NCBI GenBank assembly: GCA_002753565.1
Contig: PEAM01000025.1
Span: forward strand, 1 to 61,815
DNA length: 61,815 nt
Reading direction: 5' to 3'
Source of the DNA: Magnetococcales bacterium
GTDB taxonomy: Bacteria; Pseudomonadota; Magnetococcia; Magnetococcales; JADFYX01
Shown here: in pieces, positions 1-61,815 of the stretch
How the letters are laid out: every line of letters starts with the position of its first letter
Position numbering within the stretch: position 1 is the stretch's first letter
Made by a program: the position numbers and the translations under genes
Notes under the pieces: generated by a model
Database searches by the model: none
What the model saw: the letters and a program-made list of their open reading frames with translations, nothing else
Told to the model about the DNA's origin: nothing

Positions 1-159
1 AGATACAATGTCTCTCGGTCAAACTGACGAAAATTCCGATTCATGGTTTAACTGCCTGATCAGGAGTTCTTTATGCCGTGGAGTATAGCATGTCTGGGCA
101 AAAGTCCGACAGACTCCTAGAAACGGCAGTTGTTAGCCCATAATTCTGGAAACACCAAA
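1..159. other. Intergenic end of window, no gene seen
   Basis: I see no convincing coding frame, RNA gene or repeat here. The stretch lies downstream of the acnB terminator on the minus strand, and any gene it belongs to is outside the window. Confidence 0.4.
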
Positions 160-194
160 CAAAAGCCCCCGGAAAAGAGCGCTTTCCGGGGGCC
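155..194 (-). terminator. Rho-independent terminator of acnB
   Basis: An 11-bp perfect stem (165-175 with 183-193, GC-rich outer half) with a 7-nt loop. On the minus strand it is followed by a T-rich run. It starts 32 bases past the acnB stop codon, the expected position for the end of that transcript. Confidence 0.85.
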
Positions 195-225
195 AAAGTT
201 ACATCAAAAACAGAGGTGAAACTCG

Positions 226-2760
226 TTAGACCCGGCTGTTTTCGTAATCCTCAATCTGATGGAAGTTGAGATATTTATAGGTATCCGCCGATTTGGGGGT
301 AATGCGCTCACTGACCGCCGTCATATATTCAGCTACCGTTGGCAGTCGTCCCAACAGAGAGGTGACAGCAGCAACCTCCGCACTGGAGAGATAGACCTGC
401 GCCCCATTACCCAACCGGTTGTTGAAGTTCCGTGTTGAGGTGGAGACAACCGTCGCATTATCCCGAACCCGAGCCTGATTACCCATACAGAGGGAACAGC
501 CGGGCATTTCGGTTCTGGCCCCAGACTTTCCGAGCACACTATACACCCCTTCATCGATCAGCTGCCGCTCATCCATTCGGGTTGGCGGCGCTACCCACAA
601 GGTACCGGGAACAGGAGGTTGCCCCTCTAAAATCCGGCTGGCGGCACGAAAATGGCCGATGTTGGTCATACACGATCCGATAAAAACCTCATCGATCTTG
701 TTGCCAGCAACATCCGACAGCAACTTGACATCGTCTGGATCGTTGGGACAACAGAGAATCGGCTCTTTGATCTCTGCCATATCGATCTCCAAAATCTCGG
801 CATATTCCGCATCGGCATCAGGGGCCAGCAGAGTGGGGTTGGTTAACCAGCTCTCCATCTCCTTGATGCGATTTTGAATGGCGATGGGATTTTTATAACC
901 CCGCTTCAGCATGTTTTTGAGCAGAGTAATGTTGGAGTTGATATACTCAATAACCGGCTCTTTGTTGAGCCGAACCGTACAGGCCGCCGCAGAACGCTCT
1001 GCCGAAGCATCCGAAAGCTCAAACGCTTGCTCCACTTTAAGATCCGGCAAACCTTCAATCTCTAGAACCCGGCCCGCAAAGACATTTTTCTTGCCCGCTT
1101 TCTCTACCGTCAACAAACCCCGTTGAATCGCCACATAAGGGATGGCATTGACCAGATCTCGCAGGGTAACACCCGGCTGCAGATCCCCCTTGAAGCGGAC
1201 CAGAACCGACTCTGGCATCACCAAAGGCATGGCACCGGTCGCGGCAGCAAAGGCCACCAGGCCCGAACCGGCTGGAAAGGAGATACCGATGGGAAAACGG
1301 GTGTGAGAGTCGCCACCGGTACCAACGGTATCCGGCAGACACATCCGATTCAACCAGGAGTGAATCACCCCATCACCAGGAGCCAGCGCCAAGCCACCAC
1401 GGGTGGAGAAAAAGTCTGGCAGGGTTTGATGGGTTTGAACATCTACCGGCTTGGGATAGGCTGCCGTATGGCAAAAGGACTGCAGAACCAGATCGGCAGA
1501 GAAGCCCAGACAGGCCAGCTCTTTGATCTCATCCCGAGTCATGGGGCCGGTGGTGTCTTGAGAACCCACCGTGGTCATTTTGGGTTCACAGTACTGTCCG
1601 GGACGTACCCCGTCGGCACCGATTGCCCGCCCGACCATCTTTTGGGCCAAGCTGTAACCTTTGCTGCTGGCAGGGGGAATATCGGCCTGTAAAAAGAGGT
1701 CGGAAGGGGGCAGCCCCAACGCTTCCCGAGCCTGAGCCACCAGCTTGCGACCAACAATCAGGTTGATGCGACCGCCAGCCCGAACCTCGTCTGGCAGGGT
1801 GGATGGGCTTAACTTAAAGGTGGTTACCTGCTCACCATTGCGGGTGATGGTTCCCTCTCGGGTGTTGATGGTAATCACATCGCCGGAGTTTAAGCCGGTT
1901 ACATCACACTGAATCGGCAACATGCCAGAGTCTTCAGCGGTATTGAAAAAGATGGGAGCAATGGTACTACCAATCACCACACCACCGGTCCGTTTGGCCG
2001 GTACATAGGGAATATCGTTACCAATGTGCCAGATCAGGGAGTTGGCTGCCGATTTACGGGAGGAGCCGGTTCCGACCACATCACCCACATAGGCGATGGG
2101 GTGGCCCTTCTGCTTGAGGCTCTCCAGCTCTTCTAAAGCGCCCTCTTTCCGAGCCACCAACATGGCTTTGGCATGAACCGGCACATCTGGGCGACTCCAA
2201 GCTTCGGAAGCGGGGGAGAGGTCGTCGGTATTGGTCTCTCCGGGCACCTTGAACACCGTCACCGTTACCTCTTCTACCATGGGTGGGCGAGAGGTAAACC
2301 AGGTGGCATCGGCCCAGTTTTGCAAAACCTGCTTGGCAGAGGCGTTGCTCTTGGCCTTGGCAGCCACATCGTTGAAGGCATCATAGACCAGAAGGGTGCT
2401 GGAAAGGGCCTCTACTGCTGCCGAGGCCATGTCGCTGTCATCGAGAAGGTCGATTAGTGGCTTGACGTTAAACCCACCAATCATGGTCCCCAACAACTGG
2501 ATGGCGGCCTTACGGTCGATAACCGAGCAAGATAGCTCCTTTTTGGCAATCTGGGCCAAAAATTCTGCCTTGACCCCAGAGGCATCGTCCACGCCAGGGG
2601 GAACCTGATTGGAGATGAGGTCCAGCAGAGCAGCCTCCTCCCCTGCGGGGGGATTTTTTAACAGCTCCACCAGAGAGCGTGTCTGTTCGGCATTGAGAGG
2701 AAGAGGGGGAACCCCCTCTTTTTTTCGTTCTGCAACATGTTGGCGATAGGCTTCCAGCAT
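226..2760 (-). CDS. acnB: Aconitate hydratase B (bifunctional 2-methylisocitrate dehydratase)
   Basis: Converts citrate to isocitrate through cis-aconitate in the cytoplasm, in the oxidative or reductive TCA cycle. The 844 residues match the usual AcnB length. The order is AcnB-specific: an N-terminal HEAT-like domain, then the swivel domain ([17 protein letters not shown] near 230), then the catalytic domains. The three cysteines for the 4Fe-4S cluster are visible at about 697 (GSCMTN) and 755/758 (PGCSLC). I chose the ATG at 2760 because an AAGGAGG site lies 7-8 bases upstream; a TTG one codon earlier sits too close to that site. It is a single-gene unit with its own terminator. In this genome it would supply the citrate/isocitrate step of the reductive TCA cycle encoded further right (inference). 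Confidence 0.97.
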
Positions 2761-2965
2761 CAAAACTCCTCCTTAAACAAGCGAATAGGGATTATCCCGG
2801 AAACAGGTGATGTTGGCAGGCAGTGGGTCTCTCTTGATGCAGGCCGTCAGACACCGTTTCTTATGGATGATAAATCAGAGCCGTCATAAAAAATTTTTAA
2901 GCATGATAAACTGAACCTTGATGGAGTGCAAGCTCCAAAGCCCCCCCCACCCAGATTAACCGTCA

Positions 2966-4024
2966 TCAACGCAGCACCCAACCGATTGTAGAGGGTTGAA
3001 GAGCTTGGCGAACCATGGCATCCACCCGCAGCCCCATCCGGGAGAACCAATCCCCCTTGTAGGTATAGCTCACCATCCGTTTGGATTTAATCAGGGTGCG
3101 GGCAATCCAGGAGGCCGACCCCAAACCATCAACCAGACCAATGGTCACCGCCTGATCTCCTGTCCAGACCAGCCCCTCAAACAGCTCTTGATTCCCCGGT
3201 TTCAGCCGGTCGCCTCGGCCCTCTTTAACCGCCTTGATAAATTGGGCATGAATACGACGCAGCAGACTCTGGGCATGGGCCGACTCTTTGGGATTGACCG
3301 GAGAGAAAGGGTCGAGAAAAGATTTGTTGCTACCAGCGGTCAGTTGGCGAGACTCCACACCAATTTTCTCCATGGCTTTTTCCAGGCCAAACCCCTGAAG
3401 AATCACCCCAATAGAGCCGACCATACTGGCCTTGTCCGCGTAGATGTGGGGGGCAGAGGCGGCAATATAGTAACCACCCGAAGCGCAGATATCTTCCAAG
3501 GCAGCATAAACCGGCATTTTAGGGAAGAGTTTCCGCAGGTGGATCATGGCATCATAAACCTGACCAGCCTGAACCGGGCTGCCGCCAGGGCTGTTGATCC
3601 GCAAGATGACCCCTTTGGTATCCGGGTCTTCAAAGGCCTCTGTCAGCCCGCGGATAATGTTCTCTGCGCTGTAGGGTGAGCCGGCCATGATGGGGCCGAT
3701 GACATCCACCACCGCCGTGTGGCCTTTACCGGTCGCCAAACTGTCCAACTCATCCCCCGACCAGCTACCCTCGTGGGCACCCCAGGCGAGAAACAGCAGA
3801 TAGCCGACAATAAACAGACGAAACAGGTTTCTACCCCACCGTCCCCGGCGCTGCTCTCGGGTGTTATCCCGGAGCAGATCCTCCAGAACACGACGCTCCG
3901 CCGCCCGGCTCTCCTCTACCCGCTCCATCCAATCGTCGGGTGTAGAGGCGGGGGGGGCTGGGGAGTGACTGGGTGCAGAATCCTGCTGATTCAGGTCGAT
4001 AAAATCGGGTTCTTTCTTATCCAT
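2966..4024 (-). CDS. sppA: Signal peptide peptidase SppA, short (36K) type
   Basis: Membrane-bound serine/lysine protease of the ClpP-crotonase fold that degrades cleaved signal peptides. At 352 residues it is the short single-domain type, not the 67K double-domain type. The N-terminus is hydrophilic and charged (1-65), followed by one membrane segment at about 66-82. The protease domain carries ASGGYY with the predicted nucleophile Ser182 and, exactly 52 residues later, Lys234 in GSNKS. This is the Ser-Lys spacing known for the Bacillus SppA dyad. INSPGGS at 143-149 forms the oxyanion-side strand. The upstream neighbour ends 65 bases away and the ribosome-binding site is weak. It shows no functional link to acnB. 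Confidence 0.93.
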   Translation of the reverse strand: MDKKEPDFIDLNQQDSAPSHSPAPPASTPDDWMERVEESRAAERRVLEDLLRDNTREQRRGRWGRNLFRLFIVGYLLFLAWGAHEGSWSGDELDSLATGKGHTAVVDVIGPIMAGSPYSAENIIRGLTEAFEDPDTKGVILRINSPGGSPVQAGQVYDAMIHLRKLFPKMPVYAALEDICASGGYYIAASAPHIYADKASMVGSIGVILQGFGLEKAMEKIGVESRQLTAGSNKSFLDPFSPVNPKESAHAQSLLRRIHAQFIKAVKEGRGDRLKPGNQELFEGLVWTGDQAVTIGLVDGLGSASWIARTLIKSKRMVSYTYKGDWFSRMGLRVDAMVRQALQPSTIGWVLR

Positions 4025-4089
4025 TCGCGCAGTTTACCCGTTTAAAAGCGGTCTCGCCCGGAAAAAAAACAATTCCCCCCTTTTTAGGC

Positions 4090-4689
4090 TCAGACCACCT
4101 GAATGGTACGTTTGCCACCATCCGCCAGAATAGCCAGCACCCGCTGACGCCAAGCGGTTGAAAATTGTTCTTTTACCTGGGGATCCTTGCTGCCGTAAAG
4201 GATCTGGCGCATGGCCTCGCCCATATCCCCAGCCGCTGGAATGGCTGCAGGAGAGTAGGTCAATGTCACCGACGCCCCCGTATCCCGACGGGTGAAGGTG
4301 ACCAGATCGGCCCCTTTCACCTTATATTGAAGCAGATCTTTACGGACATGCTGCCCACCCAAACCCTGAAAGCCCTGTCTGGCTGCCGCCCCCGTCAACA
4401 GGGTATAGACCTGACTCATGGGTCCGTTCACCCCCTCCTCCTCACCACCCGCCAACGCCACACCAATCTCTCCTCGGGTAGGGGTCTGGTTGGGGTAGAG
4501 GTGGTCCAAGGCCACTTTAACCAACAAAAAAGCCCCCGCCACCGTTGGACAGGCATGGCCAGAGAGCTTGACAGCATCGTCAAAGGTGTAGGTGAAATGG
4601 CCATCACCGGCGCCGAGCAGATCGGCTAGAGGATCATAGAGGGTGATGGCGGGCTCTTGGGGAAAAAAAGTTTGCGGTTGACTATGCAC
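4090..4689 (-). CDS. FmdE-domain-like protein of unknown function
   Basis: 199 residues with a GHACPTVAGAF motif near residue 46. It resembles the Gly-His-x-Cys-Pro signature of the FmdE family, named for a gene in the molybdenum formylmethanofuran dehydrogenase operon but widespread in bacteria without that enzyme. A GGEEEGVNGP stretch follows. I see no signal peptide, membrane segment or further cysteine cluster. The start is GTG (4687-4689) with GAGG about 10 bases upstream. It lies 27 bases behind a MerR-type regulator gene on the same strand, so the two are probably co-transcribed and the regulator may control it. A role in metal or C1 chemistry would be a guess. The FmdE match is from motif recognition only. 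Confidence 0.5.
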   Translation of the reverse strand: MHSQPQTFFPQEPAITLYDPLADLLGAGDGHFTYTFDDAVKLSGHACPTVAGAFLLVKVALDHLYPNQTPTRGEIGVALAGGEEEGVNGPMSQVYTLLTGAAARQGFQGLGGQHVRKDLLQYKVKGADLVTFTRRDTGASVTLTYSPAAIPAAGDMGEAMRQILYGSKDPQVKEQFSTAWRQRVLAILADGGKRTIQVV

Positions 4690-4716
4690 GGATCAAGATC
4701 CTCATAAACAGAAGCC

Positions 4717-5202
4717 TCAAGGGGAAGGGGTGACACCATATCCCTGATTTTTTTTGAGTTTAATATCGACAACACTCTTTAAGACACTGACACAAAAACG
4801 CATGTCATACACCTCACACGACCGACACTCCTGAGAAGTTGCCTCGCATTTATTCTCTTTGTTGGCCCAACAGGGGCTATCGTGTTGAGTGATGGCCGGA
4901 CAGTCCTGCTTCTCCACATAGCCACACTGCTTTTTCTCCCAACAGGGGATCAGGGACATCAGGGTGCGAATACCGGCAATGCTGATACTGGATTTGATCA
5001 TTTTACGGATTTCAATCAACCACTGAATATCTCCCTCGGTAAAATAACGGGTACCCGCACCGTTCTTGTAAGAGATAAACAGCCCCTCCCGCTCGTACAT
5101 GTGAATGGTTCGAATTGAGATTCCCAGCCGTTTGGCCACCACGCCAATCTTGACCATCTCCTCCCCTGAACCGGCTGAATCCGTTTCTGAATTTCTCAGC
5201 AT
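4717..5202 (-). CDS. MerR-family transcriptional regulator with cysteine-rich C-terminus
   Basis: Winged helix-turn-helix DNA-binding protein. The MerR head is clear (KIGVVAKRLGISIRTIHMYE, then GTRYFTEGDI). The C-terminal half is unusual: nine cysteines lie in CWEKKQC, CPAI, CWANKENKC and CRSCEVY patterns before a short basic tail, which suggests a metal, Fe-S or redox sensing domain (inference). The first ATG (5202) gives 161 residues. An internal ATG at 5157, giving MVKIGVV, is preceded by AGGGGAGGAG and matches where family members normally begin, so it may be the true start. The FmdE-like gene follows 27 bases downstream and is the likely target. Confidence 0.82.
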   Translation of the reverse strand: MLRNSETDSAGSGEEMVKIGVVAKRLGISIRTIHMYEREGLFISYKNGAGTRYFTEGDIQWLIEIRKMIKSSISIAGIRTLMSLIPCWEKKQCGYVEKQDCPAITQHDSPCWANKENKCEATSQECRSCEVYDMRFCVSVLKSVVDIKLKKNQGYGVTPSP

Positions 5203-5384
5203 TTGCCGTCACCCATACCTTTGTGGTCTAACTAAAATTTATATCGATTTAAACATGTCAAATTAACAATATAACTAACGAAAGAGAAAGATCAACATCC
5301 ATCAATATATGATAATATTATAATTTTGACATAATCAACCATAAGACGAACCATCTCATCCTTATGATTTAAAAACAGAAACAC

Positions 5385-5420
5385 AAAGAAAGCCCCGAAG
5401 AAATCCTCCTCTTCGGGGCG
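5385..5420 (-). terminator. Terminator after eno
   Basis: Nine-bp perfect stem (5392-5400 with 5411-5419) with a 10-nt loop, flanked by A/T runs on both sides. Read on the minus strand it closes the pyrG-to-eno transcript. The neighbouring 5203-5385 is AT-rich and holds no gene that I can see. Confidence 0.8.
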
Positions 5421-5455
5421 AAAAAAAACTTTTATGTCGCCATAAAGGTCAGTAA

Positions 5456-8258
<2,803 letters not shown>

Positions 8259-8262
<4 letters not shown>

Positions 8263-9605
8263 CCGCCGCTCTCCTTCATCACATCTTCCAGAGCCTGGGC
8301 ATAGCGGTCTCTGTCTTGCTCTGTTTTTGTCTCGGTGCAACAGACCAGCAGACGGTCTGATGCCAAGGCCAGACCACCAATAATACCCCGATCAAACAAC
8401 CCCGCCAACACCGACTCAACCGGTCGGGCCAACTGCAGGACAAACTCATGAAAAAACGGGCCATCATAGCCCTTCTCCACGCCGACGATCCCTGTCAATT
8501 TTTCTTGCAACTGTTTGCTGTTATGGTGACAGGCTGTCGCAACACGGGCCAACCCGGTGGGCCCCAAAAGGGCCAGATAAAGGGTGGCCGCTACCGTCAT
8601 CAACCCCTGGTTGGTACAGATATTGGAGGTGGCCTTGGCACGGCGAATATGCTGCTCTCGGGCCTGCAGAGTCAGGACAAAACCCACCTGGCCCCGCCGA
8701 TCCTCTGTCCGACCGACAATCCGACCCGGCAGCTGCCGGGTCCACTGTGTCTGGCAGGCCAAAAAACCCAAATAGGGACCACCCGAAGAGAGAGGAATCC
8801 CCAGAGGCTGTCCCTCCCCACAGACCAGATCCGCCCCCTTCTCGCCCCACTCCCCCGGCGGCTTCAACACCCCCAGACTCAACGGATTGACCACCCCAAT
8901 CACCAGAGCCCCCTGGGCGTGTCCCCAGTTGGTCAGGGCATCCACCTCTTCTAACACACCAAAATAATTGGGTTGGGGAATCAGCAAAGCCAGCCAATCC
9001 CTCTGAGGGTAGCCCGCCAACCGTTGCCAATCGACCGCACCCGTCAACGGACAGCTCTCGATCTCCACCAACTCAATCCCCAGTTGACTAACCAGAGTGC
9101 GAATGGTCGCCACAACCCGTGGGTTGACCGTCGCCGGAATCCCCACACACCCCCCTTGTTTTTGGCTACAGCGTACCGCCATCAAAACTGCTTCAGCGGT
9201 TGCGCTGGCGCCATCGTAAAGAGAGGCGTTGGAGAGATCCATGCCGGTGAGGCCGGCTATCATGGTTTGGTACTCATACAGAAGCTGCAGCGTGCCCTGG
9301 CTGGCCTCTGCCTGATAGGGGGTATAGGCCGAATAGAACTCCCCCCGACCGGCAATCTCCCAAACAGCGGCCGGAATGTGGTGCTCATAGGCTCCGGCCC
9401 CCAAAAAAGCCAACGCACCCCCCTCCTTCCCCGCCCGCTCTCGCATCAACCGGGAGATCGCCATCTCTTTGAGGGGAGGTGGCAGGCGAGGAGGAGCAGA
9501 ACGTAGAGTGGTGGGAATCTCATCAAACAGCGCATCCAAACTCTCAACGCCAATGGTCGAGAGCATGCTTTGAACATCTTCTTGGGTATGGGGAATAAAA
9601 GGCAT
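8259..9605 (-). CDS. gcvPA: Glycine dehydrogenase (decarboxylating) subunit 1 (P-protein, N-terminal half)
   Basis: Partner of GcvPB, forming the heterotetrameric P-protein. At 448 residues it is full length. Family features are the opening [49 protein letters not shown] and the [12 protein letters not shown] motif. It starts 16 bases after gcvT and overlaps gcvPB by four bases. The usual gene order gcvT-gcvH-gcvPA-gcvPB is broken: there is no room for gcvH between gcvT and this gene, so the lipoyl carrier must be encoded elsewhere. Confidence 0.96.
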
Positions 9606-9621
9606 GGTCAGCGAGGGCGTT

Positions 9622-10776
9622 TCATGATGATTCTCGGGTTAAAGGCGAAGAGCAGGAGCCCTCCTTACCATCCCAAACCGACACACCCCGTTTGACAAAA
9701 GGAAGGGAGACAATCCGAGCCTCCAGATGGCGCCCGCGAACCTCCACCTGACAGCCACCTCCCACCTCCAGATGGCTGGCCACTCGAGCCAGGGCGATCC
9801 CTTTACCCAAAGTGGGAGAGTAACCACCGCTGGTAATCTCACCCATTATCTTTCCCCCCAACAGCACCTTTTGCTGGTTGCGAAGCACCCCTTTATCCTG
9901 AAGGATCAAGCCAACCCGCTTTTTGTCAACCCCACCATATCGCCACTTTTTCAAAGCCGCACGACCGATAAAATCCCGACTCTCCGGCTCCCAATCTATG
10001 GTCCAGGCCACCCCGGACTCCAGAGGGTTGTGTTTTTCATCCATATCGGTACCGTAGAGGTTCAGCCCCGCCTCCAGTCGCAAAGTGTCCCGTGCCCCCA
10101 AACCGACCGGAGAGACCATCTCCCCACGCAACAGCCCATTCCAGACCCGCTCAGACCACTCAGCAGGAAACATCAGCTCAAACCCATCTTCTCCGGTATA
10201 ACCGGTGCGGGCAACCCGCCACCCCCCTTCAACCAACATTTGAAACGGTCTCAATGCCGCCACCTTCTCCACCAGATGGCTGGGCAGGGCATGTTCCAGA
10301 CTATCAGGGGCCTTGGGACCTTGCAGAGCCAGAATAGCCAACTCTTGACGAAGCACCACCTGCACCCCAAAAGAGGGGGCATGGGCACGAAGCCAGGCCA
10401 GATCTTTTTTTCGGGTACTTGCATTGACCACCAGGGAAAAAAGCCCTTTTTTCAAACGGAAAAGAATCAGATCATCCGCCACATTCCCCCGATCATTGAG
10501 CATCAATCCATAAGCCCCCGGTACCGGATCACCCGGCTCTACCACCGGCAGGCGGGCGACATCGCAGGCTAGCAGGCGCTGCAGCAGATCCTCGCCCCCC
10601 TCACCCAAAAGATCGATAATCCCCATATGGGACACATCAAAAAGACCACAACAGCGCCGAACCTCATGATGCTCCTGAAGCTGAGAACCATAGTGCAGCG
10701 GCATCTCCCATCCAGAAAAATCCACCATTTTGGCCCCCAGGGCCACATGTCGATTATGGAGCGAAGTCTGAGCCAT
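9622..10776 (-). CDS. gcvT: Aminomethyltransferase (glycine cleavage T-protein)
   Basis: Releases ammonia from the aminomethyl-lipoyl carrier and transfers the one-carbon unit to tetrahydrofolate. 384 residues. Characteristic segments are [20 protein letters not shown], the folate-binding [10 protein letters not shown] loop and [18 protein letters not shown], followed by the C-terminal barrel with [18 protein letters not shown]. It begins 6 bases after the kdsA stop with AAGGG about 10 bases before the ATG, so it shares the kdsA transcript. There is no space for a glycine riboswitch in front of it, so the glycine control common for gcvT operons cannot act locally here. Confidence 0.97.
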
Positions 10777-10782
10777 TTAACG

Positions 10783-13490
<2,708 letters not shown>

Positions 13491-14444
13491 TCAATCGGCC
13501 CTCTCATAATTATCGTCAAACACCCCCTGCCCCTTTTTCCGTTTCGCAAGCAGAGGTTCGACCGATTCAAGGGCTGCAGCCTCCAGCCCCTCCCCTCCCG
13601 GTAGCCAAACAATAGCCACCCCCCGCTTTTCCATCCGTCGAAACCAGGTATCCTGTCGTTTGGCAAAATGATGGATGGCATGGTTAAGATGTTGAAACAG
13701 GCTCTCCCTATCCAACTCCCCCCGCAGCATACGGGAGATAAAACGGTATTCCAAGCCATAAAAGTAGAGCTGCTCATGGCTGACACCCGCAGCCAACAAC
13801 CCCTCCACCTCCTCCACCATCCCCTCGGCCAGCCGCTGCCGTAGTCGTTGGGTAATACGCTGCCGCAAAACCGACCTGGGCCAACGAATCCCCAAAACCA
13901 GCGCCGATATCGGTGGGGGAGGCGGCAGTTTGGCCAACAGGGGCTTTTCACCCTCGGCAATTTCGATGGCCCGCACCAACCGATCCCGATCCAACAGGTC
14001 GGTCACATTATGTTGGCTGGGACGAACCGCTTTCAAGCGTGCTTGTAGCACCGCCAGAGAGCAAGAGGCAAGGGCTTCTCGAAGGGAGGGATTTTCCGGT
14101 ACCGGCACCAACCGATAACCACCCAGAATCGAGTCCAGATAGAGCCCGCTCCCCCCCACCAGGAGAGGAAACTTCCCCCGACAACGGATGGTCTCCACCG
14201 ACTCATAGGCAAGCCGCTGAAAATCAAACAGACTGAAACTTTCACCCGGATCAACACAATCGATTAAATGGTAGGGAACCTCTTCATACTCCGGCAGATC
14301 CTTACCCGTGCCGATATCCATGCCCCGGAACAGCTGGCGAGAGTCTGCCGAGATAATTTCTCCATCCAGAGCCCGGGCCAAAGCAACCCCCAGGCCGGTC
14401 TTGCCCGAAGCGGTCGCCCCGACAACAGCCAGAAGATCATTCAT
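13491..14444 (-). CDS. miaA: tRNA dimethylallyltransferase
   Basis: Adds the dimethylallyl group to A37 of tRNAs reading UNN codons. The P-loop VVGATASGKTGLG is at the N-terminus, followed by ISADSRQLFRGMDIGTGK, the catalytic aspartate region of the family, and LVGGSGLYLDSIL. I chose the ATG at 14442-14444, giving 317 residues; a TTG 11 codons upstream only lengthens it into the preceding gene. The start overlaps the end of the small membrane protein gene by 8 bases, indicating coupling. In many proteobacteria miaA stands next to hfq or mutL; here it follows a recombinase-like gene. Confidence 0.96.
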   Translation of the reverse strand: MNDLLAVVGATASGKTGLGVALARALDGEIISADSRQLFRGMDIGTGKDLPEYEEVPYHLIDCVDPGESFSLFDFQRLAYESVETIRCRGKFPLLVGGSGLYLDSILGGYRLVPVPENPSLREALASCSLAVLQARLKAVRPSQHNVTDLLDRDRLVRAIEIAEGEKPLLAKLPPPPPISALVLGIRWPRSVLRQRITQRLRQRLAEGMVEEVEGLLAAGVSHEQLYFYGLEYRFISRMLRGELDRESLFQHLNHAIHHFAKRQDTWFRRMEKRGVAIVWLPGGEGLEAAALESVEPLLAKRKKGQGVFDDNYERAD

Positions 14445-14736
14445 GGTGAGGCGGTTCAGGCAGAATGGATGGAGCAATCAATAGATAGAGAATCACCGGC
14501 GGAATCAGGGTAATGAGGAGCTGATCACGAAGTTGATGCCGCTGCCCTCTAAACAGAGAGATCAAAATCCGCCCAAAGCCAAACTGGAACCAAAACAGAG
14601 AGCATAAAAACCACATCTCCTGCCACGCACCCCCTCCACTCACCCGAAAATGCTCTTTGATGATAAGCAGGCTAAAGCCTCCCCATATCAAGGCACCCAA
14701 GAGCCAAGGGTTGATCAGAGTCGGTCGCCTCCTCAT
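14437..14736 (-). CDS. Small membrane protein of unknown function
   Basis: 99 residues with three predicted membrane segments, at about 11-27, 42-60 and 73-90, separated by short basic loops (KEHFR, FRGQRHQLRDQ). I do not recognise a family. The start ATG overlaps the stop of the recombinase-like gene as ATGA, and its own end overlaps miaA. It is therefore embedded in a tightly coupled set of three genes and is probably translated, despite its small size. Confidence 0.6.
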   Translation of the reverse strand: MRRRPTLINPWLLGALIWGGFSLLIIKEHFRVSGGGAWQEMWFLCSLFWFQFGFGRILISLFRGQRHQLRDQLLITLIPPVILYLLIAPSILPEPPHHE

Positions 14737-15770
14737 CTCTTTCCCACGCCAACCGGCACCCCAAAAGAGCCTCGCCCCCCTCGGCGACCCGACCCCCGTT
14801 TGAGAGCGGGCTTGACAGCCTCTTCTGGTTTTGGTCTACGGCGAACTCCAACAGCACTCTCCCCCCCCTTGCCCTTGATAACGCCCACCCCCAAGGCATC
14901 CAACCGTTTGACCAACGCCTCTGGTTGCTGCTCCGGTCGACGTCGACCCCGAATACCTCGGGTTCCAGCCAGAGCGATAATCTCCAACTCGCTCAAGCCA
15001 ACCTCTCGCAGATAAGAGATGGCCTCAAAACGCAAATCACTAAAACGAAACGCCTTCATGCGGGCGGTCAGCAATAGCTGCCGAAAAACCCGATCAATGG
15101 CATAAGGCCTGCGGGTTTCAAAGCGGCCCAACTCACCGTAAAAGAGCAGCGGCGTATCGGTCGGGCGATCTTTTTGAGCAAAAATTTCTTGGAAAATATG
15201 CACCGCCTTTTGGGTAAGGGGAACAGGGCGAGGGGCTTTTGTCTGGTTTTTGGGAACCACGGCGATCCGTTTTTTCAGGTCGATATCTTCTTGCTTTAAA
15301 GTGAGAATCTCACTCTTACGCATAGCGGTCTCCAGCCCCAAACGGACCACCCACCCCAGCATGGGGTTAGGGTGTTTGTCACAGGCCGCCAACAGCCTGA
15401 CCCGCTCCCCCGGCCGCAATCGCCTGTCCCGGCCATGGGTTCTGGCTGTACTTCCCAAGCTGCTGACCGGATTGGCCTGACCAGCCATCTGCCACACCCC
15501 CATGGCCCTTTCAAACAGAGCCGATAAAAAAACAAAATCTTTCTCGACCGTGGCGGCAGAGGCATCTTTCAGCCTTTTTTCACGGTATTCCGACAGAACG
15601 AGGGGCGTGATAGAGGCCAGAGAACGCTCTCCCCCCAACCGCTTGATCAGCATGGAGGCCAACCGCTCGTCTCGGGCCTGGCTCTGAGGGGAGAGACGGC
15701 TGGAGACTTCGAGCAGATATCGATGGAGTGCCGCCTGAAAAGTCAGTTCTGCCGAGAGCTCTTCCGTCAT
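14733..15770 (-). CDS. Tyrosine-recombinase-like protein lacking the catalytic tyrosine
   Basis: 345 residues from the ATG at 15768-15770; a TTG at 15791 is an alternative start, used for the residue numbers below. Residues 15-120 look like an N-terminal SAM-like (core-binding) domain. The catalytic domain then shows the first arginine in ETAMRKSEILTL (Arg158), a lysine in KNQTKAPRPVPL (Lys181 or Lys185) and the second arginine in FSDLRFEAISYL (Arg254). The usual HxxR histidine is Ser251, the LGH box reads LAGTRG, and no tyrosine occurs after Tyr260, so the nucleophile is missing. The protein ends in about 60 residues rich in Gly, Arg and Lys. It is coupled to a membrane protein gene and miaA. 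DNA binding without strand cleavage is the simplest reading (inference). Confidence 0.7.
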   Translation of the reverse strand: MTEELSAELTFQAALHRYLLEVSSRLSPQSQARDERLASMLIKRLGGERSLASITPLVLSEYREKRLKDASAATVEKDFVFLSALFERAMGVWQMAGQANPVSSLGSTARTHGRDRRLRPGERVRLLAACDKHPNPMLGWVVRLGLETAMRKSEILTLKQEDIDLKKRIAVVPKNQTKAPRPVPLTQKAVHIFQEIFAQKDRPTDTPLLFYGELGRFETRRPYAIDRVFRQLLLTARMKAFRFSDLRFEAISYLREVGLSELEIIALAGTRGIRGRRRPEQQPEALVKRLDALGVGVIKGKGGESAVGVRRRPKPEEAVKPALKRGSGRRGGRGSFGVPVGVGKR

Positions 15771-15798
15771 CAACTTCTCACCCCTTCCCAACCCTTGA

Positions 15799-16635
15799 CT
15801 ACATCAGCAGATAAACAACCACACCCACCGAGGCCAGCCACAAATTGGTCATATTACTTACAACAATGTTCAACACCGAAGCCAGCGCCATATCTCGCCG
15901 CAGCAAAGCCAAAACCGACTTGAACTCCGGCCAACTGGTCAAGATGGAGAGAATAACAAAACCAATCACCCCTTTGGGCACTTGTGAAGAGTCGGAGGCA
16001 AACCCCACCACCGGATCCAGAAAATAGCCAGATAAGGTTAAAACAAGAATAGCCGGCCACATCCACACCTTGGCAATAGCCAACGCCTGTTCTTCTTCGG
16101 CGTCGGCCTCTGCCGGGCGCTTCAGAAACATCACCGCCGTCATCGGAACCAACAGCGCCACCCACAGCCAGTATTGGCTGGCATCGATCAGATAGAACCC
16201 ACCAGCAAACAGAATGGTCCCCAACATGGTAACGGAAAAGTAGAGGGGGGCCACCTTAAGAACCAAAACAACCCGCCCCACCAGCAGAGCCGCCACGCCC
16301 AGCAGCAGGGGGTTCATGTAGTTGGAACCCAAAGGGGTGGAAGCGGCAAAGAGAATATCCCCCCCAATCAGACCAACAATCACCACCAACGCCTCCGGAC
16401 CGTTGGTCAAAAAACCGGTCAGGGTGCCGATACCCGGCACATTTTTCAAGGTTTCGATCATAATTTCGATGGAGGTTCCCACCAAAAACATGATAAACAC
16501 CACCCCCAAAGCCCCCCAAAAAGAGGCCAGGATATCCCCATCATAAAGAAAAGCCGCCCCACAAAAGAAGAGCGCAACCAACACCCACGAAACCATGTCT
16601 ACCCAGTGGATAGAGCCCTTGATAAACTGCTTCAT
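15799..16635 (-). CDS. Calcium/cation antiporter (CaCA) family membrane protein
   Basis: 278 residues, almost entirely hydrophobic, with roughly ten membrane segments. It carries two diverged alpha repeats of the sodium/calcium exchanger family. The first is LTNGPEALVVI followed by STPLGSNYMNPLLL; the second is LTSWPEFKSVLAL followed by LNIVVSNMTNLWL. The central glutamates of both PE motifs, which bind the ion in known members, are kept. An acidic cytoplasmic loop (EADAEEEQ) separates the halves. The substrate (Ca2+, K+ or H+ exchange) cannot be read from sequence. It lies 28 bases upstream of the recombinase-like gene on the same strand. Confidence 0.72.
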   Translation of the reverse strand: MKQFIKGSIHWVDMVSWVLVALFFCGAAFLYDGDILASFWGALGVVFIMFLVGTSIEIMIETLKNVPGIGTLTGFLTNGPEALVVIVGLIGGDILFAASTPLGSNYMNPLLLGVAALLVGRVVLVLKVAPLYFSVTMLGTILFAGGFYLIDASQYWLWVALLVPMTAVMFLKRPAEADAEEEQALAIAKVWMWPAILVLTLSGYFLDPVVGFASDSSQVPKGVIGFVILSILTSWPEFKSVLALLRRDMALASVLNIVVSNMTNLWLASVGVVVYLLM

Positions 16636-16725
16636 TCACGTTACTCCACAGCACCTATTGTTCAGCCTGGGCTATTAACAGACAACAGCCTGATATTATA
16701 TAAATAAACTATAAAATAACAATCA

Positions 16726-17481
16726 TCAAAACACCTGGTCTGCCTCCGGATAGGATACCCGAGTCAAATAGAGCCCGACCGCCGGGGCCATGGGGCCGGC
16801 TTGCTGGCGATCCAGACTTTGCAAAACCGCTTGGATTCGATCCGGCTGCCAATCACCCAACCCCACCTTCACCAGGCTGCCAACCAGATTTCGGACCATA
16901 TGATATAAAAAAGCGTTGGCTCCAACCCTAACCAAAAGAAGGGGGCCTTCCTGGTCAAGCTGCAGAAGAGAGAGGGTTCTGACCGGGTTGGGAGCCGAGC
17001 AGGAGGCGGCACGAAAAGCCGAAAAATCGTGCGTACCCAACAGATATTCCGCCCCAGCCCGCATGGCAGACACATCCAAGGGTCGAGGATGGTGCCAGAC
17101 CCGCCCACGCTCCAACGCCGGCGGCTCTGCCCTGATAAACAGCTTATAACAGTACTCTCGGTAATAGGCAGAATAGCGCGCATGGAAGGTGTTCTCTACC
17201 TTTTCAGCCGCTAAAATGGTCAAGCCGGGGGGGGTCAAGGCGTTTAAGGCCCGAACAATCTCCCGAGTTGGGCGGTCACGGGGGGTATCAAAATGGGCTA
17301 CCTGAGCGGTGGCATGTACACCGGAATCGGTACGACCCGCCCCGATAACAGTCAGCTTGCCATTAAACAGTCGAGCCAAGGCCGACTCCAGCACCCCCTG
17401 CACCGTCTCATCCGTGGGCTGAATCTGCCAACCATGAAACAGAGCGCCATCATACTCCAATGTCAATCGAAATCGTGACAC
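16726..17481 (-). CDS. truA: tRNA pseudouridine(38-40) synthase
   Basis: Makes pseudouridine at positions 38-40 of the tRNA anticodon arm. 251 residues. The catalytic aspartate is Asp52 in GAGRTDSGVHA. Other family segments are LEYDGALFHGWQ at the N-terminus, FHARYSAYYREYCYKLF and FLYHMVRNLVG. The start is GTG at 17479-17481 with only a weak ribosome-binding site, but the alignment with family N-termini supports it. Confidence 0.96.
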   Translation of the reverse strand: MSRFRLTLEYDGALFHGWQIQPTDETVQGVLESALARLFNGKLTVIGAGRTDSGVHATAQVAHFDTPRDRPTREIVRALNALTPPGLTILAAEKVENTFHARYSAYYREYCYKLFIRAEPPALERGRVWHHPRPLDVSAMRAGAEYLLGTHDFSAFRAASCSAPNPVRTLSLLQLDQEGPLLLVRVGANAFLYHMVRNLVGSLVKVGLGDWQPDRIQAVLQSLDRQQAGPMAPAVGLYLTRVSYPEADQVF

Positions 17482-17495
17482 TATCGTAGCTTCAA

Positions 17496-17608
17496 TTTAA
17501 TCATGGCCACTCTCAGCTAAAAACCACAACCTGCCACCTTGCCAACGGCCCATCTTCAGCGACAGAAAAAACGCCATGGCCAGAAGCTGTTTTGAGTGGC
17601 CATTAAAT
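17496..17608. repeat. Imperfect inverted repeat between truA and the rnfH-like gene
   Basis: Fifteen-base arms, ATTTAATGGCCACTC and its complement, lie at about 17496-17512 and 17594-17608, the left arm carrying a 3-base insertion. They flank about 80 bases without a gene. The core 9 bases (17504-17512 and 17594-17602) match perfectly. It could be a long stem in the transcript or the remains of a small mobile element. Confidence 0.5.
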
Positions 17609-17623
17609 GGAAGGAGGTTCCCC

Positions 17624-18205
17624 TCAAAGCCCTGCAGCCGCCTTCTTGGCTTTGGCAGCCGCCACCTTGGCCTTGATGGCAGCCATTTTAGCAGCCTTGT
17701 CATCCACCCCACTCTCGGCGGCTACCTCGGTGGTCTCACCAGAAGCAGCGGCCTTCTTGGCTTTGGCGGCGGCCACTTTGGCCTTGATGGCGGCTATTTT
17801 AGCAGCCTTGTCATCCACCCCACTCTCGGCGGCTACCTCGGTGGTCTCACCAGAAGCAGCGGCCTTCTTGGCTTTGGCGGCGGCTACCTTGGCTTTCATG
17901 GCGGCAACCTTATCGGCAGGTGAAACCGCAGCCCCTGCTGCCGGCTTTTTGGAGGGAGGCCGACTTTTTTTAACCGGTTTTCCCAAGGCAGGACGATAGA
18001 TCTCTACCCGTTCCCCATCGGAAAGCTGATAATCCCCATCGACTATTTTCCCCCAAACCCCCAGCTTGCTTGCCTCAATCTGGATGGGAAACTTTGTTAA
18101 AATACCTGACTTTTCGACAGCCTGAAGCGCTGTTCCACCCTCATCCAGATCAACAGTTAAAACCACCTGCTCTTTAGCTTCGGCGTAGGCTACGGCTATT
18201 TTCAT
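17624..18205 (-). CDS. RnfH/UPF0125-like protein with Ala/Lys-rich repeat tail
   Basis: 193 residues. Residues 1-80 fit the ubiquitin-fold RnfH family: MKIAVAYAEAKEQ, EKSGILTKFP, GVWGKIVDGDYQLSDG and GERVEIYRPALG. After a basic Pro-rich linker the rest consists of tandem 37-residue units (KAKVAAAKAKKAAASGETTEVAAES and so on), present about 2.4 times and nearly identical at DNA level. Similar Ala/Lys repeats are known at the C-terminus of RnfC proteins, the membrane electron-transport partners after which RnfH is named. No rnf gene is in the window. The tail is probably a long charged helix. Divergent from the parA-like gene. Confidence 0.72.
   Translation of the reverse strand: MKIAVAYAEAKEQVVLTVDLDEGGTALQAVEKSGILTKFPIQIEASKLGVWGKIVDGDYQLSDGERVEIYRPALGKPVKKSRPPSKKPAAGAAVSPADKVAAMKAKVAAAKAKKAAASGETTEVAAESGVDDKAAKIAAIKAKVAAAKAKKAAASGETTEVAAESGVDDKAAKMAAIKAKVAAAKAKKAAAGL
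17641..17905 (-). repeat. 111-bp tandem repeat, about 2.4 copies
   Basis: The same sequence recurs with a period of 111 bases (starts near 17641, 17752 and 17863) inside the rnfH-like gene. It encodes 37-residue Ala/Lys-rich units. Copies differ at only a few positions, so the expansion is recent or kept uniform by recombination. Copy number is likely to vary between strains. Confidence 0.85.
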
Positions 18206-18464
18206 GAACCGGTTCTCCCTCTATGAAGAGTGTTCTACCTTGCCACTATTGTTGACAAAGAGTTAAACAGTATCCGTGACATCAACACAACCCTGACGAC
18301 GATCCCCAAATAAAGGATATGGATTTTTTTCCTGTCAAAAGAGAGATCATAGCCGCAATTACGCCTTTCTTTCAACCGACAAAGCCTTTATAGTTGATAA
18401 TTTCCAGGTGATGTTAACCTGTATTCAATCGGTCGGGGCTACAAATCGAGGAAAGTATAGCTTT
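18206..18464. other. Divergent promoter region between rnfH-like and parA-like genes
   Basis: 259 bases separating two divergently transcribed genes, so at least two promoters must lie here. A TTGACA hexamer is present at about 18253 on the plus strand, but no well-spaced -10 box follows it. A TATAGTTGATAATTT stretch near 18390 is a possible -10 for the parA-like gene. Confidence 0.35.
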
Positions 18465-19235
18465 ATGAAAATTTATTCCGTCTACAACATTAAGGGCGGT
18501 GTCGGTAAAACCACCACCTCCGTCAATCTGGCCTATCTGTCGGCCTCCGCTGGGGCTCGCTCCATGATCTGGGATCTGGACCCTCAGGGTGGCACCAGCT
18601 ATTACCTCTGCGTCAAACCCAAAGTCAAGGGGGGAGCCAAAGGGCTGATCCGCAAAAAACCGGCCTTCGACGATCTCCTAAAGATGACCGGCTACCCCAA
18701 TCTGGACCTGCTTCCGGCGGATATCTCCTACCGGAACATGGATCAATTCCTGGAAAGAGAGGATAAGCCTACCCACGGTCTTCATCGTATTTTGCGCCCT
18801 CTGCGTCATCAATACGATAATATTTTCCTCGACTGCCCTCCTGGACTGACAACCATCACTGAAAATGTGTTCCGGGTTACCGACGTTCTGTTGGTGCCGC
18901 TGATTCCCACACCACTCTCTTTACGGGCCTATAATCGTCTGGTGCAGTTTTTAGTCAAGCGCCGGACAAAAAAATTACAGGTCATACCCTTTTTCAACAT
19001 GGTCAACACCACCAAACCCATCCACCGGATTGTGACCAAAAACGTCCACGCCAAACACCCCATCTTTTTGCGTAACACCATTCCCGAGTCGACCATCATC
19101 GAGGCCATGGGTATCAAACGCTCCCCCATCTTTACCTATGCCAGAGAGTCAGATGAGGCCGATAGTTTCCGAGGTCTCTGGAAAGAGATCCAGCAAAGAG
19201 AAAACAGCAAAAAAAGAAAGAAAAAAACCGATTAG
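18465..19235 (+). CDS. ParA/MinD-family ATPase
   Basis: Deviant Walker A ATPase. NIKGGVGKTTTSVNLA lies near the N-terminus, the switch I region is WDLDPQGGTS, and the Walker B-like segment FLDCPPGLTTIT is typical of ParA-type partitioning or positioning proteins. The start is the ATG 18465-18467 with GAGGAAAG about 9 bases upstream, giving 256 residues; an upstream in-frame ATG at 18408 has no support. No parB gene, parS site or plasmid gene follows, so it is an orphan ParA. It may position a protein complex rather than segregate DNA (inference). The C-terminus is strongly basic (SKKRKKKTD). It is followed by a terminator. Confidence 0.88.
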   Translation: MKIYSVYNIKGGVGKTTTSVNLAYLSASAGARSMIWDLDPQGGTSYYLCVKPKVKGGAKGLIRKKPAFDDLLKMTGYPNLDLLPADISYRNMDQFLEREDKPTHGLHRILRPLRHQYDNIFLDCPPGLTTITENVFRVTDVLLVPLIPTPLSLRAYNRLVQFLVKRRTKKLQVIPFFNMVNTTKPIHRIVTKNVHAKHPIFLRNTIPESTIIEAMGIKRSPIFTYARESDEADSFRGLWKEIQQRENSKKRKKKTD

Positions 19236-19291
19236 GCTCTACCCACCAGTATCAACAGAACAGCAACCATTCAATCAGCCCCACACTATCC

Positions 19292-19329
19292 AAGAGAGCT
19301 TTTCCCGGTAAAAGGGAAAAGCTCTCTTT
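19292..19329 (+). terminator. Terminator after the parA-like gene
   Basis: Fifteen-bp stem (19292-19306 with 19314-19328, near perfect) with a 7-nt loop, running into TTTTTGG on the plus strand. It is placed about 55 bases after the stop codon. Confidence 0.85.
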
Positions 19330-19331
19330 TT

Positions 19332-19367
19332 GGTTTTGCCTGTCCAAACTGTTAGACAGGCAAAACC
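19332..19367. repeat. Perfect 13-bp inverted repeat next to the IS110 remnant
   Basis: GGTTTTGCCTGTC at 19332-19344 and its exact complement at 19355-19367 enclose a 10-nt loop. It directly follows the T-tract of the parA-like terminator and overlaps the broken end of the IS110-family recombinase remnant. It lacks a T-run on the plus strand, so it is not an obvious second terminator. Confidence 0.6.
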
Positions 19368-19516
19368 GATCCATGAATTCCATCAGCTTAGTGGCGTGTC
19401 AGTTTTTTCCGAAACACTGTCTTGCCATCTCGGTTGACGCCATGCAGTTGAAAAGATTGCTTGGCCAAATCAATTCCCAGTACCGCAATTCGTTTCTCTA
19501 CACTATTCTTATTCAT
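19335..19516 (-). pseudogene. IS110-family transposase, N-terminal remnant with frameshift
   Basis: On the minus strand from the ATG at 19514-19516 the frame reads VLGIDLAKQSFQLHGVNRDG and then KTVFRKKLTRH before a stop at 19388-19390. GIDLAK plus FQLHG is the RuvC-like opening of IS110-family recombinases, with the first catalytic aspartate. In the next frame the match seems to continue (KLMEFMDRF), so a frameshift and then a truncation ended the gene after about 60 codons. The remaining 280 or so codons and the serine domain are missing. About 110 bases of leader (19517-19630) also look IS-derived. Confidence 0.75.
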
Positions 19517-19640
19517 GGTTCACTCCGACTCCGTTTGATGGTTATTAGAAATTCCATCTTGGCACATAGATACCGTTATTGGGAGCGGGGCGGGCCATTC
19601 CATTAGTTAAAACCAGATTTGGACAACAGTTTAAGGCAAA
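19517..19640. mobile_element. Probable non-coding end of the IS110-family remnant
   Basis: Non-coding bases upstream of the truncated recombinase on the minus strand. In IS110-group elements this region holds the element end and encodes a guide (bridge) RNA. The motif AAACTGTTGTCCAAA near 19618-19632 (minus sense) partly recurs in the hairpin loop at 19340-19354 (GTCCAAACTGTT), which may mark element or target ends (inference). Confidence 0.4.
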
Positions 19641-19642
19641 GT

Positions 19643-19683
19643 CAACACCTTGGGAGGCCTTTCAGGCCCCAAAAACCCCACGC
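19643..19683. repeat. REP-like palindrome, copy 1
   Basis: Imperfect palindrome of TTGGGAGGCCT with AGGCCCCAA (19650-19672), followed by AAAACCCCACGC. The same architecture, a GGCC- or GCC-centred palindrome followed by an ACCCC run, occurs at 24657 and 37155 in other intergenic gaps, which suggests a dispersed repeat family. Confidence 0.4.
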
Positions 19684-19795
19684 TTTTATAATTAAAAAAA
19701 GCAAAGTCAAAGGCTTAGGAGCTTGGGCGCTTCCCAGACCCATCCGCAATCGTTTTGTACAAATTTGGTTTGAAATCTTTATAATGAGAATGACA

Positions 19796-19826
19796 AAAAA
19801 AGCCCCGGAAAATCCGGGGCTTTTTA
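19796..19826. terminator. Bidirectional terminator after pit
   Basis: A short perfect stem, AGCCCCGGA with TCCGGGGCT, flanked by A7 on the left and T5 on the right, so it can act in both directions. It ends the phoU-like/pit transcript coming from the right. No gene approaches from the left apart from the parA-like unit, which has its own terminator. Confidence 0.85.
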
Positions 19827-19860
19827 GTCTACATATTTAGAAACTTAACCGGTCTGACAA

Positions 19861-21135
19861 TCAACCAGAGGTGCCAAAGATACCCTTCAGACAGAAGAAG
19901 GTGATGGCAGAAGTAATACCCGCCGCAGGCAGAGTAACAACCCAGGATACGACGATATTTCCGATAACCCGAAGGTCAAGAGCACCGATACCACGTGCCA
20001 GGCCCACACCCATAACCGCACCCACCGCAATGTGAGTAGTGGAAACCGGCAGACCCGTCCGAGAAGCGAGAACCACGGTGGTTGCCGCTGCCAAGGTGGC
20101 ACAGTAACCACGGGTTGGAGTCAGCTCGGTAATTTTGGTACCAATGGTCTGCATAACCTTGTAACCCATGGTTGCCAGACCAACAACGATACCAGCACCA
20201 CCAAGAACAAGAATCCAGATTGGCAGTTCGGATTTCTGAGAAATCTCACCACCGGAGTTAACAATGGAGACAACCGCTGCCAGAGGCCCGATTCCGTTTG
20301 CCACATCGTTGGAACCGTGTGCAAAAGCCATGGCACAAGCGGTGAAGACCATCATTGGGGTGAACACTTTCTCCACACTGGCGTAATGGAACTCTTTATC
20401 TGCTGTCTCATCCATCTTGACGCGATCAATCATCACCTTACCAATGAAGGCAACAATGATACCGGCAATGGTGGCAATAATGAAGCTCTCACCCATGGTG
20501 AATTCCAGTTTCAGATGTTTCAAACCTTTAAACATACTGACCAGAACCACGATAAAGCCAACCAGGAACACATAGATCGGTCCCAAGGTCTTCGCTTTTC
20601 TGAACGGGTTATCGGTATTGAGAATGAAAGATCGGATACTCATCATCAGAACAAAGGCAATCACACCACCCAAAAGCGGGGATACCAACCAGGACATGAC
20701 GATTTTGCTAATCTTGGCCCAGTTAACAGCATCCATACCAATACCGGCCATGGCAAAACCAACCAACGCACCAACAATGGAGTGGGTGGTGGAGACAGGC
20801 CAGCCACGAGCGGTGGCAATCATCAACCAAACCGCCGCACCCAGAAGTGCACCCAACATACCGTAGACAAGAATCTCCGGCGAATTGACGATGGATTCAG
20901 GATTGATAATACCCTTACGGATGGTTTTAGTAACGGCACCACCGGCGATGAAAGCACCAGCGAACTCGAAAATAGCAGCGATGATAATCGCCTGCTTAAC
21001 GGTAACCGCACCGGAACCCACCGAGGTTCCCATTGCATTTGCGACGTCGTTTGCACCAATTCCCCAGGTCATATAGAACCCGAAGATCATTGCCAGGGCC
21101 ATAAAGACAGTCCCTGATTCTTGAATAATTTCCAT
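19861..21135 (-). CDS. pit: Inorganic phosphate transporter, PiT family
   Basis: Low-affinity phosphate (metal-phosphate) symporter of the inner membrane. 424 residues with about ten hydrophobic segments and the two PiT signatures, GANDVANAMGTSVGSGA near residue 28 and GSNDVANGIGP in the second half. The repeats LPVSTTHIAVGA and WPVSTTHSIVGA confirm the inverted duplicated fold. The gene follows the PhoU-like gene by 40 bases on the same strand; this pairing is standard for PiT transporters and suggests joint control. It ends at a bidirectional hairpin. Confidence 0.95.
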   Translation of the reverse strand: MEIIQESGTVFMALAMIFGFYMTWGIGANDVANAMGTSVGSGAVTVKQAIIIAAIFEFAGAFIAGGAVTKTIRKGIINPESIVNSPEILVYGMLGALLGAAVWLMIATARGWPVSTTHSIVGALVGFAMAGIGMDAVNWAKISKIVMSWLVSPLLGGVIAFVLMMSIRSFILNTDNPFRKAKTLGPIYVFLVGFIVVLVSMFKGLKHLKLEFTMGESFIIATIAGIIVAFIGKVMIDRVKMDETADKEFHYASVEKVFTPMMVFTACAMAFAHGSNDVANGIGPLAAVVSIVNSGGEISQKSELPIWILVLGGAGIVVGLATMGYKVMQTIGTKITELTPTRGYCATLAAATTVVLASRTGLPVSTTHIAVGAVMGVGLARGIGALDLRVIGNIVVSWVVTLPAAGITSAITFFCLKGIFGTSG

Positions 21136-21175
21136 GCGTGTCTCTCCAAATAATACTTAACGAAGTAATTTCAAT

Positions 21176-21856
21176 CTATCGGGCCAACAAAAGGCGCAGA
21201 CGATCACCAACTTTTTCAGCGTTTACAGACAACCCGCCAACCGAATTGATCAGTTGGTACCAAAAAACAACTGAAACCGGCTTGATCTCATCTTCATGAG
21301 CAAAAAGGTTGTTGATCAACTCTTTGGTCTGCTTGCTGTTATCCTTCTCAAGCTTGCCCAACACTTCGACCATTTCCAGGACACGAGTGGACTCACGACC
21401 GCCAAACCCCATCTCTACCAGTTCGTCCAACTCTTCGATGATCCCTGCAGACTGCTGGCAGGCTTTGACACAACTTTGGGTTAAAGCAACCAACGGCTCT
21501 CCCATGCCAACAGGAACCTCCATGTTGCGGGCGGAGATCAACTCGGCAATGTTTTCGGCAAGGTCGGCAATATCGTCTTGAAAATCGAGAAGCTCAAGCA
21601 GGTCACGACGATCAACCGGCATGAAAAGGCTTTTGGGTAAATGGGCACGGAGCTGATTTTTGGTCTCGTCAGCTTGGTTTTCCAAATCGACGATACGCCC
21701 GCGAATCTCTTTGATCTTAGCCTGATCGCCCGCATTCAGCGCTTCAAACAGACCGGGGATTTCACTGGCACACTCGACGACCTGCCGCATGTGTTGTTGA
21801 AGGGGTTTAAAAGGTGACTTTCCAAACAAGTTGGAGAGTGGGTTTGAGCTTCCCAT
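21176..21856 (-). CDS. PhoU-like DUF47 (TIGR00153-type) phosphate transport regulator
   Basis: Helical protein of about 226 residues, typically encoded with PiT transporters and thought to modulate their activity. Visible are SNPLSNLFGKSPFKPLQQHM at the start, FEALNAGDQAKIKEIRGRI, FMPVDRRDLLELLDFQDDIAD (PhoU-like metal-binding repeat) and KVGDRLRLLLAR at the end. The ATG for MGSSNPL is preceded by AAGGAGA about 7 bases upstream and is preferred over a TTG 17 codons earlier. It is the first gene of the two-gene phosphate unit, and its promoter should lie in the AT-rich spacer to the right. Confidence 0.9.
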   Translation of the reverse strand: MGSSNPLSNLFGKSPFKPLQQHMRQVVECASEIPGLFEALNAGDQAKIKEIRGRIVDLENQADETKNQLRAHLPKSLFMPVDRRDLLELLDFQDDIADLAENIAELISARNMEVPVGMGEPLVALTQSCVKACQQSAGIIEELDELVEMGFGGRESTRVLEMVEVLGKLEKDNSKQTKELINNLFAHEDEIKPVSVVFWYQLINSVGGLSVNAEKVGDRLRLLLAR

Positions 21857-22306
21857 ATGCTCGATTCTCCTTAAGATAAGGGGGTTGACTGTTCCAATCC
21901 AGAACAAAAAATATTAACAAAACTTAAAAGTTATTCTACATTTTTTTTTAGCTGAAATTGTGGTTCGAATAATTTTTTTTATTTCATATATTTATTTTAG
22001 GATCGACGCACATACTGGTTGCAATCGATCTCAACTGTACTGAATAATACACTCTAGACGATGTCGTTGTAAATATTTTATTTCGACATCGATTACTTTT
22101 TTATATCACATTGATTTAATTGTTTTTTTATTTATTTCGTTTTCTTAACATTGCAACCTTTATACTTTCATTAATTGTTTCTACTTTAGTTTTTGTGTGA
22201 TTATAGAGATATCCATACTATCCTTCTGTTTTTATTTGTAGTTTGCTTTTTTTGTTACTTTTTTTTAAAATTAATCATTACCTACTGATTTTTTGCTGTG
22301 GTGCCT
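21857..22306. other. AT-rich divergent intergenic region
   Basis: About 450 bases, strongly AT-rich compared with the flanks and full of T and A homopolymers, between the phosphate unit (leftward) and the FetAB-type unit (rightward). It holds no gene that I can find. An inverted repeat, CGATGTCG at 22059-22066 and CGACATCG at 22084-22091 with a 17-base spacer, is a candidate operator. Promoters for both units must be here. I see no Pho box or Fur box that I would defend. Confidence 0.55.
22059..22091. promoter_or_regulatory. Candidate operator inverted repeat
   Basis: Perfect 8-bp arms CGATGTCG and CGACATCG separated by 17 AT-rich bases, in the middle of a divergent promoter region. The GC-containing arms stand out from the AT-rich surroundings. 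No regulator can be assigned. Confidence 0.35.
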
Positions 22307-22912
22307 ATGTTAAATTCTCTTAAAATCGAAAATGTCCAAGCCGTAGCCGGACCGGTTTTTTCCCTGACCATTGCCGCCGGAGAGCTTCTCTGCCTGACCG
22401 GATCTTCCGGTTCTGGGAAAAGCCTGTTGCTGCGAGCCATTGCCGACCTGGATCCCTGTGCAGGCACAATCTGGTTTAACGACCGCAAACAGTCAGATAC
22501 CCCCGCTCCTCTCTGGCGAAGAGAGGTGGCCTTGCTCCAAGCTGTGAGCTATTGGTGGCATGATCGGGTGGGAGACCATTTCGACAAGCCCCAGGAAGCA
22601 ACGCCTGTCATGGAGGCGTTAGGACTCACCCGTGAGGTGATGGATTGGCATATCGAACGGATGTCAACAGGGGAGAGGCAGAGAATGTCCATTGTCCGGC
22701 TTCTTTTCAACCGACCATTGGTTCTGCTCTTGGACGAGCCTACGGCCAACCTGGACCCGACAACCAGTCGCCAGGTGGAATCCCTTATTCTCGACTACAA
22801 ACAGCGTCATCGCGTTCCGGTTCTCTGGGTCAGTCACGATTTAGATCAGGTCAAACGGGTGGCTGATCGCCATTTCGATATTCGGTCCAATCAACTTTTG
22901 GAGGTCAACTGA
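22307..22912 (+). CDS. ABC transporter ATP-binding protein, FetA/YbbL-like
   Basis: Cytoplasmic ATPase subunit of about 201 residues. Walker A is GSSGSGKSLLL, the signature loop is MSTGERQRMS, Walker B is LVLLLDEPTANLDP, and the switch histidine is in WVSHDLDQV. The ABC signature reads STGER in place of the usual SGGQ, as is common in this family. The start is uncertain (ATG 22307, or GTG 22298/22301) because no good ribosome-binding site is present. It abuts the permease gene (stop and ATG adjacent), so the two form one transporter. In E. coli the FetAB pair exports iron; the substrate here is inferred from that. Confidence 0.85.
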   Translation: MLNSLKIENVQAVAGPVFSLTIAAGELLCLTGSSGSGKSLLLRAIADLDPCAGTIWFNDRKQSDTPAPLWRREVALLQAVSYWWHDRVGDHFDKPQEATPVMEALGLTREVMDWHIERMSTGERQRMSIVRLLFNRPLVLLLDEPTANLDPTTSRQVESLILDYKQRHRVPVLWVSHDLDQVKRVADRHFDIRSNQLLEVN

Positions 22913-23713
22913 ATGGAGATTATCTCCTTAGGCCCACAAGAGTTGGGGCTGTCTGCCCTGCTGGTTGTTCTTTTGGCGGTTATTTCAACCATTCAGCAGC
23001 TTGGCATTGGAAAAAAGATTCTTATTGCCGCCTGCCGAACAGTCATCCAGCTTTCGTTAATAGGAATCGTGTTAAAAACACTGTTTGAAACGGTCCACCT
23101 GCTCTGGATCTCTCTCATCGCCTTTACCATGCTTTTTATTGCCGGAAGAGAGGTTATGGCCCGTCAACAACGGCGGTTTTCCGGGATCTGGGGATTTGGT
23201 ATTGGCACCACCTCCATGTTTCTCTCCTCCTTTGTCATCACCTTGCTCTCTCTTCAACTGATCATCTCCCCTACTCCCTGGTACACCCCCCAATATGCCA
23301 TTCCTTTATTGGGCATGATGTTGGGAAACACCATGAACAGCATCTCATTGGGACTGGATCAGTTGACACGGGAGGTCTGGCGGGGCAAAGGGGTTATTGA
23401 AGCGCGGCTTGTCATGGGGCAAAGCTGGCAAGAGGCTATTCTCTCCTTTCGAAAAGAGGCGTTACGCACCAGCATGATCCCCTCCATCAACTCCATGGCG
23501 GCCGCCGGACTGGTCAGCCTTCCTGGTATGATGACAGGGCAGATTTTAGCCGGAAATTCGCCAGATACAGCGGTAAAATATCAGATTTTGATTATGTTCA
23601 TGATTACAGCTGGAGCAGGGTTTGGCTCCCTTTGCGCGGTGTGGCTGGGGGCCAGAAGATTATTTGACAGCCGACATCGGCTTCGGCTTGATCGGCTTCA
23701 CCCACCAAAATAG
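22913..23713 (+). CDS. ABC transporter permease, FetB/UPF0014 family
   Basis: 266 residues with about seven membrane segments. Family segments are RTVIQLSLIGIVL, the charged loop FIAGREVMARQQRRFSGIWG, PLLGMMLGNTMNSISLGLDQL, and the conserved SINSMAAAGLVSLPGMMTGQILAG near the end, followed by YQILIMFMI. It directly follows the ATP-binding gene (TGAATG). Together they resemble FetAB, which exports iron and relieves oxidative stress in E. coli. It converges with nfo 43 bases further on. Confidence 0.88.
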   Translation: MEIISLGPQELGLSALLVVLLAVISTIQQLGIGKKILIAACRTVIQLSLIGIVLKTLFETVHLLWISLIAFTMLFIAGREVMARQQRRFSGIWGFGIGTTSMFLSSFVITLLSLQLIISPTPWYTPQYAIPLLGMMLGNTMNSISLGLDQLTREVWRGKGVIEARLVMGQSWQEAILSFRKEALRTSMIPSINSMAAAGLVSLPGMMTGQILAGNSPDTAVKYQILIMFMITAGAGFGSLCAVWLGARRLFDSRHRLRLDRLHPPK

Positions 23714-23756
23714 AGAAAAACCGGCCTTACCCTGGCCTGGTGAGTGATGGGAGGGC

Positions 23757-24611
23757 CTACGCCTCCTCACCACCGGCAAAACGGTAGAGCAGTTGAATCT
23801 CCTGATCCCAGATGGTGCTGTCAATAGTCTCTAATACAAGAGGAATTTCATCGAAGGTGGGATCGTTCATGATAAATCGAAAGGGGTCCAAACCCAGTTT
23901 TCCCTCTCCCAGACTGTGATGTCGATCCACCCGACTGCCAAGGTCTGGTTTGGAGTCGTTGAGATGCATTCCGCGCAAATAGTCAAAACCAACAACCCTA
24001 CCAAACAACTCCATGGTCTGCTGATAGCTCTCTGGAGTTCGAAGGTCATAACCGGAAGTGAAGGTATGGCAGGTGTCCAAACAGACGCCTATACGGCTTT
24101 TATCTTCCACTTGATCGATAATCTGGGCAATCTGCTCAAAGGTATGGCCCAGATTAGAGCCTTGACCGGCGGTGTTCTCGATCACAGCCGTCACCCCCTG
24201 GCTCTGATCCAAAGCCCGGTTGAGGGACTCAGAGATGAGAGAGAGGCACGCTTCAACAGAAATTTTTCTGAGGTGGCTACCAGGATGAAAGTTTAAACAG
24301 GTCAGCCCCAACAACCGACAGCGCTCCAACTCATCAATAAAGGCCTCCAGAGATTGTTGGCGTTTTTCAGGGTCTGGGTTTCCCAAGTTGATCAGATAGC
24401 CATCATGAGGCAGCACATCTTGAGGGCGAAAACCTCCCTCTTCCAGATTATTCTTAAAGACATCTATCTGTTTTGTTTCCAAGGGTTTGGATTGCCACTG
24501 GCGTTGATTCTTGGTAAACATGGCAAAAGCTTTAGCTCCGATTGCAGCCGCATTCAGAGGGGCGTTCTCCACACCACCCGCAATCGAGACATGGGCACCA
24601 ACACGTTTCAT
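23757..24611 (-). CDS. nfo: Endonuclease IV (AP endonuclease)
   Basis: Cuts DNA 5' of abasic sites in base excision repair, using three zinc ions. 284 residues, a TIM barrel. Metal-ligand motifs are [41 protein letters not shown] and [11 protein letters not shown], all intact. The opening [18 protein letters not shown] is the standard family N-terminus. The gene is transcribed toward the FetB-like gene and is not obviously part of an operon. Confidence 0.97.
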
Positions 24612-24653
24612 TCCATATTCCTATTCATATCAATGTTTCACTTGAAAAGAGTG

Positions 24654-24696
24654 CCGTAATGCCTGGGAGGCATTACACCCCCCAAAATCGCTCATT
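24654..24696. repeat. REP-like palindrome, copy 2
   Basis: TAATGCC (24657-24663) and GGCATTA (24669-24675) form a 7-bp stem, followed by CACCCCCCAAAATCG. The design matches the elements at 19650 and 37155: palindrome, then an ACCCC run, then AAA. The rest of 24612-24805 holds no gene that I can see. Confidence 0.4.
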
Positions 24697-24805
24697 TATT
24701 AAACAGTAAACCTATGGAAACGGCTGTTGCCCTCACCCACCGGAAAGATAGCCACCCCTGCTTTCCAGTCATGGTAGGTTTTTGAGGGTGGGTGTGGGTA
24801 TCTCT

Positions 24806-25159
24806 CTATTTTTTACCCTTTTTTCCCCCTTTTTGTTTGGGGGCCTTTTTACGTTTGTTCTGCTCTTTTTTCTTCTCTTTCTTCTGCTTTTTCAACCGCT
24901 TGACTTTAGCCTCTTTTTCCTGCTCTTTTTTCTTCATACTCTGCTCTTTTTTCTTCTTGACTGAGCTGACGGCAGCACTGATTTTTTTCTCAGAAAGCAG
25001 GTTGTCCACCATCTCAACAACCAGTCCATCTTCAAGAAAATCGGCTTTCTCCTTGCGACCTTTTTTGGGGGATACCAGATCGCCCTTTAACAAATCACTC
25101 TCCATATCGGATTCGAACCTGACGGGCTTCAGCAGTTTCTTTTGTTTCATTTTACTCAT
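24806..25159 (-). CDS. Lysine-rich low-complexity protein of unknown function
   Basis: 117 residues from the ATG at 25157-25159. The first 65 residues are mixed (KPVRFESDMESDLLKGDLVSP, FLEDGLVVEMVDNLLSEKK). The last 50 are almost entirely Lys, Glu, Gln and Arg (KKKEQEKEAKVKRLKKQKK) and end in KGGKKGKK. No family is recognised and there is no signal peptide or membrane segment. The basic tail could bind nucleic acid or an acidic surface (inference). It is the last of three small minus-strand genes of odd composition. Confidence 0.5.
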   Translation of the reverse strand: MSKMKQKKLLKPVRFESDMESDLLKGDLVSPKKGRKEKADFLEDGLVVEMVDNLLSEKKISAAVSSVKKKKEQSMKKKEQEKEAKVKRLKKQKKEKKKEQNKRKKAPKQKGGKKGKK

Positions 25160-25264
25160 AGTATTGGTCTCGATTTTAAGGCTAAAAAATAAACATCTAA
25201 TCACTTCCAGATAATCCTGGCTAAGATCTCTCCCACCTCTACCACAGCATTGCTGTAAAGCAGG

Positions 25265-25537
25265 CTACCCTTCAGGTCCCGCCAGCCGCTGGTGATTGGG
25301 TGGTCCCTCCAGTAAATCTCTCTTTTTTGGTCCCCCCAACTGTTGGCGCCCTTCTGGCCCCTCTACCAACACTTTTTCTCCCGGCCCCTTCAGCCGATCT
25401 TTCTCCTCTGGCCCTTCTACCAATATTCTCTTTCCTGGTCCATCCAGTTGAATCCGGCTTAGCGGGCCTTCTACCAACTTTTTTTCTGTTGGCCCCTCTA
25501 ATAAGTCCCGCTGTTTTGAACCTTCTAGCTCTCTCAT
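25265..25537 (-). CDS. Nonapeptide-repeat protein, unknown function
   Basis: 90 residues made of about nine 9-residue repeats with the invariant core Gly-Pro, for example LVEGPLSRI, QLDGPGKRI, LVEGPEEKD, RLKGPGEKV. Two repeat types alternate, L(V/L)EGP then (Q/R)LxGP, so the true period is 18 residues (54 bases). A Lys or Arg usually stands three places after the Gly-Pro. There is no cysteine, no aromatic residue, no signal peptide and no membrane segment. AGAGG lies 5 bases before the ATG. I know of no family with this repeat. Regular turns every nine residues suggest a solenoid or extended fibre (inference). Confidence 0.55.
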   Translation of the reverse strand: MRELEGSKQRDLLEGPTEKKLVEGPLSRIQLDGPGKRILVEGPEEKDRLKGPGEKVLVEGPEGRQQLGGPKKRDLLEGPPNHQRLAGPEG

Positions 25538-25594
25538 GGCAACCTCTTCACACCGTTATGGTTTGAAAAACCAACAGTCCAACGTCATTCACCT

Positions 25595-25948
25595 TTAAGC
25601 TGCTGATCGAATAAATAGAGAAATAATCAACAAGATCGAGAAGATAACAATACTCACCACAGTGCCTGAAGTGGAATCTTTTTTGACCACCTCAACCCGT
25701 TTTTTCAGATGAGATACCGCCTCAGCCGATTCATGACTGGCCATGGAAACTTTTTGCACGGTATTTTGTAGCTTTAACAGCTCTTTTTGACTCTCTACCA
25801 TGGCGGCCTTCTCTTTTTCCAAGGCACCGGGAATGGCATACAGAGCGGTTTTCAAACTTTGCAACTCCGCCTCCAGAGCCGCCACCCGCACCTCCAGGCC
25901 GTTCCCCGAATTTTCCATACCCTCTCCATTCTGCTGTTTTTCAGTCAT
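25595..25948 (-). CDS. Coiled-coil protein with C-terminal membrane anchor
   Basis: 117 residues from the ATG at 25946-25948. Residues 15-90 have heptad-like leucine and charge spacing (VRVAALEAELQSLKTAL, SQKELLKLQNTVQKV, AVSHLKKRVEVVKK), a probable coiled coil. The last 20 residues are a single hydrophobic segment (VVSIVIFSILLIISLFI) ending in RSAA, so the protein is tail-anchored with its body in the cytoplasm. No family is recognised. It is upstream of the nonapeptide-repeat gene on the same strand, 57 bases away. Confidence 0.6.
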   Translation of the reverse strand: MTEKQQNGEGMENSGNGLEVRVAALEAELQSLKTALYAIPGALEKEKAAMVESQKELLKLQNTVQKVSMASHESAEAVSHLKKRVEVVKKDSTSGTVVSIVIFSILLIISLFIRSAA

Positions 25949-25960
25949 CACACATCCCAA

Positions 25961-26196
25961 CCCTTGTCAGCCTGTCGAAAAACAGACCCTGCCTGCCGTT
26001 TCCAGGATGATGGATTTCAAGTGAAAAGATACGCTTTGTCAATAGATTCCAAGCCCCCAATCCATCCATACCCCAACTAACCCCCAAGGATAGTCAACCC
26101 ATAGCCCAAAGACAAGAAAAACAAAGTTTTTCACCCCAATCAATCGGAAAAAGGCTCAGCTGGAAGCAAAGGTGGTTGCTGTTGGTCGGTGTCCAA
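25961..26196. other. Intergenic gap, nothing identified
   Basis: 236 bases between the kinase gene and the coiled-coil gene, both leftward. No RNA, repeat or terminator was found. A promoter for the three small genes should be here. Confidence 0.3.
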
Positions 26197-28590
26197 TCAA
26201 TGCTCTGGATCACTCTCTCTCATCGGAAAGATGTTCGTATTATCCTGATCTTTTTCGCTGCTGGTGGGACTGCAACGCTCATGAGACAAGGGAGCCGGAC
26301 TCAAAAAACGGCTCAAAACCTCTAAAAAGCTTTTTTTGTTGATGGGTTTACTCAAATGTCCATCACAGCCAACTCCGTAGGTCTGCTCTACATCCCCAGG
26401 CAGCGCGTTGGCGGTTAGTGCCAGTATTCGGGTTTTGGGGCGTTGTTGCGACCTCTCCCACGCTCGGATGGCTCGTGTCGCAGAGTAGCCATCCATCACC
26501 GGCATATGAATATCCATCAAGACCAGATCAAACGACCCACTTTTAAAGCACTCTATCGCCTCTTGACCATTTTCCGCCACGGTGTAGCGAAGGTTGTACC
26601 CTTTTAAAAAAGCCTGGATAAGAAAGAGGTTATCTTCGGAATCCTCCACAACAAGCAGATGCTTATTGGCAAAAAGGGCCGAATTATCTTCTTGAGTCGG
26701 GTTCAAGGCAGGGGGCTTTTTGGGTACAGCCTCAGCGGTGGCCTGGGGTAATCGAATATCGAAAATAAATCGACTCCCCTCCCCTTCCCTGCTCTCCAAC
26801 CAGATTTTTCCCTGCATCAACTCAACAAATTCTCGACACAAGCTCAAACCCAGACCAGATCCGCCAAATTTTCGTGTCAGCGTGCTATCGGCCTGAATAA
26901 ACTTCTCGAAAATACTCTCAACCTTCTCCAAGGGGACACCAATACCCGAGTCTGAAACCATAATGCGTACACTCTGATCATCCTTCTCATCCGGAGAGGC
27001 TGACAGGGCCACTTCGATCTCTCCGTCAAAGGTGAATTTAACCGCATTACTGAGCAAATTCACCAAAATCTGTCGTAGACGGGTGGGATCTCCCATCCGC
27101 CACAACACCATCCCCTCTTCTATTGTTCTAGAGAGAGTAATCTCTTTTTCGTTAACCATGACCTGAAAGGTACTCAACACTTCATCCGTCAATTCGCTCA
27201 AATTGAACGCCACCGACTCCAGTTGAATCTGTCCCGATTCGACACGGGAAACATCCAGGATATCATTAATCAAAACCAACAACCCCTCACCATTGCGCTT
27301 TAATACCCGGATATACGCCTGCCGCTGCTCTGGAGAGGTATCGCTATTACCCAGAAGCTCTGTCATACCAAGAATGGCATTCATGGGGGTGCGGATTTCG
27401 TGGCTCATGGAGGCAAGAAAATTACTTTTTGATTGATTGGCCTGTTCGGCCTCTTTTTTGGCCATACGGTGGGCCTGCTCCAGTCGGGTTCGCTCTTCCA
27501 CCTCCCGTTGCAACTCCCGGTTGCCCTCCTCCAGATCGTGAGCCATTTTATTAAACGAGTTGATCACTCCACCCACCTCATCGTTGGAGTGAATGGCCAC
27601 GCGGGTGGACATTTTCCCGGCAGAGAGGGCTTTGGCAGCCTCCTCCAGTTGGGTCAAGGGTGTGGTAATGGTGTGGGCCAACCACCAGGAGATGAAGGTG
27701 CCGACCAGAGAGATCCCCAAAAAGAAGAGAAAATAGAGCTGACCTATCTGCCGGGCCGGAAGCAGCGACTCTTGATGGGGAAGTACCACCACAACCGACC
27801 AGGGATTGTCCGCCACCGGCGCCACGGCAACCAGAGCGGATAGCCCGGTTATCTCCGCACTGCCAAACCCCTCCTCTCGATTAAGAATCTTTTGAAAAAT
27901 GGGTTCTGACCTCTTCCAGGTGGTCTGGTAGGGCTGAAACAGTCTGGAGCGGTCCTGATGGTAGAGAATCCGCCCCTTATCATCCACCAGCATGGAGAAG
28001 CCGCTCTCACCGGGATTGGCTGAGACAAAACCGGAAAAAAGCTCCAATAACGGCATCTCACCCAGAATAGCCCCGCCAAAATCATCAAAATAGGTGCGAA
28101 CCACATACAGCATGCGCAAAATGGGAAACCCCTCCTTCCCCTCCAAAACGGGAAAAAAAAGCACCTGGTTGGGGTTGTCTTTTGCTTTGGGAAACTGGGG
28201 TAGATCGGTTAAGGAGGCCAGGGGGTTGCCATCCACCAGACTACCCGAGTCCGATTGAAACTCGACCTCTCCATTCTGGTTGGCATAGAGCAAAAAAGGG
28301 AAGGTGGGCTGAAACCGTTGAAAATGGAAGCGGAGAATATCCTCTTTAAACTCAGAAATATAGACATCAATCTCCCGCGCTGTTGCCATCTCCACAAACT
28401 GTCGGCGCAGACTGTTCAGCCGGTCATGGATGGTCCGAGCCTGGGTCATGGCCAGCAGACTCATCTCTTTCTGTTGAACCTGGCTTATTGTGTTGGAGAG
28501 GGTGACATAGCCCACAACAGCCATCGCCGCCGATACCAGCGCGACCAACCCCACCAGTGCCAACCCAATTTTTTTTCTAATGGTCAACAT
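26197..28590 (-). CDS. Hybrid sensor histidine kinase (Cache-HAMP-HisKA-HATPase-REC)
   Basis: 797 residues from the ATG at 28588-28590, which has GAGGGGG 7 bases upstream. It has an N-terminal membrane segment (about 8-30), a periplasmic Cache-like region (about 35-280) and a second membrane segment (285-305). A HAMP domain (about 305-360) and a short coiled coil follow. The dimerisation/phosphoacceptor box is ASMSHEIRTPMNAILG, with His at about 397. The ATPase boxes NLLSNAVKF, DSGIGV and GGSGLGLSL precede a C-terminal receiver domain (VVEDSEDN, phospho-Asp at about 693 in LMDIHMPVMDG). No output protein is adjacent, so phosphorelay to a distant Hpt or regulator is likely. The phosphate-binding-like gene just upstream may supply its ligand signal. 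Confidence 0.93.
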   Translation of the reverse strand: MLTIRKKIGLALVGLVALVSAAMAVVGYVTLSNTISQVQQKEMSLLAMTQARTIHDRLNSLRRQFVEMATAREIDVYISEFKEDILRFHFQRFQPTFPFLLYANQNGEVEFQSDSGSLVDGNPLASLTDLPQFPKAKDNPNQVLFFPVLEGKEGFPILRMLYVVRTYFDDFGGAILGEMPLLELFSGFVSANPGESGFSMLVDDKGRILYHQDRSRLFQPYQTTWKRSEPIFQKILNREEGFGSAEITGLSALVAVAPVADNPWSVVVVLPHQESLLPARQIGQLYFLFFLGISLVGTFISWWLAHTITTPLTQLEEAAKALSAGKMSTRVAIHSNDEVGGVINSFNKMAHDLEEGNRELQREVEERTRLEQAHRMAKKEAEQANQSKSNFLASMSHEIRTPMNAILGMTELLGNSDTSPEQRQAYIRVLKRNGEGLLVLINDILDVSRVESGQIQLESVAFNLSELTDEVLSTFQVMVNEKEITLSRTIEEGMVLWRMGDPTRLRQILVNLLSNAVKFTFDGEIEVALSASPDEKDDQSVRIMVSDSGIGVPLEKVESIFEKFIQADSTLTRKFGGSGLGLSLCREFVELMQGKIWLESREGEGSRFIFDIRLPQATAEAVPKKPPALNPTQEDNSALFANKHLLVVEDSEDNLFLIQAFLKGYNLRYTVAENGQEAIECFKSGSFDLVLMDIHMPVMDGYSATRAIRAWERSQQRPKTRILALTANALPGDVEQTYGVGCDGHLSKPINKKSFLEVLSRFLSPAPLSHERCSPTSSEKDQDNTNIFPMRESDPEH

Positions 28591-28604
28591 GATAGCACCC
28601 CCTC

Positions 28605-29504
28605 TCATAACCCCGGCGGCAAACCGCCAGAGACCGGATAGATGCCGATCAGATTCATGAAATTGCGGATTTTTGGCTCAAAAAGATAGCGCATGAATTT
28701 TTGCTCCCAGCCCGTCACCGGCTTTTTGGCCACCAACTCCAAAAAAAGAAAGTGGGGATACTCACCGCTGGTAACCGATGCCTCACCCGGCTGAACACCG
28801 TCGATGGATAAAATTTTCAACCCCGATCCAAACGCAACCGAAAGGGGCAGAAAACCGATGGTATAAGGGTGGTTGGCAATGGCTTTGGCCGCACGAGGGG
28901 TAGAGAAAAAGATCTTTCCCGCCCGCCAATCCACCTCCCTTTTGATGAGAGAGTTTTCCAACACCGTTCGGGAGGCGTCACCACGTTCCCGGTTGACGAC
29001 ATAGATTTTATGGTCACGCCCCCCCACTTGCGCCCAGTTGTTCACCGCCCCTGAATAGATATCGAGAATTTGCCTTCTGGTCAAACTCTCGATACCTGTC
29101 ACCGAAGGGTGTACCGCAAAAACAATGGGGGAGATGGCAAAGGGGATGGAGAGCAAGCCGGCCTGCTCCCGCTGTTTCATGGGGCGGGCAATGCGGGCCA
29201 ACTGAGCCAACCCCTTCTGCAGGGCCAGAATACCGCCACCAGAGCCGATACTATCCGGCACATCCACCAGGATTCCCGAGGAGAGATGATCTTGCTCAAA
29301 CCGTCTGGCTACATGTCTAAGAAGGGCTTGGCTATCCCCGGTACCCGCTATCACCAGCACCTGGCTCAGCGCATCGGCATTCAGTGTGGCACCACCAGCC
29401 CACCGGTGAGGGAGTCCCACCACGAGGAGAATCATCATCAGAGCCACCCTACCGATCCGGTTCAATCGTCTCTCCCAATTCATCGTGTCGAATTCTGGCT
29501 TCAT
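28605..29504 (-). CDS. PstS-like periplasmic substrate-binding protein
   Basis: About 299 residues from the ATG at 29502-29504, or 292 from the next ATG at 29483. The start is not certain because the frame stays open far upstream over mobA. A signal-peptide-like segment (VALMMILLVVGLP) is followed by a PstS-type binding domain: LVIAGTGDSQALL, DVPDSIGSGGGILAL, PIVFAVHPSVTGIESLTRRQ, DIYSGAVNNWAQVGG and RERGDASRTVLEN. No pst transporter genes are near. The stop codon overlaps an ATG upstream of the kinase start, and only 14 bases separate it from the preferred kinase start. A role in signal sensing rather than transport is therefore likely (inference). Confidence 0.85.
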   Translation of the reverse strand: MKPEFDTMNWERRLNRIGRVALMMILLVVGLPHRWAGGATLNADALSQVLVIAGTGDSQALLRHVARRFEQDHLSSGILVDVPDSIGSGGGILALQKGLAQLARIARPMKQREQAGLLSIPFAISPIVFAVHPSVTGIESLTRRQILDIYSGAVNNWAQVGGRDHKIYVVNRERGDASRTVLENSLIKREVDWRAGKIFFSTPRAAKAIANHPYTIGFLPLSVAFGSGLKILSIDGVQPGEASVTSGEYPHFLFLELVAKKPVTGWEQKFMRYLFEPKIRNFMNLIGIYPVSGGLPPGL

Positions 29505-29529
29505 TGGACCATCTTTTCCTCTTCGCCGG

Positions 29530-30147
29530 TCAAACAACCCCCTCTTCGCGCCTGATTCTCTCTTCAGCTTGGCTGCGATCTGCCTGAGTATTGATATTGA
29601 AAAAAGGGTCTTCACCCTCCCTGTTTTCGCCAAAAAAGCACACTTTGTGAGGATATTTGGCCAGCCAATCATGCAGTCTAAGCTGTTTGGTGTCCAGAGC
29701 ATGGGTCAGCTGGGGTAGAATGGATCGGGGCCAGAGGGTAATCACCGGATGCAACCTCCCAAGGCTTTGGGCCACAACCGGCATGGCCTCCTCTTGGGCG
29801 ACTTCACACATCTTTTCGGCTAAGTTCTCGGGAAAAAAAGGGGTGTCGACCGGCACAGAGAGCAACCAGTCACACGCCAAGGTTAAGAACGCCGCTTCCA
29901 CACCCGCCAACGGCCCCAAAAAACCCTGCCGCCGATCAGCTACCACCCTGCAACGAAAAGCCTTGAATCGATCCGGATCTCCGTTGGCATTTAGAACCGC
30001 CTCTCCCACTTGAGGGGTCAACCGTGCCAGAACATGGGCCAACATGGGCCGATCCAACAACGGCAAAAAAGCCTTCTCCTGGTTTTCCATCCGTCGGGAG
30101 AGCCCCCCTGCCAACAGTAGCCCGGTAAGAGATGAAGGTTGTGGCAT
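29530..30147 (-). CDS. mobA: Molybdenum cofactor guanylyltransferase
   Basis: Joins GMP to molybdopterin, producing the bis-MGD cofactor needed by enzymes such as nitrate reductase and formate dehydrogenase. 205 residues. The nucleotide-binding motif LLLAGGLSRRM is at the N-terminus, followed by ANGDPDRF, GFLGPLAGVEAAF and the metal-binding aspartate region SVPVDTPFF. It stands alone in the window: no molybdoenzyme or other moa/moe gene is nearby. Confidence 0.94.
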   Translation of the reverse strand: MPQPSSLTGLLLAGGLSRRMENQEKAFLPLLDRPMLAHVLARLTPQVGEAVLNANGDPDRFKAFRCRVVADRRQGFLGPLAGVEAAFLTLACDWLLSVPVDTPFFPENLAEKMCEVAQEEAMPVVAQSLGRLHPVITLWPRSILPQLTHALDTKQLRLHDWLAKYPHKVCFFGENREGEDPFFNINTQADRSQAEERIRREEGVV

Positions 30148-30197
30148 GGCTCAGGCTCTCTTGATTTGAGTTAAAAAAGTGTCGAGACAGCATAGCC

Positions 30198-31019
30198 TCA
30201 CCCCTCGGATGGAAAAATAAACGCGCTCAACACCTGAATGGATTGCCTACCCCCTGAGGAAAAGCCACTATGGTGGCTACCCGATGCGGGGTAAAACTGC
30301 TTGGGCTGATGGGCTGCCTCAAACAGTTTTTTGCCATGGGAGTCTGGGATGATCTCATCGTCCGAGCTATGGATGACAAGAAGAGGGGCCTTTATCCGGG
30401 CTATCCTATCCAGGTTGGGGTAGATGATATGAGCCATCAGTCGGACCGGCAGATAGGGGTAGAGCTGGGCGGCCACATCTGGGATGGAGGTGAAGGTGCC
30501 TTCCAACACCAACCATCCCGGAGGATGGTCCACCGCCAAGCCGCTCGCCACCCCGCCCCCCAGGGAGTGACCATAAAAGAGGAGTCGATCGGCCGGGATG
30601 TTTTTCATCTCTACCAGATAGCGCCAGGCCGCTTCGGCATCGGCCTGGGTTCCCGCCTCTGAAGGCTCTCCTTCACTCAGACCATACCCTCTGTAGTCTA
30701 GCAGGAAGACCCCCATGCCCAAGGAGGAAAAAAGCGAAACATGCCCTTGCATCTCCGAGATATTGGTGGCATTACCATGAAAAAAAAGCACAACCGGCCT
30801 ATCCTCCCGACCCGGAATCCACCAGTTCACCAGGGTGACACCTTCACTATTCAGATGAACCGTTTCAAAATCCATACCCCATTGGGCCGGTGTGCCGGTG
30901 TGACCTTTGGGGGGGTGATAGACTTGAGAGCTTTGCGAAAAATAGAGCAGAGCCGCCACCACAAGATAACAGCCCAACAGAGCCAGAAAAAGGTTACTCC
31001 AAGAAAAAGAGTTAGCCAC
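30198..31019 (-). CDS. Membrane-anchored alpha/beta hydrolase (BEM46/ABHD13-like)
   Basis: 273 residues. An N-terminal hydrophobic segment (LFLALLGCYLVVAALLYF, about 10-27) anchors or exports the protein. The hydrolase fold shows the oxyanion strand FFHGNATNISE, DYRGYGLSEGEPSE, the nucleophile elbow YGHSLGGGVA, an aspartate in IHSSDDEIIPDSHG and a histidine in SGSHHSGF, so the Ser-Asp-His triad is complete. The substrate is unknown. Its first codons overlap the end of the Nudix gene. Confidence 0.85.
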   Translation of the reverse strand: MANSFSWSNLFLALLGCYLVVAALLYFSQSSQVYHPPKGHTGTPAQWGMDFETVHLNSEGVTLVNWWIPGREDRPVVLFFHGNATNISEMQGHVSLFSSLGMGVFLLDYRGYGLSEGEPSEAGTQADAEAAWRYLVEMKNIPADRLLFYGHSLGGGVASGLAVDHPPGWLVLEGTFTSIPDVAAQLYPYLPVRLMAHIIYPNLDRIARIKAPLLVIHSSDDEIIPDSHGKKLFEAAHQPKQFYPASGSHHSGFSSGGRQSIQVLSAFIFPSEG

Positions 31020-31440
31020 TGTTCTGGGCCAAAAATTCAGGGAGTGTCGCCAAAATCTCCTTCAGCTCCGACTCCTTAACCCGCTCGATAGCCTCCGCCA
31101 GATCGACCCACTCTCGGTCTCGAAACGCTTCGTCCCACCGCTCCCTAACCTCAGAGACCGCCATGGCAAACACCTCGGCCCGGCAAACACCCCCCCATTT
31201 GGGATAGGAGTAGCGCCCCAGAGAGAGCGGCCACACCTCCCCTTTGATTCCCGCCTCCTCCAAAGCCTCTTTGGCGGCAGAGTCGGCTGGGGAGAGATCG
31301 GACTCGACAATACCTTTGGGAATGATCCAGCGTTTTTTCCTACGGGAGGTGATCATCAAGATCTGCAACACCTCTCCCTCCACTCTATAGGGGATTACAG
31401 CCGATTGATCATAATAACTGTCTGGTCTCTCCTGGCCCAT
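31012..31440 (-). CDS. Nudix hydrolase, DIPP/diadenosine-polyphosphatase-like
   Basis: 142 residues. The Nudix box runs from GIVESDLSPADSA to KEALEEAGI. The metal-binding glutamates of the REUxEE part are kept (KEALEE), but Arg is Lys and the first conserved Glu of the box is Leu. RRKKRWIIPKG just before the box and the small size resemble diphosphoinositol-polyphosphate or dinucleotide hydrolases, so the substrate is probably a nucleoside polyphosphate derivative (inference). It starts 5 bases after recJ and overlaps the hydrolase gene by 8 bases, so these three genes are coupled. Confidence 0.85.
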   Translation of the reverse strand: MGQERPDSYYDQSAVIPYRVEGEVLQILMITSRRKKRWIIPKGIVESDLSPADSAAKEALEEAGIKGEVWPLSLGRYSYPKWGGVCRAEVFAMAVSEVRERWDEAFRDREWVDLAEAIERVKESELKEILATLPEFLAQNSG

Positions 31441-31445
31441 TTTAT

Positions 31446-33239
31446 CTACCTCCCGTTTACCGTTAAATCATGCCCCTTGGCCGGACGGGCATCTCGTATA
31501 ATGAGTTGAACCGTCTCCCGATTGCGAAAACGGTTGATGGAGAGTGAACCCACCACATCCACCCAAAGCCCCTGCTGCAACAGCCCTTCACCCAATCCAC
31601 CCGGCAGTACCCGGAAGGCGATGGTGTCGATGGCATTGTCGTGGAGGTCGACCAAACGACACTTGACATGACTCTCCTTGATGGCCCGAGCATCCATCAG
31701 GCGCACCTGTTCTATCAGGAAAACCGGCTCGGGATTGGCTCTTCCAAAGGGCTGCAGCCGCTCCAACCGACCGACCGTCTCCAGGTTGACATCGGGAATC
31801 TGCAACCGGCCGTCATAGGTCATGGCTGGTCGAAACAGGGAGGGGTGATTCTCTGCCACCACCGCTTTTTCAAACGCCTCGGCAAAGGCAGCAACCTGAG
31901 CAGCCTCGATACTCAATCCAGCAGCCGCTTTATGTCCACCAAAGCCAACAAGAAGCGGCCCGCAGGCCTCGATGGCCAACAGCAGATCAATACCCGGTAT
32001 GGACCGTGCGGACCCTTTGCCATTACCCTCTTCATCCAAAGCAATAATCACCGTCGGACGGTGAAAACGGTCTGACAGACGAGAGGCGATGATACCAATC
32101 ACCCCCGAGTGCCAGCCGGTTTCTGCCAGCACCAAGGTCCGTTTTGAGGGCTCAAGCCCCATCAATTCAATTTTTGCCATGGCCTGGCGCAACATTTTAT
32201 CTTCCAAGGCCCGCCGCTCCCGGTTGGCCTCTTCCAGCTCGGCAGCAATCTGCTCTGCCCGTTGGGGATCTTCCGTATGCAACAGTTCTGAACCCAATGG
32301 CCCCTTACCCAACCGACCCCCGGCATTGATCCGTGGCCCAATCTGAAAACCCACCTGACCGGCCGACAAACTTCCCTTAATCCGAGCCGTCTCCATCAGG
32401 GCATTCAGACCCAGGTTTTTACTCTCCCGTGCCACCCGCATGCCCACCGAAACCAGAGGACGATTGACCCCCGTCAAACTGGCCACATCAACAATGGTCC
32501 CCACCGCCACCAGATCCAGAAGTTCCCGCAGGTCTGGTTCAGGCCTGGAGGTAAAAAAACCGGTGGTGCGCAAAGCTCTGTTGAGCGCCATCACCAGATA
32601 GAAGGCCACCCCCACTCCCGCCAACTCTTTGTGGGGAAAGGTTTCGTCCAAGCGGTTGGGATTGATCAGAGCCACGGCATCAGGCAGGCTCTCTCTTCCC
32701 TGATGGTGGTCAGTTACAATAACATCCAGCCCCAGCCTCTTGGCTTCCGCCAGCGCCTCAAAGGCGGTAATGCCACAGTCAACCGTGACCACCAGAGAGA
32801 TCCCCTCCTCCTGCAAGGTTTTCATGGCTTGAGGGTTGGGTCCATACCCCTCCGTCAGTCTGTCGGGAATGTAGACCCGGATGGGAATGCCCAACCAGCG
32901 AAAATAGCGCACCATCAGAGCCGAAGAGGTGGCGCCATCGACATCAAAATCACCAAAAACAGCCAGTTTCTCCCCCCCCTCAATGGCTTGGATCAACCGA
33001 GCAACCGCCAGATCCATGTCCAGCAGTTGGGCGGGGTCGGTGAGATGTTTGAGCAGCGGCCTGAAATAGCGCTCTACCTTCTCTTCATCGTCCAACTGTT
33101 GATAGGCTATAATAGGGGTAAACAGGGGGCTTAATCCACAGTTGCGAGCAAGCTGCTTGTAGTGGTCGGTCACCTGGGAGCGAGGTCGCCAGATTTTCTG
33201 GGAAAAAGAGAGTCTGGTTTCAGAATCCACCTCGGTCAT
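31446..33239 (-). CDS. recJ: Single-stranded-DNA-specific 5'-3' exonuclease RecJ
   Basis: DHH-family nuclease for recombination and mismatch repair. 597 residues from the ATG at 33237-33239; a GTG three codons earlier is the alternative. Motif I is FGDFDVDGATSSA, motif III with the DHH triplet is VTDHHQ, then the DHHA1 domain GPRINAGGRLG and the second-domain GFGGHKAAAGLSIE. A C-terminal OB-like domain is present. The ATG overlaps the stop of the phosphoglycerate-mutase-like gene as ATGA. The same neighbour order, mutase-like then recJ, is found in other proteobacteria, to my knowledge. Confidence 0.96.
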   Translation of the reverse strand: MTEVDSETRLSFSQKIWRPRSQVTDHYKQLARNCGLSPLFTPIIAYQQLDDEEKVERYFRPLLKHLTDPAQLLDMDLAVARLIQAIEGGEKLAVFGDFDVDGATSSALMVRYFRWLGIPIRVYIPDRLTEGYGPNPQAMKTLQEEGISLVVTVDCGITAFEALAEAKRLGLDVIVTDHHQGRESLPDAVALINPNRLDETFPHKELAGVGVAFYLVMALNRALRTTGFFTSRPEPDLRELLDLVAVGTIVDVASLTGVNRPLVSVGMRVARESKNLGLNALMETARIKGSLSAGQVGFQIGPRINAGGRLGKGPLGSELLHTEDPQRAEQIAAELEEANRERRALEDKMLRQAMAKIELMGLEPSKRTLVLAETGWHSGVIGIIASRLSDRFHRPTVIIALDEEGNGKGSARSIPGIDLLLAIEACGPLLVGFGGHKAAAGLSIEAAQVAAFAEAFEKAVVAENHPSLFRPAMTYDGRLQIPDVNLETVGRLERLQPFGRANPEPVFLIEQVRLMDARAIKESHVKCRLVDLHDNAIDTIAFRVLPGGLGEGLLQQGLWVDVVGSLSINRFRNRETVQLIIRDARPAKGHDLTVNGR

Positions 33240-34387
33240 AGAGTCCACTCTTCACAAAATTGTGTCACGGTGATGGGCTCTCCCTCACCCAGTTTTTTCC
33301 GATGCCAAAAACGTTGTTTGCCACGCATCGCCTCGCCTCGGATCGACAGCCAGGGAACCGGCGCAATAATCGGCTGCCCCACCTTGTTCAGTCGAGCCGG
33401 CGTACCCAGAGTCAACTGCCCCCCCCCTTGGGCCAACCGCTCCGACAAAGGGGAAAGAAAGCGATGGTTGATCTCCTCCAACAGAGCCTGCCGCTCAGGC
33501 AACAGCCCCAAGCGAGCCAGTCGGGCCGGTGCCTGAAAATGGACAACCGCCCGCTCCCTGAGCGCCACCTCCGCCACCTCCTCCACCCAGGCCAGCTGGA
33601 TTCCTTGCTGCTCGTCAAGATGGTTGGGATGCAACCCCGAAAGCCGAGCCAGACCCGCCACAACCGGGTCCCCGCTCCAAGCACAACCCGTGCGCCCTAC
33701 CGACAAAGGGGGACAACGATACTCTTCTCCTGTCCCTACACCCCAAACCCAGGGGGTGTTCAGAGGCAGGCGCTGTTCTGCCTCCCGCTGTCTGTTGAGG
33801 GGTTCTCGGGCTAACAACATCTGCCCGGTGGTTACCAAAGAGAGAAGCTGACTGGCATCCTCCCCTTGCGGAAGAAAATCATGAAAGGAGGCCCCCTCTA
33901 AAAGAGAGGGCGCGGTTGCACGAGCCGATAGCGTCTGCTCGGAGGAGATGACCGCCTTTCCCCACGCCTCAGAGTAGTGAACCAGCCAACCCTGTTGAGC
34001 AAACTCACTCTTCAGAGCCTCAATCAACCCCCGCTTCTCTTCCACACTCAAGCCAACTCGGTCCGGTGGCAAAAAAAGCAGTTTATTGGCCTTTTGAAAC
34101 AGATGCATCAACCCCAAAGAGGCCCAACTCTTCTTAGGGTCGGGATCCAAGCCAAACCCTAAAGCGGAGAGATAGCCCAACGGCAACGCCGCTGGCGTCT
34201 CCGCCTCATCCTGCCCCAAGAGCAGGTTCCGATAGATATCTCCCCTCTCCGGATGGGCCGAGTCCGTCCCCAAATCCAACACACCGCTCTGACCCACCGC
34301 AGCCATCCGAACAACATCCGGGGTGAAGATTCCGGGAGCCGTATCCCCTTCCATCAACAAACCATCAATGAGAATACAAACGGACAT
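33236..34387 (-). CDS. Alkaline-phosphatase-superfamily protein, divergent phosphoglycerate-mutase-like
   Basis: 383 residues. It opens with a metal-binding aspartate motif (CILIDGLLMEG) and a TPDVVRMAAVG helix as in archaeal-type cofactor-independent phosphoglycerate mutases. GTDSAHPERGDIYRNLLLG and LPLGYLSALGFGLDP follow. The C-terminal half diverges and I do not see the full set of metal ligands, so mutase activity is doubtful. I place the start at the ATG 34385-34387; a TTG lies three codons upstream. It is the first gene of a run with recJ, the Nudix gene and the hydrolase, separated from hom by a terminator. Confidence 0.5.
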   Translation of the reverse strand: MSVCILIDGLLMEGDTAPGIFTPDVVRMAAVGQSGVLDLGTDSAHPERGDIYRNLLLGQDEAETPAALPLGYLSALGFGLDPDPKKSWASLGLMHLFQKANKLLFLPPDRVGLSVEEKRGLIEALKSEFAQQGWLVHYSEAWGKAVISSEQTLSARATAPSLLEGASFHDFLPQGEDASQLLSLVTTGQMLLAREPLNRQREAEQRLPLNTPWVWGVGTGEEYRCPPLSVGRTGCAWSGDPVVAGLARLSGLHPNHLDEQQGIQLAWVEEVAEVALRERAVVHFQAPARLARLGLLPERQALLEEINHRFLSPLSERLAQGGGQLTLGTPARLNKVGQPIIAPVPWLSIRGEAMRGKQRFWHRKKLGEGEPITVTQFCEEWTL

Positions 34388-34447
34388 AACAGACAATCAC
34401 CGCAAAGATAGAAAAAAGGCCGGCAATCCCAATAGAGCCAAACCAAC

Positions 34448-34480
34448 AAAAACCCCCTCCTTTATGGGAGGAGGGGGAAA
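34448..34480 (-). terminator. Terminator after hom
   Basis: Stem CCCCCTCC (34453-34460) with GGAGGGGG (34470-34477) and a short loop. On the minus strand it runs into TTTTTGTTGG. It closes the alaC-hom transcript before the next unit begins. Confidence 0.8.
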
Positions 34481-34520
34481 AGAAAAAGAGAGAGAGGGAG
34501 GGAGCAGGTTCATGGTTGGA

Positions 34521-35831
34521 TCAGGCAAACCCGGTTTCGATACGGATAAAACGGGGTTTCTCCCGAACAGACTCCAGCTTTTCCAACGCCTTCAATCCAT
34601 CCTGAATATTCTGTTCCGTCGTGCGATGGGTGACAATCACCAACGGCACCGCCTCTCGCTTGGAGCGACCCTTTTGACGAATGGCATCAATGGAGATATC
34701 GAATCGGGCAAGAACCGTTGTCACCTCCGCCAGCACACCCGGACGGTCATTAACAGCCAGACGCAGATAATACTCCCCTTCCAACTTAGACATATCCAAC
34801 ACCGGCAGAGGGCGCAGATGTTCGGTCAGGACCGACAATCCCGCCACACGCCCTTTGGCCCCTACCCGCTCATTTCGGGCTATCTCGACCAGGTCGGCCA
34901 CAACCGCACTGGCAGTCGGCTTCTCTCCCGCTCCCCGGCCATGGTACATGGTGGTTCCCGCATAGGCGCTGTGAACAAAAACCGAGTTAAACACCCCTTC
35001 CACCGAGGCCACCATACTGGTATCGGGTACCAAGGTTGGCTGAACACGCAACTCCACCCCGGTCGCCATCCGCTTGGCAATAGCCAGCAGCTTGATGCGA
35101 TAACCCATCTCCATTGCCCAGCCAATGTCGATGTCGGAGATATGGCTGATCCCCTCGACATGAATGCCGGCAAAGTTGGGCGGGGTGCCAAAAGCGATGG
35201 CGGCTAGAATAGCCAACTTGTGGGCGGCATCAATTCCCTCAATATCAAAGGTGGGGTCAGCCTCGGCATAGCCCTGTTCTTGGGCATCTCGCAGCACGGT
35301 TTGAAAAGGCAGCCCCTTCTCACGCATCTCGGTCAGAATAAAATTGCAGGTACCGTTGAGAATACCGTAGATGCCGTCAATGGGGTCAGCGGCCAAACTC
35401 TCCTTGATGGCCTTAACGATAGGAACCGCCCCCGCTACTGCCGCCTCAAAAGAGAGATCCTTGCCGGCCTTGGCTGCGGTTTCCAACAGAGGGATCCCCC
35501 GCTCGGCTATCAGAGCCTTGTTGGCTGTCACCACATGTTTGCCATTCGCCAAGGCATCTCGAACCAAGGTTTCCGCCGGGTCCAGCCCACCAATCAACTC
35601 GACGACCACATCGATATCATCCCCATCCACAACCCGGCGCACATCTCCCGTCAGTTCAATATCACCCAACGCCACCCCCCGATCCCGGCCAGGGGTTCGG
35701 GTTGCGATGCGAACCAGACGCAGACGAATGCCCGTCCGCTTCATCATCTCCTCGCCCTGCTCCTGCAGCAGGGTAACAACGCCACGTCCCACCGTACCAA
35801 ATCCGAGTATACCGATTCGAAGCTCGTCCAA
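34521..35831 (-). CDS. hom: Homoserine dehydrogenase
   Basis: Reduces aspartate semialdehyde to homoserine for threonine and methionine synthesis. The NAD(P)-binding motif RIGILGFGTVGRGVV opens the protein. The catalytic domain has ANKALIAERG, GILNGTCNFILTEM and YAEADPTFDIEG; a C-terminal ACT domain (about 345-420, NDRPGVLAEVTTVL) is the expected site of threonine feedback control. I infer a TTG start at 35829-35831, 8 bases after AGAAGGG, giving 436 residues, because no ATG fits the family N-terminus. It follows alaC by 47 bases. No thrB or thrC is nearby. Confidence 0.95.
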   Translation of the reverse strand: MDELRIGILGFGTVGRGVVTLLQEQGEEMMKRTGIRLRLVRIATRTPGRDRGVALGDIELTGDVRRVVDGDDIDVVVELIGGLDPAETLVRDALANGKHVVTANKALIAERGIPLLETAAKAGKDLSFEAAVAGAVPIVKAIKESLAADPIDGIYGILNGTCNFILTEMREKGLPFQTVLRDAQEQGYAEADPTFDIEGIDAAHKLAILAAIAFGTPPNFAGIHVEGISHISDIDIGWAMEMGYRIKLLAIAKRMATGVELRVQPTLVPDTSMVASVEGVFNSVFVHSAYAGTTMYHGRGAGEKPTASAVVADLVEIARNERVGAKGRVAGLSVLTEHLRPLPVLDMSKLEGEYYLRLAVNDRPGVLAEVTTVLARFDISIDAIRQKGRSKREAVPLVIVTHRTTEQNIQDGLKALEKLESVREKPRFIRIETGFA

Positions 35832-35878
35832 TGACTCAACCCTTCTTAACAAATGATAAAAAAACAAACAAAAAGTGG

Positions 35879-37072
35879 TTATGAACTGACATCACTTCCT
35901 GCATTCAAAAACCGTTTGATGTTGCGGATGGCCTGCCGGGTCCGGTGCTCATTTTCAATCAGAGCGATACGGACAAAATCATCCCCATAAACCCCAAAGC
36001 CGATACCCGGACTCACCGCAACCTGAGCCTCCTTGAGCAGAAGCTTGGAAAACTCCAACGAGCCCATCTTGCGAAACGCCTCGGGAATCTCTGCCCAGGC
36101 AAACATGGTGGCCTTCGGAGACTCAATCTGCCATCCAGCCCGAGCCAACCCATCCACCAGCACATTGCGGCGATTCTGATAGAGTTGGCGAATCTCTTCC
36201 ACACAATCCTGAGGCCCATTCAAAGCCGTGGCTGCCGCAATTTGAATCGGCTGAAACATACCGTAATCCAGATAGGATTTAATCCGGGTCAACGCTTTGA
36301 TCAACCGTTTGTTCCCCACCGCAAAGCCAACACGCCAACCGGGCATGTTATAGGTTTTGGAGAGAGAATAAAACTCAACAACCCGCTCCTTGGCCCCCTT
36401 GACCTGCAACATACTCGGCGCTTTATAGTCATCGAAGCAGATTTCCGAATAGGCGATATCGGAAAGAATGTAGATATCATGCTCCTCGGCAAAGGCGACA
36501 ATTTTTTCATAGAAGGCCAGATCAACCACCATCGCCGTCGGGTTGGAGGGAAAATTGATCACCAAGGCTTTGGGGCGAGGCCATGTGGTCTGCATGGCAC
36601 GGCGCAGCTCTTGAAAAAAATCGGTGTGTTTGCACAGGGGGACATGATGAATATCGGCACCGGCAATAACAAAACCGTAGACATGAATGGGATAGGTAGG
36701 GTTGGGTACCAGGACCGTATCTCCCGGTTGGGTCATGGCCAAAGCCAGATGAGCAAACCCCTCCTTGGAGCCGATGGTGGCGATCACCTCGGTATCCGGG
36801 TCCAGATCCACATCAAACCGCCGCTTGTAAAAAGCGCACAAACCCTTTCGCAATCCCCCGATTCCCTTGGAGAGAGAGTAGCGATGGTTACGCCCCTCCT
36901 GAGCAACCTGAGATAACTTATCAACAATGTGGGCAGGGGTGGCCTGGTCCGGATTGCCCATACCGAAGTCGATGATATCCTCACCCCGATTCCTCGCGGC
37001 TGACTTCAGTTCGTTGACCGCAGCAAACACATACGGAGGCAGACGCTTAATGCGGTAGAACTCTTCTTGCAT
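35879..37072 (-). CDS. alaC: Alanine transaminase AlaC-type (class I/II aminotransferase)
   Basis: PLP enzyme interconverting pyruvate and alanine with glutamate. 397 residues. The opening [33 protein letters not shown], the PLP lysine in [15 protein letters not shown] and the C-terminal [15 protein letters not shown] match AlaC closely. The pair alaC-hom in this order is common in proteobacteria. Because pyruvate is the first product of CO2 fixation by the nearby pyruvate:ferredoxin oxidoreductase, this would be an entry into amino-acid synthesis (inference). Confidence 0.92.
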
Positions 37073-37147
37073 GATTTTTTTTCAACTATGATTTAATTTG
37101 AATCCACCTCTCTTTAAAACAAGTAAAAAGAGAGACAGCTAAAAAGG

Positions 37148-37190
37148 TGTCATATTGGGGCCTTGCGGCCCCAACACCCCAAAGCTATTG
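37148..37190. repeat. REP-like palindrome, copy 3
   Basis: Perfect stem TTGGGGCC (37155-37162) with GGCCCCAA (37167-37174) and a 4-nt loop, followed by CACCCCAAAGC. It lies between alaC and a small unknown gene. It shares its layout with the elements at 19650 and 24657. It might also serve as a weak terminator for the small gene. Confidence 0.45.
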
Positions 37191-37427
37191 AGGCTTTGCG
37201 TAGACAGGTCCCTTGCGCACCTGTGCTGCCGTCAGCTCAATGGTATAGGCTTTGCTGGCAAAGGTTTTGGTATAGTTTGATGCAACCGCACTGCCTTTGG
37301 CAGCCTTTTGATCAAACATCTGCGTCACCTTACTGGACTCCGACTTGATGATACCCAAGACCCGATTGTTGGGCCGAGCCGCATCAAGGGTCAAGCCGAG
37401 AATCCTTGAATAATCAGATACTCCCAT
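37185..37427 (-). CDS. Small protein of unknown function
   Basis: 80 residues from the ATG at 37425-37427, which has a strong AGGAGAGGAAG ribosome-binding site just upstream. The frame extends further but the added codons lack support. The sequence is soluble and mixed (MGVSDYSRILGLTLDAARPN, then NNRVLGIIKSES and KAYTIELTAAQVRKGPVY), without cysteine, membrane segment or known motif. I do not recognise a family. Confidence 0.55.
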   Translation of the reverse strand: MGVSDYSRILGLTLDAARPNNRVLGIIKSESSKVTQMFDQKAAKGSAVASNYTKTFASKAYTIELTAAQVRKGPVYAKPQ

Positions 37428-37483
37428 ATCTTCCTCTCCTAAAAAAGTGAATGTTATACTAACCTGTATCACTTTTCGACAGA

Positions 37484-37603
37484 ATGGACGAATTACTTGA
37501 GCAAATAAATTCCGTCCTTCTCAATGAAATGATTGATTCTGGAAACCTGCCGTCTCCATCTCTATCTACCTTGGCAGACTATCCCATTGTTAGGTTTCAA
37601 TAA
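37484..37603 (+). CDS. Possible 39-residue peptide or gene remnant
   Basis: An ATG-started frame of 39 codons, beginning MDELLEQINSVLLNEM, between the small unknown gene and the hppA terminators. The composition is protein-like and acidic, but there is no good ribosome-binding site and no recognised family. It may be the broken start of a lost gene. Confidence 0.22.
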   Translation: MDELLEQINSVLLNEMIDSGNLPSPSLSTLADYPIVRFQ

Positions 37604-37610
37604 AGAATAA

Positions 37611-37651
37611 ATCCAAAAAAAACGGCGGTCCCTATCGAGAGAACCACCGCA
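37611..37651 (-). terminator. Second terminator downstream of hppA
   Basis: On the minus strand an 11-bp stem with several G-U pairs (37640-37650 with 37623-37633) is followed by eight T residues. It stands behind a first hairpin at 37724-37759, so hppA transcription is probably stopped twice. Confidence 0.65.
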
Positions 37652-37720
37652 TTCATCAACTTATGCCAAAGAGAGAGCCCCCCCTTTGGGGTTCAAGGCT
37701 GATCGATACAGCCTTGAAAG

Positions 37721-37760
37721 CAAAAAAGCCCTTTTTCCATGCTCGGAAAAAGGGCTTTTA
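37721..37760 (-). terminator. Terminator after hppA
   Basis: Fifteen-bp stem (37724-37738 with 37745-37759) around a 6-nt loop, running into TTTTTTGC on the minus strand, 24 bases after the hppA stop. A further 9-bp hairpin (37692-37700 with 37710-37718) follows. Confidence 0.85.
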
Positions 37761-37783
37761 AGACTAATCGAACAGCAACATTA

Positions 37784-39835
37784 TCAGACGATCAAACCGA
37801 CGATCATCAGAGCAACAATGTTGGCAATTTTGATCATGGGGTTAACAGCAGGACCAGCCGTATCTTTGTACGGGTCGCCCACTGTGTCACCGGTTACGGA
37901 AGCTTTATGAGCCTCGGAACCCTTACCACCGTGGTTACCATCTTCGATGTACTTTTTAGCGTTATCCCAAGCACCACCACCTGTGGTCATGGAGATCGCC
38001 ACAAAAATACCGGTGATGATCGTACCCATCAACATACCGCCAAGAGCCTGGGGCCCAAGCATGATACCAATGAGAACCGGAGCCAACACAGGCAGCAAAG
38101 AGGGAACTATCATCTCCTTGATGGCCGCCTTGGTCAACATGTCAACCGCCTTGGAGTAGTCTGGCTTGGACTCACCAGTCATGATACCGGGGATCTCCTT
38201 GAACTGACGGCGAACCTCAACAACCACACTGCCAGCTGCACGTCCCACCGCTTCCATACCCATGGCCGCGAAGAGATAAGGGAGCAGACCACCAATAAAC
38301 AGACCAACGATAACCATATGGTTGGACAGATCAAAGGACATGGGTGCCCTACCCAGAAGCTTGAGAGCATGATCCAACTCGTGGGTGTAGTCAGCAAACA
38401 GAACCAGAGCAGCCAGACCGGCGGAACCGATGGCATAACCCTTGGTAACCGCTTTCGTGGTGTTACCAACCGCATCCAGAGGATCGGTGATGTCACGAAT
38501 TTCGGAAGGCAGCTCGGCCATCTCGGCGATACCACCAGCATTATCGGTAATGGGACCATAAGCGTCCAGAGCCACAATGATTCCACTCATGGAGAGCATG
38601 GAGGTTGCCGCAATGGCAATACCATAAAGGCCGGCCATGTCATAAGCAGCAAGAATACTGATACAAACGGCAATAACAGGAGCCGCAGTCGCTTTCATGG
38701 AGATACCCAATCCAGCAATGACGTTGGTTCCGTGTCCTGTCTCAGAAGCCTTGGCAATATCTTGAACAGGCTTGAACTCTGTACCGGTGTAATATTCGGT
38801 GATGACCACCATGGCCGCCGTCAAAGCCAGGCCAATCAAGGCACAGCCATAAATGTCCCCCACTTCATACATGCCATTGCCCTTCATCATCCATTTGGTA
38901 ACCGGATAGAAGACAACCGCAGCAATACCACCAGAGACAATCAAACCCCGATAGAGGGCGTTCATGATTTTTTGTCCGGGCTCGGCCTTAACAGCATAAG
39001 CACCCGCAATGGAGGCACCAATGGAGACACCACCCAATACCAGCGGATAGATGAGCGCATTGCCAAATTCAGGCAGCAACAGGCTAGCCAAAAGGATGGT
39101 GGCAACAACGGTGACCACATAGGTCTCGAAAAGGTCAGCCGCCATACCCGCACAGTCACCAACGTTGTCACCGACGTTATCGGCAATAACAGCTGGGTTG
39201 CGTGGGTCATCCTCGGGGATGTCGTTCTCGACTTTACCCACCAGGTCAGCACCCACATCCGCACCCTTGGTGAAGATACCGCCGCCCAGACGAGCAAAGA
39301 TGGAGATCAGAGAGCCACCAAAAGCCACACCAATCAGCGGCTTGAGGATCTCGTTGGCGCTCTGTCCATCTACTGCACCCTTGGCCAGCATGGCAAAGAA
39401 GAGTGAGACAGACAACAGACCAAGACCCACCACCAGCATACCGGTGATGGCTCCACCACGGAAGGCAACCTGAAGGGCGGCGTTGATTCCGTCCTTGGCT
39501 GCTTCTGCGGTACGGACGTTGGCTTTAACCGAGACGTTCATACCGATGAAACCGGTCAGACCTGACAGAAAAGCACCAACGGCAAAGCCGATAGCGGTCG
39601 TAAAGTCCAAAAACATGGCAATCAGAACGAACAGTGCCCCACCCACATAGGAGATGGTGGTATATTGCCGTTTCATGTAGGCCCGTGCGCCCTCTTCAAT
39701 CGCACCCGCGATTTCCTGCATTTTTTCTGTGCCGGTCGGCAGGCTATTAATCCAGTTGCGTGACACATGACCGTAGGCAACGGCACCTGCCCCACACAGG
39801 ATGGCTAGCGTCAGCCCATCTTGTGAAAACTCCAT
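37784..39835 (-). CDS. hppA: Membrane-bound proton-translocating pyrophosphatase, K+-independent type
   Basis: Integral membrane enzyme that couples pyrophosphate hydrolysis to H+ (or Na+) pumping. About 683 residues with some 16 membrane segments. The substrate-binding motif [18 protein letters not shown] and the acidic [19 protein letters not shown] are intact. The potassium-determining motif reads [10 protein letters not shown]: lysine replaces the alanine of K+-dependent enzymes, which places it in the K+-independent, H+-pumping group (family knowledge). I prefer the second ATG (39833-39835), 8 bases after AGGGAG, to the one at 39841. It sits behind adk; both enzymes recycle by-products of AMP-forming reactions, which helps an autotroph save energy. 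Confidence 0.97.
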
Positions 39836-39910
39836 AGACATTTCTCCCTTAGAATAGAATTACCAGCAAACCCATAGTCGGGCCTCTTTTAAAAACCGAG
39901 CTTTAACCAA

Positions 39911-40552
39911 TCAGCCCAGAATATCACACAACGATTGAAAGACCGCATCCATGTTCTGCATGCCGTCCACGGTCTTGAAGGAGCCGCCGTTCTTGTAAAA
40001 GTCGATAACCGGCGCGGTCTGGGCTTCATAGACAGAGAGACGGTTGCGCACTGTCTCTTCATTATCATCTGCCCGAGTGGCAAGGGCGCCACCACATTTA
40101 TCGCAGATACCCGCTTTGGCCGGTGCTTTATGCTGTTTGTGGTATCCTTCACCACACTTGGAACAGGTGCTGCGACCGGTAATACGGGCAACCAGGGCTT
40201 CACTGTCAGCGGTAATATCGATCACATGATCGATCTTCAAAGATCTCTCCTTGAGCATCACCTCCAGCGCCTCGGCCTGAGCAACCGTACGAGGAAAGCC
40301 GTCCAGAATAAATCCACCGGCACAATCCGCCTCGTTGATTCGATCGCCGATAATACCGACAACGATCTCATCCGTCACCAATCCACCACTCTCCATGGCA
40401 GCTTTGGCCTTTAACCCCACCTCAGAGCCGGCTTTAACGGCAGCCCGGAGCATATCTCCCGTCGATAGCTGAGGAATGCTATATTTCTCGGCTATTTGCC
40501 TTGCCTGAGTACCTTTTCCGGCCCCTGGAGGACCCATAAAAATCAGATTCAC
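39911..40552 (-). CDS. adk: Adenylate kinase, zinc-binding LID type
   Basis: Interconverts ATP plus AMP and two ADP. 213 residues. The P-loop FMGPPGAGKGTQA, the AMP-binding TGDMLRAAV and LDGFPRTVAQA, and the arginine in VARITGR are all present. The LID carries four cysteines at 130, 133, 150 and 153 (CSKC and CDKC), the zinc-finger type typical of Gram-positive bacteria but also found in some proteobacteria. It is 69-75 bases upstream of hppA on the same strand and probably shares its regulation. Confidence 0.97.
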   Translation of the reverse strand: MNLIFMGPPGAGKGTQARQIAEKYSIPQLSTGDMLRAAVKAGSEVGLKAKAAMESGGLVTDEIVVGIIGDRINEADCAGGFILDGFPRTVAQAEALEVMLKERSLKIDHVIDITADSEALVARITGRSTCSKCGEGYHKQHKAPAKAGICDKCGGALATRADDNEETVRNRLSVYEAQTAPVIDFYKNGGSFKTVDGMQNMDAVFQSLCDILG

Positions 40553-40749
40553 TCAACTGCTCCTTATACGATAAGAGATACCAAAATTGTCGCACACGAG
40601 CGAAATATACATGATCAAACGCCATGCGGATACCTACAAAAAATAAAATCTCCATTCTTTTTCAAGAATTCTTTATCAGTTTTTTTTATATAAGATCCTC
40701 AAGCGTGGGAATACGACAAAAAAACCGACAGACCATTGGTGAACTTTTT

Positions 40750-41034
40750 CTATGAGGCCTGTTCCGACCGAAAGCGGACCATCCAGGAGAGCACCTCGGC
40801 ATCGACCGTTGTCGGCGGTGAAGAGACCCCAGTCACCCAATCCAGAATATCCGGGTCGGCGTGGTCGAGAAAACAGAGAAAACGCTGACACTGCTCATCG
40901 TTAAGGTCGGCTAACTCCGCCTCGATAAAGCGGGAAAGAATACGCTCAATCTCCGCCATGGAGCGCCGGGCCGCCTGAAAAAAAAGCTGCTTTTGAAGGG
41001 GAGTCATCGGACCCGCAGGATAGGTGGCTCCCAC
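40750..41034 (-). CDS. SdhE/YgfY-like flavinylation factor, divergent
   Basis: 94 residues (GTG start at 41032-41034 with GGAG 7 bases upstream; 85 from the ATG at 41007). The small helical SdhE fold is recognisable: ARRSMAEIERILSRFIEAEL, NDEQCQRFLCFLDHADPDILDWVTG. SdhE attaches FAD covalently to SdhA or FrdA in proteobacteria. The functional RGxxE motif of the family reads RSMAE here, so its glycine is lost. This fits the local FrdA, which lacks the histidine for covalent FAD (see frdA). It is in line with the pentapeptide-repeat and korBA genes. Confidence 0.68.
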   Translation of the reverse strand: MGATYPAGPMTPLQKQLFFQAARRSMAEIERILSRFIEAELADLNDEQCQRFLCFLDHADPDILDWVTGVSSPPTTVDAEVLSWMVRFRSEQAS

Positions 41035-41036
41035 CC

Positions 41037-41672
41037 CTACTCTCCATCAAAGATGGTCATCTTATTTTTCCAATCTTCTTGTTTTGCCTTCCCATCCCAA
41101 GGAGATTTTCCGTAATAGAGCGCCCCGTCAATAGACATATTTTGAAAGGAGGCGACAAAAATGTTGGTCTTACGAAAATCTGCCTGATTCAAGTGGCAAT
41201 CGTGAAACAGGACATCGGTCAGTTCAGACTCCCTGAAATCCCCACCGGGCACATGGGCACCGGTAAAATCGGCTCCCTCCAGGTTGGTCTCAAGAAATTT
41301 AGCCCCCTCCATCTGACACTGGGTAAAATGGGCGCCGGGCAACTGACATAAAAAAAAGCTGACGCCGTGTAAAACGGCGCCAGCGAAAGTACATCCGGTG
41401 AGATCAACCCGTTGAAAAAAGGTGTTCTCCAACTGAGCCTTGGTAAAAGTCACCCCAGAAAAATCACCATCCTGGATGAATGCCCCATTCAAGTTGCATC
41501 CATCCAGTTTGACATGGGTAAAAACGCTACCATGAATTTGCGCCCCAGATAAGGAGTGGCCAGCAAAATCAATCCCCTCAACCTGTATGTAGGAGAGGTC
41601 CGAATCCTCCAAGCTACCCTTTTTATCACCAAACTCTGCAATCAGGGTAGCCATATCGGTAAAGCGTTTCAT
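41037..41672 (-). CDS. Pentapeptide-repeat protein
   Basis: 211 residues. From about 20 to 180 the chain is built of A(D/N)LxX-type five-residue repeats, for example LDGCNLNGAFIQDGDFSGV and LEGADFTGAHVPGGDFRES, which fold as a right-handed square helix. There is no signal peptide or membrane segment, so it is probably cytoplasmic. Its function is unknown; some family members mimic DNA and bind gyrase, but nothing here shows that. It is 14 bases behind korB and ends 2 bases before the SdhE-like gene, so it is part of the same transcript. Confidence 0.85.
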   Translation of the reverse strand: MKRFTDMATLIAEFGDKKGSLEDSDLSYIQVEGIDFAGHSLSGAQIHGSVFTHVKLDGCNLNGAFIQDGDFSGVTFTKAQLENTFFQRVDLTGCTFAGAVLHGVSFFLCQLPGAHFTQCQMEGAKFLETNLEGADFTGAHVPGGDFRESELTDVLFHDCHLNQADFRKTNIFVASFQNMSIDGALYYGKSPWDGKAKQEDWKNKMTIFDGE

Positions 41673-41686
41673 TCTTTTTCCTCACT

Positions 41687-42565
41687 TTAGGGACGATACA
41701 GATCCACAATCTTGTTCAGATCATAATCCTTGTGACCACCGACCTTGGTGACAATCTCAGCCAGCTTTTCATCCAGGGTCGGTTTACTGGTCTGGTAGAG
41801 CAGACCCATAGGGGCTTTACCCTCGGAGAGTCCCCGGGCAATCTCCATGGCAGAGCCAAAGTCGCCAGGATCATGATCTTCGGGAATTTCAGCGACCAGA
41901 TCCCGATAGTATTGCACGGTATCGATCTTGTTGAAAGAGGGGCACTGGGAGAAAATATTCACATAGGAAAACCCCTTATGCTCTAGGGCGCCCTTGATCA
42001 ACTCAGCACAAATTTTCGGCTTGCCGGCAAATCCCTGGGCCACATAGGTTGCCCCATAGGTGAGCATATAGAGCAGTGGATTCATCGGCTCGTCCGGGCC
42101 ACCATAAGGGGTGGTGTAGGCGGTCATCTCTGGCCGTGAGGTTGGAGAGTACTGTCCCTTGGTCAGACCGTAGATGCCGTTATCAAAAAGTACATAGGTC
42201 AGGTTGACATTTTTACGAGCCATATGGGGCATATGACCGCCACCAATGGAGAATCCGTCGCCATCACCACCCGTCACCATGACACACTGGTCCGGTTGGG
42301 CCAACTGAGCACCGGTAGCAACCGGTCCGGCCCGACCGTGCAGGGTGTGCATCTTGTAGGATTTGATAAAATAGGGTGTTCGGGATGAGCAACCGATTCC
42401 TGAAATGGACATCATGTTGTCCGGGTCGATGCCCAACTCCGACAGCGCCCGATAGATCCCATTCAGAATACCGTGGTGACCGCAACCAGGACACCAGACA
42501 ACGGAGACGTCCGACTTATACTCTTTCGGCTTCATCTCGACCTTGTTGAGTGCAGCAATAGACAT
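41687..42565 (-). CDS. korB: 2-oxoglutarate:ferredoxin oxidoreductase, beta subunit
   Basis: Thiamine-diphosphate subunit of the enzyme that carboxylates succinyl-CoA to 2-oxoglutarate with reduced ferredoxin in the reductive TCA cycle, or runs the reverse. 292 residues. TPP/Mg binding is in VTGGDGDGFSIGGGH (about 97-111) with VLFDNGIYG. The 4Fe-4S cluster cysteines are at 25 and 28 (CPGC), 59 (GIGCSSR) and about 208 (FSQCPSF). The first base overlaps the end of korA. The branched-chain or pyruvate enzymes are alternatives, but the neighbouring sucCD genes support 2-oxoglutarate. Confidence 0.92.
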   Translation of the reverse strand: MSIAALNKVEMKPKEYKSDVSVVWCPGCGHHGILNGIYRALSELGIDPDNMMSISGIGCSSRTPYFIKSYKMHTLHGRAGPVATGAQLAQPDQCVMVTGGDGDGFSIGGGHMPHMARKNVNLTYVLFDNGIYGLTKGQYSPTSRPEMTAYTTPYGGPDEPMNPLLYMLTYGATYVAQGFAGKPKICAELIKGALEHKGFSYVNIFSQCPSFNKIDTVQYYRDLVAEIPEDHDPGDFGSAMEIARGLSEGKAPMGLLYQTSKPTLDEKLAEIVTKVGGHKDYDLNKIVDLYRP

Positions 42566-44277
42566 CAGATCACCTCCTTGGATTTTTCAATGACCTGGGC
42601 AGGGGTAAACGGCAGCCCCTGACAGATGGGATAGGAAATGGGGCTAATAGACGTCTCAGCCCGGATAAAATGGGACAACTGGCCCAGATAGTTTACCTCG
42701 GGAACCAAAATCTTCTTACAGGTTTTGGCAAACGCCTCATACTGCTCAACCGGCATCGGCCACATCAGCTTGGGATAGAAACCTTTGACCTTCATCCCCT
42801 CAGCCCGCATCCGGTCGACCGCCTCACGAACCACACCAATGGTGCTTCCCCAGGCAATCACACCCAGATCAGCCTCACCTTCACCATCCACCTCTACCGG
42901 CTTATAGGTGTTGACCACGGGTCTGAGTTTGTTAAAACGCTTATCCATCTGGAGATCCCGATTGTGCAGATCCCAACAGGGGGCGCCCTTCTCGGTATGC
43001 TCCAGACCTGTCGCAATGTGCTGACCGCCGGGGGTACCAGGGTCACACATGGGAGAGATGTTATCGTCTGTCAATTCGTACCGCTTGTACTCCCCCTGTC
43101 CATCCCACTTCTTCCGATTGACAATCGTAAAGTTTTCTGGCTTGGGAGCCGGAACCGTTTGGGTGGAGAAGGCCAGCGAGCCATCAGAGAGCAGAATGAC
43201 CGGACACTGGTACTCTTCGGCCAGATTCAAGGCCTCAACGGTCATATTGATACAGTCGTTGACATCTTCCACAGAGAGAACGATGCGCTCGGCATCACCG
43301 TGGGAGCCATGAATGGCCAGGAAAAGATCCGACTGCTCATGCTTGGTCGGCATACCGGTAGAGGGTCCACCCCGTTGCACATCCACCAACATCAGGGGAG
43401 TTTCACTCATGGAGGACATGCCCAACAACTCAGCCATCAGGGCCAGTCCGGGACCGGAGGTTGCCGTCATACATTTTTTGCCGGCATAGGAGGCACCCAT
43501 CACCTGAGCAATGGAGGCAATCTCATCCTCGGCCTGGAGTAGTGTTCCCGCTTTTTTGGGAATATGGGTCGCAACAAATTTGGCAATTTCGGTTGCCGGT
43601 GTAATAGGATAGGCTGAGAAAAAGTCCAGCCCCCCCAAAATCGCACCCATACCGCAGGCATCGTTACCGGAGATGATGATGACATCTTTCGGCTCTTTGG
43701 GATCGGCCACCCGGAAGGTATCAACCTTTTCAATAGCTTCAGCCAATTTCTTGCCTTCATCGAAGGCGCCCAGGTTGAAGTTGAGAATCTCCTCTCCCTT
43801 ATTCTTGAACTTATCCGTCAATACCTCTTTCAAGGTGGCTTCGCTAATGTTGAAGAGCGTTGAAAGGGCCCCGAGAGCCACCATATTCTTCGACCGCTTG
43901 GACTTGAGAGCCTGAGCGGTTTTGGTCATGGGAATGGGGTAGGCTGTCACCCCTTCAGGAATCTCCGGCTCAAAGTCCCCACCCGGACCGTCATAAACAA
44001 AAACGGAACCCGGAATAAGAAGGTGCTTGTTTAACTCGTACGCCTCACCATTGAACGCGCAAAACACATCAAAGGTGTCACCCTGGTTATAGACCCGTTC
44101 GGCACTGGTCCGAACCTGGTACATACAGTAACCACCCTTGATTTCAGCAGGAAAAGTTTTGAAGGTATACACTTCAAGCCCTGCTCTTGCACAGGCAGCC
44201 GCAATGAAGTCACCAGCGGAGACGACACCTTCGCCACCTTCACCGCCAATGCGGATTATCAGGTCCTTTTTCGCCAT
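42565..44277 (-). CDS. korA: 2-oxoglutarate:ferredoxin oxidoreductase, gamma-alpha fusion subunit
   Basis: 570 residues. The N-terminal 190 are the gamma domain (IRIGGEGGEGVVSAGDFIAA near residue 7, CoA-side glycine-rich loop). The rest is the alpha domain, beginning GNDACGMGAILGGLDFFSAYPITPATEI with the YPITP motif and containing QAEDEIASI and SGPGLALMAE. The gamma-alpha order is the two-subunit KorAB type found in many rTCA and anaerobic bacteria. It is coupled to korB and preceded by a terminator that separates it from sucD, so korAB has its own promoter within 44278-44320 or depends on read-through. Confidence 0.93.
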   Translation of the reverse strand: MAKKDLIIRIGGEGGEGVVSAGDFIAAACARAGLEVYTFKTFPAEIKGGYCMYQVRTSAERVYNQGDTFDVFCAFNGEAYELNKHLLIPGSVFVYDGPGGDFEPEIPEGVTAYPIPMTKTAQALKSKRSKNMVALGALSTLFNISEATLKEVLTDKFKNKGEEILNFNLGAFDEGKKLAEAIEKVDTFRVADPKEPKDVIIISGNDACGMGAILGGLDFFSAYPITPATEIAKFVATHIPKKAGTLLQAEDEIASIAQVMGASYAGKKCMTATSGPGLALMAELLGMSSMSETPLMLVDVQRGGPSTGMPTKHEQSDLFLAIHGSHGDAERIVLSVEDVNDCINMTVEALNLAEEYQCPVILLSDGSLAFSTQTVPAPKPENFTIVNRKKWDGQGEYKRYELTDDNISPMCDPGTPGGQHIATGLEHTEKGAPCWDLHNRDLQMDKRFNKLRPVVNTYKPVEVDGEGEADLGVIAWGSTIGVVREAVDRMRAEGMKVKGFYPKLMWPMPVEQYEAFAKTCKKILVPEVNYLGQLSHFIRAETSISPISYPICQGLPFTPAQVIEKSKEVI

Positions 44278-44317
44278 CGAATCATACTCCCTTTGTTCCT
44301 CTAGAGAAGTGTCACAG

Positions 44318-44348
44318 AGTGAAAAGGCTCCCCTTTTACGAGGAGCCT
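44318..44348 (-). terminator. Terminator between sucD and korA
   Basis: Stem GGCTCC (44326-44331) with GGAGCC (44342-44347) and a 10-nt loop, followed on the minus strand by TTTTCAC. It starts 11 bases after the sucD stop. The short stem and T-run suggest partial termination, which would lower korAB expression relative to sucCD. Confidence 0.6.
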
Positions 44349-44357
44349 CCCACCTTT

Positions 44358-45224
44358 TTATAGTGCTTTTTTAATCACTACACCCATCTCCGCCGGTGAT
44401 TTGGCAATATGAACTCCTGCCTCCTCCAGAGCCGCAAACTTTTCAGCCGCAGTTCCTTTTCCACCGGAGATAATCGCGCCCGCATGTCCCATCCGTTTTC
44501 CTGGAGGGGCGGTTGCACCGGCAATAAAGGCACAGACCGGTTTACTCATGTTCTCTTTGATCCAGGCGGCAGCCTCCTCTTCAGCGGTGCCACCAATCTC
44601 CCCGATCATGACCACCGCTTCCGTATCGGGATCTTTTTCAAATCGGGAGAGACAGTCGATAAAGTTGGTTCCGTTAATGGGGTCACCACCCAAGCCGACA
44701 CAGGTGCTCTGTCCCAGCCCGACCGCAGAGGTTTGATAAACCGCCTCATAGGTTAGCGTACCAGAACGGGAGACCACACCAATGCCCCCTTTCTTGTGAA
44801 TATGGCCCGGCATGATACCGATTTTGCACTCATCTGGGGTGATGACACCCGGACAGTTGGGACCCACCAGACGGGTCTCTTTATCCTGCAAAAACCGCTT
44901 AACCTTCATCATATCCAGAACCGGAATCCCCTCGGTGATACAGACCACCAGTCGAATCCCGGCGTCGGCTGCCTCAATAATGGCATCCGCTGCAAAAGGC
45001 GGGGGAACAAAAATAACGGAAGCATCGGCACCGGTCTGTTTAACCGACTCTGCTACCGTATTGAAAATAGGCAGATCAAGATGGGTTCCGCCCCCTTTAC
45101 CCGGCGTAACACCACCCACCATCTTGGTTCCGTAGGCAATGGCCTGCTCGGAGTGAAAGGTTCCGTTGGCCCCGGTAAAACCTTGGCAGATTACGCGGGT
45201 ATTTTTGTCGATCAAAATGCTCAT
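44358..45224 (-). CDS. sucD: Succinyl-CoA synthetase, alpha subunit
   Basis: Makes succinyl-CoA from succinate, CoA and ATP (reductive direction) or the reverse. 288 residues. CoA-binding [16 protein letters not shown] is at the N-terminus, then [30 protein letters not shown] and the phosphohistidine loop [14 protein letters not shown]. It follows sucC by 12 bases. In a reductive TCA cycle this enzyme feeds succinyl-CoA to the KorAB enzyme encoded next to it. Confidence 0.97.
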
Positions 45225-45236
45225 GGGTTGTTCTCC

Positions 45237-46397
45237 TTATTGGATCGACGCAACCGCCTTTTCGGCGGCATCGTTCAGATCATCGGCAGTGATGAGGGTG
45301 AGACCGGACTCGGATAACAGTTTTTTACCCTCATCCACTCGGGTCCCTTCCAGGCGAACAACGACCGGCACTTTAATATCCAAGGCACGGGCTGCTTCGA
45401 TAATACCCTGGGCGATGATATCGCAACGCATGATACCGCCAAAAATATTGACCATCACCGCCTTGACGTTCTCATCGGACAAAATCAGCTTGAAGGCTGC
45501 CGTCACAGCCTCTGTTGTGGCACCACCCCCCACATCCAGGAAGTTGGCCGGCTTACCGCCTTTGAGCTGAATAATATCCATGGTCGACATCGCCAATCCG
45601 GCGCCGTTGACCATACAGCCGATACTGCCATCCAAGGTGATGTAGTTCAGATCGTGCTTGGAGGCTTCGATCTCTTTGGGGTCCTCCTCGTCAAAATCGC
45701 GCAGGGCCTCAATGTCTTTGTGGCGATAGAGGGCATTGCTGTCGAAGTTCATCTTGGCATCCAACGCAATGATATCGCCATTACCGGTGACCACCAACGG
45801 GTTGATCTCCGTCAGGGAGGCGTCGCAAGAGAGAAAAGCGTTGTAGAGTGCCGTCATGAACTGGACACACTTACCTACCTGTTTCCCTTCCAATCCCAGA
45901 CCAAAAGCCAGATTCCGTGCCTGATAGGGCATAAAACCAACCGTCGGATCGATGGCCTCTTTCAGAATCTTCTCTGGGGATCGAGCGGCCACCTCTTCAA
46001 TCTCCATGCCGCCCTCGGTAGAGGCCATCATGGTGATGCGACTGGTGGCCCGATCGATGACCATACCAAGATAGAGCTCTCTGGCGATATCGCACCCCTC
46101 TTCAACATAGATCCGTTTCACCTCTTTACCGGCGGGACCGGTCTGTTTGGTAATCAGGGTCATGCCAAGCATGCGCTTCGCTTCACTCTTGACCTCTTCA
46201 ATACTTTTGACCACCTTCACACCGCCGCCTTTGCCTCGACCGCCAGCATGAATCTGTGACTTGACCACAAACAGTTCGCCACCCAACTCCTTCGCAGCAT
46301 TTTCCGCCTCTGCCGGAGTATAGGCAACGTGCCCTCGTGGAACCTTGACCCCAAACTTCGCGATGAGGTCTTTCGCTTGATATTCATGAATATTCAT
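45237..46397 (-). CDS. sucC: Succinyl-CoA synthetase, beta subunit
   Basis: Nucleotide-binding and dimerisation partner of SucD. 386 residues. The opening [16 protein letters not shown], the ATP-grasp segment [29 protein letters not shown] and [11 protein letters not shown] with FGGIMRCD are full-length family features. Nucleotide preference (ATP or GTP) cannot be settled here. It is the first gene of sucCD; the 193-base gap to frdA likely carries the promoter. Confidence 0.97.
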
Positions 46398-46590
46398 GGG
46401 ATTTACGCCTGCTCCAAATGGTGAATTACCCGACTGGCTATCAGCCTTCTTGACTGAAAACCCTCCATATCAATACAATCGCCTACTGTCTATTTTCTTC
46501 AGAAAGCTATTGCACACAAAAAATCAGTCTTTTCACTCTTTCAACAACACACAGCTTAGCAGACTCTCTTCCCTATGGGTATGTTCAGAA

Positions 46591-48255
46591 TTAATTAATT
46601 GCCCCATAAGTCGGCAACAGTTGCGGTCCCACATGGGTGGTATCGCACTTTTCCTGATCCAACTGTTCAATAAACGCTTGCAAGTGGGATAATCCCGGCG
46701 TATCACTTCGGGCATTTTCTTGCGCAAACTCTGCCGCAGCCGCTCCGGCTCGCAATCCAAAAACCAATATCTCCAACAGAGCATTACCCATTAAACGGTT
46801 CAGGCCATGGACACCACCGGTCACCTCTCCGGCTGCAAACAGGCCCGGCATATCGGTACCGCCATTGGTGCGGATCACCATGCCACCATTTTGATAGTGG
46901 AGGGTTGGATAGGCCAACAGAGGAAGCTTTCGAATATCGATACCCTTACCCAAAAACTCTTTAAAACGGCCTGGAAACTCCCGCTCAATGGTGCCCCGAC
47001 CATGGATCAGATCGATGAGGGGAACATCCAACCAGACACCCACACCCCCATCAGGTGTACGGATACCGTTATCCAGCTCACCACACTCCCGAATAATGGC
47101 GGCGGTGGTCACATCCCGCGTCTCCAGACCAAAGACAAACTCATCGCCATAGCGATTTAAAAACGGTGCGCCCAGCCCTCTGAATTTTTCTGTAATCAGC
47201 AGCCCTACCTTGCGCTCTGGATAGGCTATTCCCGTTGGGTGATACTGGCAGGAGTTAAGATCTCGGAGGGGGACTCCGGCTCGATAGGCCATAACCAGGC
47301 CATCCCCCGTGGCTCCGTAGTGGTTGGAGGTGGGAAAACGGTTAAAATGCAGCCGTCCCAATCCACCAGTCGCCATCACCACCGAGCGGGCATGAACAAC
47401 CAGGGGCTTGCCACCGGTTATTCTCTCCAAAACAGCCCCCACCGCCCGACCATTATCATCGGTCAACAGCTCCACCGCTGGAGTAAAAGGGCTGACGGTT
47501 ATCGCATCCAGTGCATCGGCCCGGTCTTGAATCACCCGCATCATCTCAAGACCTGTCACATCACCCGCAGCATGAAGCCGCTTCCTGGAGGTGCCTCCCC
47601 CATGGCGAACCTTCATCCGTCCGGTCGGATATTTATCGAACAACATGCCCAGCCCTTCAAGCCAGCGCAATATTTTCGGCCCATCGGTCACCAACGCCTC
47701 AACCAGATCAGCATTGTTACTAAAATGGCCTCCTCCCAAGACATCCACATAGTGTTGGGCGGGAGAGTCACACTCCTGATCGGCAACCTGCATCCCCCCT
47801 TCAGCCATGATGGTGTTGGAGTCTCCGTGGCGCAATTTGGTCGCAATCAACACCTTGGCACCAGCTTCAGCCGCCGCAATGGCTGCCGCTGTTCCGGCTC
47901 CGCCACCGCCGATGACCAAGACATCGGTCACCAGATCGGCCTTGAGGAGTTCCGACTCCTGGTTCAAAAAATGGGTCGAGGCCGCTCGGGGGCGGGACTC
48001 CAGAAGGTCGGCCAACTCAACCGGAACCTGACTCCCCCGATCCGGACCCACTTTCAGGGGTCGTTTGCCATCCAGCTGATGGTCGGGATGATAATCGGCA
48101 AGCCAGGCATTTCTGACCGACAAGGAGAGGGCGGGAAAGGTCTTGCCACGCAGAGAACGGGCCAGCCGCTCTTCGCGGGTTCGCTCCACCAAACGGGCCG
48201 ACTCCCCCATGGACCGAGGCAAAGCAGCAAGATGGGTGAGATCGCCACGATTCAT
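46591..48255 (-). CDS. frdA: Fumarate reductase/succinate dehydrogenase-type flavoprotein subunit, non-covalent FAD type
   Basis: 554 residues. The FAD dinucleotide fold (VLVIGGGGAGTAAAIAAAEA) begins only at about residue 112, after an unusual N-terminal extension rich in Arg and Leu. Substrate-site motifs are CQYHPTGI, TEKFRGLGAPFLN with the proton-shuttle arginine, and HGLNRLMGNALLE. The FAD-linking SHTxxAxGG segment of SdhA/FrdA reads GDSNTIMAEGG: Asn147 stands where the covalent histidine should be, as in soluble fumarate reductases (TfrA type) and L-aspartate oxidase. frdB is directly upstream and no membrane anchor gene is near. I infer a soluble fumarate reductase serving the reductive TCA cycle. 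L-aspartate oxidase is unlikely because frdB is adjacent. Confidence 0.85.
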   Translation of the reverse strand: MNRGDLTHLAALPRSMGESARLVERTREERLARSLRGKTFPALSLSVRNAWLADYHPDHQLDGKRPLKVGPDRGSQVPVELADLLESRPRAASTHFLNQESELLKADLVTDVLVIGGGGAGTAAAIAAAEAGAKVLIATKLRHGDSNTIMAEGGMQVADQECDSPAQHYVDVLGGGHFSNNADLVEALVTDGPKILRWLEGLGMLFDKYPTGRMKVRHGGGTSRKRLHAAGDVTGLEMMRVIQDRADALDAITVSPFTPAVELLTDDNGRAVGAVLERITGGKPLVVHARSVVMATGGLGRLHFNRFPTSNHYGATGDGLVMAYRAGVPLRDLNSCQYHPTGIAYPERKVGLLITEKFRGLGAPFLNRYGDEFVFGLETRDVTTAAIIRECGELDNGIRTPDGGVGVWLDVPLIDLIHGRGTIEREFPGRFKEFLGKGIDIRKLPLLAYPTLHYQNGGMVIRTNGGTDMPGLFAAGEVTGGVHGLNRLMGNALLEILVFGLRAGAAAAEFAQENARSDTPGLSHLQAFIEQLDQEKCDTTHVGPQLLPTYGAIN

Positions 48256-48990
48256 TTACAAATAACTCCGATCATCTGGAAGCCACGTACCCGGGTGGGT
48301 CTCCTCAGGCTCTCGCTCCCGACGCTGGTACAAGGCCCGTATTTCATCGGGGTCCAGACGACGCAGCCGTCTGAAAATCGGCTTATAATGATTGTTTTCC
48401 ACCTTATGGATCATTTTAGTCAGATGTTCAGCAGGGGACTCCTTGAAACGGCCATGAAACCGACGCGCAGCCAAGGCCGCGTTGGGTTGAGAAATTTGCG
48501 ACGGACAACGCAACACACAGGCCTGACACTGAATACAGGTAAAAGATTCCCGAGCTGCTCCGCTCAGGTCACCCCGCTTGATCATCCCCACATAGCTCAT
48601 CACATCGATATCAACCGGGCAGAGCCGAGTACACTCTCCGCACATAATACAGTTATTCACTTCTGGGTAGAGTTTTCGGACGTGATATTCAGGGGTTTCC
48701 CCCTCAGAAAGGGTCAGTTCATGGCGGGCTTTTTTTTGGGGAATATAGGGAAGAGGCAAAATCTCCATTCCATCCCGAACCTCATCCTGACAGAGCAGAA
48801 CCGCTTTTAATTCCGGCCGGCCACTGATCCGGTAAAGAGCCGTGCAGGCACCGCAAACCCCACCCCGACAACCAACACCACGAACAAAGGTCAGCCCAAC
48901 CTCCTCCAATGCCGAGAGGATGGTTCGTCCGGCACTAACCTGATAGGGCAGGTCATCATAGCGTATGGCGAGTTGGTTGGTGTCAGACAT
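48256..48990 (-). CDS. frdB: Fumarate reductase iron-sulfur subunit, two 4Fe-4S-type clusters (TfrB-like)
   Basis: 244 residues carrying electrons to FrdA. The N-terminal plant-ferredoxin-type domain has Cys41, 46, 49 and 67 (CRGGVCGAC, then C) for a 2Fe-2S cluster. The second domain has two complete CxxCxxCxxxCP motifs, at 114-124 (CIMCGECTRLCP) and 152-162 (CIQCQACVLRCP). Classical SdhB/FrdB proteins have one 4Fe-4S and one 3Fe-4S centre with different spacing, so this subunit is closer to the soluble TfrB type. The electron donor is unknown. The stop codon is immediately followed by the frdA ATG. Confidence 0.9.
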   Translation of the reverse strand: MSDTNQLAIRYDDLPYQVSAGRTILSALEEVGLTFVRGVGCRGGVCGACTALYRISGRPELKAVLLCQDEVRDGMEILPLPYIPQKKARHELTLSEGETPEYHVRKLYPEVNNCIMCGECTRLCPVDIDVMSYVGMIKRGDLSGAARESFTCIQCQACVLRCPSQISQPNAALAARRFHGRFKESPAEHLTKMIHKVENNHYKPIFRRLRRLDPDEIRALYQRREREPEETHPGTWLPDDRSYL

Positions 48991-49460
48991 TCAGCGATTC
49001 CATTGAGTACAGGATGCTGCAGCAGAAGAAAAAAACCGCCCCCCATGAGGGAGATCAAACCCACAGGCCAGAAACCTATTGGTGACGATCGAATCTTGGA
49101 TCATACAATGGCCTCCTAAAGATCTAACAAGCGATTGAGTCCTGCTGTATACGGTAAGCCAGCCCCTTAAATCTTGAAGCGGCCATTGTCAGCACCTGCT
49201 TGGCATAACCTCTTGCCTTGACCTACCGTCATAAGCTCAGTCTATCATCTATAAATTTTACTTCGTATTCTGCGCAGGATGCCACGATTCGACCGGCTTT
49301 TCAAGGCAATCCATGAAAAAAAGCCAACTCTTACAAGGGATATACTAGCTTAACAGACTGTTATTATTAGCTGTTATTTAAAACTATAACTATTAAAATA
49401 TTCTGTTTTTCAGAGAGAAAACAGGGGGGAAAGATGCCCTTTTCATGAAAGACACCCTGC
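48991..49460. other. 470-base intergenic region upstream of frdB
   Basis: It lies between two minus-strand genes. The left part is of average composition; 49320-49420 is AT-rich and includes a weak hairpin (CTGTTTT with AAAACAG near 49405) that may end the right-hand gene. The frdBA promoter should be here. I see no tRNA, riboswitch or convincing -35/-10 pair. Confidence 0.4.
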
Positions 49461-50273
49461 TCAAGAGGAAGCCATGGCAAAATCTGCCAACAGAGCATCT
49501 GCCATGGAGATCCTTGCGGCACGCACCTCTTTATTACAACTCAAAGGCATGAGAGAGTTCTCCTGCTTTTTAGCCAGATTGCGATTGTATACCGGATGAT
49601 CTTTATCCCGATTATACGCCTCCACCATATTGTTCAGGCGGTCCACCAAGCTCTCCGGCTCTTTGGGGCGGTAGGTACGGACAAAGCTGGTTAAAAAATC
49701 CATCTTTTCTGCCGAAAAGCTCTTTTTTTGTGCCATCTTCTCTAGACAAACAGCCAACACTCGACTGTTCTGGCTATTGCGCCAAACCGGACGCCGAGCC
49801 AAAGAGAAAGCCCGGTGACGATCATCTACCGCCACCACCGACTCCAACAGTTCTGCCACACCCTTCTCAACCGGACTGCTTAACCCCAAAAGCCTGACAA
49901 ATCGCTCGACAACGATATTGGGAATCATGAGGGAACCAACATCAACCCCATACATTACCTGGCAAGAGAGGTTGGCCCGACAGAGCTGTTTTTGAAGATG
50001 GCAGACCGCATCCGTATCTATCCCTTCTGGAGGAAGAGCCGACTCACAGGCCGCCCGATCATCGTCCGTTGGAGTAAAAAGGGGCGAGAGCAACAGCTCC
50101 AGTTCATACTCCTCCAACTCCATGATTTTATCTGATCCCAAGCCTGCAATCGCTTCATCCACCTCCATACCATTGATGATGGCAGTGGCCGTTTTAGCAG
50201 TCAAAACCCGCATGGAGATTAACAAACCGCGAACAATATCATACAACTCTTGATTAGCTGGTGCGTTTTTCAT
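49461..50273 (-). CDS. Protein of unknown function
   Basis: 270 residues from the ATG at 50271-50273; an upstream in-frame extension of 24 codons lacks a better start. It is soluble, mostly helical in character, with scattered hydrophobic segments (YDIVRGLLISMRVL, ELEEYELELLLSPLF, VVERFVRLLGLS). Four or five cysteines are not arranged as a metal site (CESAL, VCHLQKQLCRANLSC). I recognise no family. It lies between the frd genes and the EAL-domain gene, all on the same strand but well separated, so co-regulation is not shown. Confidence 0.6.
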   Translation of the reverse strand: MKNAPANQELYDIVRGLLISMRVLTAKTATAIINGMEVDEAIAGLGSDKIMELEEYELELLLSPLFTPTDDDRAACESALPPEGIDTDAVCHLQKQLCRANLSCQVMYGVDVGSLMIPNIVVERFVRLLGLSSPVEKGVAELLESVVAVDDRHRAFSLARRPVWRNSQNSRVLAVCLEKMAQKKSFSAEKMDFLTSFVRTYRPKEPESLVDRLNNMVEAYNRDKDHPVYNRNLAKKQENSLMPLSCNKEVRAARISMADALLADFAMASS

Positions 50274-50429
50274 GTCTACTGCCCTATTCCGTTCCAATAA
50301 AAACCAACCATTCCGGCCTCTTGTTTTATCGTTGCTATCTCTCACTGTTCAGAGCCATCATGCCGTCAAAAAGTTCAGGAATGAGCCACTGAAAAAGGCG
50401 AGAATCCTCATCAGGGAACGGTAAAAATG

Positions 50430-50480
50430 CTGGGACCCCCCTCACCCTTTTAACCTGAATAAAAGAGAGAAGGGGGTCAG
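50430..50480 (-). terminator. Possible terminator after the EAL-domain gene
   Basis: Seven-bp outer stem (GACCCCC at 50434-50440 with GGGGGTC at 50472-50478) and a 5-bp inner stem (CTTTT with AAAAG). The minus-strand run after it is short (CATTTTTACC). It lies about 30 bases past the EAL gene stop. Confidence 0.5.
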
Positions 50481-50508
50481 ATTGAGTGCGGCTGCAACAG
50501 GTTGCGCT

Positions 50509-51831
50509 TTAATCGAGGATCACATCCTCTTTCCGCTCCAAGTCACAACAGAGAACATAAATCTCATCATCTTTCTTGACTGTCACCGAGAGGGTGGTGC
50601 AGACGTTCAAGCTGATATTGGATCGATAGGGCTGGGAAAGATGGACCACACCCGGTTTTCGCATGGCATCTTGAAAAGGGGTCCGACGGGTCCAGGTGGC
50701 ACCCTCGGTATCGGCCATGGGTTTGTAGCGAATATCCAGGTAGACCTCTCGCCCATCCGGAAACACATTGCCCCCCAACTGAATGCCCTTGTTATCCAGC
50801 AAATAGACCCGCTCAACCCGCTCCAACTCCACCAACTTGGTTGCCGCCTCTTCCAGAGGGGTTCCGTCAGCCACCTGCCAGGCACAATCCATAAACTCAC
50901 TGGTAAAATTGGCCATCTCCAGATTGTGGCGCCGATCTTCACAATGGAATGAGTCTTCACACCGTTTGCGAATCGTCTGAAAATTGTTATCAAATTCATC
51001 TTGAATATGGTCAGCACGACGAGCCGGCCTGTCACTCAGATCCCCCCAGAACCGGCCTTGGAGGAAATCGGCATGGAGCCGCATGGCAACAAAGGACTCC
51101 TCCTCTGTTTCAATCTTCTCGGTCAAGACCAAGCTACCCGAGGCGTGAACCAGAGAGATCAGTTTATAAAGCATCCGTTTGGCGCGCGGGTCTTGGAAAG
51201 CATTTTCCAAGAAGTCCCGGTCCAGCTTGACAATATCCGGTTGCAAGCGCCACAACCGATCCAGGTTGGCAGACTCTCCACCAAAATCATCAAACAGCAC
51301 CAAGCAGCCCATCTTCTGCAACCCTTCGATGGTCCGAGAGAGCACTGTCTCATAATTACCCTGATGCTCTCGCAGCGCTACCACCAGTTGATGGGGAGGA
51401 ACACCGGTATGATCCAACACCTCTTTTAAAAAGTTCAGATCGGGATCTTGCCGACCCAGCATCACTTTGGAGTGAATATTGACAAACAGCCAGCGGTCAT
51501 CAATGCCAGCTGCTGCAAAATTTTTCACGTGGAGCAAAAGCCGCATCCGATCCAGCTGCACCAGATCCTCTTCCGAGAGCGCTTTAGAAAAAAGTTGCCG
51601 AGAACTGACTGTCTCACCTTTGCGATCAATCGCCCGAAAAAAGGCTTCAAAACCAACCCCACGTTGATGGGAAGCACTAAAAATACGTTGAAATCGAGAA
51701 CAGAGCCGATAAGAGGAAAAATCAGCTTCAAACTGTCCGTCCCGTTCCTGAATGGCCCTATCTAAAATTTTTACCGAACGCCCACCAAACAGGCCAGTCA
51801 ATGCCTCAGGAGCAGAGGAACTCACAGACAT
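50509..51831 (-). CDS. EAL-domain protein with C-terminal sensor-like domain (YkuI-type layout), partly degenerate
   Basis: 440 residues from the ATG at 51829-51831, with GGAGGT 4 bases upstream. Residues about 40-280 form an EAL (cyclic-di-GMP phosphodiesterase) domain: FEAFFRAIDRKG for the EAL box, FVNIHSKV, FDDFGGESANLDRL, DIVKLDRDFL and LQGRFWG. The EITE-type metal glutamate segment reads VALREHQ, so one metal ligand appears lost, and the AEGVE glutamate segment reads TEKIET. The C-terminal 150 residues (VERVYLLDNKGIQLGG and so on) resemble a PAS/Cache-like sensor. Binding of cyclic-di-GMP with weak or no hydrolysis is plausible (inference). There is no membrane segment. Confidence 0.8.
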   Translation of the reverse strand: MSVSSSAPEALTGLFGGRSVKILDRAIQERDGQFEADFSSYRLCSRFQRIFSASHQRGVGFEAFFRAIDRKGETVSSRQLFSKALSEEDLVQLDRMRLLLHVKNFAAAGIDDRWLFVNIHSKVMLGRQDPDLNFLKEVLDHTGVPPHQLVVALREHQGNYETVLSRTIEGLQKMGCLVLFDDFGGESANLDRLWRLQPDIVKLDRDFLENAFQDPRAKRMLYKLISLVHASGSLVLTEKIETEEESFVAMRLHADFLQGRFWGDLSDRPARRADHIQDEFDNNFQTIRKRCEDSFHCEDRRHNLEMANFTSEFMDCAWQVADGTPLEEAATKLVELERVERVYLLDNKGIQLGGNVFPDGREVYLDIRYKPMADTEGATWTRRTPFQDAMRKPGVVHLSQPYRSNISLNVCTTLSVTVKKDDEIYVLCCDLERKEDVILD

Positions 51832-51954
51832 AAACACCTCCAATTGTGTTGTTTTATCCAATTACACCATAAAAATAACTAGTCGATCACATCCGGTTCT
51901 ATTTCACTCTATCCCACCGCAAAAGTCAGCAAAAAAAAGAGCCTGGGGCAAAAT

Positions 51955-51990
51955 AAAAAAAACCACCTTTGCGCAAGGTGGTTTTTTTTG
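51955..51990. terminator. Terminator after porB
   Basis: Stem AACCACCTT with AAGGTGGTT around a TGCGC loop, with A8 on the left and T8 on the right, so it works on both strands. It closes the porA-porB transcript about 40 bases after the porB stop. Confidence 0.88.
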
Positions 51991-52021
51991 TTGTTTTACA
52001 GAATGTAAAGAGAAAAAATCC

Positions 52022-53668
52022 TCATTTTCCTGACTTTTTACCCTCTTCCATCTCTTCAGCATGATCCACATTGGTAATGCCCGCCAACTGCTGAAGCAGC
52101 CGCCAGTTTTCCAGCCGATCTTCCTGAGACCGTTTCAAAACCTCAGTGGGCTCGTCACTGTCTCTGAAATGCTTCTCGAAGCGCCCTTCTGTACGGCAGA
52201 AAGAGATAAAGTCAACCACCTCCTCACTACCATCCTTACCCTTGCGTCGATGCCAGTCCCGCTTGACCGAAGGGTTCCCCTGCAACGACATGCGCGCCGC
52301 CAGGGTGGGGCCAGCATCGGGGTTGTAGATGAAGACCGGAAAAGCCCGAGACTCAACCGCCAACATGGACTGGGTACAAGAGACATCATCCGCAACCTGA
52401 TGCTCCGGTTGACAGGTGGTGAAGGCGTTGATGAGAGCCGGCCCGTCAAAAGCCAGCGCCATCTCGATAGACTTATAGAAATGGTTGGTCATGGAGCCAA
52501 CTGTTTGCGCCACAAAAACCCGTGGGTGCATCATGGCAATGTTGGCAATCTCCTTGCGACGCTCCTGTTTGCCATGCTCCGCCTTACCATGAATGGACAT
52601 TTTCGCCTCCTGACCGATAAAAGTCGCCGTCGAGGCCTGACCACCGGTATTGGAGTACACCTGGGTATCCATCACAAACGCTTTAATGTTCATCCCAGAG
52701 GTCAACATGCGGGAGAGGGCTTGAAAGCCGATATCCAACATGGAGCCGTCACCACCAAAGACCCAAATATGGTGATCCTGCTTGCCCAGTTGATCCCAGT
52801 GAGCCCGAATCCCCATGGCAACGGTAGCCGCATTCTCGAAAAGAGAGTTGACCCACGGCGCCCGGAAGGGGTTGTAGGGGTAGGTGGAACCATAAACGGT
52901 ACTGCAACCGGTGTTCGCGACAATACCGTACTTTTCACCAACCTTTTCATAGGTCATGGCAAGAATCTGTCGAATAGCCGATGTCTCGCCACAGCCCATG
53001 CAGTTACCGGCCCCGCCGACAAACTGATTGGCCTCCTCCTTGAGCATGATATCGATCTTCAGCTTGGGATTGATATACTCAGCCGGTGTCTTCGGGGAGG
53101 TCTTGTAGTATTCCCAACTGGAAAAATAGCCATCCAGATTATCTTTGGTTTTTTTGATCATGCCCAGGGCATCATGGTCACCACAAGCAGTAACACACTC
53201 ACCACACCCTTTACATTTGGTGGGGTCGACAAAAATGCCAAACCAAGCACCACCAGGGGCTGAAGGATCTTTCTCCCTCTTTTTTTCGTAGGTTTTCCAA
53301 AATTTGGTTGTCTGCACAAACTGGCTGCGCAAAAACTCCCGCTGCTCCTCCGACTCCAGAGCAGCCAGATCCTTGTCCAAGGTCTCTGGTGTCACCACCT
53401 TCCCCCAGATCGCAGAGTCAGGGCACTGCTGCACACACTCCATACAGGCCACACAGTTAGCCGACTCAAACTCCGGCAGATCGGGGGCGATGTAGGAAAA
53501 ATCCCGGTAGGAAGCGGTTCCGCCAGGAATGACGGAGTTGGCAACAAAAGGATCGGCCGGTTGACCAGATCCAGAACCGGTGTTGTAGGCCTGCATAATT
53601 TCACGCGCCCGGTCGATGTCATACCACTTGGGCGTCGGTCCTGATAAGATTAAGGCTCTTTGACTCAT
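52022..53668 (-). CDS. porB: Pyruvate:ferredoxin oxidoreductase, delta-beta half (NifJ C-terminal part)
   Basis: 548 residues matching the C-terminal half of single-chain NifJ. The N-terminal ferredoxin domain has two 4Fe-4S motifs (CVACMECVQQCP and CKGCGECVTACG). The beta domain follows, with the cluster motif NCMGCGETSAIRQIL, ATVAMG and the TPP/Mg motif GGDGSMLDIGFQALSRML with DTQVYSNTGGQAS. Together with PorA it would carboxylate acetyl-CoA to pyruvate using reduced ferredoxin, or oxidise pyruvate. It lies 98 bases behind porA. The split lies exactly between the NifJ gamma/linker region and its ferredoxin domain. Confidence 0.94.
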   Translation of the reverse strand: MSQRALILSGPTPKWYDIDRAREIMQAYNTGSGSGQPADPFVANSVIPGGTASYRDFSYIAPDLPEFESANCVACMECVQQCPDSAIWGKVVTPETLDKDLAALESEEQREFLRSQFVQTTKFWKTYEKKREKDPSAPGGAWFGIFVDPTKCKGCGECVTACGDHDALGMIKKTKDNLDGYFSSWEYYKTSPKTPAEYINPKLKIDIMLKEEANQFVGGAGNCMGCGETSAIRQILAMTYEKVGEKYGIVANTGCSTVYGSTYPYNPFRAPWVNSLFENAATVAMGIRAHWDQLGKQDHHIWVFGGDGSMLDIGFQALSRMLTSGMNIKAFVMDTQVYSNTGGQASTATFIGQEAKMSIHGKAEHGKQERRKEIANIAMMHPRVFVAQTVGSMTNHFYKSIEMALAFDGPALINAFTTCQPEHQVADDVSCTQSMLAVESRAFPVFIYNPDAGPTLAARMSLQGNPSVKRDWHRRKGKDGSEEVVDFISFCRTEGRFEKHFRDSDEPTEVLKRSQEDRLENWRLLQQLAGITNVDHAEEMEEGKKSGK

Positions 53669-53766
53669 GACTTCACTCCTGCAAACTTTTGTCCTGGCAA
53701 GTCGGGAAACCCGATCAGCCGGAAAGTCCCCCCCACCAGATTAAAAGCACTCGGCTTCTGCTCACA

Positions 53767-55803
53767 TTAAATAAAGAAGGCGTTAACATCCTTACCTTTC
53801 GCTTCCCACTCCAATCGACCCTCTTCCAAGATATCAGCCGGCGTCGCAGCCATGATTTCCGGTGTGACAATCATCACCTTCTCATAACCCCGCTTAACCG
53901 CCTGCAGATTCTCCTCCACAACCTGATCGCCCCGTTTACCAAAATATTTGGTCAGCGGTTTGCGAACCTGGGTGAAGAGATCCTCCACATTCATCTTGGC
54001 ATTCTCTCTGAAAGGGGTAACCCTCAAGAAGACACCCAGAAGAACAACCCCTTGGAATCGCTGAATGAGAGAGGAGTCCGATTGACAGGATTCCCGAGCA
54101 ATTTCGATGGTATCTACACCATAGAACTTAATATCATGCTCTTTCATGAAATATTTGGCATAGGGGGGTAGAGACTCCCAAAGCCCTTCTGGGGTGGTCT
54201 CATCAGTATGCTGGAAGACAATCCCGCCCTCCTGCAGTCCCACCAGAGGGTTACCCATATACCAAGTCGTGGGGTCCATCAAAGGGACAAAATCAACCTG
54301 CTGCAACTCACAGTGGGTCATGATTTTTTCGGAAGGGGTCACCGTCAAGTAGGTGTTGGTCGGCAGACCCTTTTTCTCGGAACCATACTTAGGAGCAGCC
54401 TGAACATTAAATCCGAAAATATCCCCCAACATGGTGGCAATAACCTTGTTGGTGGTGACCGAACCAAAACCACCCACCGAGTGAGCCCGCACCGAAAAGG
54501 AGCCTTCGGGACGCACATCGGGCTCGCCATCCAGGGATAGGGCGGTATGATGATCGATACCCAAGGTAAAGAACCGCTTACCCTCTTTGCCTTTCACCAT
54601 ATTGCGAGCAATGGACATGACGTGTCCGGGGGTGGAGTCCCGAGAACCCAGACCGGCTGAGCCGGAAAAGACAAAAGGTATCGTATCCAGTTTTTCAAAC
54701 AGGGGATCGCCCATGGCGGCTCGAGCCAATGCAGCTTCGATATCCGTTGTCAGGGGGTTGTCCACCATGGTCGGAATATCACAGCGCTCAATAACCGAGA
54801 CCGCTTTACAGTTTCGGATCGCCTGAACCATCTGTACAGAGGGAAACGGTCGGTAGCAGGTGACGTTGACCACACCCATCTTGATACCCAGGTTGTTACG
54901 GATTTCATCGATGGCCGAAATGCAGGTCTCCGCCATGGTGCCCATGGCAATCACCGCATATTCGGCATCATCCATCATGATGGTATCCAGAAGCTGATAG
55001 CGACGTCCTGTCAGGCGATAGTACTCCTCCATGGAGGACTCGATAATATCGGACAGCTTGTCGTAGTAGAAGCGTTGGGCAATTTTACCCTGCATATAGG
55101 CGTCCTGGTTCTGTACCACACCCATCTGTAACGGATGGTCGGCATCAAACAGGGTGCGCATTTTCTCACGAGGGTCACCCAGGTACTCCCGGATGAGATC
55201 GTCCTCGGGAAAGTTCAGGTTTTCGATGGTGTGGGTACTCAAAAAACCATCCTGAACATTCATAAAGGGGGTGAACGAAGCCTCTGAGGCCCGACGGGAG
55301 ATAAGACAGAGATCGGAGCAGGCCTGAACACTCTGAGCAAAAAGGATCGCCCAACCGGTATCAGAAACCCCCATCACATCGTCATGGCCGGCATGAACAT
55401 TCAACCCTTGAGAGGTTAAAGCTCGCGCCCCCACATTCAACACCTGGGGCAGTCTCTTGCCGGAGATGGTATAAAGCACCTCCTTCATGAGAATCAGCCC
55501 CTGGCCTGAGGTAAAGTTGGTTACTCGCCCGCCCGCCAGAGCAAACCCTTCACAGGCTGAAGCCGATGAGTGTTCGGACTCCAACTCCATCCAGACGATG
55601 GGCTTACCCCAAACGTTTTTGAATCCGTTGGCGACAGCAACCTGGAAAAGCTGTCCCATAATGGTTGATGAAGTGATTGGATAGGCGGCCGCACCATCTG
55701 TCGCCCTCGTCTCAACATAAGAGATCGCATCGGATCCGTCTCCCGTTCCGGGTATACCAGGATAGGGGAAAGACTGTTCCTGCGCTGCAGTCATAGTTGC
55801 CAT
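53767..55803 (-). CDS. porA: Pyruvate:ferredoxin oxidoreductase, alpha-gamma half (NifJ N-terminal part)
   Basis: 678 residues from the ATG at 55801-55803 (GGAGGG about 10 bases upstream; another start 6 codons earlier is weaker). The alpha domain comes first (DGAAAYPITSSTIMGQ, the YPIT substrate-site motif, and MELESEHSSASACEGFALAGG, NFTSGQGL). The gamma domain is C-terminal (RAHSVGGFGSVTTNKVIATML, KKGLPTNTYLTV). The order alpha-gamma then delta-beta on two chains is NifJ cut in two. It is the first gene of porAB, and its promoter should lie in 55804-55945. Confidence 0.94.
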   Translation of the reverse strand: MATMTAAQEQSFPYPGIPGTGDGSDAISYVETRATDGAAAYPITSSTIMGQLFQVAVANGFKNVWGKPIVWMELESEHSSASACEGFALAGGRVTNFTSGQGLILMKEVLYTISGKRLPQVLNVGARALTSQGLNVHAGHDDVMGVSDTGWAILFAQSVQACSDLCLISRRASEASFTPFMNVQDGFLSTHTIENLNFPEDDLIREYLGDPREKMRTLFDADHPLQMGVVQNQDAYMQGKIAQRFYYDKLSDIIESSMEEYYRLTGRRYQLLDTIMMDDAEYAVIAMGTMAETCISAIDEIRNNLGIKMGVVNVTCYRPFPSVQMVQAIRNCKAVSVIERCDIPTMVDNPLTTDIEAALARAAMGDPLFEKLDTIPFVFSGSAGLGSRDSTPGHVMSIARNMVKGKEGKRFFTLGIDHHTALSLDGEPDVRPEGSFSVRAHSVGGFGSVTTNKVIATMLGDIFGFNVQAAPKYGSEKKGLPTNTYLTVTPSEKIMTHCELQQVDFVPLMDPTTWYMGNPLVGLQEGGIVFQHTDETTPEGLWESLPPYAKYFMKEHDIKFYGVDTIEIARESCQSDSSLIQRFQGVVLLGVFLRVTPFRENAKMNVEDLFTQVRKPLTKYFGKRGDQVVEENLQAVKRGYEKVMIVTPEIMAATPADILEEGRLEWEAKGKDVNAFFI

Positions 55804-55945
55804 ACAAAAAACACCCTCCATGGGTCAGGTTACAACGTCAATACAAAACCGGCATCGCCAGAAAGATGTAAATCTATATCACAGAATATATGCAACGCAC
55901 AATGTGTTCCGTGCTGCGATGCAATAAACTGCTGATGCCAGCCAT

Positions 55946-56542
55946 TTAAAACTCTCTGCGACCTGCCAGAGCCTGGTAGAGTGTCGACTCATCCAGATAT
56001 TCCAGCTCTCCCCCCATCGGTAGGCCATACGCCAATCTTGTTACTTTGCACCCCATCGATTGAGCCAGCTGGGCAACAAAGTGAGCCGTTGCCTCCCCCT
56101 CAACCGTTGGATTGGTTGCAATAATCAACTCTTTGATCCCTCCAGCAGAGAGACGACTCTGCAAAGTGTTCATCTGCAGCTGCTCCGGACCAATGCCATC
56201 CAGTGGGTTCAACCTGCCGCCCAGCACATGGTAAAGGCCGTTAAAAAGCCCCGCCTTCTCAAACGCCATCAGGTCAGAAGACTCTTCAATCACACATAAA
56301 AGGGTCGGATCCCGCCGAGAATCCTCACAGACCCAACAGAGATCCCCCTCCGCCAAATTGTAACAGTTGCGGCAGGTGTGAACCCGATCTTGAAGCATCT
56401 GCAGAGAGGAGATCAGCTGTTCCACCTCAACCGAGCCGTGGCGCAGGAGGTGGTAGATCATCCGCTGGGCACTTTTCTGACCAATACCGGGAAACCGAGA
56501 GAAAACAGCTACCGCCCGCTCAACCGATGGAAGCCCTTTCAT
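55946..56542 (-). CDS. recR: Recombination protein RecR
   Basis: RecF-pathway protein loading RecA at gaps. 198 residues. The N-terminal helix-hairpin-helix (FSRFPGIGQKSAQRM), the four-cysteine zinc finger (CRNCYNLAEGDLCWVC) and the Toprim domain (VIEESSDLMAFEK, ATNPTVEGEATA) are complete, ending in the LAYGLPMGGELEYLD segment. It follows ybaB by 54 bases in the dnaX-ybaB-recR order common to most proteobacteria. Confidence 0.97.
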   Translation of the reverse strand: MKGLPSVERAVAVFSRFPGIGQKSAQRMIYHLLRHGSVEVEQLISSLQMLQDRVHTCRNCYNLAEGDLCWVCEDSRRDPTLLCVIEESSDLMAFEKAGLFNGLYHVLGGRLNPLDGIGPEQLQMNTLQSRLSAGGIKELIIATNPTVEGEATAHFVAQLAQSMGCKVTRLAYGLPMGGELEYLDESTLYQALAGRREF

Positions 56543-56596
56543 CTTGATACAGCCCTCTCGGCGCCGACCATCCAGGCCGGAGTACAGATCACCATG

Positions 56597-56917
56597 CTAA
56601 AAAGGCAGCTTCATTCCCGGAATATTCAAGCCACCGGTCATTTTAGCCATATTCTCCTGGGTCATGGCTTGAACCTTTTTCTGAGCATCGTTGAAGGCGG
56701 AGGCGATGAGATCCTCCAACATCTCCACATCCCGAGCATCGACAACGGTCGGATCGAGGCGCACACTTTTGACCTCCTGCTTGCCATCCATGGTCACCTC
56801 GACCATCCCCCCACCAGACTGGCCAATGATGGATGTTGCCGCCATCTCTTCTTGGATTTTAGCCATTTCGCCCTGCATCTTTTGGGCTTGTTTTAGAATA
56901 TCTCCAAGATTTTTCAC
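56597..56917 (-). CDS. ybaB: Nucleoid-associated protein YbaB/EbfC
   Basis: Small DNA-binding dimer, about 106 residues. Typical segments are LGDILKQAQKMQGEMAKIQEEM, GGGMVEVTMDGKQEVKSV and LEDLIASAFNDAQKKVQ. I infer a GTG start at 56915-56917 with GGAG 9 bases upstream; the TTG five codons earlier overlaps that site. It lies 22 bases downstream of dnaX, with recR next. Confidence 0.94.
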   Translation of the reverse strand: MKNLGDILKQAQKMQGEMAKIQEEMAATSIIGQSGGGMVEVTMDGKQEVKSVRLDPTVVDARDVEMLEDLIASAFNDAQKKVQAMTQENMAKMTGGLNIPGMKLPF

Positions 56918-56939
56918 GCTATTTTTCTCCAATTATTCA

Positions 56940-58601
56940 CTATTGGACAGTTCCATGGGACAGAGGTTCCACATCCAATATCTCTGCCTGAAAACGGGCG
57001 GACAGCTCCCGAACAAGGGGATGTTCCCGTGTTTGATTGGTCAGGTTGGTCAACGCTGTGCTTTTAATCCGGGCCGATCTCTCCCCCAGGGTCTCAGGCC
57101 GAGGCGCATCCGAGGCAGACTGAACAACCACCCCCTCTCCCGATTCGCCCATCTTCTCCAAAAAGCCTGCCAGCCGCCGAACAACCTGATCCGGCGGGCC
57201 AAAACAGTCATTGACCAACTGAAGCACCACCCGAAGGGGTCTCCCCCCCTCCCCAGCCTGAAAATCCAGGCAGGCCAGCTGCTGCTTCAATTTCATCGCC
57301 AACTCCGGCGCAGATCGCTCTGCGGAGGATATCAACTGGTTCCAGGAAGTCAAAGATTCTCGTCCAACATCTTTTTGCAGCGCAACCGAAGAGGCAGAAG
57401 AACCGGGGGAGGCCGATGGCAGCGTACTGCTACCTCCTGTCGAGGAGGCGACAGGGGTTGGCAGTGAGCCTCCACCCTGCTTGACCAGGCCAATCAGTCG
57501 CCCCAGATCAGGAACCGGCTTGAGAAAAGCAACCCGGAGCAGCAACATCTCCAGAGATTGCCGCCGATTTTCCGCCAGACGCAGATCTTGACTGCTGCGC
57601 AACAAAACCTGATAGACCATCTGCAGATGCTCCTGGCTCACCTCTTTGGTGATCTCTGCCAGACGAAGGGTCAGCTCATCCCCATCCTGCTCCGAATCTC
57701 CCCCCACCACCTTCATCCGAACCCCATGATGCAGCATATCCAACAGATCGTTGATCAACGCCTCCGGTTCAATTCCCGAGCTATAAAACGACTCTGCCAG
57801 GGTCAACACCTTATCACCCTGCCCGGTCAGCAGGGCGTCGAGAAGCGTCAACCCACCCACCCGGTCAGAAAGCCCCAACAGTTCGGCTACCGCCTCCTGC
57901 TTGACCATTCCCTCCCCATGGGAGATGGATTGGTCCAACACAGAGAGAGCATCCCGAACAGAACCCTCCGCAACCCGCGCAATCACCCGCAGGGCAGACT
58001 CCTCATACGTCACCTTCTCCTCCTCCAGGATATGGGACATATGGGCGATCAACGCCTCTTGGGTTACGCGCTTCAGATCGTAACGCTGACAACGGCTGAT
58101 GATGGTAGCCGGGATTTTTCGGGATTCGGTGGTGGCAAAAATAAATTTAACGTGAGAGGGGGGCTCCTCCAAGGTCTTTAACAGCGCATTGAACGATTTA
58201 TCCGACAGCATATGGACTTCATCGAGAATAAATACTTTGTAACGAGAAGATGAGGGGGCATAGCCCACCATGTCCAACAACTCCCGCATCTGCTCCACTT
58301 TGGTCCGGGAGGCGGCGTCAATCTCCAGTACATCGGGATGGTTGCCCGCCACTATCTCCCGGCACGAACCACACGCTCCGCAAGGCTCCGCCGTCAGACC
58401 GGTCTCGCAGTTGAAGCACATGGAGAGCAGTCTGGCCAAGGTGGTCTTACCAATGCCACGAATACCCGTAAAGAGAAAAGCATGGGGGGTGCGCCCCCCC
58501 GTGAGAGCATTCTTCAATGCCCGCATCACATTTTCCTGCCCAACAAGGGCCGAAAAACTCCGAGGGCGCCAGCGGCGTGCAAGGACTACGTAGGAAGACA
58601 T
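56940..58601 (-). CDS. dnaX: DNA polymerase III subunits tau/gamma
   Basis: Clamp-loader ATPase. 553 residues. Walker A is FTGIRGIGKTTLARLL, the zinc-binding cysteines are in CFNCETGLTAEPCGACGSC, Walker B is VFILDEVHML, and sensor 1 with the SRC arginine finger is ATIISRCQRYDL. The C-terminal third (SSTGGSSTLPSASPGSSAS linker and beyond) is the tau-type extension, shorter than in E. coli. I see no strong slippery heptamer for a separate gamma product. The ribosome-binding site is weak. The SRP RNA gene lies upstream, a common arrangement. Confidence 0.95.
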   Translation of the reverse strand: MSSYVVLARRWRPRSFSALVGQENVMRALKNALTGGRTPHAFLFTGIRGIGKTTLARLLSMCFNCETGLTAEPCGACGSCREIVAGNHPDVLEIDAASRTKVEQMRELLDMVGYAPSSSRYKVFILDEVHMLSDKSFNALLKTLEEPPSHVKFIFATTESRKIPATIISRCQRYDLKRVTQEALIAHMSHILEEEKVTYEESALRVIARVAEGSVRDALSVLDQSISHGEGMVKQEAVAELLGLSDRVGGLTLLDALLTGQGDKVLTLAESFYSSGIEPEALINDLLDMLHHGVRMKVVGGDSEQDGDELTLRLAEITKEVSQEHLQMVYQVLLRSSQDLRLAENRRQSLEMLLLRVAFLKPVPDLGRLIGLVKQGGGSLPTPVASSTGGSSTLPSASPGSSASSVALQKDVGRESLTSWNQLISSAERSAPELAMKLKQQLACLDFQAGEGGRPLRVVLQLVNDCFGPPDQVVRRLAGFLEKMGESGEGVVVQSASDAPRPETLGERSARIKSTALTNLTNQTREHPLVRELSARFQAEILDVEPLSHGTVQ

Positions 58602-58844
58602 GGGATTGAACCGACTGCTCCTCTACCAGGGGATGAGAGAGAACGAACAAAAAAAGTTGATAGCCAGAAACTATCTTTATACCAACAGTTCCAAAACAAT
58701 GAAAGGGCAAGAAAAAACCACCTGTGCCCTCTTTGTGATGCGCCATCAAACGACAGTTTGGATTATCAGGGAGTGCGGAGGGATGAACAACCCTGCCTTG
58801 TGCTTATGCGTCCCGTTGGTTGGCTTCAAAAACAAGACGATGAA
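58602..58844. other. Spacer between dnaX and the SRP RNA gene
   Basis: 243 bases with no supported gene. The 40 bases next to the dnaX start resemble pieces of a tRNA on the minus strand (TGGTAGAGGAGC and GGTTCAATCC) but cannot form a complete cloverleaf. Confidence 0.35.
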
Positions 58845-58962
58845 GGGCGGCTCCGATCAGGGGATATACGGCACACCGAAGGTCTTGCTACCGCTGCTAC
58901 CTTCCGGTCCTGACGGGGTTTACAAGTTTCCGTTGCGTATGACCTGATCATCAACACCGCCC
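58845..58962 (-). ncRNA. ffs: Signal recognition particle RNA, small (4.5S) type
   Basis: On the minus strand the conserved apical-loop sequence GTCAGGACCGGAAGGTAGCA is present (complement near 58893-58912), the SRP54/Ffh-binding core of the RNA. The ends pair: GGGCGG at 58845-58850 with CCGCCC at 58957-58962, giving a hairpin of about 118 nt. The position upstream of dnaX is the usual one in many proteobacteria. It binds Ffh and guides membrane proteins to FtsY. Exact ends are estimated from the terminal stem. Confidence 0.9.
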
Positions 58963-59049
58963 ACATAGATCTCGTTATTCGGGTTCCGACCGTCAACAGT
59001 GACCGATTGATTCCCTATCTTAAAGTCCCCGTGGGAGGGGAAAAAATTC

Positions 59050-59140
59050 TGGCGGAGAGAGAGGGATTCGAACCCTCGGTACCCTTGTGGAGTACACACA
59101 CTTTCCAGGCGTGCTCCTTCAACCGCTCGGACATCTCTCC
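59050..59140 (-). tRNA. tRNA-Ser (anticodon GGA)
   Basis: 91 nt with the CCA encoded. Acceptor stem GGAGAGA/TCTCTCC, anticodon stem CACGC/GTGTG with loop CTGGAAA giving anticodon GGA (codons UCC, UCU). A long variable arm and the T-loop GGTTCGAATCC follow. The long variable arm and the discriminator G confirm serine. It is upstream of ffs on the same strand. Confidence 0.97.
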
Positions 59141-59211
59141 AGAACTGTCAAAGCTAACCTTGCGCCAACCCAAAAGCCGACCAGGGAAGTTTCAACAGAT
59201 TGGGGATTTAA

Positions 59212-59691
59212 TCAAATTCCTCTCTTGCGATCAAAGAAAAATCTCAAAAAACGTGAACAAAATTCAGAAACCGCCCGGTCATCCTCCCCCTTTTCCATCC
59301 CGCTCTTCCAGGGAACAGCCCTGACACACCCCCTCTTTTCACCCCCCAATCTGGTCTCTTCAGCCAAGTAGGAAACCTTTGAAATTCTAGCTATTTTCAA
59401 TGCTTCCAGACAGAGCGGGCAGGGCTGAAGAGTGACGGTCATTTCCGTCTGGGCAAGGCGATAATTGGCCAGTCGCCGACTGGCTAACCTCAGAGCAATG
59501 ATTTCTGCGTGCCCCAGTGGATCGTGATGGAAAACAGGCCGATTACCCCCCTCTGCCAATATCCTTCCCCATCCATCGACCAACACAGCCCCCACCGGTA
59601 CCTCCCCCCGATCTCCAGCTGAAACCGCCGCAACCAAGGCCAGCAGGGCGTGGGTCCGATCCAGATCCAGAGCCACCCCTTCACCCTTCAT
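59212..59691 (-). CDS. TadA-like tRNA-specific adenosine deaminase, divergent
   Basis: 159 residues. It has the zinc deaminase layout of TadA: REVPVGAVL-type segment (GEVPVGAVLVDG), the GHAEIIALR motif with the zinc histidine and catalytic glutamate, and PCPLC with the two zinc cysteines. TadA converts A34 to inosine in tRNA-Arg(ACG). Differences from typical TadA are QPC instead of EPC before the cysteines, LEALKIARI for the AGA region, and a changed C-terminus. It is either this genome's TadA or a related CMP/dCMP-type deaminase. It lies 18 bases behind the DUF2155 gene and just upstream of tRNA-Ser. Confidence 0.75.
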   Translation of the reverse strand: MKGEGVALDLDRTHALLALVAAVSAGDRGEVPVGAVLVDGWGRILAEGGNRPVFHHDPLGHAEIIALRLASRRLANYRLAQTEMTVTLQPCPLCLEALKIARISKVSYLAEETRLGGEKRGCVRAVPWKSGMEKGEDDRAVSEFCSRFLRFFFDRKRGI

Positions 59692-59709
59692 TTCAGATCC
59701 TGGCGGATG

Positions 59710-60219
59710 CTACAGAGAGCTTTCATCGACCCCCAAAAAGCTCAGATCATACCGGGGATGGTCCCAGGCGGTCAGGGCGCTATCTCGGGCAAAAAGCCAC
59801 CCCTCATGGAGGATACTCTCCGAGTTATCTTGAAGAACAACCCAAACCACCGGGTTGACATGGCCTTCCGGGCCATGGTAGGCCACACCGTCCCGTATGA
59901 CCAAATCTCGAACAAAGGCTGTGGGAAGCAACCACCCCCCCCAGGGGGCCGCCACCCGACCACCAGTCGGCACAATCAGACGATGAACTTGCAGGGTCCG
60001 TTTATCCAATATCATAAAGCGCAGCGGAATCTCTCTGCTCTCGGATATCATGCTTTGAGAAGGTTTGGCGTGCGCTTCGATAATATGGGGAGAGACCGGT
60101 AGCCTACCCTTTTCGTTATATTCCAAAGAGAGATAAGCACTCTCTTTCGGCTCCTCAGGAATACAGCCGCCAAAAAACAGCAGGACAGCAACCAAAATAA
60201 GGGAACGAAAAAGCACCAT
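59710..60219 (-). CDS. DUF2155 family lipoprotein
   Basis: 169 residues. The signal peptide MVLFRSLILVAVLLFFGGC ends at a lipobox-like FGGC, with Cys19 as the predicted lipid-anchor site. The C-terminal half fits DUF2155, a family of envelope proteins in alphaproteobacteria-related lineages: FMILDKRTLQVHRLIVPTGG, WLLPTAFV and the end motif GWLFARDSALTAWDHPRYDL. Its function is unknown. The paired cysteines usual in this family are missing. It stands between two tRNA-Ser genes together with tadA. Confidence 0.72.
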   Translation of the reverse strand: MVLFRSLILVAVLLFFGGCIPEEPKESAYLSLEYNEKGRLPVSPHIIEAHAKPSQSMISESREIPLRFMILDKRTLQVHRLIVPTGGRVAAPWGGWLLPTAFVRDLVIRDGVAYHGPEGHVNPVVWVVLQDNSESILHEGWLFARDSALTAWDHPRYDLSFLGVDESSL

Positions 60220-60251
60220 GTCTAATCAGTTTTTTTGGGGTAGGAATAGAG

Positions 60252-60342
60252 TGGCGGAGAGAGAGGGATTCGAACCCTCGATACCCTTAACGAGTATAAC
60301 ACCTTAGCAGGGTGCCGCTTTCAGCCACTCAGCCATCTCTCC
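60252..60342 (-). tRNA. tRNA-Ser (anticodon GCT)
   Basis: 91 nt with encoded CCA. Acceptor GGAGAGA/TCTCTCC identical to the other tRNA-Ser, anticodon stem CACC/GGTG with loop CTGCTAA giving anticodon GCT (codons AGC, AGU), long variable arm, T-loop GGTTCGAATCC. It shares its whole 3' part with the GGA isoacceptor 1.2 kb away. Confidence 0.97.
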
Positions 60343-60465
60343 AGATTTGATCGGGCAGACTGCACTTTCTTTTTTCCGTTGTCAACGGTTTTGAAAGCCA
60401 AACAGAGGCCATCTGGCGTTTTTTAGAAAAAAACACTTTTTTTCCCCCTTTTTTCAAATCACCCC

Positions 60466-60494
60466 TTGACCATGACCTCCAGGCAGCGTATACA
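60466..60494 (+). promoter_or_regulatory. Sigma-70-type promoter of the tRNA-Ile/tRNA-Ala unit
   Basis: TTGACC (60466-60471), exactly 17 bases, then TATACA (60489-60494), close to the sigma-70 consensus. The predicted start at about 60501 is 8 bases before the mature tRNA-Ile. A T-rich run lies just upstream. Confidence 0.75.
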
Positions 60495-60508
60495 AACTGG
60501 CTCTCGGG

Positions 60509-60585
<77 letters not shown>

Positions 60586-60675
60586 TTTTTTGCCTCCAAA
60601 CAGTATTTTTCCTGTTTCTAAGCAAAAAATGGTATGATAGTCTAGTCCGGATATTTGGCACATTGGTTGTTTTTT

Positions 60676-60751
60676 GGGGGTGTAGCTCAATTGGTAGAGC
60701 ACCTGCTTTGCAAGCAGGATGTCATCGGTTCGATCCCGGTCACCTCCACCA
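60676..60751 (+). tRNA. tRNA-Ala (anticodon TGC)
   Basis: 76 nt with encoded CCA. Acceptor GGGGGTG/CACCTCC (one G-U pair), D-arm AGCTCAATTGGTAGAGC, anticodon loop TTTGCAA giving TGC, T-arm CGGTTCGATCCCGG. It is 90 bases after tRNA-Ile and before a strong terminator. Confidence 0.97.
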
Positions 60752-60784
60752 TTTATAAAAAATCGGAATTTATTCCGTGCAGAA

Positions 60785-60809
60785 ACCGCCTCTAGGGGCG
60801 GTTTTTTTG
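60785..60809 (+). terminator. Terminator of the tRNA-Ile/tRNA-Ala unit
   Basis: Stem ACCGCC with GGCGGT and a 6-nt loop followed by TTTTTTT on the plus strand, 33 bases after tRNA-Ala. It shows that this is a complete transcription unit and not the spacer of an rRNA operon. Confidence 0.88.
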
Positions 60810-60873
60810 TGCCTTATTTACCCAACAATTTCAATAGTTAGCGTAAAACCAACCGACACAGAACAATTCTCTG

Positions 60874-61136
60874 GTGTGGTCGGACTCTCTCATTTCCAGC
60901 CCGTTTTTCTCTCTGTCTGCCGATATTCTGAAAAGGGTGTGGACCGGCGCAATCCGACCACACACCCCCGACCACACTTAAATATCACAATGATAACAAA
61001 GTTTATCATGAAATGCTTATTTTGATCAGTTTGAAATGTTCTTCGTGAAGCCAACAGCCACTGGCACCAAAACTGGAGAATAGTCATGAGTTTCAAGATT
61101 TTGCAATGCCCAGACAAACCAAAACAGTGTGGTCGG
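60874..61136. repeat. Four copies of a 10-bp repeat, GTGTGGTCGG
   Basis: Copies lie at 60874-60883 (+), 60954-60963 (-), 60968-60977 (-) and 61127-61136 (+). The second and fourth share 13 bases (GTGTGGTCGGATT). A palindrome, TGATAA with TTATCA, lies between them at about 60991-61008. The spacing pattern, one copy outside on each side and two inverted copies in the middle, looks arranged. No gene is visible within. Confidence 0.6.
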
Positions 61137-61339
61137 ATTTCACTATTCTGAATGACAGGCCGAACACACCTTTATGGTCAATAAAAGGTGTCGGGTAAGT
61201 CCGTAGCTCCCTCCAATGCCAGTTGAACCAGAAAGTCACTTTCCCCCATCGTTGGAATGCCCAACTCAGAAGCCTGTTATATTTCCAGCATGGACGATGA
61301 CCCAGCACTAGAAATTCTGCTCTCTTGTGAACCTTTCAG
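61137..61339. other. No gene identified
   Basis: Bases between the repeat cluster and the transposase remnant. The short open frames here have unnatural composition and no recognisable motif. The region is probably debris of insertion events. Confidence 0.3.
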
Positions 61340-61634
61340 CATAAACGTACCTTGCCAGGCCTCATTCATCATTCTGATAGAGGCAGTCAATACTGTGCCC
61401 ATAACTACCAAAAAATTGTCAAACAGTTCGGAATGAAAGCATCTATGTCTCGGAGAGGAAACCGTTATGACAATGCTCCTATGGAAAGCTTTTTTGGCAC
61501 CTTAAAAAATGAGTTGGTTCTCCTACAAAAATTCGCAACGAGTAGAGGCTAAAGCTGCAATCCAAGAATACATTGAGATTTTTTACAATCGTCAAAGAAG
61601 ACACTCAAGAAAGTGTTATCTATCACCAGCATGA
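61340..61634 (+). pseudogene. IS3-family transposase (OrfB) C-terminal remnant, frameshifted
   Basis: The frame from about 61352 encodes GLIHHSDRGSQYCAHNYQK and then SMSRRGNRYDNAPMESFFG with TLKNELV, the second Asp and the Glu of the DDE catalytic triad of IS3-group integrases. The match runs to about 61538, where the frame shifts. It then continues in the next frame (RVEAKAAIQEYIEIFYNRQR, RHS, YLSPA) to a stop at 61632-61634. The N-terminal half, orfA and the left end are missing. The element is dead. Confidence 0.88.
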
Positions 61635-61666
61635 TTCATACAGCGTTTTTATCAATCTGTAGGATA

Positions 61667-61694
61667 ATAGTGTCCACTATTGTCAGGACAGGAC
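61667..61694. mobile_element. Possible right end of the IS3-family remnant
   Basis: Some 35-60 bases after the transposase stop, TGTCCACTATTGTCAGGACA contains a short inverted TGTCC/GGACA pair and is followed by GGACACCC. This is the expected place and style for an IS3-family terminal inverted repeat. No left copy is available for comparison. Confidence 0.35.
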
Positions 61695-61815
61695 ACCCAG
61701 GCATACAGGCACAAGGAAGACTGATTATCATTTTAACGAATATTTGATAACTAAATATATTTTAACCGGAAGACAGTATAATCAGAAGGTGGTATATTGA
61801 CACCATCCTACTAAA

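Follow-up and report, generated by a model that had tools for sequence, protein, structure and literature searches.

Do three adjacent small genes of unusual design, each encoding a protein of different physical character, belong to one system? The question arises from a contig of a Magnetococcales bacterium, of which a stretch of 61,815 nucleotides (the window) was analysed, and for which the original prediction had joined a tail-anchored coiled coil, a Gly-Pro nonapeptide repeat and a protein with a lysine-rich tail into a single scaffold. All three open reading frames were found, on the minus strand and in the order CC (coiled coil), REP (repeat) and LYS (lysine-rich), with gaps of 57 nt between CC and REP and 105 nt between REP and LYS; the trio is flanked by a hybrid histidine kinase gene upstream and an endonuclease IV gene downstream (Table 1). 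A conserved two-gene module with a connection to CheW, with an orphan repeat gene lying between the two, is a better reading of this locus than a system of three parts.

Table 1. Features of the CC–REP–LYS locus, with positions in the window
Feature	Position	Strand	Basis
Hybrid histidine kinase, upstream neighbour	26197..28608	-	Pfam: dCache, HAMP, HisKA, HATPase, receiver
CC, 117 aa, C-terminally anchored coiled coil	25595..25948	-	Profile family, alignment, heptad matches
Transmembrane segment of CC, residues 95–113	25610..25666	-	Hydropathy, conservation in the alignment
Shine-Dalgarno-like GAAGAGG, 5 nt ahead of the REP ATG	25543..25549	-	Sequence
REP, 90 aa, ten 9-residue units forming five 18-residue pairs	25265..25537	-	Sequence; no relative found in the genomes searched
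LYS, 117 aa, short helical motif and polybasic C-terminal tail	24806..25159	-	Orthologues directly after CC
LYS motif region ADFLEDGLVVEMVDNLLSEKKISAAVSS	24962..25045	-	Counterpart of the C-terminal motif in CC-coupled CheW proteins
Polybasic tail of LYS	24809..24961	-	Lys content; also in LYS-like proteins of the order
Terminator-like hairpin between LYS and endonuclease IV	24655..24677	-	10 pairs, then a T run
Endonuclease IV (nfo), conserved downstream neighbour	23757..24611	-	Pfam PF01261

CC is the founding member of a family restricted to the order Magnetococcales. Profile searches found the family in 38 of 48 genomes of the order (E ≤ 1.3e-27), and the ten genomes lacking it are mostly incomplete, with G011 and G041 more than 90% complete. 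Nothing comparable was detected in ~350 other genomes of the phylum, where the best match (3e-6) was a generic coiled coil, and comparison with curated families likewise returned only generic coiled-coil matches, e.g. tropomyosin heptads. The family alignment comprises a coiled coil whose sequence varies, a basic membrane-adjacent stretch and a transmembrane segment, with Phe103 and Arg114 invariant, and it agrees with the C-terminal membrane anchor that had been predicted. CC of the window has each of these elements: the coiled coil, a basic juxtamembrane motif, KRVEVVKKD, a C-terminal transmembrane segment that is the best 19-residue hydropathy stretch of the protein (mean 2.8) and has four residues after it, and the Phe and Arg near the end.

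REP does have the Gly-Pro nonapeptide repeat described for it, being exactly ten units of nine residues with none left over. At lag 9, 28 of 81 positions are identical, a figure that none of 10,000 shuffles reached. The agreement at lag 18 is even stronger (32 of 72), which makes the 18-residue pair the true unit, with the consensus x-x-L-V-E-G-P-x-x / x-x-[QR]-L-x-G-P-x-x. When one-base codon differences between units were counted, the sense frame gave 89 synonymous versus 59 non-synonymous changes and four of the five other frames gave 11–28 versus 97–122; one antisense frame has a weaker excess of the same kind (73 versus 60), and the test thus speaks for the sense frame of REP, albeit not uniquely. 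The codon differences favour the view that REP is under selection at the protein level. A periodicity far above chance, together with sense-frame changes that are mainly synonymous, indicates that REP is very probably a translated gene; its ribosome-binding site is likewise a good one.

REP is also taxonomically isolated. Protein and repeat-profile searches found no relative in the other 47 genomes of the order or in ~350 further genomes of the phylum (one genome was sampled per species, and one of the REP genome scans covered close relatives only), and searches of GTDB genomes, phages, plasmids, viral contigs and the PDB returned only weak RTX-like periodicity, none of it convincing. In all three other members of the genus that have the CC–LYS pair, the two genes are separated by 75–83 bp free of REP, and this narrow gap points to REP as an insertion specific to the species, as far as sampled. 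Within the same sampling, REP appears to be a recent species-level gain, translated, and not essential to the CC–LYS module. Conservation of the trio thus held in part: CC and LYS stand together and in the same order in four of four genus genomes with CC, and REP is absent from the others. The proposal that CC anchors the complex, REP acts as a spacer and LYS binds DNA, lipid or polyphosphate would account for the shared strand, the short gaps, the apparently good translation of REP and the signs of protein-level selection, but with REP missing from all other genomes searched (0/47 and 0/~350) and not lying between CC and LYS in the genus relatives, the three do not form a conserved system, and we consider such a scaffold very unlikely.

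Considering where such a repeat might come from, the RTX proteins, with their nonapeptide motif GGXGXDXUX (PMC4303809), are the obvious comparison, and REP could be read as a degenerate RTX β-roll that no longer has its calcium ligands and may stem from an RTX protein in its own genome. The nine-residue period, the 18-residue pairs, and a glycine at position 1 and hydrophobic residue at position 8 are all shared, and RTX proteins give the best of the weak REP matches, both within the genus and among plasmids. In REP, however, Gly-Pro replaces Gly-Gly, the second and fourth glycines are absent and the Asp is only partly kept, so that the unit consensus departs from GGXGXDXUX and the calcium-binding consensus is missing; Pfam RTX gave no match at E ≤ 1, and the single-sequence AlphaFold2 model of REP has low confidence (pLDDT 53). 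An RTX ancestry is, on balance, improbable. A weak REP match within the same genome (G000:C1, ~4498–4638, minus strand) falls in an open frame given as 26,117 aa, which would be a gene of extreme length.

The third gene, LYS, encodes a protein with 38 Lys among its 117 residues and a pI of 10.2, so the lysine-rich tail is real. Its orthologues adjoin CC within the genus, and a syntenic LYS-like family occurs in groups g7, g17 and f12; these proteins share a short ‘hhDxLLPxxxxE’ helix followed by a polybasic tail. AlphaFold2 predicts a helix over the motif of LYS and a long helix running into the tail, at low global confidence (pTM 0.30). CC and LYS can be taken as more than chance open reading frames, because both belong to conserved families. 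The 140-aa open frame antisense to LYS (24792–25214, plus strand) is an artefact which arises because Lys codons reverse-complement to Phe and Leu codons. In the LYS-like protein of G015 (L084, 8774–9316, minus strand) the tail consists of repeated EKKADK/EKKAGK units, which shows that the basic tail can expand by tandem repetition.

What else occupies the position after CC? The locus was read in the 38 genomes having CC, and a small LYS-like protein follows in 19 of them, the source genome of the window included. In another 15, the following gene encodes a protein with an N-terminal domain of the CheW coupling proteins (Pfam PF01584; E 1e-29 to 2e-32), a chemosensory link that goes beyond anything the original prediction had foreseen. 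The CheW gene abuts or overlaps CC directly in at least 13 of the 15 genomes: among the 13 junctions inspected there is a 4-nt overlap in five and a spacing of 0–5 nt in seven, and in the remaining one the overlap is longer when counted from the first start codon, probably a start-site artefact. The three genomes of f11 have a different small open reading frame after CC, unrelated by eye, and f10 has none. When the LYS and CheW states are placed on an endonuclease IV tree, on which several forks are weakly supported, they are clustered, with around three to four changes, and the CheW clade of g13 lies close to the LYS clades of g7 and of the genus studied here.

Neither LYS nor CC of the window has a Pfam match to the CheW domain, and LYS has only a far C-terminal motif in common with the CheW proteins. 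In g13 and f14 the CheW proteins finish with a LDVVDALTPDVRLEERL-like segment and a basic tail, corresponding to the motif VVVEMVDSLLPSKSLEETM of LYS and the basic tail behind it. In profile–profile alignment with hhalign, basic tails removed, LYS and the CheW tails scored 23.3 (P 4.8e-4, probability 32%); the highest score among 200 column shuffles was 16.4, and LYS subgroups whose orthology follows from their position give similar scores to one another. When a profile built from LYS proteins only was run against 3,892 open reading frames of the loci, the first non-LYS matches were the CheW proteins of G031 and G037 (E 0.0015), with the next match at 1.4. A combined LYS/CheW-tail profile, which was built from the same sequences, detected no further copy of the motif above noise in the order. 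The group g17 provides a case of both forms in one organism, G036, where LYS is encoded at the CC locus and a CheW protein whose tail is related is encoded elsewhere. This 716-aa protein (L128, 295–2445, minus strand) has a long Ala/Glu/Val-rich repeat linker ahead of its LYS-like tail, and the L128 locus also holds soluble MCP-like and CheW-receiver proteins.

A C-terminal helix motif and polybasic tail are therefore common to LYS and to CC-coupled CheW proteins, with moderate statistics and over a short motif. Since the shared motif is short (~30 columns), homology between the two is likely rather than proved. LYS may be a CheW-less form of the tail of the adaptor, a relationship with moderate support from these profiles. 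The motif is lacking from the CC-coupled CheW proteins of f2, f4 and f5, and from those of G022, G026 and G033 in g13, which indicates that it is not needed for the link to CC.

Another role for the motif suggests itself from its appearance, i.e. a docking peptide for phosphorylated CheY comparable to the FliM N-terminus or the CheZ C-terminus, as the segment FQSMIDALLP looks like the LSxxEIDALM of FliM from the same genomes. The LYS motif profiles nevertheless score the real FliM N-termini of these genomes at ~0 bits, and we regard this as extremely unlikely.

The neighbours of the locus allow a further reading, with LYS as a small histone-like or nucleoid protein tied to endonuclease IV, and so to DNA repair, with no chemosensory role. 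Endonuclease IV adjoins the CC locus in most genomes of the order, usually after it, and a polybasic tail would suit such a protein, although tails of this kind also fit lipid or RNA binding. Many families fill this slot with a CheW-domain protein, unconnected with base-excision repair, and in the window a terminator-like hairpin separates LYS from nfo; this hairpin is the longest stem in a region whose count of hairpin sites is not above chance, and a promoter scan at the locus gave nothing beyond chance level. A nucleoid role seems unlikely to us. On the other side of CC, the upstream histidine kinase is kept within the genus, in G001, G003 and G004.

The CheW context, this histidine kinase and the tight coupling of the genes suggest an accessory role in signalling for the CC module. 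We propose that CC and LYS form a Magnetococcales-specific two-gene accessory, located at the inner membrane, of chemosensory or two-component signalling, to which REP would be a recent and inessential addition, and we give this proposal an even chance of being right. In it, CC would form homo-oligomers through its coiled coil, with the C-terminal anchor in the inner membrane and the coil in the cytoplasm, and in many families of the order it would recruit the tightly coupled CheW adaptor to the membrane. That adaptor carries a long disordered linker and, in some cases, the C-terminal helix and polybasic tail. In g7, g17, f12 and the genus studied here, the CheW domain is missing and the helix and tail alone would remain as LYS, a small partner that presumably binds CC and whose tail may hold it to an acidic surface, either membrane lipid or the nucleoid; the pair would still serve chemosensory signalling. 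Set against this module are the low hhalign probability given above for so short a motif, the unrelated gene in f11 and the lack of any in f10, and the position of the main che operon of the genus (locus L130 in the genome studied here), which sits away from the CC locus.

A search of the open-access literature found no description of a CC–CheW locus in Magnetococcales. A more specific version of the proposal, in which CC and the CheW-tail protein are an undescribed membrane-tethered chemosensory accessory, confined to the magnetotactic-coccus lineage, in which loss or relocation of the CheW domain occurred several times and the anchor and tail were retained, and into which a newborn protein of 18-residue-pair repeats has been inserted in one species, is put forward tentatively, as rather more likely to be wrong than right.

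In its logic, the nearest known system would be ParP/ParC of Vibrio, which connects a CheW-like domain with a localisation partner in chemotaxis arrays (PMC5706961). Both combine a CheW-like domain, a long linker and a second part that ties, or here would tie, arrays to a cellular anchor, with the gene of the partner next door. The CheW-like AIF domain of ParP is C-terminal, however, and its gene lies in a chemotaxis operon with parC, encoding a separate polar determinant, immediately upstream, whereas the CC-coupled proteins have an N-terminal CheW domain and no such C-terminal AIF domain, their partner is a tail-anchored coiled coil, and the locus is beside nfo and outside a che operon; the locus of the window, moreover, has no CheW domain at all. 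If the proposal is true, magnetotactic cocci tether CheW-type adaptors to the membrane in a lineage-specific way, which could bear on the placing or tuning of chemosensory arrays in two-bundle swimmers, and the locus would be a clear case of signalling genes in which the adaptor domain comes and goes and the tail persists. REP for its part would be a clean example of a single-species repeat protein under coding selection.

Two other genes of the window may be mentioned. A ParA-like ATPase is encoded ~6 kb from the CC locus (18408–19235, plus strand), and an RnfH-family protein (Pfam PF03658; 17624–18205, minus strand) ends in a long tail of Ala/Lys repeats, AAIKAKVAAAKAKKAAA, which is a further polybasic extension in this genome.
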